NCBI GenBank assembly: GCA_019057635.1
Contig: DXJL01000099.1
Span: 1 to 48,567 of the forward strand
Reading direction: 5' to 3'
DNA length: 48,567 nt
DNA from: Candidatus Heimdallarchaeota archaeon
GTDB lineage: Archaea; Asgardarchaeota; Heimdallarchaeia; Hodarchaeales; Hodarchaeaceae
The translations under genes were made by a program, and so were the position numbers. How positions within the stretch are numbered: position 1 is the first letter of the stretch; each line of letters opens with the position of its first letter. Below the pieces are notes generated by a model. It made no database searches. It worked only from the letters and a program-made list of their open reading frames with translations, and was not told the origin of the DNA. Of this stretch, positions 1-48,567 are shown one piece after another.

Positions 1-41
1 GCTAGTGCCTTCCGTAAATCAAAGAAGAGTTGCTCTTGCAT
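1..41 (-). CDS. 5' end of a gene running off the window (unidentified)
   Basis: A minus-strand ATG at base 41 is preceded by AGGTGA with a 5-nt spacer, a good ribosome site. The frame stays open to the window edge and gives MQEQLFFDLRKAL. The same frame is also open upstream, with a possible TTG at base 98 that would add an amphipathic helix (SHKVSQEVLKQVKF), so the start is uncertain. Too little is visible to name a family. Confidence 0.3.
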   Translation of the reverse strand, partial: MQEQLFFDLRKAL

Positions 42-170
42 GAACTTCACCTGTTTCAATACTTCTTGTGACACTTTATGAGAGAATAGAATAGTCAATG
101 ATGATAATATACTACTCAAATAATTTTGTCCCCCCACAATAAAACAAAATTGAATAAGGTAAAGAAGTTA

Positions 171-1103
171 TCAGCTGGATTTCAATAAATTAGATAATAT
201 ACGGCAACTTGGACAAAGAGAATGATGTGAGATCATCTGACATCGCGTACAGTGGTAAGTATTCTGGGGAAAAGAGGTTTTTCTCTCAGAATCATTCTTT
301 GTTTTTAGGATATTAAAAAGGAATGATCCTTGTGGATCACGATCTTTCAATGTCGAGATAAAAGCTGTAATTTCCGACCGTAAAGATCTCTGTGCATAGG
401 GACAAGTTTGTGAAATTATAGGAATATTCTTAATCCGAATATAGATACGTATTAAGTCTTCTGATATTCGGGCTAAAGGTTTGATACGTTGAGGCAATCT
501 TTGAATATTAGAATTATTGGAATATGAGTTTTGGGTTGGAGAGAGAGTTGGAAACCCTCGAATAATGTTCAGGATGATGGTACTAGCTTCATCCTCTAAT
601 GTCGTTCCAAGAGCTATGAAATCAACACCCGCTTGTAAACCCATTTGAAAAAGTGCCTGTTTACGAAATATTCCACAAATGCTACACGGTGTAAAACCAA
701 GTTTTTTGCTATCATTTATAGTGACAAGATGAGGTAGAGTATGGCCAAATAACTCTGAATATTTGATAATGTTAATAGACAAATCTGGATAGTGTTTATG
801 TAAGTATTGGATTATTTTCTGTCTTTCTTGCTGAATATCTGGTATTTCCTCCTCAAGAACTAGTGCAATTAAAGAAGGAAGTTTAAGCTCGTTTTGATAT
901 GAATATAGAACATTAAGTAACACTAAGCTATCTTTTCCTCCTGATACTGCGACAGCAATATGCTGTCCCCTAACTCTACGTGGCACTCCCCGCAGAATTT
1001 TTTTTTCTAGGTAAGCTGAAAAACAAGAAGAGCAATAATCGAGAGAATATGGATTGAATGGATCTTTATATTCTCCTAAAGCTCCACAATTACATACAGT
1101 CAT
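171..1103 (-). CDS. ttuA: TtuA/Ncs6-type tRNA 2-thiolation enzyme
   Basis: PP-loop ATPase predicted to adenylate and thiolate a uridine in tRNA (position 54 in TtuA, 34 in Ncs6). The 310-residue protein shows the family layout: an N-terminal zinc site (C4, C6, C24, C27), the PP-loop SGGKDS at 54-59, a cluster/catalytic motif CSICG at 140-144, the second catalytic cysteine in TCPY at 234, and a C-terminal zinc ribbon (C285, C288, C297, C300). The segment LGTTLEDEAST replaces the usual ATGHNLDDEAQT, so the variant is divergent but all key cysteines remain. Length is normal for the family. Which uridine is modified cannot be told from sequence alone. It is transcribed away from btpA. Confidence 0.85.
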   Translation of the reverse strand: MTVCNCGALGEYKDPFNPYSLDYCSSCFSAYLEKKILRGVPRRVRGQHIAVAVSGGKDSLVLLNVLYSYQNELKLPSLIALVLEEEIPDIQQERQKIIQYLHKHYPDLSINIIKYSELFGHTLPHLVTINDSKKLGFTPCSICGIFRKQALFQMGLQAGVDFIALGTTLEDEASTIILNIIRGFPTLSPTQNSYSNNSNIQRLPQRIKPLARISEDLIRIYIRIKNIPIISQTCPYAQRSLRSEITAFISTLKDRDPQGSFLFNILKTKNDSERKTSFPQNTYHCTRCQMISHHSLCPSCRILSNLLKSS

Positions 1104-1351
1104 TTGAATTCATCTATATGATCAGTTTGCCAGTACTCATCATCTCCAAACAGTAAACTGTTTAGTTCAGCCGGTAAAACCGTCATCATAGCAAGTCATT
1201 TCTGTTTTTGGATACCTTTAACAACTTTTCCAATGAGGGGGAATTTAAGAAATAATGATAGAGATGGTTAAAGCGGAACACTTAATTGGAAGTGAAGTAA
1301 GTACCGACCCCTAAACATCCTCTGGACTTAACACAGAAGCCAGTAATTGGG

Positions 1352-2119
1352 ATGATACATCTCCCTTCATTTGAAGGTCATGTATCCCCAGAATTTAATT
1401 TAGATGAAGCATTCAGAATAAGTATAGCCGATGCTCTAACTTTAAAGCAAGCAGGATTTGACGCGTTACTCATAGAAAATTTTCATGATTCTCCCTTTCC
1501 CAAGACACGAATTTCTGACGCCAAATTTTTGTTAATGAGTAAGATAGTGAACAAAATCATAGATTCAGTTCCTACAATTGCTGTTGGAGTGAACATTCTG
1601 AGAAATGCGTGTTTACAAGCCATAACAATGGCCACGATTAATTACGCGAGTTTTATCCGCTGTAATATATGGGAAGGTGCGTATGTTACAGATCAAGGAA
1701 TAATTGAGGGCGTTGCTTCACAAGTTATTCAAGAAAAACAGGTGCTCCAATCTAAAGTTTTGATACTTGCTGATATTGGAGTAAAACATGCCACACCTCT
1801 TGGACAATTTACTTTGGATGAAGCAGCAAAAAATGCGCTAAATCGTGGTGGAGCAGACGCAATAATATTATCGGGGAGAGAAACAGGTGCGTTACTCCCA
1901 TTAGATACGTTAACCCATTTTGTCTCTAGAACCAAACACAAACCGATATTGGGAAGCGGCGTGACTGTTGATAATGTAAGTACTATTTTTCCTCTTATTT
2001 CAGGAGTGATCATTGGAAGTTCATTAAAGTACGAGCCCACTAATTTGCATTCACCTATTGATTTAGAAAAAGCGTCTGCATTTATGGCTGTATGGAACTC
2101 TTTAAGAGAAAAACAATAA
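1352..2119 (+). CDS. BtpA/SgcQ family TIM-barrel protein
   Basis: Resembles the BtpA/SgcQ family, named for a cyanobacterial photosystem I biogenesis factor and found widely in archaea, where the role is unknown. The family signature MIHLPSFEG opens the protein. Later segments AIAVGVNILRN-like, FIRCNIWEGAYVTDQGIIEG and ADIGVKHATPLG match the barrel strands, and the end (GSGVTVDNV, GVIIGSSLK) looks like a phosphate-binding rim. The first ATG is used here, but five codons just upstream read KPVIG, which is the normal family N-terminus, and the frame is open back to a TAA at 1298. The true start may therefore be a non-ATG codon such as CTG at 1322. GNAT gene follows after 15 nt, suggesting co-transcription. 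Confidence 0.8.
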   Translation: MIHLPSFEGHVSPEFNLDEAFRISIADALTLKQAGFDALLIENFHDSPFPKTRISDAKFLLMSKIVNKIIDSVPTIAVGVNILRNACLQAITMATINYASFIRCNIWEGAYVTDQGIIEGVASQVIQEKQVLQSKVLILADIGVKHATPLGQFTLDEAAKNALNRGGADAIILSGRETGALLPLDTLTHFVSRTKHKPILGSGVTVDNVSTIFPLISGVIIGSSLKYEPTNLHSPIDLEKASAFMAVWNSLREKQ

Positions 2120-2134
2120 AGAGAGCAGGAAATA

Positions 2135-2563
2135 ATGATTCAGAAACTTTCTCTAGCAAGATATGCTGATGTACTAGAATTATGGGAGGAAGTGGGGTTA
2201 AAACCGCGGGTAGAAGGACGGGATCATCCAGATCAGATGAAAGATCAAATGGAATCAGCCAATGTAGTGTTATTGGGGAAATTAATAAGTGAAAAGTTAG
2301 TAGGAGTAGTATTGGTTTCACATGACAATAGAAAGGGGTGGATAAATCGATTAACAGTACATCCAGATTACCAGAATCAGGGTATCGGTAAAGAACTTCT
2401 ACTAGCGGCAGAAGAATATTTATTTGATGAGGAAGGGATTGAGGTTTACAGTGCGTTAATTTTTGATGATAATTTGGTGAGTAAACAGTGTTTTATTGGT
2501 GCAGGATACAAACAATGGGAAAAAGTATGTTATTTCTCAAAAAGAATGAGTTTAGATTCGTAA
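2135..2563 (+). CDS. GNAT family N-acetyltransferase
   Basis: A compact 142-residue GNAT protein that would transfer an acetyl group from acetyl-CoA to an amine of unknown identity. The acetyl-CoA pyrophosphate loop is clear: RLTVHPDYQNQGIGKELL (motif A, Q/R-x-x-G-x-G/A) near residues 70-87. A following helix and SALIFDDNLVSKQCFIGAGYK match motif B, where N..A/S..FY is typical. AGGA lies about 6 nt before the ATG. It follows the BtpA-like gene by 15 nt on the same strand, so it is probably in the same transcript. Substrate cannot be inferred; single-domain GNATs of this size modify proteins, amino acids or antibiotics. Confidence 0.85.
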   Translation: MIQKLSLARYADVLELWEEVGLKPRVEGRDHPDQMKDQMESANVVLLGKLISEKLVGVVLVSHDNRKGWINRLTVHPDYQNQGIGKELLLAAEEYLFDEEGIEVYSALIFDDNLVSKQCFIGAGYKQWEKVCYFSKRMSLDS

Positions 2564-2754
2564 TTGCACAAACATTTCAGCAACAGGCCAAATTTCCCTT
2601 AGATTGTCTAGAATGTATAAGTTATCCCCAACTCTTGTCGATACAAATCAAGTCATGAAGGTTCTGCTGCTCATTTACTTTAATCAAGATTGATTTCCTA
2701 ACTAAAAAATCATACTTAAAGTCAAATCTTTTCTGCAAGAATAGGAGAATTACG

Positions 2755-3258
2755 ATGATTAATCTTGATGAATTCGTGAGTTTTATTGAAGATAATTTCG
2801 ACTTAGTGTCTGGGGTACCCTGTTCCTATTTCAAGGAGTTCTTATCCTATATACCAAGTCAAGAAGATAAATCACCAATAAAACACCTTTCTGCGACGCG
2901 AGAAGATGAAGCTATAGCTATTGCCATAGGAGCAGCTCTTTCAAAGAAACGGGCTTTGGTCTATATGCAAAATAGTGGCTTGGGGAATATAGGGGATGCA
3001 TTGACATCGCTAGTCCAATTATATAAACTACCTATACTTATTTTAGTGAGCTACAGGGGTTTAAAAGAGGATAATGACTTTCCTGAACATTCAATAATGG
3101 GAAAGATAAATAATTCCTTCTTAGGATCTTTAAATCTACTTTATTGGGATTTAAATGAAAAAGATTGGGAAGTGAGTATGCAAAAAGCGATAACAGTCAT
3201 GGATGAGCAATCCTCACCAGTAGTCTTAATGGTGAAGAAGGGAGTGTTGAGTCAATGA
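2755..3258 (+). CDS. Phosphonopyruvate/sulfopyruvate decarboxylase, alpha subunit
   Basis: N-terminal (PYR-type) half of a thiamine-diphosphate decarboxylase. The segment SGVPCSYFKEFL at 19-30 matches phosphonopyruvate decarboxylases better than the sulfopyruvate enzyme ComD. Glu50 in SATREDEA occupies the position of the catalytic glutamate that activates ThDP, and QNSGLGN fits the conserved QNSGLGN of both families. GGAG sits 9 nt before the ATG. The 3' end overlaps the beta gene by 4 nt (ATGA), so the two are translationally coupled and should form a heteromer. Product would be phosphonoacetaldehyde if the substrate is phosphonopyruvate, or sulfoacetaldehyde in the coenzyme M route. No PEP mutase is in the window, so the choice is an inference. 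Confidence 0.8.
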   Translation: MINLDEFVSFIEDNFDLVSGVPCSYFKEFLSYIPSQEDKSPIKHLSATREDEAIAIAIGAALSKKRALVYMQNSGLGNIGDALTSLVQLYKLPILILVSYRGLKEDNDFPEHSIMGKINNSFLGSLNLLYWDLNEKDWEVSMQKAITVMDEQSSPVVLMVKKGVLSQ

Positions 3259-3812
3259 AAGGTTATGAAGTAATCTCATCTCTGCAGGATCACATAGGTG
3301 AGAACGATTTAATCGTTAGTTCCAACGGGAATATTAGTAGGGAGGTGTATCATTATTTAGCTAAGCCTCAAGTGTATCTTAGGGGATCGATGGGGTTGCC
3401 TATCGGTGTAGGACTAGGTTTGGCAGTAATGAATCCTGAAAAACGAGTAACTGTCATTACTGGTGATGGTAACTTATTGATGGGCTTCGGTTCAGTAATA
3501 ACGGCTGCTTACTATAAACCTCATAACCTGAAAATACTTATTTTGGATAACTCGCAATATTTTACTACAGGCGGACAACAAACCGTATCTTCTGCCATTA
3601 ATTTCTCCAAATTTCTTGAGTCTTTGAATATTGATTATTTTCAATCTCTAAAAGCGTCTCAGAGCATTTTAGATGATAATTTAGAAAACTTTCTAACAAC
3701 CCAAGGACTAAACATCTTACATCTCATTATTGAAGAAGGTAAAAGAGAGTTAGCGAATATTCCATGGCATCCGATAAAGATTGCAGAAAATTTTCTGCAA
3801 CGATTCGATTGA
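3255..3812 (+). CDS. Phosphonopyruvate/sulfopyruvate decarboxylase, beta subunit
   Basis: C-terminal (PP-type) half of the same ThDP enzyme. The ThDP/Mg-binding motif runs from GDG at 70-72 to N99 (GDGNLLMGFG ... LILDNSQYFTTGGQ), with the spacing expected for this motif. SMGLPIGVGLGLA just before it matches the conserved SMGxAxxxGLGLA of phosphonopyruvate and sulfopyruvate decarboxylases. At 185 residues it is normal for a separate beta subunit; most bacterial phosphonopyruvate decarboxylases are single chains of about 370-400 residues, so this is the split form. It starts within the end of the alpha gene, with GGAG as ribosome site, and together the two subunits build the active site at their interface. 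Confidence 0.82.
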   Translation: MKGYEVISSLQDHIGENDLIVSSNGNISREVYHYLAKPQVYLRGSMGLPIGVGLGLAVMNPEKRVTVITGDGNLLMGFGSVITAAYYKPHNLKILILDNSQYFTTGGQQTVSSAINFSKFLESLNIDYFQSLKASQSILDDNLENFLTTQGLNILHLIIEEGKRELANIPWHPIKIAENFLQRFD

Positions 3813-4168
3813 AGAAAGGATGAGATATATCAGAGGAAAAATGGCAATAAAATTCTGAGAATTAAGAAAAGAGGGGGAGAATTATCTCTCATGTTTCTTC
3901 TGGAAGATGAGTGGTAGGAGTACTAATGGAACTGGGAAGAGTTCAAATCCAGTGGGCCTGATACTTATCATTTGTGCGGAATGAGAGTATGAAATTTAAT
4001 CCCAAATCTATTTAAAAGAAAAAATTAACAATTGTTAATCAGATACAATCGTATCTACCCATAATTCAACCCATTCTAAAGAGAGAAGGAGAGATTTAAA
4101 ATCTCCTTCTTTCTATCTCCATAAATCTCTCTTTTACTGATAATTTACTGTCAATTTAAACGCATTTA
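3813..4168. other. Intergenic region with a hairpin, no gene seen
   Basis: About 350 bases after the decarboxylase pair without a convincing reading frame. It contains a purine-rich stretch, a tRNA-like fragment around 3905-3955 (AGTGGTAG and GTTCAAATCC) that lacks an anticodon arm, and a strong hairpin listed separately. Confidence 0.4.
4084..4110. terminator. 9-bp hairpin, possible terminator or processing site
   Basis: AGAAGGAGA is followed after a 9-nt AT-rich loop by its exact reverse complement TCTCCTTCT. Pyrimidine/T-rich sequence follows on the plus strand. It lies between the plus-strand decarboxylase genes and the minus-strand broken gene, so it could act on either strand. Function is inferred only from position and structure. 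Confidence 0.3.
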
Positions 4169-4707
4169 TCATTTGAATTGTGAAATTGGTGTGGATTTCT
4201 GCTGATAATCTACAGAGGTTTTTTTTATTATTGATTCAGATGGAAACAAAAAGTAAAGATCTCCTTCGTGATACCCTAGTAGAGCTAACTTTACTATAAG
4301 AATCTCTCTCTCTATAACTGAATTTATCGGATACACGATAAAATTTAACTTTTTGGCATCACGATGGGATGAGTCACACATCTCCTATCTGGCAGGATAG
4401 AATAAATAGAGCGTGAACTGACCGATGGGACTACCTTTATGTCAGCAGATAAACGCTGAAGAATCAAACCATTTTTCATCAAGAATAGAGATAGAGAATG
4501 TAGTTTAAGATCTGATTCAGAATGAGAGGGTTTGAGTAGAGATACCTGTAGCGAAATTCCCCTCTCATAATCATAAAATGTTGTGATGAACTTCGCTTCA
4601 AGTCTGGTATCGTCTTTAATTAAATTATTAAATACATAACAAGTTATAAGCTGTTTACCAACTCCAATAGAGTCATTAACGTCCTCTATTCCTAAGTGTT
4701 CTTCCAA
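4169..4707 (-). pseudogene. Unidentified gene, apparently broken by a frameshift at an IS scar
   Basis: Two overlapping minus-strand frames abut here. The first (from base 4707, about 120 residues) reads like ordinary protein with strands such as LITCYVFNNL and GLILQRLSADIKVV, then runs into SILPDRRCVTHPIV. The second (about 70 residues to 4169) continues with KLNFIVYPINSVIEREILIVKLALLGYHEG and looks like the missing C-terminus. The switch between frames lies inside the 28-bp stretch that matches the 3' end of the tnpB gene found elsewhere in the window. The simplest reading is one gene of about 170-180 codons interrupted by a remnant of an insertion sequence. No family is recognised; two short real genes remain possible. 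Confidence 0.4.
4367..4394 (-). mobile_element. 28-bp scar matching the tnpB 3' end / right end of the local IS
   Basis: On the plus strand GGATGAGTCACACATC is followed by CTATCTGGCA after two bases. It matches the reverse complement of the tnpB end near 29465-29492 at 24 of 28 positions and the solo right end at 35180-35203 almost as well. Sequences on both sides do not match, so only this piece remains. Confidence 0.55.
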
Positions 4708-5058
4708 AATTGAAGAAGGGATGCAGGTTACAAGTTAGTCATCCCCTACTAAGTTAATTGCCGGGATAACATCAGTAAGAAGAAAATCCCCTCGTGTGCT
4801 TGAAAATGTAAAGGATTTATTCTGTTATTTCCCAGTAATTGAAAAATTAAGCAAGGAAGAACTAAGATTTTTTAGTATGCCTTCAATATTCTGCATAATC
4901 GTTCTCTCACCGTCATAAATAACAAGAATGTTTATTTTGAGGAATAATCTTTATGGTATGATTAATTAAATGTTATGTCAAAACTAAGTTCTAAAGTGGT
5001 TCCAGTTAAATTTATACGTATAATTACCAATCATTGCATTTCCAGTAGGTAAAAAATC
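4708..5058. other. AT-rich intergenic region, no gene seen
   Basis: About 350 bases with no supported frame or RNA gene. It probably holds divergent promoters for the broken minus-strand gene and for the acidic protein downstream, with AT-rich patches such as GATTAATTAAATG near 4960, but I cannot place a TATA box with confidence. Confidence 0.4.
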
Positions 5059-5715
5059 ATGAGGAAAATAGAAATCGTGGACGATGTGGGGGATGAATTT
5101 TCTGTTATGAATATTTGCATTCCTTTCTATATTCGATGCAAATTAAATGATGGATTAACTAAATATCGTGTAAAGATCTTGGATGAATCAGATCACCTAC
5201 GTGGATTTTATACTGGGGCTTCCAAACGTGATTTTCTGGAATTACACGTACCAGTTATTCCTCTACAAAATTATGGGAAGTTGTTCATTCACATCGAATT
5301 AGGAGGTGAGAATCTGGACGATAAGGTCACTCATGAAACTTCAATAGAATATGTGGATCAGGAGACTTATGAGTCTGTTACTGGCGAAATCAGGGAGGAA
5401 TCATCCTCAGAGGAACACCCCCCAAAAACGATTGTTCAGGATACATCACATCAGCTTTCCTATCAAGAAGTAAAATACCTCACCCTTGGTGAAGAAGATA
5501 AGACTATTGATGATCAACAAGATGTCCATTCAGTATCATCTACTCTGCCTTCATTTGAGACGTTAAGTGAATCTGATGATCAATCACCAGAATTATCATC
5601 TGATGAACTTAATTATCTGGCTCAAAGAACTGAAATTCTTCAGGAGGAGCTTTTACTGCCTTCTGATGAGAGAATAAAAGAGGTATCTGATATTCGTGGA
5701 GATCAAGAAGAATAA
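5059..5715 (+). CDS. Unknown acidic protein, folded N-terminus and disordered tail
   Basis: I do not recognise this 218-residue protein. Residues 1-115 alternate hydrophobic and polar residues in a beta-rich pattern (ICIPFYIRCKL, LELHVPVIPL, GKLFIHIELGG), consistent with a small beta-sandwich. From about residue 115 the chain becomes strongly acidic and rich in Ser, Glu and Asp, with two leucine/tyrosine-containing patches (YQEVKYLTLGEEDK and ELNYLAQRTEILQEELLLP) that may be short binding motifs or helices. There is no signal peptide or membrane segment, so it should be cytosolic. The layout suggests an adaptor or scaffold, which is only a guess. GGT lies upstream of the ATG. Confidence 0.65.
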   Translation: MRKIEIVDDVGDEFSVMNICIPFYIRCKLNDGLTKYRVKILDESDHLRGFYTGASKRDFLELHVPVIPLQNYGKLFIHIELGGENLDDKVTHETSIEYVDQETYESVTGEIREESSSEEHPPKTIVQDTSHQLSYQEVKYLTLGEEDKTIDDQQDVHSVSSTLPSFETLSESDDQSPELSSDELNYLAQRTEILQEELLLPSDERIKEVSDIRGDQEE

Positions 5716-5786
5716 GTTAGATTATTTCACCTATCATTCTATTTAAGCAAATTTTCAGACTCACGGCAGTACAATGGTTTGTAACA

Positions 5787-6710
5787 ATGTCATTTGAGAG
5801 TAATGCAGTCGTTTTGCTAATCATGCTCCTTTACGGGGTCATTTCAGGAGGATCCGCAATTATCATGAAAATCGGCATCTTCCAATCAGGTGGAATTAAA
5901 ATTAATGATTTCTTTCGAGATGTTCTTCCAGCAGCTTGGAACTTATTATCAACGCCTATGTGGTTCATCGGTGGGATAGCTGCTTTAACAGGCTTTATTA
6001 TTTATACTGTTGCTTTAAATATCTACGATGTATCAATTATTAAACCTCTAGTCAATACAAATTTGCTATTTACCTTCATTTTTGCGGCTGTTGTTTTCAA
6101 AGAGCGTTTATCGATTATCGAGTGGGTAGGGGTCGGAATATTAATTGTAGGAATATTTTTATTTGCTTTAACTCCAAAAATCGAATCTAATAATGAAATG
6201 AATGAACCTCTTCTACTTCTTTTTCTTCCTGTAACACTAGGATTAATGGTAGCAATGATCGTAATCTTATTTATTGTAAAAAAGGGAGGCTCTTCAGAAT
6301 TGATTCTTCCTATTTTTGCTGGCGCCTTTTTTGGAATCGGAACATTCTTTACAAAAAGCTTACTAATCGGTCTAAATGGAGAAATTCAAACGACTCTTCC
6401 AAGGAATGGCATAATCCTTTATTCATTTTGCATGCTCATTATCACTTATGGTTTTGCGACAATTGCACAGCAATTAGCATTTGAACGTGGGCGCTTATCG
6501 ATTGTATCACCGATTACGAATGCTTTATCGGTAACAATAGCATTTATTGGGGCTTATTTTATATTCTATGAGGATTTGATATATGAGGTGACAGGAGCAC
6601 TTACCCTGCAATCATTCTATAAGATCTTTGGATTGTTCGGTATCCTTACTGCGTTATTTATCCTCAGGCGTGAGATTGACCCTTTGAAAAACTTGTCTAA
6701 CACTCCTTAG
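5787..6710 (+). CDS. EamA/DMT-superfamily transporter
   Basis: A 307-residue integral membrane protein with about ten hydrophobic helices arranged as two repeats, the normal size and layout of drug/metabolite transporters of the EamA type. The first half ends with FKERLSIIEWVGVGILIVGIFLFAL, a typical EamA signature (E-R/K-L ... GxxLIxxGv), and the second half contains FYEDLIYEVTGALT followed by a last helix, the matching position in the repeat. Substrate is unknown; relatives export amino acids, metabolites or nucleotide sugars. The ATG has no strong ribosome site, and the gene lies 71 nt after the acidic protein on the same strand. Confidence 0.85.
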   Translation: MSFESNAVVLLIMLLYGVISGGSAIIMKIGIFQSGGIKINDFFRDVLPAAWNLLSTPMWFIGGIAALTGFIIYTVALNIYDVSIIKPLVNTNLLFTFIFAAVVFKERLSIIEWVGVGILIVGIFLFALTPKIESNNEMNEPLLLLFLPVTLGLMVAMIVILFIVKKGGSSELILPIFAGAFFGIGTFFTKSLLIGLNGEIQTTLPRNGIILYSFCMLIITYGFATIAQQLAFERGRLSIVSPITNALSVTIAFIGAYFIFYEDLIYEVTGALTLQSFYKIFGLFGILTALFILRREIDPLKNLSNTP

Positions 6711-6863
6711 TGATATTGGAATATTAGAATATAATTATATGCGGTATCATGATTGGGAGGTAAGATTTCTCTGATTTATTAGCTTCTTAATTGATGTATT
6801 CTTCCGCGATCTGATGCGTTATAAATTCAACTATGCACATATTTCGTGAAGTAGTGTAATAAA

Positions 6864-7988
6864 TTGACTCAATTCTGCAGTAATTGTAGGTCTCGAGCCT
6901 CACTGGGTTCTGTTTTTTGTGAACAATGTGGATCAAAACTTCCTTCTGTCAGTTCTTCCTCCGTAAAAAGTTATTCACTAGGTAGACAACAGACACAGAG
7001 AAGAATGGATTCCCCTCCTCAATTTTATTCTTCCTCTCAGAAGCACTTTTCATCACGTAAGCCAATTTTTTTCGGATTTATTGCAGTTTTCCTCATTGTT
7101 GCACTTTCAGGAGCTTTACTACTCGCTTTAATTGCAAATGATGCTTCATATGAACACTTAGGAAGTACTCATGATGTTTTTGATCGTAGTAGTTACCAAG
7201 ATATGGCTGAAGTGGAATTCATAATTGATAATAATGTAGGTACTGTATCAATAGATTTCTTGGAAAACGATTCAGATGAGCTTGTTATTATTGAATTAGA
7301 AGTATATGGATCCTCGGGAAGTTCTTTAGAGGATTCAAACATGTTTGAAGTACAAGAGCTTGGAAATCGAACATTGTTCATGTTTAACTCTTGGAATCCT
7401 TATACTAGTGACAATTTCAATTATGACATTATAATTTATGTATCTAAGTTGTTACATGCATCATTTGACGTGCAGGTAATAACTGGGGGAATTATGTTTT
7501 TCTCTGAAGGACCCAACACCATTGAGGAAATATCTCTGGAGACAACAACCGGAAGTATTAATGCTAATTTTCTAAATACTTATTTTCCCCTTGAAAATAC
7601 CGTTAACAAGTTGAAAACTGTGACGGGAAGTATTGATACTCAATTTGTAAATATTGTTTGTGAGGGAGATTTATATTGGAATATTGACACTGTTTCTGGA
7701 AGAATTTATACAGAAATCTATCAGGTTGACCTTCCTGAAGGGAATGTGACCTATCACTTGGATCTTGTTGCCGTTACAGGCGAAATCAATTATCACTTCG
7801 ATTTTAATAATTCAGCAAGAATTGGGTATTATCTCGACTCAAAAATTGTTACGGGTCAAACAATACTTTCAGGGTTTTCAACTTCAATAGATATACCATA
7901 TTTCAGTCCAAATTTTGACATAGCAACATTAAATATTGTATCTATATTTGAAACGACAACAGGCTCCATTAGAATAGTTATAGGTTAA
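6864..7988 (+). CDS. Zinc-ribbon, single-TM, DUF4097-like beta-repeat surface protein
   Basis: Begins with TTG and encodes an N-terminal zinc ribbon (CSNC ... CEQCG, residues 5-22), a Ser/Gln-rich linker, one transmembrane helix at about 70-92 (FFGFIAVFLIVALSGALLLALIA) and a long beta-rich domain outside the membrane. That domain carries repeated T-x-T/S-G-S/R/E-I motifs (TTTGSINANF, TVTGSIDTQF, TVSGRIYTEI, AVTGEINYHF, TTTGSIRIVI) typical of DUF4097/adhesin-like beta-helix proteins. The zinc ribbon would sit in the cytoplasm and the beta domain outside. Its role could be surface adhesion or sensing of envelope state. Neighbours are transporters and an MscS channel, in line with an envelope function. 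Confidence 0.7.
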   Translation: MTQFCSNCRSRASLGSVFCEQCGSKLPSVSSSSVKSYSLGRQQTQRRMDSPPQFYSSSQKHFSSRKPIFFGFIAVFLIVALSGALLLALIANDASYEHLGSTHDVFDRSSYQDMAEVEFIIDNNVGTVSIDFLENDSDELVIIELEVYGSSGSSLEDSNMFEVQELGNRTLFMFNSWNPYTSDNFNYDIIIYVSKLLHASFDVQVITGGIMFFSEGPNTIEEISLETTTGSINANFLNTYFPLENTVNKLKTVTGSIDTQFVNIVCEGDLYWNIDTVSGRIYTEIYQVDLPEGNVTYHLDLVAVTGEINYHFDFNNSARIGYYLDSKIVTGQTILSGFSTSIDIPYFSPNFDIATLNIVSIFETTTGSIRIVIG

Positions 7989-8169
7989 ATAATAGTTTCC
8001 GTATGAAATTTAGTTTCGAATAGTAAGACTATCATAACCGCCAATTGCAATGCTTGATACCCAAGCTTAATCTGAGAATGAAAATCCCAGTAGAATTTCC
8101 CAAGATTCCTGAAGGAGGGAAATGGAGAGGTAAGATAATTAAAAATAAACATTCCGTTTATTTATTGAA

Positions 8170-9072
8170 GTGATATACTTGACAGTCTTACAAGATCCCC
8201 TTAACGAGATAATAGGAAAAGTACAATTATTTTTTGTTGATTCCATTCCATTTTTACAGGGTTTGGCATTTAATGTGATGATATTCATTGTTTTCTGGCT
8301 TCTTTGGGGCTTTTTATTGAACAAAATTCAATCACAACTGACTCCAACTCAACATAATGCATTACGCACTTTAGGCAGGGCCACAATTTTATTATTAGGG
8401 TTGTTGTGGTTAGGTGGAGAAAACTTATTTATAGGAGCGGCTGCATTACTCGGTACTGCAATTGGTTTTGCGTCTTCTTCGACGATAGGCAATTTCATCA
8501 GTGGATTGTACTTATTGGTAACTAATCCGTTTAGCGTGGGGGATTATGTCATCCTTCCTAATCTCAAAGTAGAGGGAATTGTAGAAGAAATTTCTATTAA
8601 TTATACAACTATTCTTACTCCTGAAGGCGTTCATGTATTGGTTACTAATCAAAAACTATTAGGAACTATTATTAAAAACACTGAGATAACAATCCCATCT
8701 GAGTCAATGGATAAGGGTACAATTACTTGGAGGGATCATGATGGTGATAAGTTTGATAGTGTGGACGATGTTGTCGATATTCTTAAAGGAGTAAGAACAA
8801 AATTCGCCAATCAAAAAGACCAAAAGTACTATCTATATCCACTGGAAGTAAACGTAAGTGCAGACAAATACGCCTATTCTCATGTGAAAAAGGCGTTAGA
8901 TACCGCAAGTAATGAATTCAGTTCCCGTACAGTAACAGAAATCAGCTGGTTCATGAAATCCAGATCGATTTTTCAATTAAATTTAATTGTAGCTAATCCT
9001 TACGTGATATTCGACCTGAAAAGTGATATCCTCGGGTTCTTTGAAGAAAAAATTGATGAGGCTAGTACCTAA
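8170..9072 (+). CDS. mscS: MscS-family mechanosensitive channel
   Basis: A 300-residue small-conductance mechanosensitive channel that would open under membrane tension and release osmolytes. Hydrophobic helices occupy about residues 27-53 and 69-95, followed by the pore-lining helix with small residues (GAAALLGTAIGFASSSTIGNFISG) and the conserved beta-domain entry NPFSVGDYVIL and GIVEEISINYTTI, ending in NQKLL. The C-terminal alpha/beta domain (about 190-300) is present. The start shown is GTG; a TTG three codons later is an alternative. It lies in a run of plus-strand envelope genes and precedes the ABC exporter by 43 nt. Confidence 0.88.
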   Translation: MIYLTVLQDPLNEIIGKVQLFFVDSIPFLQGLAFNVMIFIVFWLLWGFLLNKIQSQLTPTQHNALRTLGRATILLLGLLWLGGENLFIGAAALLGTAIGFASSSTIGNFISGLYLLVTNPFSVGDYVILPNLKVEGIVEEISINYTTILTPEGVHVLVTNQKLLGTIIKNTEITIPSESMDKGTITWRDHDGDKFDSVDDVVDILKGVRTKFANQKDQKYYLYPLEVNVSADKYAYSHVKKALDTASNEFSSRTVTEISWFMKSRSIFQLNLIVANPYVIFDLKSDILGFFEEKIDEAST

Positions 9073-9115
9073 CTTCTTGGTTGAAATTATCTAACCTTAG
9101 AGGTGCAAATCCTTA

Positions 9116-10927
9116 GTGAATGTCTTAAAACAGCTACTTTCATACCTTCTTACACGTAAATCTCTAGCTTTACTTGTGTTAGTATCAATTTCTATTTCCC
9201 AAGTCGCTGAATTAGCTATTCCATTGCTAATAGGAATTACGATTGATAATATTCTCAAATCACTAGAAACAGGTAACTTTGAAACATCTTTAGTTCTTTC
9301 AGGCGTGTTTTTAATCGTAATCGCAAGCCTTATTCGCGGAATCATGCATTTTGTGGGAAGATATTCAGGTTATTTACAAGGAGAAGCAATCATTCGTGAA
9401 ATTAGGTCGGATCTTTTTGTCAAGTATGAAACGTCTAATTTGAAATTCTTTGATCGCCACAGAACAGGTGATTTGATGTCACGGGCAACAACAGATCTTG
9501 AACCAATTGGTGAATTTCTTGTATGGGGAGAACGAATTCTCCTTCAAGCATTTTTGACCTATACAGGTATTTATCTAATTCTCCTTTCCATTGATGTCAC
9601 ACTCTTCCTACTTATAGCTGTTGTCACTCCAAGCCTAATTCTTCTTTCATACGGGATTTCTCGCATCTTAGGGCCGCTATTTTTCGAATTACGCGAAAAA
9701 TATGGAGAACTGACTGCGGTTATTACTGAAAATATCTCAGGAGCTCAAATAGTTAGGGCCTTTCACGCGGAGGAACGAGAAAAGCAAAAGTTTGACCAAC
9801 ATAATCAAGGATACATGGAACTCAGGGCATATGCGTTTAAAATCCGATCAATTTTCCTTCCCTCCATAGTCTTAGTTGTGAATCTTCTAGTAACGATTCT
9901 AATCTATGCTGGGGGGGTAGCAGCCATTGAAGAACGAATATCCACAGGAATACTCATTTCGTTATTCACCTACTTTACAATGCTCGCTTTACCTACTCGA
10001 TTTCTTGCGTTTTCTCTAATAACATACCAACGTGTAGTAGCAGCAGGGAACCGTGTGTTTTCTCTTATTGAAGATACGTCGTTCACAGAGAAGGAAATGG
10101 TTGGATATGCTGTTCCTTTAAGTGAAACTCCTCACATTCTGTTTGATCGAGTTTCATTCAAGTACTCAGATCGTACTATTCTCTCAAATATATCCTTGAC
10201 TATAAAATCGGGAGAAAAAGTAGCAATATTAGGATCAACTGGTTCTGGGAAGAGTACGCTAATTTCTCTAATTCCACGTTTTCAGGATGTAACCTCAGGA
10301 CAGGTTCTTGTTGAATACAATGGGAATTCACATAATATTGCAGATCTTGATCTATCAACGTGGCGGAAATGTGTTGGATTTGTACATCAAGAACCATTCC
10401 TGTTTGGAAGGACAATAGCAGAGAATCTAATATTTGAACTTGGTGATATTGATACAAAGGAGATTGAACAGGTTTTAAAAATTACACAGTTAGCCGAATT
10501 TGTAAAATCCTTGCCTGATGGACTTAATACTCTTGTAGGAGAGAGGGGAGTGACACTATCTGGAGGTCAAAAACAGAGATTAGCAATTGCGAGGATGCTT
10601 CTCCGGAAAAATCCAATAATGGTTCTTGACGATGCCACCTCCTCTCTCGATATTTACACAGAGGCACAATTTCTTAAGGCATTTGACAAAATGCTAAAGA
10701 CTTCTTCAATCAAGCATACTGTAATTTTCATAACTCAACGTCTCAGTACTTTAAAAAATGTAGATCGTATCGTGATTCTAAATCGCGGACAGATAATTGA
10801 AGAAGGAACTCATGATGAACTAATCAAAACTGGTGAAATCTATCCTCTGCTTTGGAAGACACAAGAAAGTGGCCAAATCGATGTAAAACTCACATTAGAA
10901 AAAATCATTAAGGAGAGAGAGGAATAA
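9116..10927 (+). CDS. ABC exporter half-transporter A (degenerate ATPase site)
   Basis: A 603-residue type IV ABC half-transporter: six membrane helices in the first 300 residues, then a nucleotide-binding domain. Walker A is GSTGSGKST, the signature is the canonical LSGGQKQR, but Walker B reads MVLDDATSSLD with Asp where the catalytic Glu should be, and the switch motif is FITQRLST with Gln in place of His. These changes mark the non-catalytic site of a heterodimer. The start is GTG, 11 nt after GAGGTG. The partner follows after one nucleotide. Exported substrate is unknown; homologues move lipids, peptides or drugs. Confidence 0.9.
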   Translation: MNVLKQLLSYLLTRKSLALLVLVSISISQVAELAIPLLIGITIDNILKSLETGNFETSLVLSGVFLIVIASLIRGIMHFVGRYSGYLQGEAIIREIRSDLFVKYETSNLKFFDRHRTGDLMSRATTDLEPIGEFLVWGERILLQAFLTYTGIYLILLSIDVTLFLLIAVVTPSLILLSYGISRILGPLFFELREKYGELTAVITENISGAQIVRAFHAEEREKQKFDQHNQGYMELRAYAFKIRSIFLPSIVLVVNLLVTILIYAGGVAAIEERISTGILISLFTYFTMLALPTRFLAFSLITYQRVVAAGNRVFSLIEDTSFTEKEMVGYAVPLSETPHILFDRVSFKYSDRTILSNISLTIKSGEKVAILGSTGSGKSTLISLIPRFQDVTSGQVLVEYNGNSHNIADLDLSTWRKCVGFVHQEPFLFGRTIAENLIFELGDIDTKEIEQVLKITQLAEFVKSLPDGLNTLVGERGVTLSGGQKQRLAIARMLLRKNPIMVLDDATSSLDIYTEAQFLKAFDKMLKTSSIKHTVIFITQRLSTLKNVDRIVILNRGQIIEEGTHDELIKTGEIYPLLWKTQESGQIDVKLTLEKIIKEREE

Positions 10928-10928
10928 A

Positions 10929-12704
10929 ATGGCACACGGGCAAGATCAGCGAGATTTGCTGCATCATGAGTATTCTGATTTTGAACTCTTCAAGCGATTG
11001 ATTCGTTATACACTACCCCATCGCAAAATTTTTTCAGTTGCTTTGGTTGGGATGCTTTTAGCCACGTTTTTGACAATCATCCAACCTTTGTTATTAAAAT
11101 CCGTTATTGATGACTATATTCTCAAGAAGGATTTGAATGGATTAGGCTTTATTGCTATCATATATTTTTCTGTAACAGTGTTTTCATTTTTATTGAATGT
11201 TATCACGAGCTATGTTACCACAATTACAGGATTACGTATAATAACGAAAATACGAGAAGAGGCATTCTATCAGCTTCAAGAACTTAGTATGGATTACTAT
11301 GATAAGGAAGCGACTGGAAGAATAGTATCTAGGATTACGAATGATGTGGAAAGATTACTTAATTTACTTTCTACTGGAATTATAGATGCCGTTGTTAATG
11401 TTATGTTTCTAGGGCTCTTATTTCTTGTATTGTTTTCCCTAGATGTTACTTTGAGTTTGACAATAATTGTTTTTTTTCCCTTCTTAGCTGTTTTTATTGT
11501 CTATTTTCGAATCAAAACTAGATCAGCTTGGCAACGAACGAGAAGAACATTAGCTAAGGTTACTGGATATTATCAAGAGGCAATCAGTGGAATAACGGTA
11601 ACGAAAGCACTTTCAGCAGAAGAATTTGTCACAGACGAATTTAACCTTTTAAATCTAGATAATTACCAAGCACGAATACGAGCATTAATGCTATTTGCTA
11701 TTATGTTTCCCCTTATGGACTTACTCCTAACATTAGGAACCGCTTTAGTTCTTTCTGTGGGGGGATATTCAGTGGGTCAAGAGCTCATATCTCCAGGAAC
11801 ATTAGTTGCCTTTCTTTCATATGTTACACGTTTATCGCTTCCGATTATGGTGCTTTCAAATTTCTACAACAGTTTATTAAGCTCTATGGCTGCAATAGAA
11901 CGAATATTTGATATCTTGGACAGTAAACCTCAAGTTGTATCAAGAGATGATAAATATCTCACTGATGTTGCGGGGAAATTAGTATTTGACAAAGTAACAT
12001 TCCGCTATACTCCAGATACAGAGCCTGTTTTGACAGACTTTTCTTTAGTGATTCCTCCCCAACAGACATATGCGTTAGTGGGTCATACTGGCGCTGGAAA
12101 AACTACCCTAGCTAGTCTACTATTGCGATTTTACGATTTTGAAGACGGAAATATTATGTTAGATGATGTCGATATCCGTGACTGTAATTTAGAAAACTAC
12201 AGGGAAAATATTGCCATCATCCCCCAAGATAGTTTTTTGTTCAGTGATAGCATTAGGAATAACCTTCTATACGGAAATTCTAACGCTTCAGATAAAGAAA
12301 TTGAAAGAGCGCTTCTAAAAGTAGGAGCCTATGACTTTACGATGAGCAAAGGACTTGATTTTCAGGTAGGGGAGCGTGGCTCTCGTTTATCCATGGGTGA
12401 ACGTCAATTAATTTGTTTTGCACGTGCCCTGCTTGCAAATCCAAAAATATTAATTTTGGATGAAGCCACCTCTTCAGTTGATGCACATACTGAACTGGTG
12501 ATCCAACAAAGTATGCATAACATTCTTAGTAATCGTACCACCCTTGTTATTGCTCATAGATTAAGCACTATTCGGTTTGTTGATCAAATTGTGGTTCTTG
12601 ACAAGGGTAATATTGTAGAAATGGGAACTTTTCATGAACTGATGAACAAGGGGGGAATTTTTACTGATTTGTATGAGAAGCAATTCGCTGGACAGGATAT
12701 CTGA
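10929..12704 (+). CDS. ABC exporter half-transporter B (catalytic ATPase site)
   Basis: Partner of the previous gene, 591 residues with the same six-helix plus ATPase layout. Walker A GHTGAGKTT, Walker B LILDEATSSVD and the switch IAHRLST are all canonical, while the signature is altered to LSMGERQL. Paired with subunit A, its Walker motifs meet A's intact LSGGQ to form the working site, and A's Walker motifs meet B's altered signature to form the dead site, exactly the asymmetry known for TM287/288-type heterodimers. GAGAGGA stands before the ATG. The one-base gap to subunit A indicates a single transcript. Confidence 0.9.
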   Translation: MAHGQDQRDLLHHEYSDFELFKRLIRYTLPHRKIFSVALVGMLLATFLTIIQPLLLKSVIDDYILKKDLNGLGFIAIIYFSVTVFSFLLNVITSYVTTITGLRIITKIREEAFYQLQELSMDYYDKEATGRIVSRITNDVERLLNLLSTGIIDAVVNVMFLGLLFLVLFSLDVTLSLTIIVFFPFLAVFIVYFRIKTRSAWQRTRRTLAKVTGYYQEAISGITVTKALSAEEFVTDEFNLLNLDNYQARIRALMLFAIMFPLMDLLLTLGTALVLSVGGYSVGQELISPGTLVAFLSYVTRLSLPIMVLSNFYNSLLSSMAAIERIFDILDSKPQVVSRDDKYLTDVAGKLVFDKVTFRYTPDTEPVLTDFSLVIPPQQTYALVGHTGAGKTTLASLLLRFYDFEDGNIMLDDVDIRDCNLENYRENIAIIPQDSFLFSDSIRNNLLYGNSNASDKEIERALLKVGAYDFTMSKGLDFQVGERGSRLSMGERQLICFARALLANPKILILDEATSSVDAHTELVIQQSMHNILSNRTTLVIAHRLSTIRFVDQIVVLDKGNIVEMGTFHELMNKGGIFTDLYEKQFAGQDI

Positions 12705-12803
12705 GAAAATATATTGATTAACCAATCTTCATCTCGCCAAAAATGTTCTAGGATTATGGTTTATTGTCTTATATTACCCTAAATTAATAGAATCTTAAGT
12801 ATA

Positions 12804-14183
12804 TTGGATTTGTTTAAACTAATGAGTTCTGATATTACGTCGACCACTTCTTCAGATAAAGATACAGACTCAGAAAGAAAATCTAAAGAGAAGAGGGAAA
12901 AAATTCCTATTTATACCACCAGTATCGCTTGGGCGGCTGGAAGGTCATCTATCTTCACTTATCTTTCCTATTTTGGGGTAGTTTTGGGTGCAAGTCCTTT
13001 AGAGCAATCTATTCTCACATCTGTGAGAAATTTAGGTTCAAATTTATTTCAATCTGTTTGGGGTTGGCTAGCTGATCTGAGAGGGCGTAAATTAGTCATG
13101 ACCATTGGATTAACGACTTTGGCCTTAACCATTTTTATCACTCCATTTGTTTCCAATCCTCTTGAACTCGTACTCCTATCAATAATCATGACGTCACTTG
13201 GATTCAGCTTTATCCCAGCTTGGATAGCTTTTCTTGGTGACTATACCTCTGAAGAAAAACGTGCATCATTTATCGGATTTATTAATTCGATTGGTACATT
13301 AAGCTCGCTTTTTGTTATTCTTCTCTTGGGATGGTGGATGGATAGTACACCCTTTCCATTCCCCTCAGAATTAGCTATATATGCAGAAAGTAAACCAGTC
13401 TTCTTTATTCCATTCATAACTGGAGCTATTATCTTTACGCTAGCATTAGGGAGTGAGTTATTTCTTAAAGAAAAATATAACATTCGTGAAAAAGCGATAT
13501 TTCGAGATGAGCTCCATCTTTCCACCCGAAACTTGATTGAAAGGAATGAACCCTTTAAAAGGTTACTCCCAATCAATAGCTTCTTCAAATTTTGTATGAG
13601 CATGGCTTGGCCAATTTTCCCATTTGTCACTCTCAGAGTAGCTCACTCATGGTTGGAAGTTTCGATTTTATGGGCAGTATTTAATTTACCAAGGGGACTT
13701 GGTCAATCCGTTGGGGGAATACTTGCAGATCGATTTGGTAAAAAAATTGTGATAACTCTTTCTCGTTTTGGATATGCGGTTGTTCCTTTTGGTTACGCAA
13801 TAGGATTAGTTACAGGAAATGTGTGGTTCCTCCTTCTTGTTAATATTCCAGGAGGATTTGCTTTCGGTGCCGAGGATACGGCAATTTCGTCTTATTCGCT
13901 TGACTGTTCCACTGTGGATACACGAGCTCGTTATTACTCAATATTGCTCACTTTTGAAGGTATTTTTGCTTTTACTGGTTCCTTATTTGCTGGATTATTG
14001 ATGGAAGTTCTCTTGACAGTATTACGCATTACCGATAAAGATCCCAAGTTCGAATTTGTGTTAGTAGCGCTTCTACTTCTCATAACTGCGCTAAGAATAA
14101 TTGGAGCGAGTTTTCATAAATATATTCATGCTAATCCTTTGGATTTTGAGCTAGAAAAGCATCTTGGATCCTCTAATCAGTAA
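12804..14183 (+). CDS. MFS transporter
   Basis: A 459-residue major facilitator superfamily protein with about twelve hydrophobic helices. Motif A between helices 2 and 3 is visible as GWLADLRGRKLVM, and a second copy appears in the C-terminal half as GGILADRFGKKIVI. A cytosolic N-terminal tail of about 35 residues, rich in Ser, Asp and Lys, precedes the first helix. The frame opens with TTG; an ATG six codons later (MSSDITS) is an equally good start. A long loop of about 50 residues joins the two halves. Substrate is unknown. It follows the ABC exporter by 99 nt and may have its own promoter. Confidence 0.85.
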   Translation: MDLFKLMSSDITSTTSSDKDTDSERKSKEKREKIPIYTTSIAWAAGRSSIFTYLSYFGVVLGASPLEQSILTSVRNLGSNLFQSVWGWLADLRGRKLVMTIGLTTLALTIFITPFVSNPLELVLLSIIMTSLGFSFIPAWIAFLGDYTSEEKRASFIGFINSIGTLSSLFVILLLGWWMDSTPFPFPSELAIYAESKPVFFIPFITGAIIFTLALGSELFLKEKYNIREKAIFRDELHLSTRNLIERNEPFKRLLPINSFFKFCMSMAWPIFPFVTLRVAHSWLEVSILWAVFNLPRGLGQSVGGILADRFGKKIVITLSRFGYAVVPFGYAIGLVTGNVWFLLLVNIPGGFAFGAEDTAISSYSLDCSTVDTRARYYSILLTFEGIFAFTGSLFAGLLMEVLLTVLRITDKDPKFEFVLVALLLLITALRIIGASFHKYIHANPLDFELEKHLGSSNQ

Positions 14184-14296
14184 TCTACTGGAAATTGTAC
14201 TATCCTCATATTATGTTCTTCTTTTAATGCGGAAAGGAGTATTTCTTCTAACTCAATCTTGTAACAATTAAGAAATAAATAGGAGGCATCGATGAG

Positions 14297-14911
14297 ATGA
14301 GTATCTTATCGCGATTATTTGCACGTAGCAGAAAAGCTCGAATTACTATAGGAATCCTAGGAGCTCCTAATGCAGGAAAGACAACTCTCGCAAATCGTAT
14401 TTCCAATGAATGTGGAAACGGCGAACCACTCGGTGTGGTGAGCCCAGTCCCTCATGAAACGCGTGATTGCAAAGCGCTCGAACACTGTGTTATCAGCGAC
14501 CACAATGGATCCTTAGATTTAACCATTGTTGACACTCCAGGTATTACCACATCAATTGATTATCGGGAATTCCAACAACATGGTTTATCACGACAGGAAA
14601 GTATTCAACGAGCAAAAGAAGCGACCAGAGGTGTAATAAAAGCTATTCAAAGCTTGGATAAAATGGATGCTGCAATAGTAGTAGTTGACGCTGCTCGTGC
14701 ACCATTTGACCAAATAAATTGGACGGTGATAGGAAATCTTGAAGCAAGAAAGATTCCAATCATTGTAGCAGCCAATAAATCCGATTTGGCCGACGCTGAT
14801 CCAGAACTTGTGAAAGAAACTTTCCAAAGTGATATTATTCCAATTTCTGCAAAAAATGGATCTGGTATGAATGAATTGTATGGAAGCATCCTATCTGTGT
14901 CAGGAATGTGA
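14297..14911 (+). CDS. arvA: Era-like GTPase, ArvA/OapA family
   Basis: A TRAFAC GTPase of 204 residues: G1 GAPNAGKTT at 22-30, switch I with PHETRD at 52-57, G3 DTPG at 79-82, G4 NKSD near 159 and G5 ISAKNG near 185. PHETR together with the following DUF2073 and zinc-ribbon genes identifies the archaeal Era-like family called OapA, renamed ArvA after its haloarchaeal member was shown to drive extracellular vesicle formation. AGGAGG lies 10 nt before the ATG. The gene begins a tight three-gene operon. Family assignment rests on motifs and neighbourhood; a vesicle role in this organism is inference. Confidence 0.82.
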   Translation: MSILSRLFARSRKARITIGILGAPNAGKTTLANRISNECGNGEPLGVVSPVPHETRDCKALEHCVISDHNGSLDLTIVDTPGITTSIDYREFQQHGLSRQESIQRAKEATRGVIKAIQSLDKMDAAIVVVDAARAPFDQINWTVIGNLEARKIPIIVAANKSDLADADPELVKETFQSDIIPISAKNGSGMNELYGSILSVSGM

Positions 14912-14914
14912 GAG

Positions 14915-15232
14915 GTGCAAAAAGTGGACTTACATATCAATTTTGTGACCGAAAAAACCACACGAAAAATGAATAGCACCCAGAAATGTGATTTTATAAT
15001 TTCAAGACTGAAAACTGATTGTGTTTTGGTTTTTGAAGGCGGTCTTAATCCTGAAGAAGAAGCCGCATTGATAGAGGAAACTATGATTCAAATAGATCAC
15101 CAGGAGTTTTTGGGATATAAAATTCTCAATCCAACCCCTCTCAGAATGAGCGGATTGTTCAGTAGGAAAAATCTCAAAATGACTGTCATCGCCCCTCATA
15201 ACTATGACCATCTCTCAATTGCTCTCGTCTGA
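14915..15232 (+). CDS. arvB: DUF2073 protein, ArvB/OapB family
   Basis: A small archaeal-only protein of about 105 residues that matches DUF2073 (OapB/ArvB): it opens with VDLHINFVTEK, continues with a helix ending ISRLKTDCVLVFEGGLNPEEEAALIEETM, and closes with the strand MTVIAPHNYDHLSIALV. The Thermococcus member has been reported as RNA-binding. The frame opens at GTG 14915, but a second GTG at 14924 stands about 7 nt after GAGGTG and probably is the true start (102 residues). The gene begins 3 nt after arvA stops, so the two are coupled. Confidence 0.8.
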   Translation: MQKVDLHINFVTEKTTRKMNSTQKCDFIISRLKTDCVLVFEGGLNPEEEAALIEETMIQIDHQEFLGYKILNPTPLRMSGLFSRKNLKMTVIAPHNYDHLSIALV

Positions 15233-15247
15233 TATGACGGTGAAATT

Positions 15248-15592
15248 ATGGCTTTAACGAGTGGAGAGGTCAATTTAACACGATATAGTTGTGCGAAATG
15301 TGATCGAACACCAGAAAAAGCCAATGAACTTTTCACAGGGTGTATATGTGGACACCGTCTTTTTCGTTTACGTTTACAACCCAAAGTGAGGAAAATTATA
15401 CCCATTTCTCCAGAAAAAGCTGAATTAAGAGAAGATATGGAGTTTCTAACTATTAGAGAAAAGCAGATTGGAATATATGATATTAATGTCGATAAATTGC
15501 TGAAATGCGAACCTCAGAAAAAGAAAACTCCTGTGATTGCAGGGAATAATGGAGTTTATTCAATTCGCCTCAATTCCTCTTCTAAAAAATAA
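15248..15592 (+). CDS. arvC: Zinc-ribbon protein, ArvC/OapC family
   Basis: Third gene of the operon, 114 residues. An N-terminal zinc ribbon is formed by CAKC (residues about 15-18) and CICGHRLFR (about 32-40), the layout of the archaeal OapC/ArvC zinc-ribbon family. A basic strand region (FRLRLQPKVRKIIPI) and a linker follow, then a short C-terminal segment EFLTIREKQIGIYDINVDKLL that looks like a small folded or partner-binding unit conserved in the family. GGTGA precedes the ATG. The gap to arvB is 15 nt. The molecular role is not known; genetic linkage suggests it works with the GTPase. Confidence 0.78.
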   Translation: MALTSGEVNLTRYSCAKCDRTPEKANELFTGCICGHRLFRLRLQPKVRKIIPISPEKAELREDMEFLTIREKQIGIYDINVDKLLKCEPQKKKTPVIAGNNGVYSIRLNSSSKK

Positions 15593-15621
15593 AATGCTTA
15601 TTCAGATAAAAGACGTACTGG

Positions 15622-16365
15622 TTATTGTCTAATTAATTTAATTTCCCCGGAAACTTCGTTGAAAGAACAAACCCCCAAACCATGTAGTAGTCGTAAGTGG
15701 GAGCGAATAATAATCGGGGCAAGTTGTAATTCTAAGGCTATCGTTTCTCTAGCTAGTGACCTCTTTTTGGAATTTTCGAAATAATCAACAATAAACATAG
15801 TGATTTTTCCCAATTCAGATTCTTGGAGGACAGTCCGAATCAGAATATCTTGCGCATGCGAACTAGATGATTCTCGGCTTAAATCTTCACTTACCTGGCC
15901 AAATTGGTCATCCATTCGTTTGATTTCTTCCTCTAGTTGCCTTTGAATTGCCAAATGATTGGCTTCTATGCCTTCAATCTCGTTTTCTGTGTCTTCTAGT
16001 AGCTGTTGCAATTTCGCAATTTGCTGCAAATACGATTCGGCTATTGAGTCTTTTTGCATAAGAGTTTCAGTCATTTCTCGAATCTGTTTCTCTAGTTCTT
16101 GTTTTTCAGCAGCTAATGTTTCAGATTTTGCTTTTTCGGTTTGAAAATCAGTTTTAACTGTAGTGAGCACATCTTGACTTTCTTGAAGTTGTTTTTCGAG
16201 ATTAGTGGAATCACCAAAAGCTTCATTGAGTTTTAGCTTTGATTGATCTTTCATGTGCTTGATTTCTTCTCGTAAATCATTGATAATGATATCTTTCTCA
16301 TTTAATTCTAGAGAGGGCTTTTTCCTTTCTATAATATCATTTATCGGAACATTCTCATCTTGCAT
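15622..16365 (-). CDS. Coiled-coil protein with C-terminal winged-helix domain
   Basis: A 247-residue protein of unknown function. Residues about 15-165 are heptad-rich and highly charged (KIDEL/EKQL-type repeats such as EKQLQESQDVLTTVKTDFQTEK in part), predicting a long coiled coil. The last 75 residues look like a winged helix: helices HAQDILIRTVLQESELGKITMFIVDYF and SLARETIALELQLAPIIIRSHLRLLHGLGV followed by a two-strand wing FNEVSGEIKLIRQ. The recognition-type helix IIIRSHLRLL resembles ArsR/MarR-like readers, where 'LARETIALELQLAPIIIRSHL' would be helices 2-3. It may be a DNA-binding regulator that dimerises through the coil, or a structural protein. It converges on the arv operon with 29 nt between stops. 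Confidence 0.65.
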   Translation of the reverse strand: MQDENVPINDIIERKKPSLELNEKDIIINDLREEIKHMKDQSKLKLNEAFGDSTNLEKQLQESQDVLTTVKTDFQTEKAKSETLAAEKQELEKQIREMTETLMQKDSIAESYLQQIAKLQQLLEDTENEIEGIEANHLAIQRQLEEEIKRMDDQFGQVSEDLSRESSSSHAQDILIRTVLQESELGKITMFIVDYFENSKKRSLARETIALELQLAPIIIRSHLRLLHGLGVCSFNEVSGEIKLIRQ

Positions 16366-16647
16366 GAAAAACCACTAAGACAGGGTTTGAAATTTTGAGT
16401 TAGGGGAATCCCGAAGGATAATGTTTTAGAGTTTTTGATACTTTTAAATGATAGGGTTTTAAAGAAAATTACGCAATAACAAATACAACTTTTCAGAAAA
16501 TTGTGGAAAACGCTTAAAAAGATTTATTTTAAGCCTTCCTTGTAAGAGTATAAAGGACGAATGAATCTCTGGGGGAGGCAAGACATACTTCCATGAATCA
16601 TCACTCTTTATTTCTATACAACCTTAATCTAGGTGATAATACTGATT

Positions 16648-16854
16648 ATGCAAAAAAATAAAACGAAAATAGAGAGTCATACCCCTAAAGTTGATTCCCA
16701 GGAGTGTCAGTACTGTGGGAAACCAGCCATTTGTAATTCCTATACTTGTTATAAGAAAAAAGACAGTGCTGATGAAAATGATTATGATTGTTCTACATGT
16801 GAAGAGCGATTGTGTCAACAACATTGGCGAATCTATTTTAGAAGAAATATTTGA
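16648..16854 (+). CDS. Small zinc-finger protein
   Basis: A 68-residue protein full of metal ligands: CQYC near 26-29, then C, C, a charged loop, CSTC and finally C..HW near the end (EERLCQQHWRIYF). Spacing recalls AN1- or B-box-like double-zinc folds but does not fit a named family exactly. The start chosen is ATG because AGGTGAT stands about 10 nt before it; a GTG five codons upstream overlaps that ribosome site and is less likely. It is isolated, with about 280 bases of AT-rich sequence before it. Possible nucleic-acid or protein adaptor; function unknown. Confidence 0.55.
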   Translation: MQKNKTKIESHTPKVDSQECQYCGKPAICNSYTCYKKKDSADENDYDCSTCEERLCQQHWRIYFRRNI

Positions 16855-16943
16855 TAGAATTTTTCAAAGAATTTCTACACTATATTAACAATAGAATTTT
16901 TAACCCTTGAGGATTTTTGGAAGTCCAAAGGATGCAAATCAAG

Positions 16944-16957
16944 GCTTATAAATAAAA
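16944..16957 (+). promoter_or_regulatory. Archaeal TATA box for the sugar nucleotide genes
   Basis: GCTTATAAATAAAA lies about 45-55 bases before the nucleotidyltransferase ATG, so transcription would start near 16972-16976 and give a short leader. It is the clearest TATA-like element in this gap. Assignment is by sequence and spacing only. Confidence 0.45.
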
Positions 16958-16998
16958 TTCTGAAATTAGAAGACAACCTTGCCGGAGTTTCACCGTAG

Positions 16999-18150
16999 AT
17001 GTCTGAATGGAGCGCTATTGTCTTAGCCGGGGGAATAGGATCAAGATTAAGACCATTAACTAATAATATTCCCAAACCATTAGTTCCTGTAGCAAACAAA
17101 CCCATGATCGATTATAACTTGGAGTTATTACGAAACGCGGGAATAACAGGTAAAATTGCTATAATAACTCGTTATATGAGGGAGGAGATAATTCAATATT
17201 TCAAAGAAAATGACCATTTCAATGATTTAGATATCGTGCTACCAGTTTTTGATCCACTGGACACTGCAGATGCAGTAAGAAAAGCTGCAAATTATATTGA
17301 TACCGATAATTTTATTGTTTCCATGGCCGACATTGTAACCAACATTCCTCTGCAGGATTTCATGGCTTTTCATACTGAAAAAGGGGGAATTGCTAGTATA
17401 ACTTTGAAAGATGTAGCTCATCCCAGGGCATTTGGTGTCATAATGCTAAACCAAGATTCACGAATTTTATTATTCTTGGAAAAACCAATTCCCCAAGAAC
17501 TGGGCTTAGCTACGTTAACCTTTTCTAAAAAGGAAACTATAAGACTTCAATCAAATTTAGTTAATACGGGTATTTACGCGTTCAAACACGATGTTTTAGA
17601 TATTCTGGAATCGTTGGATGATCTTATGGACTTTGGGAGGGATGTTTTTCCATATCTAGCAAGAGAATACGGCATCTATGGATACGCTCGACGGGAATAC
17701 TACTGGATGGATGCAGGTAATCCCCAGACATATTTATATACAAATTGGGATGTTTTGCGAAGATGGGCTTTCCCGTATTTTCCTCGAGCCACATCAGAAG
17801 AAAATAATATCTGGATTAACGACAATTCTCCCTCCCTGCCAGCTGGAAGTTATATTGAACCACCAGCAGCGATAGGTAATGAGGTCACAATTGGAAATAA
17901 TACTAAAATAAAACCTCATACTACAATTGGAAATCGGGTTACAATAGGCGATAATTGTGAAGTACAAGCCTCCGTGATTTGGGATGACGTTACAATTGAG
18001 AATAATGTGAAAATTAAGAATAGCATTCTTTGTAATGGAGTACATATTGCTTCAGGTTCTCATTTGAATGAAGGTACAGTAATAGGCCCTCTGTTTACTA
18101 GTAGTGAGGCGATTATCACAGAGAAGGATCAGATTTTTGTGAAGAAATAG
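16999..18150 (+). CDS. Sugar-phosphate nucleotidyltransferase with left-handed beta-helix
   Basis: A 383-residue NDP-sugar pyrophosphorylase. The N-terminal Rossmann-like domain starts with LAGGIGSRLRPLTNNIPKPL (residues 9-28), the nucleotide-binding loop and metal/phosphate lysine of this family, followed by SMADIVTNIPL and YYWMDAGNPQTYL, which fit the active-site segments of GDP-mannose and glucose-1-phosphate enzymes. From about residue 285 hexapeptide repeats (IGNEVTIGNNTKI, IGNRVTIGDN) form a beta-helix cap. Likely makes GDP-mannose, UDP-GlcNAc or dTDP/UDP-glucose for glycans. The mutase-like gene follows after 18 nt, as an operon. Confidence 0.85.
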   Translation: MSEWSAIVLAGGIGSRLRPLTNNIPKPLVPVANKPMIDYNLELLRNAGITGKIAIITRYMREEIIQYFKENDHFNDLDIVLPVFDPLDTADAVRKAANYIDTDNFIVSMADIVTNIPLQDFMAFHTEKGGIASITLKDVAHPRAFGVIMLNQDSRILLFLEKPIPQELGLATLTFSKKETIRLQSNLVNTGIYAFKHDVLDILESLDDLMDFGRDVFPYLAREYGIYGYARREYYWMDAGNPQTYLYTNWDVLRRWAFPYFPRATSEENNIWINDNSPSLPAGSYIEPPAAIGNEVTIGNNTKIKPHTTIGNRVTIGDNCEVQASVIWDDVTIENNVKIKNSILCNGVHIASGSHLNEGTVIGPLFTSSEAIITEKDQIFVKK

Positions 18151-18168
18151 GAGATCAATAATATTTTA

Positions 18169-19557
18169 ATGGATATAAGACAGATGTTGAAGGATAGTGA
18201 ATCATTTGCAAAAGGTGGGAGAATAACTGCATTTTCAAATACCGAATTGACTCCAGAACTTTCTGCACTTCTAGGGGGTGCAATGGGTACATATTTAGAT
18301 TCTAATGCAGTAGTGATGATCGGTCGAGATTATAGACGAGATACTCGTATGCTAAAACGTTCATTTTCTGGGGGACTTCTTTCAGCTGGAATTGAATTAA
18401 TAGATCTTCATGGGATACCTACTAGTATCTTACAATTTGCCGTTAGACGATATGGGGCTGATGCAGGGGTTATGATCACTCGAAGTCACAATCTCGCTGG
18501 AATGGTGTCCATAAAGCTTTTTGAGGCGACAGGAATCGAATTCCAAAGTAAACAAGTAGCGAAGATTGTAGAAATTGCAAAATCAGGAGATTTAAGAAGA
18601 GTTGCGGCTCCCGATGTAGGTGGGATTAGCGTAGCTGATGCAATGAAAGTTTATGATCGGGCCTTAGCAGGCTTCTTTGCTTCTAGTAAAGAATCCATGA
18701 AAGAGGCAAATTTACGAGTAGTTGTTGATTGTGCCTGTGGTCCCGCCTCGAGAATTATGCCAGATTTACTCAGTGAGTTTGGATGTCAAGTTATTACCCT
18801 CAATGCTCATAGACCTCGTACTCCGCTCTTTTTACCAAATCCTAACTCTTTAGTCCGACTAAGAGAAACTGTTCGTGCTATCGGTGCAGATCTAGGAATT
18901 GCTTTGGATGCAGAAGCTCGACATGCAATTATAATTGACAGTCAAGGCCGAATTAGAACTGCTGAGGAAACAGCTTCCGTAAACCTGCATTCACGTTATG
19001 ATCCAAGTTCTAGTGCAACCGTGGTTGTTGGAAGCTCTGTTCACCCATCTGTATATCACGATTTACATAAAAATATAATTTTTTCTGGCCATGGAGAACC
19101 TGGAGGAATAGGTAGGGCAGTTCTACAGCATAGAGCGATCTACGGCTTCAATGATACAGGACTATTTGTTTTACCTGTATTTTCTCCAGGATCTGACGCT
19201 ATCGTAGCGTCTTTCACCGTGCTATCTCAAATGGCGAAATCAAATCTCAAATCGACGGATCTTTATCGAAATCATCAAGTTTTCGCTCAAAGAATAGCAG
19301 AAGTAACATTTCCCTTAGAAAAAATGTTTAGCTTCTTCAAATCTGTTTTAAATGAGCATCTGAAAGATTTTCGCGTAATTGACACTTTTATTGGTATTAA
19401 ACTCATTACTGAAGAGACTGAATGGATCCACATCCATCTTGCTACCGATAACAATACTCTGCAAATAGAAGTGTATGATCCTAAAGAAAATCTTGACCGC
19501 CAATCCGAGCTAATTGCTTTTGCACGAAATCTTGTCGACTCATTTCTCTCTAAATAA
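18169..19557 (+). CDS. Phosphohexomutase-fold protein, probably catalytically altered
   Basis: 462 residues with the four-domain phosphomannomutase/phosphoglucomutase plan. The phosphoserine loop survives as RSHN (105-108) but lacks the usual TASHNP surroundings. The metal loop DGDADR has become DAEARH (247-252), the sugar loop reads HGEPGGIG, and the C-terminal phosphate loop RPSGTEP has become LATDNNT (about 427-433). Loss of the metal and phosphate ligands argues against normal mutase chemistry. In many bacteria a similar degenerate mutase domain is fused behind a mannose-1-phosphate guanylyltransferase-like domain; here the two halves are separate, adjacent genes. It probably acts with the upstream enzyme, perhaps as a regulatory subunit. 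Confidence 0.78.
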   Translation: MDIRQMLKDSESFAKGGRITAFSNTELTPELSALLGGAMGTYLDSNAVVMIGRDYRRDTRMLKRSFSGGLLSAGIELIDLHGIPTSILQFAVRRYGADAGVMITRSHNLAGMVSIKLFEATGIEFQSKQVAKIVEIAKSGDLRRVAAPDVGGISVADAMKVYDRALAGFFASSKESMKEANLRVVVDCACGPASRIMPDLLSEFGCQVITLNAHRPRTPLFLPNPNSLVRLRETVRAIGADLGIALDAEARHAIIIDSQGRIRTAEETASVNLHSRYDPSSSATVVVGSSVHPSVYHDLHKNIIFSGHGEPGGIGRAVLQHRAIYGFNDTGLFVLPVFSPGSDAIVASFTVLSQMAKSNLKSTDLYRNHQVFAQRIAEVTFPLEKMFSFFKSVLNEHLKDFRVIDTFIGIKLITEETEWIHIHLATDNNTLQIEVYDPKENLDRQSELIAFARNLVDSFLSK

Positions 19558-19738
19558 AAAACAAAATACCAAGATGAGTCAAATTTATTCCTTTTTTCAG
19601 ACAATGAACAAAAGCAGTGAAACTGAGGTACAATAACAGACCATTTACAAATTATTAAATATAATTAGCGATTAATCGTACTGAGGACACTTTCATATAA
19701 GGAAAAACTAAGCTCCCTGTGTCCGAGATGAGACAATC

Positions 19739-20692
19739 GTGAAAGAATTTCCAAGAAAGCGTATTCCAATAGTTATTGTCGGGCTAGAGTTTGCAGGTAA
19801 AACATCGTTTGTATTACGGCTTCAAACTGGTGAATTTAGAAGTACACTTCCGACATCAGGACTCGATACAGAAATTTTGGAAATTCAAGATACAATTTTT
19901 CAGCTATTTGATTTAGGGGGACACAAACGTTTCCGACAGATGTTCTGGAAAGAGTATGTAAAACTTTCACAAGGAATCGTCTTTATGATTGATTCCAGCG
20001 ATCTTGAAAAACTTAACGACGCGGTGGAGTGGCTTTGGAAATGTTTAGAATGGAATCCAGAAGCTCCTCTCATGATCTTGGCCAATAAAGCCGATTTAAC
20101 TCATATAGAACTACCAAAATTGATTGATAAGGTCAATCTTCGGAAATTACCTCATCAAAGCCCCACACGATCGTTCCAAATATTTGAAATTTCTGTAAAG
20201 ACTGGGAAGAATATCGGTCGTGCATTAAATTGGTTTTCTCAAAAAATTGCTATTTCTATGTCAAAGAAATTTATAAAACTTGAAGGAATATATCTATTTC
20301 TCCGTACAGGAGTTCCTATAGTTTCTCATTTATTCATGAATCAACCTGAAGAGTCTATGAGTAATGACATTGTACCAGGATTTTTAAATGCGATTGATGA
20401 ATTTGCAAGTGGCATGATGGGAAGTGGTGAAGGCTTAAATTCTATATCGACAGAAAATTATTCCATAGTAATGGTTAAACGGGACACACTTCTATGTGCA
20501 ATTATTACAGATAAAAATTCGGATCTTTCAATTGCTCGAATGGTAGCTGAATCAGTAGTCAACCACCTCGAGAATGCTTTCCCGTACCAACTATCCAAAT
20601 ATCTTGTGGATGGAAAGTATCTCTTTCCAAAGAATTTTGTTGTAGATTATCTTCAACAGGAATTTAATGAGAATGTAGTTTTTTCTACTTGA
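19739..20692 (+). CDS. Arf/Sar1-like small GTPase fused to a longin/roadblock-like domain
   Basis: The first 175 residues form an Arf-family GTPase: G1 GLEFAGKT (15-22), switch I threonine in PTSGLDTE (38-45), G3 DLGGHKRFR (58-66), G4 NKAD (116-119) and G5 SVKTGK (152-157). DLGGH is the Sar1-type form of the motif. From about residue 181 to 305 an additional alpha/beta domain follows (GIYLFLRTGVPIVSHLF ... YSIVMVKRDTLLCAIITDK ... VNHLENAFPY), whose strand-strand-helix pattern fits the longin/roadblock fold used as GTPase partners. No N-terminal myristoylation glycine is present. Start is GTG. Stop codons of this gene and the converging lipoate ligase overlap by 8 bases. A GTPase with a built-in partner domain is unusual. 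Confidence 0.8.
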   Translation: MKEFPRKRIPIVIVGLEFAGKTSFVLRLQTGEFRSTLPTSGLDTEILEIQDTIFQLFDLGGHKRFRQMFWKEYVKLSQGIVFMIDSSDLEKLNDAVEWLWKCLEWNPEAPLMILANKADLTHIELPKLIDKVNLRKLPHQSPTRSFQIFEISVKTGKNIGRALNWFSQKIAISMSKKFIKLEGIYLFLRTGVPIVSHLFMNQPEESMSNDIVPGFLNAIDEFASGMMGSGEGLNSISTENYSIVMVKRDTLLCAIITDKNSDLSIARMVAESVVNHLENAFPYQLSKYLVDGKYLFPKNFVVDYLQQEFNENVVFST

Positions 20693-21470
20693 GATGGAGC
20701 CATTGTTCGGTGTTATACTTCGTTTCTGCTAGTTGTTCAGAAAGTTTTAGCTCTTCAGTTGTTAATTCCCCCAATAAAAATGTTGCAGGATAGTTTGTCA
20801 ATAAATCTTCAGAAATAAATTCTGCTAACATGTGCGGAGTCATTGGTTTCTTTATTTGTTCTGATATTGTAGTAATCTTTTGATAGACAGATGCGACCAT
20901 GTGTTTTTTTGTTCTTCCTGGTCGAGCTTTCAGAACAGAATACATGAGTTCGGGGTTATAATCGATGAGGATCGTACCATGTTGGAGAATTACGTTTCCT
21001 GATCGGGCTTGCGCATTTCCAGAGAGTTTTTTTCCTTTACTGAAAACAGATGGACAATGAATCTGATTATAATCGATAGTTATACCAAGTTTAGATAATG
21101 GAGAGAATAATAGGTCTACAATCTCATAATAACTTGCTTCAATAGATTTACTGGATACCTGATTTTTTGTAGTCACTACAGAATAGGTTAATTCTCCCTT
21201 AGAGTCATGAAAAACTGCTCCTCCGCCAGATATACGTCTAACCGCTTGAAAATTGTATTTTTTGACCATGGAAAGATTAATCTCATCATCCAAGCATTGG
21301 TGGTGACCTATAGAGACTGTACTTGGGTACCAACTGTACAAGCGTAGAGTATTAATTTTAAGTTTTTTGTATAACTGGTAAATTGCTTCATCAACAGCCA
21401 TGTTGAGATAAGCATCATTTCGGGAATAAGGAATGATACGCCAGGAGAGATCTTGTATTTGTTCAGTCAT
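20685..21470 (-). CDS. lplA: Lipoate-protein ligase A family
   Basis: Transfers lipoate (or a related acyl group) to a lysine on carrier proteins such as GcvH or 2-oxoacid dehydrogenase E2. The 261-residue protein has the family hallmarks: NMAVDEA near the start, the adenylate-binding loop RRISGGGAVFHD, and the catalytic-lysine segment KKLSGNAQAR, followed by GTILIDYN. The small C-terminal accessory domain is only partly present, as in archaeal LplA-N type enzymes that need a separate LplB partner. The ATG used (MTEQIQD) fits the family start; the frame is open further to a TTG next to the KaiC-like stop. It may be co-transcribed with the upstream KaiC-like gene. Confidence 0.85.
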   Translation of the reverse strand: MTEQIQDLSWRIIPYSRNDAYLNMAVDEAIYQLYKKLKINTLRLYSWYPSTVSIGHHQCLDDEINLSMVKKYNFQAVRRISGGGAVFHDSKGELTYSVVTTKNQVSSKSIEASYYEIVDLLFSPLSKLGITIDYNQIHCPSVFSKGKKLSGNAQARSGNVILQHGTILIDYNPELMYSVLKARPGRTKKHMVASVYQKITTISEQIKKPMTPHMLAEFISEDLLTNYPATFLLGELTTEELKLSEQLAETKYNTEQWLHLK

Positions 21471-21557
21471 TATGCTTCCCAATGAAGAAATCGACCGATA
21501 GTAAGGCTCATCTTTTGAATTAAAATTAGTTCTGAACCGATAAAAGAAATGGTTCAA

Positions 21558-22307
21558 CTATTGTTTTCCAAAAACAATTGGTTTATCTGCCTTAATTGAA
21601 ATACCCTTATCAGTTATCGCATAAGGATGAATTCGCTTCGAATGTTTCATCCCTCTCATCTTCAGAATTTCGATAGCTCTTTCACGTGATGAATTGATCA
21701 GCATATATTGTAGGTTAATTACACCATATGCTAGGAAGTCCTCAGTGGAGAATTGTGGATTATGTGGATCGGTAACAGAATCATCGGTGTTTTCATAGAC
21801 CGCGAGGGTTGTACACTTCTCTTGCCATAAGATGCCAATCACTCTATGTAGTTCTTTTCGTACTTCAAATAAATCACGGAAGAGTAAAGAGAAAGTATTT
21901 AGCGGATCAATCACTAATCTGTTTACTCCTAGCCTTCTCACTTCATCAATAATTTTTTGGGTGACATAATCCAGAGAGGCTTCTCGTAATCGACTAGCTT
22001 GCTGCATTATACCCATTTCTGTGGAACTAAAATCTAAGACGGATAATTCTCCCATGTCTTGTAATCCTTGAAGATCCCAGCCATAATTACGCATAATTGC
22101 ATTCAAGGCCGGTAGAGGTTCATTAAAAGTAACTAGCAGTCCTGGGTCATTGTATTTGAGTATTCCTTCAAGTAAAAATTGAATAGCTAATGTTGTTTTT
22201 CCAACCCCAGCGCCTCCACGTAGTGCGATGAACCACCCAGCGGGAATTCCCCCACCGAGAATTTTGTCAAAATTTGTGATCCCTGTAGGTTTAACGTTTA
22301 ATGACAT
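21558..22307 (-). CDS. Single-domain KaiC-like RecA-superfamily ATPase
   Basis: A 249-residue ATPase with one KaiC domain. The opening VKPTGITNFDKILGGGIPAGWFIAL is the KaiC-like start, Walker A is GGAGVGKTT near 33-41, and Walker B is RLVIDPLNTF near 135. Archaea carry many such proteins, linked to signalling, gas vesicle control or motility, rather than circadian timing. The C-terminal tail (KMRGMKHSKRIHPYAITDKGISI) matches the conserved KMR..H....YPFEIT.KGI end of this family. Start is ATG at 22307. It precedes the lipoate ligase on the same strand. Partner and target are unknown. Confidence 0.88.
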   Translation of the reverse strand: MSLNVKPTGITNFDKILGGGIPAGWFIALRGGAGVGKTTLAIQFLLEGILKYNDPGLLVTFNEPLPALNAIMRNYGWDLQGLQDMGELSVLDFSSTEMGIMQQASRLREASLDYVTQKIIDEVRRLGVNRLVIDPLNTFSLLFRDLFEVRKELHRVIGILWQEKCTTLAVYENTDDSVTDPHNPQFSTEDFLAYGVINLQYMLINSSRERAIEILKMRGMKHSKRIHPYAITDKGISIKADKPIVFGKQ

Positions 22308-22357
22308 AAAAAAACCTCAATATTCGAAACTGGGGATTAAGTAGTTAAAAGCCTTCT

Positions 22358-22555
22358 TTAATCAACTAATTTTTCATAAGGATCTTTAGCTGTTTCCTCT
22401 TCTGTTTGACCGACAGTGTAGACCTTGATCTTAACCATCTGGCCAGCTAAATTGAGTAATTCGACATCTTTCTTGCGAATTTTCAAATGGTACCCGTTTG
22501 CACATCGACTTACTTTTGTTGTGAATATTAATAGAGGATCGTCCTTTTTACTCAT
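22358..22555 (-). CDS. Small AbrB/MazE-like protein
   Basis: A 65-residue protein whose core, KVSRCANGYHLKIRKKDVELLNLAGQ followed by MVKIKVYTV, resembles the swapped-hairpin AbrB fold (x-x-G-x-x-V-x-I-P/R-K ... L-x-G-x-x-V-x-I-x-V). Such proteins bind DNA as dimers or act as antitoxins. The acidic C-terminus (TEEETAKDPYEK) could be a partner-binding tail. No toxin gene adjoins it. It lies 50 nt before the KaiC-like gene on the same strand, so it may be the first gene of that transcript. The fold call is by eye and not certain. Confidence 0.5.
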   Translation of the reverse strand: MSKKDDPLLIFTTKVSRCANGYHLKIRKKDVELLNLAGQMVKIKVYTVGQTEEETAKDPYEKLVD

Positions 22556-22757
22556 GATTACTCGGCTCTTTCACCGTTTGTAATTGAATTATCAGAATAC
22601 ACCTATAAATAGATTTATTTTCAAAAAAGTAGATTTCAAAGTAAGTATTGCTCCTAGGAAAACTTTTGTCATAATTAAGAAAACAGTTGATAGAACGTAC
22701 AATAACAAAGTAAAAAGTAACTCTCGAGAATTTTCAAGAAAGAAAAAGTTAGTTTTT

Positions 22758-23300
22758 TCATCTATTTCCTATTTTACTTCGTCTAGCATCAATATGGGCA
22801 ATAATATTTGTGGCTAGCTGAGTAAATGCTTCCTGAACATTTGTTCCATTAAGAGCAGATGTTTCGTAATACGTGGCATGGAATTTCTCGGCCTTTTCTG
22901 TTCCAGTCTCGTATTTAATGGCTCTTCGCTCCTCTAAATCAACTTTATTACCAAATAGCATAAGAGGAACTTCACCAGCCTTTTCCGTGAAATCTAAATG
23001 CCATTTATCAAGTTTAGCAAGGGTTTCAGGACGAGTTAAGTCATATACCATGATACCGCCGTGAGAGTGGAGGAAATATTGGGTACGAATATTTCGGAAG
23101 GAGTCCTGTCCTGATAGATCCCAAATTTGCATAGTCATACGTGTCTCGGCATCTAATTGTAATCTTTTTAATAAAAAGTTACTACCAACCGTAGTTTTAT
23201 AGTCATGGCTAAAAGCTTGCTCTACGAAGCGTCGGATAACCGATGTTTTTCCAACGCCTCCTTGGCCTAGTAAAATGACCTTGCAGCTATACATGACCAT
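22758..23300 (-). CDS. Rab/Ras-type small GTPase
   Basis: A full-length eukaryotic-style small GTPase of 180 residues: G1 GQGGVGKTS (12-20), switch I threonine in YKTTVGSNF, G3 WDLSGQDSF, G4 GNKVDLEE and G5 TSALNG. The catalytic Gln after the G3 glycine is present, so GTP hydrolysis should be normal, although the usual WDTAGQ has become WDLSGQ. There is no C-terminal cysteine, so it is not prenylated and any membrane contact must be through partners. The ATG has alternative in-frame ATG two codons on. It is transcribed alone, with a divergent MFS gene upstream. Confidence 0.92.
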   Translation of the reverse strand: MVMYSCKVILLGQGGVGKTSVIRRFVEQAFSHDYKTTVGSNFLLKRLQLDAETRMTMQIWDLSGQDSFRNIRTQYFLHSHGGIMVYDLTRPETLAKLDKWHLDFTEKAGEVPLMLFGNKVDLEERRAIKYETGTEKAEKFHATYYETSALNGTNVQEAFTQLATNIIAHIDARRSKIGNR

Positions 23301-23625
23301 GAGAATGACCTCTCTAACGAATTAAAAAAGTACTTAACAAATCGTACCTCAGCTAGTTGATTATTATTAATTAGCTATTTAGAATTTAAAAAGGTGTTAC
23401 TTCAATTAATATTTTCAGGATGTTAGATGGGGTTTAATATTTTTTTCCCTCCGTAACCTGAGGAAATTCTCACCGAATATCGTTCCCTTCGATTATAAAT
23501 TATAAGGAAGAAAAGCAATCATTGTAGGACTAGTTGTACCAAATCTGATTACCCTGTCATTAATATGTTCATCGCTTTAAAATAATAAACTAAGCGATGA
23601 CACTCGGATTAAGGTGCGATTTAAC
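23301..23625. promoter_or_regulatory. Divergent promoter region between GTPase and MFS genes
   Basis: About 325 bases, AT-rich, without a supported frame. GATTATAAATTATAA at 23491-23505 is the best TATA-like element and could serve the MFS gene with a leader near 100 nt. An AT-rich tract near 23360-23395 could serve the GTPase gene. Both are suggestions from base composition and spacing. Confidence 0.35.
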
Positions 23626-24858
23626 ATGATATCTGAAGTAAAAAACAAAACTAAAACAGAAAAATGGGCTACATTAACAGTACTACTAGTTAGTACGTTA
23701 ACAGTGATGGCAACTGCCACTATAACCCCAGCAGTTCCTGAAATGGAACTATATTTTCAAAATATACCCAATATTCAACTATTCATTCGTCTAACTCTGA
23801 GTATCCCTGCTCTTGCTATAGCAATTGGATCTCCACTCGTAGGTGTAATCATAGATAAGTGGGGCCGAAAAAAACCGTTATTAGGGGCGGCATTTCTCTA
23901 TGGGTTAGCAGGAAGTTCGGGATTCTATTTAAATTCCCTTAATTTAATTTTCTTAAGTCGAATCTTTTTAGGATTAGCTGTTGCAGGGATCATGACAATT
24001 TCCACCACATTAGTGTTTGATTATTTTCAGGGTAGACGACGTGATAAAATATTAGGATATCAAGCAGCATTCATGGGATTTGGAGGAGTAATATTCATCA
24101 GCTTCGGAGGTTATTTAGCTACACTAAATTGGCATGCGCCATTTATAATTTATAGTTTTGCATGGGTTCTTATCCCAGGACTTCTAATGTTACCTGAACC
24201 AAAAGTTCTGAAGGACACAGAAGTCACCCAATCAGACCATTACTCCAATATTTCTAAGGAGAATCGGATTCCTTATGATAATATTATATTTGTGTATTTT
24301 CTGGCGTTCTTCTTTCAAATTGTATTCTTTTTTTTAATTGCAGAATTGCCTTTTTTACTAACAAACAAGTTACTACTGAACCCCGATTTGATAGGAATCG
24401 TACTCGCAACGTTGACTCTTTCCATGGGACTAATCTCGATAATGTATGGAAGGCTAAGTATGCGAATCAGTCTAACAAATATTTTCATTATAGGTTTCTC
24501 CTTTTTTGGTACTGGATTCTTCATAATTTCCTTAGCTTTAACAAGCTTGGAGATGATTCTTGGTTTATCCATTGCTGGTATGGGACTCGGATTATTGATA
24601 CCAAATTTATCTCGCCAGCTGGGGAAAGGCATCTCACAATCAATTAGAGGACGAGTTTTCAGTGGATTTACATCATTTTTATTTCTTGGCCAGTTTCTTT
24701 CCCCTATTGTGAGTCAAGTATTGCTTCAATTCATATCCTTGTCAGAATTATTTTTTATTGGTGGGACAGCTATGATACTGGTTGCTCTTCTAATTTCAAT
24801 GAAACAGTATTTACTTCCTCCCCACAAAGAAGAATTAGATGCTAAATCGATTGTTTAG
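23626..24858 (+). CDS. MFS transporter
   Basis: About 410 residues with twelve predicted helices. Motif A is clear after helix 2: GVIIDKWGRKKPLL, and helix 4-5 carries the GVAGIMT/GFGGVIF glycine-rich segments common in drug efflux carriers of this superfamily. The final loops contain SRQLGKGISQSIRGRVFSGFT, which fits the region before helix 11. The ATG is chosen because AAGGTG stands 9 nt before it; a GTG four codons earlier overlaps that site. It resembles multidrug or sugar efflux carriers of the Bcr/AraJ kind, but the substrate is unknown. Confidence 0.82.
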   Translation: MISEVKNKTKTEKWATLTVLLVSTLTVMATATITPAVPEMELYFQNIPNIQLFIRLTLSIPALAIAIGSPLVGVIIDKWGRKKPLLGAAFLYGLAGSSGFYLNSLNLIFLSRIFLGLAVAGIMTISTTLVFDYFQGRRRDKILGYQAAFMGFGGVIFISFGGYLATLNWHAPFIIYSFAWVLIPGLLMLPEPKVLKDTEVTQSDHYSNISKENRIPYDNIIFVYFLAFFFQIVFFFLIAELPFLLTNKLLLNPDLIGIVLATLTLSMGLISIMYGRLSMRISLTNIFIIGFSFFGTGFFIISLALTSLEMILGLSIAGMGLGLLIPNLSRQLGKGISQSIRGRVFSGFTSFLFLGQFLSPIVSQVLLQFISLSELFFIGGTAMILVALLISMKQYLLPPHKEELDAKSIV

Positions 24859-24962
24859 TAGATCTCAAAAGTGGTAAAAGATAATAATAAAAATTTCCCT
24901 CTGTAGTGGAAATACATCTAATTGATATCTTCCATATTAACACTAAGTAAGAAGGTCTTACA

Positions 24963-26264
24963 TTGAGTTTTGAATCCATTAAAACACTTTCAGACAAAAT
25001 TGGTGAACAGGTATCTGTACGCGGGTGGTTACATCATGTTAGGAGACAGGGAAAGCTTACTTTTCTTGTCATTCGTGATAACACTGGTTATATTCAATCA
25101 GTTGTAAAACCCGCTAGTGGTGAAGCAGCAACAACAGTTGCAAGTAAATTAACTCGTGAAACAGCAGTCACAGCACAAGGAGTGGTGAAAGAAGACAAAC
25201 GCGCTCCTTATAGTGGATTAGAACTTCAAATAAATAATATCTCGGCAGTAATAGATTATGCCTCGCCTGAATTAGAACATGAAATACGCCCAGATTCAGG
25301 ACCTCAAGTATTATTAAACAAACGTCATCTTGTATTACGCGGTGAACAAGCTTCAGATATCATGCGATTCCGTGATATGATGGCCAGAAGCTTCAGGAAA
25401 TTTTTCTTTTTACGAGAATTTGTGGAGGTAACACCAAGTACAATAGTTCAAACTCAGGTTGAAGGCGGATCCACACTCTTCAGCTTTAAATATTTTGAAC
25501 AAGAGGCGTATCTTACTCAGTCTAGTCAGTTGTATCTAGAAACACTATTGCCAAGTTTGGGTAATGTTTTTTGTGTCCTTCCCTCATTTAGGGCCGAAAA
25601 ATCGCGTACAAGAAGACACTTAACTGAATATACACATATTGAAGCAGAAATGCCGTGGTTTGAATTTGAGGATTTACTTGACTTCATAGAAGATATGATG
25701 ATCCATGTTTATTCGAGAGCAGAAGAGTCGCCTATAGTATCAAAGCTTAATCAGAAGGTGAATATTCCAGAGAAACCTTTTGAAAGAGTATCATATGAGA
25801 AGGCAATTGATCAATTAAGAGAATTTGATATTAAAGGGGAATCAGGTAAGTTCCTTGAATATGGAGAAGACCTAACAGAAGGACCCGAAAGGATGTTGGT
25901 TGATAAAATTGGTAAACCTACTTTTCTAACCCATTTCCCTGTAGGAATGAAACCATTTTATATGAAACTCAATGAATCCAATCCTGAAGTGATGAATGCA
26001 GCCGATCTTCTCATCCCAAATGTTGGTGAAATAATAGGTGCCTCACAAAGAGAAGATGATTATGATGCGTTATTAAACCGTATGAAAGACGAAGGTTTGG
26101 ATCCAAGTCCCTACTATTGGTATTTGGATCAACGGAAATATGGCACAGTCCCTCATTCGGGCTTTGGTTTGGGATTAGAGAGATTTATACAAGCAGTATT
26201 GAATTTGGATCACATTCGAGAAGCATGTTTATATCCCCGATTGATAAATCGAGCCACTCCCTAG
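24963..26264 (+). CDS. asnS: Asparaginyl-tRNA synthetase, eukaryote-like
   Basis: Class II synthetase that charges tRNA-Asn. An OB-fold anticodon-binding domain (VSVRGWLHHVRRQGKLTFLV) occupies residues 15-110. The catalytic domain shows motif 2 SFRAEKSRTRRHLTEYTH and motif 3 GFGLGLERFIQAVLNLDHIRE. The segments VEGGSTLFSF and YLTQSSQLYLET separate it from aspartyl enzymes. PYYWYLDQRKYG and ACLYPRLINRATP at the C-terminus closely follow the eukaryotic cytosolic enzyme as I know it. Start is TTG. At 433 residues it lacks the N-terminal extension of the eukaryotic protein. An asparagine-synthetase-like paralogue is possible but the motifs argue for a true synthetase. Confidence 0.88.
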   Translation: MSFESIKTLSDKIGEQVSVRGWLHHVRRQGKLTFLVIRDNTGYIQSVVKPASGEAATTVASKLTRETAVTAQGVVKEDKRAPYSGLELQINNISAVIDYASPELEHEIRPDSGPQVLLNKRHLVLRGEQASDIMRFRDMMARSFRKFFFLREFVEVTPSTIVQTQVEGGSTLFSFKYFEQEAYLTQSSQLYLETLLPSLGNVFCVLPSFRAEKSRTRRHLTEYTHIEAEMPWFEFEDLLDFIEDMMIHVYSRAEESPIVSKLNQKVNIPEKPFERVSYEKAIDQLREFDIKGESGKFLEYGEDLTEGPERMLVDKIGKPTFLTHFPVGMKPFYMKLNESNPEVMNAADLLIPNVGEIIGASQREDDYDALLNRMKDEGLDPSPYYWYLDQRKYGTVPHSGFGLGLERFIQAVLNLDHIREACLYPRLINRATP

Positions 26265-26284
26265 CGCTTACAATGGGTATATCC

Positions 26285-28027
26285 TTAATCAACAGGCAAG
26301 AGTTTTGTTATAATCTTCCCGCAGGCTTCACATTTTTCAGGGGTTTTATTACGATCCTTAACCTCAAATACGTCGTTACAGCTGGTACATTTCCATTGAG
26401 AGGGTATGATTAGTTCCGATTCAATCTGAAGAATGATTGCTGTAAATTTATTCAACAATTGATCTGCTTTAGAGGTTACACTCCCAATATCGCTAGCTTT
26501 ACGTAATTCTTGGGGTGATTCAGAATCTTTTAGAGGATCAATATCAAGTATAAGATTGTCGATTGTAGCTTGGATATCACCGTAGTTGGGTAATGCCTCA
26601 ATCACATTTCTCTCTGTAATCCATGCAATAATAACTAAGAAATGATCCATCAATTCGTACGTGTCAGAAACAGCCGCTTCTTTCGAGACACTGTCAGGTA
26701 GCTTCTGAATAGTTAGAAAAAGTTGCTCAAAAAGGGGTTTCAAATCTGGTTGTAGTTTTAACTGGATATACAAGCGAAATATTGTCAAATAATGTGAAAA
26801 TTGCTTATCGGGGTCAGCTTTCGACATTATAGCGGTCGTTATGTCCCGAATTTGATCTGAAGGACAATCATGAGGAGATGTCGTTTCTCCAATCGGAGTT
26901 TTCCAACGGGATAAAATGACAATCTGTTTACCTCTGGCATAATCGAGATCTACATATTCCTGGGATTTATGCGTTAAACATTCAAAATAAGAGAAATTCG
27001 ACTTGTCATCTTCTGCAACAAGATGATCCGTACCTGCTTGACAATAACCACATTGCTCAATCGATTCCTCTTCCGAGCGATTAGTTTTACCACACGCGAT
27101 ACAATAAATATAGGTGTACTCTGTGGTGAACTTACCAAAAGTACCAGTCCCTGATACTTGAGAATCGTCCGCGGAGCGACGCATCCGGGCAAATAGTGAA
27201 TCGTCTTCATCTAACATTGCAGTAAGGGATGAGCCAAGACCTTCTGCCGCTTCTGCTCGCGCCTTTTCCTCTTCTTTCTTTTTCAGATACTCCTCTCTCT
27301 CCTCGGGAGACATCTTATCAATCATTTTCAGCTCTTTTACACGGTTTTGGATTCTACCCCTATCAACAGGGATTAAAGCCTCCAAGAAGTCAGGAGGGAG
27401 AGCTGTTATTTCTTCCATACTCATTTCTTCAAAATCTGTTCTTAATGCAGACATTGTACCGGCAGGTACAGTACTAGTGGGTATCATAATACTTCCTGGA
27501 GGAGGTGGTGGAGGAGGTGCCCCTCCAACCATGAGACGAGGTGGAGGGGGCGCTGAACTAGCTTGAATTTGGACTGCTTGGAGATTTCTTTGAATAGATG
27601 ACATTATTCTACGTTCTAATTCATCTAAAAATCCTGCGGTTTGTTCAAACTTAATTTTTTGATCTGCACGAAGTTTCTCTTGTTTTTCTAACGTTTTTCG
27701 GACTTCAGTAAGTAGATGTTCGGTCATAGCATCTAGACGCGGGAATAGATATTGGATAACATCATACATAATCCACTGCTCAACCTCTCCAAATTTCTTA
27801 AAGGGCTCTGGGCTTAACGCTCTGAGAGCTGGATATATTTCATTAGTATCCAAATTTCTTTGAGCCCATGACCAGATAGTGGATTTTTTCTTACGATCTC
27901 CCAGTAAATCTTCCGCTATTCGCTCAAAAGTTTGATTATCTAATCTACGCTGCACTAATTCGGTTTTTCGATCTTCTCTACTCAAAGAATACCATATGGC
28001 GTCAGCAGTAGTCATGGTGGTCATTTC
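26285..28027 (-). CDS. Proline-rich, coiled-coil protein with two zinc ribbons
   Basis: About 580 residues of unknown function. The N-terminus (SLSREDRKTELVQRRLDN ... TIWSWAQRNL) looks like a helix-turn-helix. A charged helical part follows, then two polyproline tracts (APPPPRLM and GAPPPPPPPGS), a Lys/Glu-rich helix, a first zinc ribbon (CIACG ... CGYC), a helical domain, and a final ribbon (CTSC ... CEACGK). Polyproline runs of this kind are profilin/SH3/WW ligands in eukaryotes, and Asgard archaea encode profilins. An earlier ATG at 28075 lies inside a direct repeat that looks like an operator, so the ATG at 28027 is preferred. It converges on the AsnRS gene. Confidence 0.65.
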   Translation of the reverse strand, partial: EMTTMTTADAIWYSLSREDRKTELVQRRLDNQTFERIAEDLLGDRKKKSTIWSWAQRNLDTNEIYPALRALSPEPFKKFGEVEQWIMYDVIQYLFPRLDAMTEHLLTEVRKTLEKQEKLRADQKIKFEQTAGFLDELERRIMSSIQRNLQAVQIQASSAPPPPRLMVGGAPPPPPPPGSIMIPTSTVPAGTMSALRTDFEEMSMEEITALPPDFLEALIPVDRGRIQNRVKELKMIDKMSPEEREEYLKKKEEEKARAEAAEGLGSSLTAMLDEDDSLFARMRRSADDSQVSGTGTFGKFTTEYTYIYCIACGKTNRSEEESIEQCGYCQAGTDHLVAEDDKSNFSYFECLTHKSQEYVDLDYARGKQIVILSRWKTPIGETTSPHDCPSDQIRDITTAIMSKADPDKQFSHYLTIFRLYIQLKLQPDLKPLFEQLFLTIQKLPDSVSKEAAVSDTYELMDHFLVIIAWITERNVIEALPNYGDIQATIDNLILDIDPLKDSESPQELRKASDIGSVTSKADQLLNKFTAIILQIESELIIPSQWKCTSCNDVFEVKDRNKTPEKCEACGKIITKLLPVD

Positions 28028-28066
28028 GAAAAAGTAGTCGAGATTATTTATGTACGGACAATAAAC

Positions 28067-28100
28067 ATTGTTCATATAAACGTATACATATTGTTCATAT
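28067..28100. promoter_or_regulatory. Direct repeat ATTGTTCATAT x2, possible operator
   Basis: Two exact 11-bp copies begin 23 bases apart, about two turns of the helix, just upstream of the preferred start of the proline-rich gene. Such spacing lets two repressor dimers bind one face. The intervening AAACGTATACATA is AT-rich and could include its TATA box on the minus strand. Function is inferred. Confidence 0.4.
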
Positions 28101-28312
28101 GGTAAGACTGAAAAAACATCATTAGATCGAGGTCAATCGGTTGATTGTCGTAACTCTATCAAAATCTGAATCAAATGAAGCAATTCGATTAATGTTTAAA
28201 ACTCGCATGATTAAATTTGTCTGACAACGGGTATTGATAAGTACAGATCATGAGGAAAAAGGGGTCATTTTCGTCACATTTGTTATTTTCACTGATCTTT
28301 CTCTGTCTCGAG

Positions 28313-28320
28313 CTTATAAG
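28313..28320 (+). promoter_or_regulatory. TATA box of the tnpB gene
   Basis: CTTATAAG lies about 26 bases before base 28343. An ATG at 28347 (MRTKKHSHPQL) would then be nearly leaderless, which makes it a better start than the TTG/ATG choices at or before 28326. Confidence 0.4.
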
Positions 28321-28325
28321 AGCGA

Positions 28326-29527
28326 GTGAACCTTCTTGGAATGGGAATGCGTACCAAGAAACACTCTCACCCCCAGTTAGCTATCCGAATGCAGATGAAA
28401 CCGCGGCCCATTTTTACGGATTTGTGCACCTGCGCCAAAAATCTGTATAATCGCGCCACCTATGAGGTACGCCAGGAATTCTTTAAGACGGGGAAATGGA
28501 TACAATATACGAGCTTGTATCATCGCCTTAAACACGAACCAGTGTATCTAGCATTAAAGGACATTTCGGATAGTTATTTACCGCAACAAGTCCTCCGACA
28601 GGTAGAACAAATCTGGCGGAGCTTTTTCAATGGACTGAAGGCATGGAAAACCGATCCGACCAAATTTCAGACCCGGCCCCGAGCGCCCAGGTATAAACCC
28701 AAGAATGGGCTACACATGCTGAACTTTCCCCGCCCACGGGTGCGAATTCGGGAGAAACAGATTCTTTTTGCGAGGAATCTCATGGCACGCGGCTTTCCAA
28801 CTTTTTCGCTGGGAACCCTTCCATTAACGGTAGAAACATGTGTGGGCGCTCGATTGGTACCGTATTATGATCTATTTGTGGTAGAAATCCTCTATGAAGT
28901 GCAAGTTCACCCTTTTCCCGCTTCTGATTCGTCTTCTCCCCGAGCTATGGGAATAGATCTCGGGCTTAACAACCTCGTAACTACGTCAGACGGCTTACTC
29001 GTCAAAGGCGGGGTGGGGAAGACCATTAATCAGTGGTATAACAAACAACTTGCCCATTATCGATCGCTAGCAACCACTCATAGGCAACAGTTTACCACTC
29101 GCCGGATTCAAGGTCTTCAGCGAGTGCGGATGAACCGCCTTCAGAATTTCTTCCATCAAACCTCCAGGAGGATTATCACTAACTGTTTACAGCACAATAT
29201 CGATACATTAGTCATCGGTTACAATGCGAGGTGGAAACAGCACTGTAACTTAGGAAAGCGCACCAATCAGTCTTTTGTTCAAATCCCCTTCTTCAAATTT
29301 ATTAATATGCTCGAGTATAAAGCGAAACTTGTTGGGATGACGGTACTGCGCGTAAATGTGGTTATCACCTTAATGCTGATTATAATACTGCCTGTAATAT
29401 CCTTCAGTGGTATATTAACAGCTGCCAAGTAATCCCTACAGTCAGTTTACCTTCAGTGGTGGCTCACTTGCCGGATAGCGGATGTGTGACTCGTCCTGTC
29501 CAGAACTCTTTTTCCAGAGTTGTCTGA
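28326..29527 (+). pseudogene. tnpB: TnpB RNA-guided nuclease, frameshifted near the zinc ribbon
   Basis: OrfB/TnpB of the IS605 family. The RuvC-I motif GIDLGLNN contains Asp211. In place of the usual RuvC-II glutamate the protein has VIGYNARWKQ, a known variant group in which Glu in the later helix (MLEYKA, Glu330) takes over. After VGMTVLRV the frame is lost near 29350. The next frame resumes with RKCGYHLNADYNTACNIL, which holds the second half of the zinc ribbon and the RuvC-III Asp, and ends ...PDSGCVTRPVQNSFSRVV. The first half of the ribbon (roughly 30 codons in relatives) is missing, so a deletion with frameshift has inactivated it. The N-terminus is slightly short. Confidence 0.8.
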
Positions 29528-29540
29528 CAAATTTAGTCAT
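29456..29540 (+). ncRNA. Omega-RNA (TnpB guide scaffold) at the IS right end
   Basis: In this family the guide RNA runs from the end of tnpB through the right end, and the next bases outside the element act as guide. Here the stretch contains the conserved GGATAGCGGATGTGTGACTC block, then a stem AACTC/GAGTT with loop TGGAAAAA, then the end palindrome. The solo copy at 35.1 kb keeps the same structure with a compensated stem (AACGC/GCGTT), which supports an RNA role. Exact ends are unknown. Confidence 0.5.
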
Positions 29541-29634
29541 GAAGGACAAAAAAGCCAATAATAGAGAATTTCAAAATGTTTAGTGTATATTACCAGCAAT
29601 ATTGCGCATCTATCTGTGCTAATATTATTCGTGG

Positions 29635-30045
29635 TTATTCAATTACTGGGATCAGTCCTTTAAAATGGCTATCAAAAGTAGCAATGTAGACATTGCTCTC
29701 GAAGAGCTTTGCCATGACCAAAAGGGAGCAATCAGTAAATGAAAGTCCATTTTCAAAATATTTGAGAAATAATTCCCAAGTAGCTAAAAATTCTGTTTCA
29801 TTTAAATGAAGTAAAATAATTCGTGGTGAATCAAAAATATAATTTCCAATATCCTTAACTAAGTTTAGATCATGAGTTCTTACTAGTGTTAAGGTAACTG
29901 TTTCATCAAAAACAAAATTAGAAACAATTATTCTACCGAATTTTCCTGATAAACATTGTCTCATGATTTCTGTAGCTTTAATGTGATTAATATCATCAGA
30001 ATTACGTATAGCAAGTATTAACCCAGTATCTAAGAAAACAACCAT
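29635..30045 (-). CDS. vapC: PIN-domain toxin, VapC-like ribonuclease
   Basis: A 136-residue PIN domain expected to cleave RNA (often tRNA or rRNA) when its antitoxin is lost. Acidic metal ligands are in place: Asp6 in FLDTGLILA, Glu near 48 in NFVFDETVTLTL, Asp near 104 in GLSFTDCSLLVMAK and Asp near 125 in ATFDSHF. The partner gene ends 12 nt upstream on the same strand, the usual antitoxin-first order. The pair sits next to the insertion element, a common setting for such modules. Confidence 0.82.
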   Translation of the reverse strand: MVVFLDTGLILAIRNSDDINHIKATEIMRQCLSGKFGRIIVSNFVFDETVTLTLVRTHDLNLVKDIGNYIFDSPRIILLHLNETEFLATWELFLKYFENGLSFTDCSLLVMAKLFESNVYIATFDSHFKGLIPVIE

Positions 30046-30057
30046 GGAAATTCCTCA

Positions 30058-30318
30058 CTAATATAGATATTCATCCACTGTTGTAGAAGTGTCTTTAATA
30101 CCCCATTTTTCTGGTGTTTGGAGCAATTTCCAAGCAGAATCCTCCTCTAATTTTGGTAGATGATGATCATTTACTTCTTCTTCAAATTTTGTTGCTTCCC
30201 GTCTAATTAGTTGACCTAAAATTTCTTTCTTTGTCATCTTTTTCCCCATTAATATATAACGGGCTCTTAATCTGTCTAAAAGATCTTCATCATCCTTATT
30301 TAATCGAACTGTTGTCAT
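30058..30318 (-). CDS. vapB: Antitoxin partner of the PIN toxin (ribbon-helix-helix-like)
   Basis: About 86 residues. The N-terminus TTVRLNKDDEDLLDRLRARY followed by a turn and MTKKEILGQLIRREA matches a ribbon-helix-helix DNA-binding unit: one strand, helix, turn, helix. The C-terminal half (DDHHLPKLEEDSAW... in outline) is acidic and extended and would wrap the toxin. The ATG at 30318 is preferred over an earlier frame opening because the strand begins directly there; GTGAG lies just upstream. It probably represses the transcription of the pair. Confidence 0.7.
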   Translation of the reverse strand: MTTVRLNKDDEDLLDRLRARYILMGKKMTKKEILGQLIRREATKFEEEVNDHHLPKLEEDSAWKLLQTPEKWGIKDTSTTVDEYLY

Positions 30319-30642
30319 GGGTCTCACTTTAATCAATATTAATTTAATAATTTGGAATCTTGAGCTCTCTATTATGTACAGACAGAGAAATCTACAAGTA
30401 TAAAAGTATATTTGTATCCCCAATGATTTTCACGGAAATTAAATAATATATTTAGATTGGCCTCGTTTGCTTTTAATAAGACATGTGGAGTGAGTCCAGA
30501 ATTCGGTAATTGAAACTGAAAGGAAATATAAAATCCTCCAGATCAAAATTCTAATCAACTTCTCTTGATACGTCATTGTTTACTGTGTTTCTGGAAGATG
30601 ATAGATGTTCTCACAAATACTGGGTAACTCTAGTGTGTCTGT

Positions 30643-31833
30643 TCAAAGGATTTTTCGGAGGATGTAATGACTCGCAAGATAACAAATGAGAACTGTTAAA
30701 GGAAAGACAAGCGTAAGTTTAACAATAGGGAAAAGCGGGATGGAGGCAAAAACAAGGGATATCGCAACAAGGATGGGTGCATGAACGAGGTACATATGAA
30801 AGGAGCTAGCAGATAGGTTCTGGAGCAAAATACCTTGATTGTTGAATTTTAAATAAAAAATCGGAATTAAAACAAAAATCATTCCCATACACATGATATT
30901 GTCGACCAGAGCAAAGACAAGAGCATGCAAATTGGGCCCTCCAAATACAACACTGTAATCTGCATCTATTCCCAGAAATATCAAAAAATACGTAAAAAAT
31001 AATACAACTGTTGCTATCATGATACTAGACCAGACTTTGATATGATCTTTCGATATCTTCTCAAACCAATCGTATCGAGCGGTGATGACACCGACCACGA
31101 ACATCATTAAATACTGAATCAAATAACCGAATGGGATTCCCAATGGAAATCTGTCTATGGGAGAAATTAAACGAACTAAAAAAGCAACGCATCCTAAGAT
31201 AATAGCTAAAAGGAGTAAATAGATATTTCTTGGTATGGATAATTCCTTCGGGATGTATTTCCGGAACGAATCAGACTTTGTTATCTGACGCCAAAGCGTA
31301 TAGACGAATGTGAATATGAGCAAGACGGAGAGAAACCACATAGGACCAGTATCTGTTAGGAAGTCTAGTACTCTTTCCAGTGATTGAAATTGGCTTAAAT
31401 AAAAATCTAGAAGAGATCCTTGTAGGTTTGGATTTGTATTCCAGGGTTGAATTCCTAACTCGGCTAGTATATAAAACAGAATAGGATTAATTAGCATAAT
31501 ATAGAGAAGGATAGGAATACCGAGACGAGTAAGTCGTTCTTTCCAGAAAGCAGTGACCCCTTTTCGATCATAACTTTTTGGAGTAAGAAAACCAGCAAGA
31601 AGGAAGAATAAGCCGAGAAGAGAAGCTTGAAAAATCCCTCCAAGTGAGGCTAATGTTTGAAAAAATATTGTACTGAAAAGATCAAGTGTATTTTCCTCAA
31701 TATAGTACCACCAACCTGACCCCTCATATGTGACCCTCGCATGATTGAAAATCACGAGAATAGCAAATAAGAGCTTAATATTATCAAGGAAGAGGAAGCG
31801 AGGTTTCTTAACTGCAGTAGATTCTGTATTCAT
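30643..31833 (-). CDS. Acyltransferase-3 family membrane protein
   Basis: A 396-residue protein with ten or more membrane helices of the acyltransferase-3 (OafA/OatA-like) family, which moves acetyl or other acyl groups onto sugars or lipids at the membrane. The family start is clear: FLFLDNIKLLFAILVIFNHARV, with the conserved His in the first helix, then FFLLAGFLTPKSYDRKG and FWKERLTRLGIPILLY, where the R..RL..P motif of the second loop is seen. The C-terminal helices include FHMYLVHAPILV. No extracellular hydrolase domain is attached. Its neighbours do not show the acceptor. Confidence 0.85.
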   Translation of the reverse strand: MNTESTAVKKPRFLFLDNIKLLFAILVIFNHARVTYEGSGWWYYIEENTLDLFSTIFFQTLASLGGIFQASLLGLFFLLAGFLTPKSYDRKGVTAFWKERLTRLGIPILLYIMLINPILFYILAELGIQPWNTNPNLQGSLLDFYLSQFQSLERVLDFLTDTGPMWFLSVLLIFTFVYTLWRQITKSDSFRKYIPKELSIPRNIYLLLLAIILGCVAFLVRLISPIDRFPLGIPFGYLIQYLMMFVVGVITARYDWFEKISKDHIKVWSSIMIATVVLFFTYFLIFLGIDADYSVVFGGPNLHALVFALVDNIMCMGMIFVLIPIFYLKFNNQGILLQNLSASSFHMYLVHAPILVAISLVFASIPLFPIVKLTLVFPLTVLICYLASHYILRKIL

Positions 31834-32103
31834 AAGAGCGATTCACCTTTGAGTAATTCCCGGTAGAGAGGTGATATCATAAGTGTTATACTTAAATAAT
31901 TTCGGAATAAAAAACGTGTATTACCACTGGTTATAGCTCATCTGTTATATGGTACCGTTGGATTTGTGAATTATGCAATAAAATTCAGAAATCCTCTCAG
32001 GACAGATTCTTTTTTTTAACAAACTCAAATTTTCTCGATTGGGGTCGAAGAGAAGTTTTTGATCTCCAAATAATTCCAAAAGAGTGTATTGGAGGTCATT
32101 TTA

Positions 32104-32928
32104 ATGCCCTTTAAATTCGAATTGAAACTGTTACTTAACGAAAGTATACCTTCTTATTGGTTCATTTTTCGTGAAAACTTGTTATTAGTAGAAATATTAG
32201 ATGATTCGGCCTCTATACCTTTTAACTCAAATTTAAGCGAATTTAATATGTCTTTAGAACTGAAACAACCAATCTATTTTGGGACATTTGAAAATATCCC
32301 TTGCCATTTTTTTGAAGCTTCCAATGATTTTGAAATTCCAAAGAAAATGTCATTTCAAAGTATCCGCAATTTATATGGTCTATTAAACGAAGACTTACTC
32401 TGGATAGCAGGAAGAGCTATTCAACTATTGGTTTGGGATAAAAATTCTCAATATTGTGGTCGATGTGGGACTCCTACAGAGATTGAGTTTGATGAACGAG
32501 CAAAAATATGTCCAGAATGCAGCTTACTTGTTTTTCCCCGAATTTCTCCCGCAATAATAGTTGGAATTATTGATCAAAAGAAAAAGAAGATATTATTGGC
32601 CAATGGAACACGTTTCCCCGCTAGCTTCTATAGTGTTCTTGCAGGTTTTGTTGAACCAGGTGAGACGCTTGAGGAATGTGTTAGAAGAGAAATCGCTGAA
32701 GAAGTAGGAATCGAAGTTAAAAATATTCGTTACTTTGGTAGCCAATCTTGGCCTTTTCCTGATTCTCTTATGATAGGTTTTCTTGCAGATTACGCAAATG
32801 GCCAAATTACAATAAATCCAATTGAGATAAACGATGCAAACTGGTTTACTGCAGATGATCTCCCTCAAATACCTGGTGAAATCAGTATTGCTAGAAAAAT
32901 CATTGACTGGTTTGTGCAAAATTACTGA
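32104..32928 (+). CDS. nudC: NudC-type NAD(H) pyrophosphatase (Nudix)
   Basis: Hydrolyses NADH/NAD to NMN(H) and AMP, and in bacteria also removes NAD caps from RNA. The zinc ribbon CGRCG ... CPEC is followed by FPRISPAIIVGI, the Nudix box GFVEPGETLEECVRREIAEEVGIEV (split over residues about 180-205), and the NudC-specific SQSWPFPDSLM, which replaces the canonical SQPWPFPxS. GGAGGT stands 7 nt before the chosen ATG; the frame also opens at a TTG 15 bases earlier that overlaps this site and is unlikely. 274 residues is normal. It is a single gene with flanking converging neighbours. Confidence 0.9.
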   Translation: MPFKFELKLLLNESIPSYWFIFRENLLLVEILDDSASIPFNSNLSEFNMSLELKQPIYFGTFENIPCHFFEASNDFEIPKKMSFQSIRNLYGLLNEDLLWIAGRAIQLLVWDKNSQYCGRCGTPTEIEFDERAKICPECSLLVFPRISPAIIVGIIDQKKKKILLANGTRFPASFYSVLAGFVEPGETLEECVRREIAEEVGIEVKNIRYFGSQSWPFPDSLMIGFLADYANGQITINPIEINDANWFTADDLPQIPGEISIARKIIDWFVQNY

Positions 32929-33021
32929 AATCCACTTCAAAGATTTAGAAAGTTGTTTATGCATAAAAAAAGAATACCAATGCACTTTGACTACATTGGA
33001 AATTATAATTCTGCATTTAAT

Positions 33022-33876
33022 TTATTTAAATTCTCGTTTCTGGAAGTAAGGATTATCGAAAATCAGCAAAGCTAGGAGAAGTGAAACTACCCCAATTATA
33101 ATAATGAAGATCACTTGTCCAAAGGGGTAAGCGCCATAGCCTACGTTGATGATATCATCTACAATTTTGATTCCATCCAGGTAATAGTAAAAGGAAGTTA
33201 ACTGGAGCATATCTGCCATAGCGGGATCAGCTATTCTAAGCAGACCTGCAATCGTTTTGAGAATGTAAGAACCTCCAAGGAACAAGCCACCAAATCCCAG
33301 TGTTTTTCCAGTATCCATGAAGACGACGGAGATAAGTATTACCATACAGGTAAGAGACAAATAAAGAATCCATCGACTCAATAGTCCTAAAAAGTAGGCT
33401 TCCAGTCCACGAGGATTGAATTTAATTCCAGGAATAATTACTGATGCTAAAATTGCTGCAGCAAATGTAAAAATCGGATAAGAGAGAGTGATAGTGATAA
33501 ATGCAAAGACTTTCTCCAAAAGGAATCGCCATCGGGGAACGGGGAAGCTCAATATGAAATCCAGACTTCCACTATCCACTTCACGTGTAATACACTGTAC
33601 GCCAAACAGTAGAATGAGGCCCATAAAGAAAATATCAGATATAATGAACAACTCCATAGTAAGCAATGATTCAAGAGAGGTCAAACCTACTCCTTCACCA
33701 AGTAGGGCCTGATAGATTGGAAGTTCCATCATCTCTTGCAGCATTTCTACATACGGCTCAAAAGAGGGCCAGATTGCTACCATTAAGAACGAAAATACTG
33801 CCGTCACAAAGGAGATTGCAGACCAAGAAAACCATTTTTTACGCAATTGTTTTGTGTAAATGTGAAACATATTCAT
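33022..33876 (-). CDS. ABC-2 type transporter permease
   Basis: A 284-residue permease with six predicted membrane helices. After the first helix (FSWSAISFVTAVFSFLMVAIWP) comes a large loop, then FIISDIFFMGLILLFGVQCITREVDSGSLDFILSFPVPRWRFLLEK, in which the coupling segment E-x-x-x-G-S/T-L-x-x-x-L-x-x-P-x-x-R is characteristic of ABC-2 exporters. Its start overlaps the end of the ATPase gene by 4 nt, so the two are coupled. Substrate is not evident; relatives export drugs, bacteriocins or sodium ions. Confidence 0.85.
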   Translation of the reverse strand: MNMFHIYTKQLRKKWFSWSAISFVTAVFSFLMVAIWPSFEPYVEMLQEMMELPIYQALLGEGVGLTSLESLLTMELFIISDIFFMGLILLFGVQCITREVDSGSLDFILSFPVPRWRFLLEKVFAFITITLSYPIFTFAAAILASVIIPGIKFNPRGLEAYFLGLLSRWILYLSLTCMVILISVVFMDTGKTLGFGGLFLGGSYILKTIAGLLRIADPAMADMLQLTSFYYYLDGIKIVDDIINVGYGAYPFGQVIFIIIIGVVSLLLALLIFDNPYFQKREFK

Positions 33877-34838
33877 TTCTCCTCCGCTAACAAATCTAAT
33901 TCATCTTTATAGTAAGTAAGAAAGATATCTTCTAAACTACTGTCTTCTAAAGTCATCCTCTTGACCCGCCGCGAAGTAACAAACTTCAATAGATCATTCA
34001 CATCCTCTTTAACCTTAACAAAAAAGGTATTGGCTTTTTTCTCGACACTAAATACATTCGGAATAGCTTGGAATTCATCTAGGTCGGGGATCTCCCCATT
34101 GACGAATTCAACTGACAGAAGCTGCATGGATTTTCTTCGGAGTTCTTTAACAGTTTCAATAACGATGATTTTTCCCTTCCTAATGATACCCACGCGATCA
34201 CAAATTGCTTGCACTTCAGTTAGATTGTGACTCGAGAGAAAAATCGTTTTGTCCTCATCTCGCATCTGTAGGAGTAAACGATGGAATCTCGTAGCCATCA
34301 AGGGGTCTAGACCACTTGAGGGTTCATCTAAGATGACAAAGTCAGGATTGGAAGCTAAAGCTGTAATAATTATTACTTGCTGACGATTCCCTGTCGATAA
34401 GCTTTTGAAGTCGAGAGTGAGGTCTACCTTAAAAATAGACTTCAACTTTTTCAGAAATTTCTGATCGATGAGACGAAATTTCCCAAAATACGAAATTATC
34501 TCCTCTCCTGTGAAATTTCCATATAAATCAATTTCACTGCGAATAAAACCAAGGCTCTCTTTAATTTCTAAGGCATCTTTCAGGTAATCGAGACCGTTAA
34601 TTTTTATTGTCCCTGATTGGATGGATAGAAATCCAAGAATAGAACGGATAGTAGTCGTCTTCCCTGCGCCATTGGGTCCAAGAAATCCGAAAATTTCTCC
34701 TTTCTTTACTGAGAAACTCGCATCATCCACTGCAACGATACGATGCCCAATTTTACGGGGTCCTAATTGAAATTCCCTTCCATAGACCTTGGTTAAGTTC
34801 GAAACTTGAAGAACAGTTACATTCTTACTGGCACTCAT
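33873..34838 (-). CDS. ABC transporter ATP-binding protein
   Basis: A 321-residue ATPase of the CcmA/NatA type. Walker A GPNGAGKTT, signature LSTGNRQQ (the usual LSGGMKQR is altered at the second glycine), Walker B FVILDEPSSGLDP, and switch SSHNLTEVQ are present, with a C-terminal regulatory extension of about 90 residues. The altered signature LSTGN occurs in this subgroup and does not mean loss of function. A ribosome site GGAG is 10 nt before the ATG. It is first of a two-gene operon with the permease. Confidence 0.9.
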   Translation of the reverse strand: MSASKNVTVLQVSNLTKVYGREFQLGPRKIGHRIVAVDDASFSVKKGEIFGFLGPNGAGKTTTIRSILGFLSIQSGTIKINGLDYLKDALEIKESLGFIRSEIDLYGNFTGEEIISYFGKFRLIDQKFLKKLKSIFKVDLTLDFKSLSTGNRQQVIIITALASNPDFVILDEPSSGLDPLMATRFHRLLLQMRDEDKTIFLSSHNLTEVQAICDRVGIIRKGKIIVIETVKELRRKSMQLLSVEFVNGEIPDLDEFQAIPNVFSVEKKANTFFVKVKEDVNDLLKFVTSRRVKRMTLEDSSLEDIFLTYYKDELDLLAEEK

Positions 34839-34882
34839 TTTTTAATGCTCCACATTGGTTGCGAAAGTGATACAATTTATAC

Positions 34883-34896
34883 AAATATAAATACTT
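34883..34896 (-). promoter_or_regulatory. TATA box of the ABC-2 operon
   Basis: AAATATAAATACTT (minus strand AAGTATTTATATTT) lies about 45-58 bases before the ATPase start codon, so transcription would begin near 34858 with a leader of about 20 nt. Assigned by sequence and spacing. Confidence 0.35.
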
Positions 34897-35027
34897 ATTT
34901 ACGTAGTGCCTTCTTCTTCTTCTTTTGTCGCGATAGTATTCACAACAAGCTTGGATGAGAGATTCAACGAGAGATTCTTTTCAATCCAATATTAAAAATA
35001 TACATCGCAAAATACACGTCTGTTTTA

Positions 35028-35062
35028 TTAAAGCCAGCTTTCGTCAAATACAAGTAATAATT
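35028..35062 (+). repeat. 35-bp repeat, copy 1 (AAAGC..GCTTTCGTCAAATA)
   Basis: TTAAAGCCAGCTTTCGTC followed by AAATACAAGTAATAATTG. A copy with six to eight differences is at 37814-37849, and weaker copies lie between. Its core AAAGC-NN-GCTTT is a small palindrome whose middle bases change from CA to TG between copies, which keeps the symmetry. Confidence 0.5.
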
Positions 35063-35069
35063 GGAGGTG
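35056..35069. repeat. 14-bp inverted repeat, left arm
   Basis: AATAATTGGAGGTG here and its exact reverse complement CACCTCCAATTATT at 35391-35404. One arm is outside and the other inside the deleted insertion element, so it is probably not an element end. A long hairpin between the arms is possible. Confidence 0.4.
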
Positions 35070-35131
35070 TTATTGAAGCAACTCGAGTAATGAAAAAAGA
35101 TTAATTATATTACAAGGTTAATGCGAATAGC

Positions 35132-35205
35132 TCATGACTAAATTTGTCAGACAACGCAGTAATACCGCGTTCTGGACAGGATGAGTCACACATCCGCTAT
35201 CCGGA
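35132..35205 (-). ncRNA. Solo omega-RNA-like right end
   Basis: Read on the minus strand, CCGGATAGCGGATGTGTGAC leads into a stem-loop AACGC/GCGTT (sequence AACGC then GGTATTACT then GCGTT in outline) and the end palindrome. Compared with the 29.5-kb copy, both arms of the stem have changed together while flanks stay identical. The bases outside the end (AGCTATTCGCATTAACC on the minus strand) would be the guide. No intact TnpB in this window could use it, but one elsewhere in the genome could. Confidence 0.45.
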
Positions 35206-35464
35206 AAAAAACCAATTCAACTGGTGAATTTATTTTCGAGGGACTACTTGTTACTAGGGGATTGGCATTCTCTTTTGATTCCTCGAATTTCTGAAACCGC
35301 TGGCCTTACTCCCCTCACCTTTGACGGGTAACTCGTCTAACGTAGTTACGAGGGAGGTATTCCAAAAACTTTGAGCTCTTTTCTATTTATCACCTCCAAT
35401 TATTAAGGATTTAAGGGGAGATGTCCTTTTAAGGCTTTCAGAGAGAGAGTAAGGTGAAAATGAG

Positions 35465-35472
35465 AATATATA
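35465..35472 (+). promoter_or_regulatory. Possible TATA box for the radical SAM pair, inside the IS end
   Basis: ATATATAT within GAATATATATTTG lies 56-63 bases before the first radical SAM start, at the junction of the deleted insertion element. If used, the element supplies the promoter of this operon. Only sequence and spacing support it. Confidence 0.3.
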
Positions 35473-35527
35473 TTTGTCGTACAAATTTGATCATGTACGA
35501 GACCATACCTAAAACAAAGATACTGAA

Positions 35528-36568
35528 TTGAATCTGATGCACTGCCCACTTCTTGATCAAGGAATGAAACCTGGTAAGTGCTTAACATCGACAAGTACAG
35601 GTGATTTGAAAAAAGCTTGTGAAGTGACCTTGAAAATTGAAAATGGAAATTGCAAGCGATTAATTAAATCAATACACCTCTCCAGACCCGAGGATTATTT
35701 GAGTATATACCAAAGTGGATGCAATCACGATTGTCTCAAATGCCACTCTGCTGATTTTTCTAAAAAGGTAAATGGCAATTGGTTTAGTAATGATAGTATA
35801 GCTAAAATTGCTGCAGAGTATTCTTCTTACGTTACTGTCACCGAACCGCGTTCTAGGGCAACCATGTGGCATGCAGATGATCTATGTCTTCATTGTGGGT
35901 CTTGTATTACATATGGCAAACGATCTCCTCAATGCCCTAATAAGCTAGAACCTTCACAGGTAGTTCTTTCACCACAAGGGTTTGGTCCTGCTCGAAATAT
36001 CGTAGCTTTTACGGGAGGAGATCTAACATGCAATCCTGACTATTACGCCAGAGTATCTGAAAGGATTAAGGAACACACCAATGGAAAATTATGGGTATTA
36101 ATTGAGACAAATGGATATGCATTGACACGTCAGAACCTAGAAGTATTGAAAGCGAGTCAGGTAGACTCCTACTGGTTGGATATTAAGGCCTATGATAATA
36201 AGGTCTACAAAAAATTATGTGGAACTTCTAATACAACAGTTTTAGAGTCTGTCAAACACATTGTTGATTTAGAGTTTACTTTGGAAGTGTTAACGTTATT
36301 TATTCCAGGATATGTAGAAACTGATCAACATATTCAAATTGCCCGTTTAATTGCCAACATTAATCCTGATATACCAACCTCACTCCTTGCTTTCTTTCCA
36401 ACATATAAATTAGCTAATAACCGTCCTCCTACTTTTGATGAGATGTTAACAAGTTATTCTGCTATGAAAGGTGAAGGAATAAAGAACTTGAGATTAGGAA
36501 ATCTCGGTGTCTTCGCAAAAACACCTGAAGAGCAGCTCAAAATATATGAACTGCAAAAGAATGAGTAG
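35528..36568 (+). CDS. Radical SAM protein with an extra iron-sulfur segment
   Basis: A 346-residue radical SAM enzyme related to pyruvate-formate-lyase activases. The SAM-cluster motif is CNHDCLKC (CxxxCxxC), preceded by YQSGC. A second cysteine set, CLHCGSC followed ten residues later by CPNK, sits between the cluster and the glycine-rich strand FTGGDLTC and could bind an additional [4Fe-4S] cluster. Later segments VLIETNGYAL and YWLDIKAYD match the barrel of activases. Start is TTG; an ATG three codons later is possible. I do not recognise a named subfamily. It is followed after 9 nt by a second radical SAM gene, so they should work together. Confidence 0.78.
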   Translation: MNLMHCPLLDQGMKPGKCLTSTSTGDLKKACEVTLKIENGNCKRLIKSIHLSRPEDYLSIYQSGCNHDCLKCHSADFSKKVNGNWFSNDSIAKIAAEYSSYVTVTEPRSRATMWHADDLCLHCGSCITYGKRSPQCPNKLEPSQVVLSPQGFGPARNIVAFTGGDLTCNPDYYARVSERIKEHTNGKLWVLIETNGYALTRQNLEVLKASQVDSYWLDIKAYDNKVYKKLCGTSNTTVLESVKHIVDLEFTLEVLTLFIPGYVETDQHIQIARLIANINPDIPTSLLAFFPTYKLANNRPPTFDEMLTSYSAMKGEGIKNLRLGNLGVFAKTPEEQLKIYELQKNE

Positions 36569-36577
36569 ATAAATTCC

Positions 36578-37615
36578 ATGACGTCTAAAGCTGGAAAAAA
36601 ACCATTCAGAAGAGAAACACTCCTTTATCACCAACTAGATAATGATGTGGTTCGATGTAACACTTGTTCGCATCAATGTACAATACTGAAGGATACCTTG
36701 GGATTATGCAAGACAAAAAGGAATGAAAAGGGAATTTTGTACTCATTAAATTGCGGAATGGTGTCCTCCTATTCAGTCAATCCTATTGAAAAGAAACCAC
36801 TATTTCATTATTATCCTGGTTCGTATGCTTTGACTATAGGTAGTATATCGTGTAATTTTGATTGCCCATGGTGTCAAAATTGGAGTATCAGTAAAACAAA
36901 TCCAGCTCAAGTCTTAAAGCCTGTGTTTACACCCCCAGAAGAGATAGTACAAAAGATCAACAGTGATAGCAGGATAACTGGAATATCTGTTTCCTTTAAT
37001 GAACCCACATTATCATTAGAATATGCTATTGATATTTTCAATCTTCTAAATAGTGAGATTTACAAAATGTTTGTGACAAATGGTTATATGACCCAACAAG
37101 CATTAGGTCTGCTAATCGAATCAGGATTAACAGGAATGAGTGTTACGATTAAAGGTGATGAATCAACGGTTAAAAAATATTGTAAGGCCGATGTAAACAA
37201 GGTTTGGGAAAACATTCATAATGCAAACAATCAGGAAGTCCATGTAGAGATTATATGCTTGATAATTCCAACAGTAAATGATAATCATCAGTTCTACAAA
37301 GAAGTAACAAATAAAATACTCTCCATCAATGAGAACATACCTTTACATTTTACTAGATTCTTTCCAGATTACCAATTCACTCACGTTGAGCCAACACCAA
37401 TTGACACATTGGAGAAGGCCCACGCTATAGCAGAACAAATGGGCCTAAATTATGTATACTTAGGAAATATCTATGGTCATCCATTAGAAAATACCTATTG
37501 TCATCAATGCAATATTTTACTAATAAAGCGAACTGGGTATCAGATTTCTTTTTTTATTGATTTAGAACTCAGAAAATGTCCGAATTGTGGAGAAGAAATT
37601 CCCATAAAGTGCTAA
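36578..37615 (+). CDS. AmmeMemoRadiSam-type radical SAM enzyme
   Basis: A 345-residue enzyme of the family found in AMMECR1-MEMO1-radical SAM systems. The N-terminus has the family zinc-like motif RCNTCSHQCTI and GLCKTKRN, then NPIEKKPLFHYYPGS and the SAM-cluster motif CNFDCPWCQNW. SFNEPTLSLEY, FVTNGYMT and IIPTVNDN match barrel strands. The C-terminus carries a further zinc ribbon, CHQC ... CPNCGEE, which typical members lack. AMMECR1 and MEMO1 homologues are not in the window. The enzyme may activate a glycyl-radical or modify a protein; substrate is unknown. Confidence 0.82.
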   Translation: MTSKAGKKPFRRETLLYHQLDNDVVRCNTCSHQCTILKDTLGLCKTKRNEKGILYSLNCGMVSSYSVNPIEKKPLFHYYPGSYALTIGSISCNFDCPWCQNWSISKTNPAQVLKPVFTPPEEIVQKINSDSRITGISVSFNEPTLSLEYAIDIFNLLNSEIYKMFVTNGYMTQQALGLLIESGLTGMSVTIKGDESTVKKYCKADVNKVWENIHNANNQEVHVEIICLIIPTVNDNHQFYKEVTNKILSINENIPLHFTRFFPDYQFTHVEPTPIDTLEKAHAIAEQMGLNYVYLGNIYGHPLENTYCHQCNILLIKRTGYQISFFIDLELRKCPNCGEEIPIKC

Positions 37616-37929
37616 GAAGCAGCTAAATCAAATAAAGAAAAAAGGGGGAATTAATATTTGAAAAACAAATACTAAAGCATATTTAAAGGTAGCTTTGATC
37701 ATTTCGATAAGGAATTCTTCAGAAAATCTGGATTTCGTCAAATCGGTGTTGTTGTAGATCTAAGTCAGACAAATTATTCGATCTATTACTTCGCCAAATG
37801 GCTGTTTGTATATTTAAAGCTGGCTTTCGTCAAATAGAACTTATAATCGTTAAAGCTAACTTCCGATGAAAAAAAAAAGGGGGGTTGATTAGAAATGGCA
37901 GGAATTCAATATTATCCAGGGAATTGTAT
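37616..37929. repeat. Intergenic repeat cluster (4 related units)
   Basis: Four related pieces occur in about 200 bases: TTTAAAGGTAGCTTTGAT near 37682, TGGATTTCGTCAAATCGG near 37725, TTTAAAGCTGGCTTTCGTC at 37813, and GTTAAAGCTAACTTCCGATG at 37849. The third is closest to the copy at 35028. No gene is seen. A run of A and G (AAAAAAAAAAGGGGGG) follows at about 37867. Confidence 0.5.
37814..37849 (+). repeat. 35-bp repeat, copy 2
   Basis: TTAAAGCTGGCTTTCGTC then AAATAGAACTTATAATCG. With copy 1 it brackets the deleted insertion element plus the two radical SAM genes. Its origin (MITE, operator or scar of gene transfer) is open. Confidence 0.5.
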
Positions 37930-38835
37930 CTATTCCTTGATTTCCTTGTAATAACAGTATAACGATGTATATTGCCAATTAATGACGAAAAGCTGCATAA
38001 AAGCGCCCAATATCAGCAACAAGAAGATATTTAGAAAGATACCTGCCAAATCTTCTGGTATAGCGTGAGTTGCTGTGACAATGCCGTTTATAGGTAAGTA
38101 AACCACCATCATAGAAAGTAAACCGATAATGTGAAGAAAAATCACTGCGATGACAACAGAAGCGAATTTTTGGCTATATAACTTCCAACTTTCAACAATA
38201 CTGCTTATTCCCGCGTTATCTACGACGACTGCGGTGATTGCTAGAAAATAAGGACCGATTAGCAGAGTAATGATAAGAAGATTAACTACCGTTGAAATGA
38301 TATCTAAAAGAGCGAGATCTACAGTCGTATCAAAGAGAGGAAAACTAAAAACAACGGGCGCATTGGGATCACTGAGCAGATGAAAAATTTCGGCAGCAAC
38401 TAGTAATGGAATTCCGATAATGATGATCGTCACGATAGCTACAACTGTTAATGGGAGGATTAGTGGGACTATCTCCTTGAAATTATCTTCTAGCCTGACA
38501 TCATCACTTTTAGCCCGTTGGTGAGCCACATTTTGGATTACTCCAGTTATAACTGTTACAATGATCACCAGCACAAACATTGTCGTGAATGCCGAGATCC
38601 AAAACCCAAGATTCTTTGACATCAGCTGAAGTAAAGCAGGTGTAATTAACGTGCCTTTCTCAATTGTAACACTAAAGCTCTGATTAGCTGCAAATATTGC
38701 GATGAGAAAACCTAAAGGTGTAATTACACCGAATGCTATAAAACCTAACACCATCTGGACGACTATTTGTCTTAACCAAACTTGTTTCCAGGCATCAAAT
38801 CCTTTTTTAAACCCGTCTATAATTTCAAACAACAT
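37930..38835 (-). CDS. Polytopic membrane protein (DUF4013-like)
   Basis: About 301 residues with six or more long hydrophobic helices. It starts MLFEIIDGFKKGFDAWKQVWLRQIV, typical of archaeal DUF4013-like and glycerophosphodiester-phosphodiesterase-membrane-domain-like proteins, in which a short amphipathic helix precedes the first membrane span. LVVDNAGISSIVESWKL-type sequence (here AVVVDNAGISSIVESWKLY) between helices is the most conserved-looking part and matches the same family. The start is chosen because GAGGT stands 5 nt before this ATG; the frame also opens 20 codons earlier. Role unknown; neighbours do not help. Confidence 0.65.
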   Translation of the reverse strand: MLFEIIDGFKKGFDAWKQVWLRQIVVQMVLGFIAFGVITPLGFLIAIFAANQSFSVTIEKGTLITPALLQLMSKNLGFWISAFTTMFVLVIIVTVITGVIQNVAHQRAKSDDVRLEDNFKEIVPLILPLTVVAIVTIIIIGIPLLVAAEIFHLLSDPNAPVVFSFPLFDTTVDLALLDIISTVVNLLIITLLIGPYFLAITAVVVDNAGISSIVESWKLYSQKFASVVIAVIFLHIIGLLSMMVVYLPINGIVTATHAIPEDLAGIFLNIFLLLILGAFMQLFVINWQYTSLYCYYKEIKE

Positions 38836-39111
38836 TTTTACCTCTATTCTCATTATCCAAAATAATTTTTTTTTGCCACTTACAGATATCCTCATTTTTA
38901 TTGAAAAACGAGGAAGTTAAGTGCTTTTCCCTACTTATAAATGTTTTATATACCTAATATAGTAATTTTTCATCATTTAAAGAAAAATTTCATCCTTTTG
39001 TTTTTATTTTCTCCTCTTTCCGACCTTTGAGACAATCTTGCTATTAGTGGAGTCTTCATCATAATCGTCATTATCATCATCATCATAATCGATGCCATTA
39101 GAAACGTTGAT

Positions 39112-40251
39112 CTAAGCATTTTCTACAACTAAATAAGGGAAGGATTGATGTAGTAGCAGGTCTAATTCTTTTGCTAGTTCCACAGTATCTACTATAGGTT
39201 CATTTATTTGTTGATTCAATTCATCAGAAATCGATGAAATAAAACGATCGATAGAATGTTTGAGAAAAAAAGTCCCTTTTGCTGCAATAACAGCTAATGT
39301 TCCCTGTTTATTGGGCATTTCTGAGAAAAATATCTGATAATTATTCACATCAATTTTAAGTAGTATTGAATCTGTTCCAAGAGTTTCTTTAATTAATGAT
39401 GCTATCGCGGTAAACATACCAGAAATTAATTGCTTCTCAAGAACAAGGTTGATTCCAGGGATTTTAACAGTTCGGGAATAGACCAATAATCCTGATGAGC
39501 TGTAAATTAAAAAATCATGTACAGGAACAGGAAGTCGATACACATAGTCCTTGTAATACAAGTAAGTTATCATCAAAATTAATACACCTACTAAAGCAAG
39601 AATTTCGGCTATTCGATCGGATGCTACAAGTGCAGAGTTATTTGCTTCAGAGGCAAGTCCAGCTACCCGGATGAGAGCGGAATTAAATTGTAGAATAAAA
39701 GCAAAAAGCAGAATAACTAAAGCAAGCAGCTCAAATGATGTAGTTTTATCACGCATCAGTTTGTAAGATTTATACGTAACAAATAATGCGAAAGAAACTG
39801 CAAGTAATCCAGTTAATGCGTAAGTAAGGAACATAAAGCTTTCTAAATCTTGTACGGGTTCATTTTGTCTGACTGCTAGAATTAGAATGGAGGCCGTAAT
39901 TGTTAGTATACTGATCATCGTTCCTTTTCGATAGAAAGGTGGAGCAATATTAGAGAGTGCTTCATAATGTAAATAGACGAAATACATTGCTAGACTCATT
40001 ATAATACGGACTAAACCTTGAATTATTCTTGATTCAGTATTATATGTATAAAAGACTAAAATGAAGACTAATAGCTGGAAAAAAATTCCAAATCCAACGA
40101 ATAAAAACCCGAGAAGTAAATGAGGCGTATATCTTTCTTTTTTAATGGTTTGATAAATCAGTAGAGCCATAAAGCTAAATGAAATGCAAACAAATATCGA
40201 TAAAATGATAATCCCTTGAATGACTTCTTGCGTCAAAATAGATTCCTTCAA
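39112..40251 (-). CDS. 7TM protein with C-terminal longin/roadblock-like domain
   Basis: A 379-residue membrane protein. Seven hydrophobic helices span about residues 12-230. The soluble C-terminus (about 237-379; VHDFLIYSSSGLLVYSRTVKIPG ... LKIDVNNYQIFFSEMPNKQGTLAVIAAKG ... ISSISDELNQ) has the strand-strand-strand-helix pattern of longin/roadblock-type domains and resembles the extra domain of the Arf-like GTPase at 19.7 kb, including a final FPYLV. It may act as a membrane receptor for a small GTPase. The frame ends in TAG, but the same frame continues for 36 codons with acidic then basic residues to a TAA at 39004, which raises the question of readthrough. Confidence 0.7.
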   Translation of the reverse strand: MKESILTQEVIQGIIILSIFVCISFSFMALLIYQTIKKERYTPHLLLGFLFVGFGIFFQLLVFILVFYTYNTESRIIQGLVRIIMSLAMYFVYLHYEALSNIAPPFYRKGTMISILTITASILILAVRQNEPVQDLESFMFLTYALTGLLAVSFALFVTYKSYKLMRDKTTSFELLALVILLFAFILQFNSALIRVAGLASEANNSALVASDRIAEILALVGVLILMITYLYYKDYVYRLPVPVHDFLIYSSSGLLVYSRTVKIPGINLVLEKQLISGMFTAIASLIKETLGTDSILLKIDVNNYQIFFSEMPNKQGTLAVIAAKGTFFLKHSIDRFISSISDELNQQINEPIVDTVELAKELDLLLHQSFPYLVVENA

Positions 40252-40437
40252 TACACAATGGTAATTCGTTCTCTGATTTTAAAAGTTAAACAATTAGGGT
40301 ATAATTCCTCTTAAATACTCTTTTATCGTATTTGTAAATGATTTTGTCTTGTAGAGGTTTTGAAAGCAGTAATATGGATGAAGTCATATAATCCATTCTT
40401 GACTAGTTAAATTGAAATAACTTCAATAATACAAATC

Positions 40438-40448
40438 AATATATATTG
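40438..40448 (+). promoter_or_regulatory. Possible TATA box of the second Rab-like GTPase
   Basis: AATATATATTG lies about 45-55 bases before the GTPase ATG, giving a leader of about 20 nt. Assigned by sequence and spacing only. Confidence 0.35.
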
Positions 40449-40492
40449 AGCTTGACTAAATCTTCTTTTTTTCAATAAAAGGGATCTTAAAT

Positions 40493-41056
40493 ATGCTAGT
40501 TATGAAAGTATTAATTTTAGGTGATGGAGCTGTTGGCAAAACATCACTTAGACACCGCTATATGGGAAGGGGATTTAAGGCGACTTATCTAATGACAGTC
40601 GGAGCCGATTTTGTCGTCAAGGAACTGACTCATCAGGATGGAACCGCTGTAACTTTACAAATTTGGGATATCGCTGGGCAAGGTATGTTTGAAAGTCTAC
40701 GTTCAACATTTTACCAAGGAGCAGTTGGGGCTCTAATGGTTTATGATGTAACTCGACCCAATACACTTGAAAATGTACCTAAATGGATAGGTGAAATTCG
40801 AAAACACCATCAAATTGAGAATTTTCCTATAATTCTGATAGGAAACAAGATAGATCTACGTGAATCAATTTCGGGCTGTATTTCCACCTTTCAAGGTGAA
40901 AAATTAACTAAAACTCTTGAAAGTGAGTTTTATCATGAGAAATGGAGAATACCTTTCATTGAAACCTCAGCTAAAACTGGTGAAAAAGTGGAGGATGCGT
41001 TTGTAAATCTTAGCAGGGCAAGCATAGAGTTTTATAAGCAGACTAAAGAAATTTAG
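40493..41056 (+). CDS. Rab/Ras-type small GTPase
   Basis: A 187-residue small GTPase with every core motif: G1 GDGAVGKTS (10-18), switch I threonine in LMTVGADF, G3 WDIAGQGMF, G4 GNKIDLRE and G5 TSAKTG. WDIAGQ is closer to eukaryotic Rab (WDTAGQ) than the GTPase at 22.8 kb. A stretch of about 12 extra residues (ESISGCISTFQGEKL) follows G4. The C-terminus (FYKQTKEI) has no cysteine, so no prenyl anchor. It lies beside the divergent 7TM-longin gene, a plausible functional partner since longin and roadblock domains often regulate such GTPases. Confidence 0.92.
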   Translation: MLVMKVLILGDGAVGKTSLRHRYMGRGFKATYLMTVGADFVVKELTHQDGTAVTLQIWDIAGQGMFESLRSTFYQGAVGALMVYDVTRPNTLENVPKWIGEIRKHHQIENFPIILIGNKIDLRESISGCISTFQGEKLTKTLESEFYHEKWRIPFIETSAKTGEKVEDAFVNLSRASIEFYKQTKEI

Positions 41057-41106
41057 GAGAAAATTTATAGGAATTATGTGGTTAGAGCTTATTTCTATTG
41101 TTTTCC

Positions 41107-42417
41107 TTACCGGAAATGCTTTAATTTATAACTACTGACAGCCAGAGAGAATTTTGGATGATCTTCACCACTTTCTAAGGTGATGGTCTCTAAATATTCC
41201 CGAGTTTGCCCTAATTTGACAATCATTTTGTGTTCAGAAACTTTCACTGATTTCAATTTTCCTTTCTGATAGATTTCCAATGTTATTAATTTTCTTCTCC
41301 GATGTAAACTCATCCCCACATAAATTATGAAGGGTTCCTTCGGGATAAGTGTTTCATTTTGAATATTTATATATCCAGTCGAAGGATATCGTTGTGAAGG
41401 TTCACCCTTCTGCTTAAATTCAAAATAAAATCTTCTTTTATCTTTGTAGGGGATTTTTTTTTCTGAAAGTTTCTTATTATTAGAATTAAGCTCGGTTTGA
41501 GTTCTTGAATCGATTTCTAATAACCAAATTTTAAAGACTGATGCTTGATTGAACAATAAATCCTGAATAACTTGATAAGAGGCGTCAATTTTATTTATAG
41601 CAATGTGGCTTGCTGGAACCTGTAAATTAATCATATCAAAGATAGGTTTACCCTTGAAAAGGCCGTCTCCCCCTCCCAACTTCTTTAATGAGCCAGTAAT
41701 ATTAACCATAGTTACATTATACAATTCATCTGAAGTAATATCTGTGATCTGTTTCATCTTACCTTTTATTGGAGCAAAATTCGTTACTACCTCTAGTTTT
41801 GAGGAAACAAAACTCTGTGTCATTTTCACTAGAATCCCTTCAAAGGATTTAAACCAACGAAAAAGTCCTCTTAAAGGCGATCCGAGAGTAACTAGCAATC
41901 TTACCTTGGGATCAACTCTTCCAACCTTCTTCAAGTAGTATCTAGCAATCATACCTCCCATAGAATGGCCTATTATGTGAACGAATTTATAATTAGGGAG
42001 CATCATTAATATCTTGCTAATTACTTCGTCTAGTTGCTCACTAAGAACATCCAATCCAACCATATAAGAATGCATTCTCATTGCAAAGACATTGCGAAAT
42101 CCATCAATCCATATTTGCTGAACCATCCAATTCCAGGTGAGGTGACTGGAATGAAATCCATGAATTAGAAGGATCGGTCGGTATAGTTCTTCTTCATCTA
42201 CCTCATAAATATCTTCTATTTCCTCATCGTGATGTACAAATCGGTATAAATTCAGTTCAGGAAATAACAACATCCAATACGCTTCAAATTCTGGGTAGAG
42301 GATCATTTCATCAAGATCTTTTATGGCTTCTAAATGAGATGTGTCTAGTTCTTCGAACTCGGGTTCTTCATCAATAAGTTGATCTGCTTCTTCTTTTTTC
42401 TTAAATTCCTCAACCAA
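41107..42417 (-). CDS. Alpha/beta hydrolase (lipase/PGAP1-like)
   Basis: A 436-residue protein. Its central alpha/beta-hydrolase domain has the oxyanion turn LLIHGFHSS, the nucleophile elbow GHSMGG, and candidate acid GGGDGLF and base ASHIA in the right order. The shape (HGFHSSHLTW ... IGHSMGGMIARYYL ... LGSPLRG) is that of lipases and PGAP1-like esterases. About 70 acidic residues precede it and a basic, beta-rich region of about 150 residues follows (FKIWLLEID, FYFEFKQKG, IIYVGMSLHRRR), possibly a membrane- or lipid-binding domain. No signal peptide is seen, so it acts in the cytosol. Substrate is unknown. Confidence 0.8.
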   Translation of the reverse strand: MVEEFKKKEEADQLIDEEPEFEELDTSHLEAIKDLDEMILYPEFEAYWMLLFPELNLYRFVHHDEEIEDIYEVDEEELYRPILLIHGFHSSHLTWNWMVQQIWIDGFRNVFAMRMHSYMVGLDVLSEQLDEVISKILMMLPNYKFVHIIGHSMGGMIARYYLKKVGRVDPKVRLLVTLGSPLRGLFRWFKSFEGILVKMTQSFVSSKLEVVTNFAPIKGKMKQITDITSDELYNVTMVNITGSLKKLGGGDGLFKGKPIFDMINLQVPASHIAINKIDASYQVIQDLLFNQASVFKIWLLEIDSRTQTELNSNNKKLSEKKIPYKDKRRFYFEFKQKGEPSQRYPSTGYINIQNETLIPKEPFIIYVGMSLHRRRKLITLEIYQKGKLKSVKVSEHKMIVKLGQTREYLETITLESGEDHPKFSLAVSSYKLKHFR

Positions 42418-42610
42418 ATGAAAAACCCATTTACATTCCTTAAATTAAAAATCTTAGAGCTAGTATTTCAGTTATCCCCTTTTGATTCATCAATTTTACG
42501 ATTTGCATCTTTTAAAGCTTATCATCTCTCTCCTTAATATTCTAAATATTCAGATCGAACAATGATCGTAGACTGGATTATAAACCAAATTTATGTGAGA
42601 AATCCAAGTA

Positions 42611-42925
42611 TTGATATTACCCCAATTGTTAATATATTTGTTATCTCGTTCAATATATGGTGTGAAATCTTTGTTCCAATATTCCGATAAACTATTTGAT
42701 AAATGGATTAATGGTCGATTTGACAGTAAGATGGTAGTTTCGGTTACCCAGAAGGATCAATTTAAGAACTTGGGTTTTTCAGTGATTAATGGCCGTTCCT
42801 ATTCTACAAAGCTTGGTCCAGTCATGAGTCTTCAGTTAGGTCCAAATGATCTACAGGAACTTATTGATGTACTTCAGGATGTACAAACACAGTATTTTCC
42901 TCCCGCTTCCAAAAATCCTGAATAA
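42611..42925 (+). CDS. Small protein of unknown function
   Basis: About 104 residues. Begins with TTG after GTGAG, the only plausible start in the open frame. The first 30 residues are hydrophobic (LPQLLIYLLSRSIYGVKSLF) and could be an amphipathic membrane anchor. The remainder has strands VSVTQKDQF, GFSVING and PVMSLQLGPNDLQELIDVLQDVQ, the last being a strand followed by a helix. No family is recognised. It is followed by the aminotransferase 65 nt on, but no functional link can be drawn. Confidence 0.5.
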   Translation: MILPQLLIYLLSRSIYGVKSLFQYSDKLFDKWINGRFDSKMVVSVTQKDQFKNLGFSVINGRSYSTKLGPVMSLQLGPNDLQELIDVLQDVQTQYFPPASKNPE

Positions 42926-42990
42926 TTATTAATGGAATGTGAATCGATCATAGATCATGCATATCCTCACTTTGAGGTGTATTAGTTCTT

Positions 42991-44106
42991 ATGAAACTCA
43001 ATGATTTTCTTCTGGAACGCTATTTTGCCCAATATGAATTTGAAATCCCATATTTACTTTGTGCCTCGGATTGTGAGTCTTTTTCTATACAAGAGATTTT
43101 ACAATTAGAAGATGGTGTTGAGAATAAGTTCAAGAATCTGAAGTTAGGTTATACTGACTCTCAAGGTAGCCCTGAATTGAGAGATGCAATTACCACACTC
43201 TATAAAGATATCTCCAACCAAGATATTTTGGCGTTTGCAGGTGCAGAAGAAGGCATTTTTGCCTTTATGAATGTCGTATTAAATCCTGGAGACCATTTAA
43301 TTGTGCAGTTTCCCGCTTACCAATCGTTATTCGAAATTGCGGAAGCTATTGGATGTAAGGTAACAAAATGGACAATGAACTCCGATAATTGGAATTTAGA
43401 TCTCGATATTCTGATAAATAATATTAATGCAAAGACGAAAGCTATTGTAATTAATTTTCCTCATAATCCTACTGGATCATTGATATCACAGAAGAAATAT
43501 GAAGCGATTATTGAAATTGCCCAAGATAATAACCTCTATCTTCTATCCGATGAAGTATATCGTTTGCTTGAATATAATCGATCTAAACGTTTGCAACCCG
43601 CGTGTGATCTGTATGATAAAGCCATATCCTTAGGTGTTATGTCAAAATCGTTTGGATTAGCGGGGCTTCGGATTGGTTGGACGGCAACTAAAGATCAGAA
43701 TCTTCTTAACAAGCTTGCTAGTTTTAAAGATTATACAACCATTTGTAACAGTATAGTAAGCGAATATTTAGCTACATTAGCTCTCGAAAATTATCATAAA
43801 TTAGTTGAAAGAAATCTTTCAATTATCATATCAAATTTGAAATTGCTGGATCCATTTTTCAAGAAAACTCCGTTCATGGATTGGGTAAGACCCCAAGCTG
43901 GGCCTATTGCGTTTCCCAAGTTAACAAAAGACTTTTCATCAGAAAAATTTTGTACCCAGAGTATTGAGAAAGCGGGTGTATTACTTTTACCCAGTAGTGC
44001 CTTTCTGTATGGAGACAATCATTTTAGACTAGGATTTGGCCGGAAAAACATGCCTGAGGCGCTTTCCCAATTTGAAGCCTTTTTAGAGAATACTAATTTA
44101 GTATGA
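42991..44106 (+). CDS. Class I/II (fold type I) PLP aminotransferase
   Basis: A 371-residue PLP enzyme. YTDSQGSPELRDAI and NFPHNPTGSLIS are the substrate/cofactor signatures, SDEVYRLL gives the aspartate that holds the pyridine nitrogen, and the Schiff-base lysine is in MSKSFGLAGLRIGW, with the phosphate-binding Arg in the last segment. RLGFGRKNMPEAL near the end contains the carboxylate-binding arginine. It resembles capreomycidine-synthase/aspartate-aminotransferase-like proteins; amino donor is not known. GAGGTG lies 11 nt before the ATG. It stands in a run of plus-strand genes. Confidence 0.88.
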   Translation: MKLNDFLLERYFAQYEFEIPYLLCASDCESFSIQEILQLEDGVENKFKNLKLGYTDSQGSPELRDAITTLYKDISNQDILAFAGAEEGIFAFMNVVLNPGDHLIVQFPAYQSLFEIAEAIGCKVTKWTMNSDNWNLDLDILINNINAKTKAIVINFPHNPTGSLISQKKYEAIIEIAQDNNLYLLSDEVYRLLEYNRSKRLQPACDLYDKAISLGVMSKSFGLAGLRIGWTATKDQNLLNKLASFKDYTTICNSIVSEYLATLALENYHKLVERNLSIIISNLKLLDPFFKKTPFMDWVRPQAGPIAFPKLTKDFSSEKFCTQSIEKAGVLLLPSSAFLYGDNHFRLGFGRKNMPEALSQFEAFLENTNLV

Positions 44107-44180
44107 ATTCTCGTTGAATATCTTCAATAAATCGTTTCCTATCCCTCTCATGTTTTTTTGTCGAAAACAATCAATATAAA

Positions 44181-44939
44181 ATGAATGATAATACTCGTTC
44201 CTCTACCACGGTAGGTAGTTTTAAGTTTATGACAGTTACAGTTTCCCTCACATTGGCAAAAGAAACTGAATTTTTTAATGAAAAGGTCATTAATAAAATA
44301 TATATAGAGATCACAACTACTGCGGACATAATAAATGCCACTAGTGGATCCCCAGAAAGAGAAGCGTATCAATCGCTCCTACCTCGCTATACAAAAGAAT
44401 CCACTGGACAAATTACAGCTGGAGGGAGGCATACCCCATTTCTGTATTTTTTTCCCGTTTCAGATTTAACAACATTCATAATTAAACCATACCACGCTGG
44501 ATTAAGGGAAATTGCTAATCACTATGTTGCAGTGGAAGATGTTAATACAATATATCGCAATCACAAATTTAAACTTGGAGACAAAGAGATTAATATAATA
44601 TTTTCGGATGTATTTGGATTAGGTACCTTTACAGTGGAACAGAAGACCATTCCGTTCATTGTTCAAAGATATAGTAATGGTACTAAACTCACAGAAGTTA
44701 AGACAAAGGAAGCACGCCTCATTATTTCCTTCCTGCCAAAAATATTCATGCATTTAGCGAAGGAAGGAGTAATAGTTGATCCGTATAACCGAAATTGGTT
44801 TGCTCATGGCTTTTCTCTAGATCACCGTAGGCTAGATTATGAATTACTTGAATATGTCGACCTAGGCTTTATGCACTCCCTTGATACCAATCGCAAAGTT
44901 CAAGCGGCAATAGAGTCTATGAAACCTCTCAATTTCTGA
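44181..44939 (+). CDS. Protein-kinase-like fold protein (unclassified)
   Basis: A 252-residue protein not matching any family I know by name, but several segments fit a kinase fold in the right order: a beta-3-like Lys102 in TFIIKPYHAGLRE, a hinge-like PFIVQRYSNGTKLTEV (159-174), a catalytic-loop-like DPYNRN at 200-205 with the D-(x)4-N spacing of protein kinases, and YVDLGF at 226-230, where DLG would be the metal-binding DFG. The N-lobe glycine loop is not obvious. It could phosphorylate a small molecule, lipid or protein, or be a pseudo-kinase. The ATG has no strong ribosome site. Confidence 0.6.
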   Translation: MNDNTRSSTTVGSFKFMTVTVSLTLAKETEFFNEKVINKIYIEITTTADIINATSGSPEREAYQSLLPRYTKESTGQITAGGRHTPFLYFFPVSDLTTFIIKPYHAGLREIANHYVAVEDVNTIYRNHKFKLGDKEINIIFSDVFGLGTFTVEQKTIPFIVQRYSNGTKLTEVKTKEARLIISFLPKIFMHLAKEGVIVDPYNRNWFAHGFSLDHRRLDYELLEYVDLGFMHSLDTNRKVQAAIESMKPLNF

Positions 44940-45057
44940 CATTTGATATATAATAAATCATAGAATTGCCTAAATTCTTTTAAATAATGAAAAAAATGGA
45001 TACTCCTTGTTTTATCATCTACAAGATTAAGTACGAAAGGGTAAGATTGATTCTCTC

Positions 45058-46449
45058 ATGTCAACTGAAGGAACTGTTATACGTAACTTAATGAAAAAAA
45101 TGAATCTTATATTCCATTCACAAATTATTCTAATCTACATAATCGGCTTTAAGAGATTATTTTATCATCGAGGTGAGGATGAATCTCAAAGAAAGATTTC
45201 TGTTCTCAAATTTTTGATTTTCCTACTATATCTGTGCGCCTTTCTGTTCGCATTTCTTCAATTTGCTGAAGGTAATATTCCTGCGTCAGTTCGAGAAGAA
45301 TGGAGTAACAAAGAAAACGTTGATTTAATGGAAATGTTCCCTTTATCTAGGTACGGAGAAGTAGCATTTATTATTGTCGTCATACTCGTTCTGAGCATCT
45401 TTTATTTTTTTATTACCCAGGATAAGCCTATTAAACACGCTTTTAATTCAATTAAAGATTATGCTTCACAAAGTAAAGAGAGAAGAAGAACAATTCTCAT
45501 TATTTTCTCACTTACTATACTTTATTTAATTTACCAAGTAGTTAAATTTCTAGTATTTCCCGAAACATTTGAAACTCTTATCATAGCTATCTCTTATGAG
45601 GCAGGAATAGGGTTTTTGATAATTTGGGTCGTTCTCCAGCCACTATTAGTGTTTACTGGTCTACTTCTCACCTTTGATATGATTGCAAAGGACTTTCCGA
45701 GGCCGTTTAAGGGATATAACAAATATAATATTCCAATATTCATACTAACAATCCTATTAGTTATTGGAATTGCTGGAATAATCTCCAGTACCTTTGGAAT
45801 TAATTTTGACGATGACATTGGGGAGGGTCTTCCGTATGCTGCCCTCAGTGATTTTCCCGATATATTCTATTCCTCATCTGGTGTATCTTTCATGCTAATA
45901 GGAGTAGTTACTATTTCAACTATCATAATATCTCTTATCTTCTTAGAAATATACTTGAAGCACAAAAGAGGAGTAAATGAGTTACAGGAGCGGAGAATGG
46001 CCAATTTTATGTTTTTATTTCCGTTTCTAATAATATATGTGCTATTAAAAGCATTCCCCTTTGCTTTCTCTTTTTCGCTTGGTCTTCAATCGTTAAATGA
46101 TATTCTAGACTTAATCGGCCTATTCATAGTAATATTCTTTTCGGTTTTTAGGGTGATTGCAATAAAAGACACCTCAAACCAGGTGAAATTAAATCGAGGG
46201 ATTCTACGGAATCCTAAAAAGTGGTTAGATATAATCCCCTCCTATTGTAAAGTATTAATTATCTTTTATTTAGCATTTGTTGCATTTTATGCTGGTTTAG
46301 AAGCAAATACAGTCTTTGCCCTCTCTGGGGCCACAAGTCAATTTGAAGAGGTACAAATGCTTGCATCAATCGGTATTTCTTTCATTGTGCTTTTGTATGT
46401 CTTTTGGCGTTATAAACCTGAAGGCCAAACAATTTCCACTAATGAGTGA
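45058..46449 (+). CDS. Polytopic membrane protein of unknown function
   Basis: 463 residues with about ten hydrophobic helices separated by short loops. After a basic N-terminus (LFYHRGEDESQRKIS) the first pair of spans flanks a loop of about 45 residues with polar, acidic character. Internal sequence such as GFLIIWVVLQPLLVFTGLLLTFDMI and SSSGVSFMLIGVVTISTI shows no signature of a named transporter. A charged linker (KHKRGVNELQERRMANF) lies at about 300-320, and the last 60 residues hold two more spans. Function cannot be guessed. It starts at ATG and converges with the flavoprotein genes. Confidence 0.6.
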   Translation: MSTEGTVIRNLMKKMNLIFHSQIILIYIIGFKRLFYHRGEDESQRKISVLKFLIFLLYLCAFLFAFLQFAEGNIPASVREEWSNKENVDLMEMFPLSRYGEVAFIIVVILVLSIFYFFITQDKPIKHAFNSIKDYASQSKERRRTILIIFSLTILYLIYQVVKFLVFPETFETLIIAISYEAGIGFLIIWVVLQPLLVFTGLLLTFDMIAKDFPRPFKGYNKYNIPIFILTILLVIGIAGIISSTFGINFDDDIGEGLPYAALSDFPDIFYSSSGVSFMLIGVVTISTIIISLIFLEIYLKHKRGVNELQERRMANFMFLFPFLIIYVLLKAFPFAFSFSLGLQSLNDILDLIGLFIVIFFSVFRVIAIKDTSNQVKLNRGILRNPKKWLDIIPSYCKVLIIFYLAFVAFYAGLEANTVFALSGATSQFEEVQMLASIGISFIVLLYVFWRYKPEGQTISTNE

Positions 46450-46477
46450 TAAAGAAGAAAGAATGAAAGAGAGGGGA

Positions 46478-47161
46478 TTAGGTCGAATAAGGTCGTGCAT
46501 CGACCTGACCACCATTTTTCTTGGCTGTTTTTTTCCAGCTACGATTATTTATCCATAGCATGAATTTCCGCATAACTCGGTTATAATAAATTTTTAGTGA
46601 GAAAATTTCAAGGGCTTCGTCTCCAAAATCACTATTTGTAACAAATGATTCAACAACTCTATCTAAAGCTTTCATTACTTTTTTACCAAATCCTCCACTT
46701 TCATTCAATAGTTTTCCAATACTTCCTCGCATTGCTTCCCCTCCTCCAAGAGCTAAACTTCCTGTCCAATGTAATCCCAATGAGGTGGCAAATTTGTGAT
46801 AGATTGGAATAGCTATCTCGGTAATATGGAAGGGTTCAGGAAATCCACTGTTAATTATTGGTAAAAACCGTTTATTCGCGTATTTACTGCTATTTTTTGC
46901 CATAGCCTCCATTGTTCTGGTTACTATGGCTGGAGAGGTATCATCATACAATGGTGCTACTAGGACGATGATATCAGCTTGATCTATAGCTACTAACATA
47001 TCATTCATCTTTTCTTCAGTAGCCACATGATTTCTAATGAAAATCGGATCTTGGCTTTCCAACCCGTTTTTCTCGAATATTTCTTGTAGGTAGATACAAA
47101 CAGCATTTGAGGTACTTTTTCTCCCTCGGGGACTTCCCATCAATAAAACTGCTTTAGTCAT
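46478..47161 (-). CDS. Flavodoxin-fold NAD(P)H-dependent FMN reductase
   Basis: A 227-residue flavoprotein of the NADPH-dependent FMN reductase family. The N-terminal strand and FMN phosphate loop are LLMGSPRGRKSTSNAV, and the isoalloxazine loops are VLVAPLYDDTSPAIVTRTMEAM and INSGFPEP. A C-terminal extension of about 60 basic residues (KLLNESGGFGKKVMKALDRV ... NNRSWKKTAKKN) goes beyond the minimal fold. It starts 1 nt after the stop of the preceding flavoprotein gene, so the two are translated together. Electron acceptor is unknown; quinone, iron or metal chelates are common for the family. Confidence 0.8.
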   Translation of the reverse strand: MTKAVLLMGSPRGRKSTSNAVCIYLQEIFEKNGLESQDPIFIRNHVATEEKMNDMLVAIDQADIIVLVAPLYDDTSPAIVTRTMEAMAKNSSKYANKRFLPIINSGFPEPFHITEIAIPIYHKFATSLGLHWTGSLALGGGEAMRGSIGKLLNESGGFGKKVMKALDRVVESFVTNSDFGDEALEIFSLKIYYNRVMRKFMLWINNRSWKKTAKKNGGQVDARPYST

Positions 47162-47162
47162 T

Positions 47163-47753
47163 TTATCCTCTCCTATTTCCTACCTTTATTTTCTGGATAC
47201 ACTTATTTACTCGATCTCGAATAGTTTCTTCATTTTCTTTGGTCTGAAAAACTTCTGTTTTATGCATTGGAGGATAGAAATTTCGACTATGGCGTTCAAG
47301 TAATTTCTTGAATAGAACCTCCTCTTCTTTATCCAACTTATCAGTAACAGCAAACGCTAATACTGAAGGATAACGCTCGTATCTTTTTAGATGATGTGAT
47401 TCACCATCAACGATCAATTGTCCAGGTTGTAACAATCCAAGCATCCTTTCAATGATTGCTTTTAGCTCTGAAGAGTAACCTCCGAAGGTAAGGGGAGTTA
47501 AAAAAACAAGCAATTCATTTTGAATTACTGTTTCCACTATTTTATTGGCATCATCGTTCTTCACTCCTGTACAAATACCAGGAGTTGTGTCCCAACACTT
47601 AAAACAACCAGTACAACTTTTAATATTATACTCGTTGAGAACAAATGTTTCTGTATTCCAACCAGCTTCCTTAAGTTCATCTTCGAGTATCCCTTGAATT
47701 CCTGCTAATCTAGTATGCCCTTTAAGATCCCCATTTAATATTACAGCACCCAA
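47163..47753 (-). CDS. Flavodoxin-fold oxidoreductase with Cys motif (ISF-like)
   Basis: A 196-residue flavoprotein. ILNGDLKGHTRLAG (phosphate loop, altered from the usual GSPR-S), YNIKSCTGCFKCWDTTPGICTGVKND and FLTPLTFGGYSSELKAIIERMLG identify the family in which CxxCxxC-x(n)-C supplies one iron-sulfur cluster or a redox cysteine set next to FMN (NAD(P)H-dependent, iron-sulfur-flavoprotein-like). Four cysteines (two apart, then at six) are conserved in the order expected. Start is TTG. It is co-transcribed with the FMN reductase downstream and with the CPBP protease 38 nt upstream, and may pass electrons to its partner. Confidence 0.78.
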   Translation of the reverse strand: MGAVILNGDLKGHTRLAGIQGILEDELKEAGWNTETFVLNEYNIKSCTGCFKCWDTTPGICTGVKNDDANKIVETVIQNELLVFLTPLTFGGYSSELKAIIERMLGLLQPGQLIVDGESHHLKRYERYPSVLAFAVTDKLDKEEEVLFKKLLERHSRNFYPPMHKTEVFQTKENEETIRDRVNKCIQKIKVGNRRG

Positions 47754-47791
47754 TTTTTTTGTTTCCTGTATTTTTATGTTTTATTTGCGTT

Positions 47792-48567
47792 TCATGCAGC
47801 CAGTACGGCCATCAATATCATGAGTCCGCCAGCTGTATTAAGTAGAATGTGAACTAGCATGCTAAATCGCATATCTTTTTTCCACCATACCAAATATCCC
47901 AAAGGTAACAGTGCAATGATTCGTATGGGGTTTTCCCATGGTGAGAAGAAATGGTACAGAGAAAAGAGAATCACATTTATCGCAGGGGCCCACTTATAGG
48001 CGTAAGTATCCATTCTTGGAAGTAAATATCCACGGAAATATAATTCTTCAACAAACGGCAATAGGATTCCATTCAATATTATATAAAGAGCTAAAAGCAA
48101 AAAAACCCCTGAATACGCCGCAAAAACTTGTAGGTCATCTAGATTCATCGCATTTTGTAAATTATATTCTTCAGGATACCACGAAAATAATGCATTTATT
48201 ATCTCTGGATTCACAACTGGAGCAACTAGGGTGAACATTAGAATTGAAAAAATAAGAAATATTGGTACGAATATTAAATAATCCTTCAACGGACTTTTTT
48301 CGGTATTTCCAAGCACTCCCTTTAGAGTATATCGTCCATTTAACTTTTTCCCTTCATACAACAGGATTCCAAGTTGCAGAGGTGCCAATGTAAAGAGACC
48401 AGCCAAGTTGAGTCCTAGTATTACTCTAAGCTCTATATCGATTCCTAAGAGTTCAGCAAATAATGGTTGAGAGAAAAAAAATAATCCGATTAATATCGGA
48501 ATACCAGGAAGTAAATGCAGTAATAGTGATTTCAACACAGTGTGTTGTTCAAATTGTTGTTCTGCCA
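47792..48567 (-). CDS. CPBP family membrane protease, 5' end at the window edge
   Basis: A CPBP (CAAX protease/bacteriocin-processing) intramembrane metalloprotease. The metal motif EELYFRGYLLPR (EExxxR) lies near residue 170 and the second His/Asn motifs are SLYHFF and HILLN. Six or more membrane helices fit the family. The frame opens at a GTG (base 48538), but upstream codons read AEQQFEQHT without a stop and the last two visible bases (TG on the minus strand) would complete an ATG just outside the window, so the true start probably lies there. It is co-directional with the two flavoprotein genes and may share their transcript. Confidence 0.78.
   Translation of the reverse strand, partial: AEQQFEQHTVLKSLLLHLLPGIPILIGLFFFSQPLFAELLGIDIELRVILGLNLAGLFTLAPLQLGILLYEGKKLNGRYTLKGVLGNTEKSPLKDYLIFVPIFLIFSILMFTLVAPVVNPEIINALFSWYPEEYNLQNAMNLDDLQVFAAYSGVFLLLALYIILNGILLPFVEELYFRGYLLPRMDTYAYKWAPAINVILFSLYHFFSPWENPIRIIALLPLGYLVWWKKDMRFSMLVHILLNTAGGLMILMAVLAA

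Follow-up and report, generated by a model that had tools for sequence, protein, structure and literature searches.

The question raised by this locus is whether a small GTPase of a Hodarchaeales genome, encoded within the 48,567-nucleotide stretch of DNA analyzed here (the window), carries its partner domain in its own chain, and what such a fusion would say about the function and origin of Arf-type switches. Asgard archaea fuse Arf-type switches to longins, domains by which eukaryotes regulate switches of this kind and which they mostly place on separate chains, and the occurrence of the fusion in Asgard therefore points to GTPases and longins that cooperated before eukaryotes. The gene and its N-terminal half comprise the following features:

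19739..20692, plus strand: Arf-like GTPase with a longin domain at its C-terminus (317 aa; GTG start; coordinates include the stop)
19739..19762, plus strand: N-terminus MKEFPRKR, 8 residues ahead of strand b1, without an Arf-type amphipathic helix and without Gly2
19754..20248, plus strand: Arf-type G domain, residues 6-170 (Pfam PF00025, E 6.3e-33; PDB Arf1 and Asgard ArfR structures)
19781..19804, plus strand: P-loop GLEFAGKT, residues 15-22 (from sequence; G15, G20 and K21 invariant)
19850..19861, plus strand: switch I PTSG, residues 38-41 (T39 invariant, with D58 19 residues further on, a spacing also found in Arf1 and Sar1)
19910..19924, plus strand: switch II DLGGH, residues 58-62 (H62 replaced by Q in close orthologs)
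20084..20095, plus strand: NKAD, residues 116-119 (from sequence and alignment)

The reading frame is complete, extending from the GTG at 19739 to the TGA at 20690-20692; an ortholog (L008) has an ATG at the position of the GTG, and no alternative start codon was found between it and the upstream stop. Identity reaches 94% with a Heimdallarchaeota B3_Heim homologue and 80-85% with genes of three Hodarchaeota genomes, while genus-level orthologs match over their full length at 94-53% identity, with the gene order PGM-like, fusion gene, LplA-like (lipoate-ligase-like) retained down to 56%. Both domains are under purifying selection, with dN/dS values of 0.05-0.24 for the G domain and 0.07-0.13 for the C-terminal domain. 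With the window protein as query, matches were obtained in 57 of 57 genomes of the class, many spanning both domains in frames of 300-340 aa, and two-domain matches also occur beyond the class (G082, G095, G128 and G089), their longin tails confirmed at E 1e-12 to 4e-7. The fusion is thus real and conserved rather than a product of chance, and a search for it in Asgard genomes, the check proposed by an earlier, sequence-only reading, yields full-length relatives throughout the class and in Asgard classes beyond it. The neighboring genes (sugar nucleotidyltransferase, phosphoglucomutase-like and lipoate ligase-like) point to no shared function, and none is an operon partner that would indicate a pathway.

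The first half of the chain had been read as a complete Arf-type G domain, an assignment that holds. The domain scores 114 bits against the Pfam Arf model, whose curated cut-off is 22.3; all five nucleotide-binding motifs are present, SVKTG at residues 152-156 included; and among 18 aligned sequences GxxxxGK[ST], PTxG, DxGG and NKxD are invariant or nearly so. The top PDB matches of the family profile are the Asgard ArfR structures 8OUL, 8OUN, 8OUK and 8OUM (E 7e-46 to 5e-43), and Foldseek, run with the full-length model, superposes its G domain on those of ARF1, HodArfR1 and GerdArfR1. Furthermore, the interswitch, counted from the switch-I Thr to the switch-II Asp, is 19 residues long in 52 of 54 fused proteins, in ARF1 and SAR1A and in 12 single-domain proteins, against 23-24 residues in the four Rab-like proteins in which it was measurable. 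By the sequence measures of Pfam score, motifs and short interswitch, the domain belongs to the Arf family. In Sar1, His replaces Gln in DxGG[QH], a replacement that is fixed across the family. The Sar1-like character previously attached to DLGGH was dropped, the motif being an unstable mark that reads DLGGQ in close orthologs (L010 and L013).

Arfs are characterized by an N-terminal amphipathic helix and by myristoylation of Gly2, and in ordinary Arfs the binding of GTP shifts the interswitch, thereby freeing the helix. Both hallmarks are absent from the window protein, in which 8 residues precede b1 and no start lies upstream. According to a review, archaeal ArfRs have the same rearrangement of the N-terminal helix as Arfs (PMC12554972). 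Two more Arf-type fusions in the same genome, on contigs C189 (L036) and C101 (L037), open with an amphipathic stretch (MSSILRRIFKG.. and MSLLKRLFRRR..), as do the four fusions from outside the class (for example MGVKNILKRIFTKEKK.. and MGLFSFLKRSTKNK..). The missing helix is the variant feature of the window clade relative to other fused clades and to single-domain Arfs.

The C-terminal region had been described as a second alpha/beta domain of about 125 residues; a folded domain is indeed present, although its length, at about 140 residues, slightly exceeds that estimate. Its features are:

20267..20689, plus strand: longin domain, residues 177-317 (AF2 models, Foldseek, profile searches)
20369..20419, plus strand: longin helix a1, IVPGFLNAIDEFASGMM, with the motif GFLxAIxxF
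Longin elements within it, by residue: b179-188, b193-198, a211-227, b235-237, b241-247, b251-258, a263-280, a282-291 and an extra a300-308

The whole-chain AF2 model has two domains (mean pLDDT 81, pTM 0.76). Because this full-length model returned only GTPases in Foldseek, the C-terminal domain was modelled separately, giving a mean pLDDT of 80 and the order b-b-a-b-b-b-a-a, which is that of the longin fold, plus one more helix; the input alignments for AF2 were shallow, with 15 and 18 sequences. Searched against the PDB with Foldseek, the domain matches AP2 sigma, VAMP7, COPI zeta and Sec22b (TM 0.64/0.71), with E-values down to 2.7e-5, whereas LAMTOR3, MglB and Asgard roadblocks match over fewer columns (about 100) than longins do; LAMTOR and Ragulator chains, including PDB 6ehr ('LAMTOR-RagA CTD-RagC CTD'), are also among the matches. 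A roadblock/LC7 domain has a helix ahead of b1 and a single C-terminal helix. In the AF2 model, the window domain has no extra N-terminal helix beyond the last helix of the G domain and ends in three helices. A roadblock assignment, considered on account of a weak MAPKK1_Int/LAMTOR3 Pfam match (18 bits for MAPKK1_Int against a cut-off of 25), was not preferred to longin, given the element order and aligned length.

Profile searches agree with the fold. In hhalign, window-type tails match standalone Asgard longins at 97% (E 5e-11, an E-value for a single pair), and a profile of 15 diverse Asgard longin relatives, the window domain included (profile A3), matches TRAPPC1 at E 1.2e-6, followed by Bet5 (0.007) and MON1 (0.01). 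Pfam Fuz_longin_1 matches 9 of the 15 relatives, the best at 2.9e-5, with the case listed slightly below the curated cut-off, while phmmer of the C-terminal domain alone against the PDB returned nothing useful. The GFLxAIxxF motif of a1 is common to fused, standalone, TPR-linked and membrane-linked Asgard longins and is looser in TRAPPC1. Altogether, fold search, profile search and conservation support the assignment well: the domain is a longin, as had been proposed in part, and its nearest eukaryotic kin are of the TRAPPC1/MON1 kind. A conserved Trp in the final helix of the G domain and the Gly in the initial turn of the longin (W165-G191) lie 26 residues apart in 26 of the 26 family members measured; a linker of fixed length therefore joins the two domains, and in the AF2 model about 4 residues lie between the end of the last G-domain helix (174) and the start of longin strand b1 (179). 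This constant spacing and the pTM of the model, from which alone domain packing was judged, suggest that the two halves are rigidly coupled.

Lacking the N-terminal helix, the window protein would need other means of localization and read-out. The longin most readily suggests itself for this role, since longins associate with one another and bind GTPases. In the roadblock fold, which is related to the longin, a1 mediates dimerization (PMC10933270); the first longins of Mon1-Ccz1 and of Fuzzy-Inturned contact their GTPase directly, and those of Mon1-Ccz1 bind Ypt7 and remodel its switch 1 (PMC12383261). Longin pairing, GTPase binding and the correspondence of the a1 helix make docking or dimerization through longins the best supported reading, and we somewhat favor a two-domain GTP switch in which the longin half serves as a platform for docking or dimerization with other longin proteins. 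In such a switch, the N-terminal Arf-type G domain would bind and hydrolyze GTP, its two switches and short interswitch changing shape, while the longin, held on a short linker of fixed length, would provide the platform in cis. The conserved a1 helix and the sheet may pair the longin with itself or with the standalone, TPR-longin and membrane-longin proteins of the cell, such that a longin-bearing scaffold or membrane receptor would read out, or set, the nucleotide state of the Arf domain. In ordinary Arfs localization falls to the amphipathic helix; within the window clade this role would pass to the longin. We consider it doubtful that the longin of this clade, standing in place of the helix, senses the Arf interswitch toggle, with GTP exposing or hiding a longin surface. 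An Arf switch that works in this way, through protein docking, is not described in the papers examined. The window clade, with a longin and without a membrane helix, offers a test case of whether a longin can replace the Arf helix.

The main rival to docking or dimerization is regulation of exchange in cis, whereby the longin would touch the switches of its own chain, or of its dimer partner, and act from within the protein as exchange factor, inhibitor or GAP helper. TRAPP and Mon1-Ccz1 longins and MglB do likewise in trans, and the first longins of Mon1/Ccz1 remodel switch 1 of their GTPase (PMC12383261); by sequence, the longin family comes closest to the GEF subunits TRAPPC1, Bet5 and MON1, with Fuz_longin_1 in addition; and the length of the linker is fixed. 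However, the known longin GEFs are heterodimers working in trans, and the few residues between the G-domain helix and b1 restrict the reach of the longin to its own switches, so that such autoregulation is a tentative prospect, albeit one to be taken seriously. Action in the manner of Rag/Gtr, with an obligate dimer of C-terminal domains scaffolding a signaling complex, is improbable. In eukaryotic Rag/Gtr GTPases, a single chain comprises the G domain and, C-terminal to it, a roadblock domain. These GTPases share with the window protein the order of parts, a G domain followed by a domain of the longin/roadblock class, and they contradict the earlier premise, as does the match to 6ehr, that such partners are always separate chains in eukaryotes. 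Similar fusions of MK-D1 have moreover been classed as Rag-like on structure (PMC10933270), and LAMTOR and Ragulator chains appear in the Foldseek matches. Against this stand the Gtr1_RagA model, which reaches 17.7 bits with a cut-off of 22 and covers the G domain only, the failure of the C-terminal domain to align with those of the genome's own Rag-like proteins (hhalign 0.1%), and the Arf-type interswitch; where Rag/Gtr proteins combine a Rag-type G domain with a roadblock, the window protein combines an Arf-type G domain with a domain of longin order, and the C-terminal domains have no sequence link. With the score below cut-off and the C-terminal domains unrelated, membership of the Rag/Gtr family was rejected; this evidence counts against family membership and not against the dimer mechanism.

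Two further explanations fare considerably worse. An SRbeta/SRX-like pair joined in one chain, acting in membrane protein targeting, draws on the match of the Pfam SRbeta model to the G domain at 9e-14 and on SRP-alpha_N, which matches 1 of the 15 longin relatives at 0.03; but the Arf model, at 6e-33, is far ahead of SRPRB, neither the chain nor its neighborhood has a transmembrane or ribosome/SRP link, and TRAPPC1 and MON1 come first among the matches of the longin relatives. This makes it very unlikely, and the SRX hint of the sequence-only reading is left unsupported, SRX being at best one among many longin-fold matches. That the C-terminal region is something other than a longin, or a disordered tail, is scarcely credible: by itself the domain rises above no Pfam cut-off, longin models included, yet the confident AF2 fold with its longin order, the fold search, the profile search and purifying selection all oppose this view.

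Returning to the origin of Arf, on which the fusion had been expected to be informative, a tree of 75 G domains gathers the window clade as 23 rows, all fused, from four families of the class (support 97/84), and places ARF1 and SAR1A with single-domain Asgard Arf proteins instead (support 97/96, on a weakly rooted tree in which SAR1A has a long branch). The fused state requires at least two changes on this tree. Vargova et al. reportedly defined ArfR, in 2025, by grouping with the clade that contains eukaryotic Arf/Sar. An ancestral position of the window clade to eukaryotic Arf is not supported, the grouping being the opposite; given the arbitrary root and the long SAR1A branch, the tree makes a fused ancestor of eukaryotic Arfs less likely.

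Nor is the class of fusion new. Five longins fused to Arf-like GTPases were reported for Lokiarchaeum in 2016, according to the statement in PMC4917890 that cites its ref. 23, and in MK-D1, 26 of 74 GTPase sequences are joined to roadblock or longin domains, and many in the Rag-like class had borne an Arf annotation (2024 structural paper, PMC10933270). As described in these sources (PMC4917890, in the statement just cited, and PMC10933270), the Arf-like GTPase-longin fusions of Asgard have the same Arf-like G domain and longin in one chain as the window protein, in which the absent N-terminal helix is the variant feature. With the class on record since 2016 and ARF1 placed among single-domain relatives, the window fusion by itself leaves the picture of Arf origin unchanged. 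The Asgard ArfRs of known structure (PDB 8OUK-8OUN) resemble the window protein in the G domain, the Arf motifs and the short interswitch; they are single-domain proteins with an N-terminal amphipathic helix (PMC12554972), whereas the window protein lacks the helix and carries a longin in addition. The closest eukaryotic sequence relatives of its C-terminal domain family, the RabGEF subunits TRAPPC1/Bet5 and MON1/CCZ1/FUZ, are proteins of their own that act on Rabs in trans, in contrast to a longin fused to an Arf-type GTPase.

Longins and GTPases also meet in other arrangements. Longin domains were found in 115 of the 119 Asgard genomes searched, as standalone proteins of about 145 aa, as the C-terminal part of chains with TPR-like repeats and of MFS-like and other membrane proteins, as an N-terminal addition to a Ras-like GTPase and beside an HTH domain. 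The genome of the window has a standalone longin on contig C150 and a TPR-longin on C19. Loci with the longin in varied contexts are L056, L058, L059, L061, L079, L081, L084, L090, L091 and L092; the longin seems to be a docking module of general use in Asgard archaea. Within the window itself, a membrane protein with several hydrophobic stretches (39112..40251, minus strand) matches the same longin family over its C-terminus, residues ~240-379 (E 2.8e-4), and forms a divergent pair with a Rab-like GTPase (40493..41056, plus strand), an arrangement that suggests a membrane longin receptor with its cognate small GTPase.

Clustering of such genes was likewise observed. In one family of the class, a single 20 kb region (L093, G034:C6:12500-32400) holds four Arf-like GTPases whose C-terminal domains are long, alongside response regulators and large proteins of PAS/histidine-kinase-like type, and match positions suggest similar clusters in G022:C107, G033:C4, G053:C48 and G038:C18. 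Several Rag-like GTPases with C-terminal roadblock-like domains occur in the genome of the window (G000) on contigs C12 (L040), C192 (L039) and C48 (L043); on C12, a span of 8 kb contains three. Finally, Arf-like-longin proteins of 431-436 aa in two genomes (L096 in G012 and L097 in G013) are extended at the C-terminus by about 100 further residues, which are highly charged.
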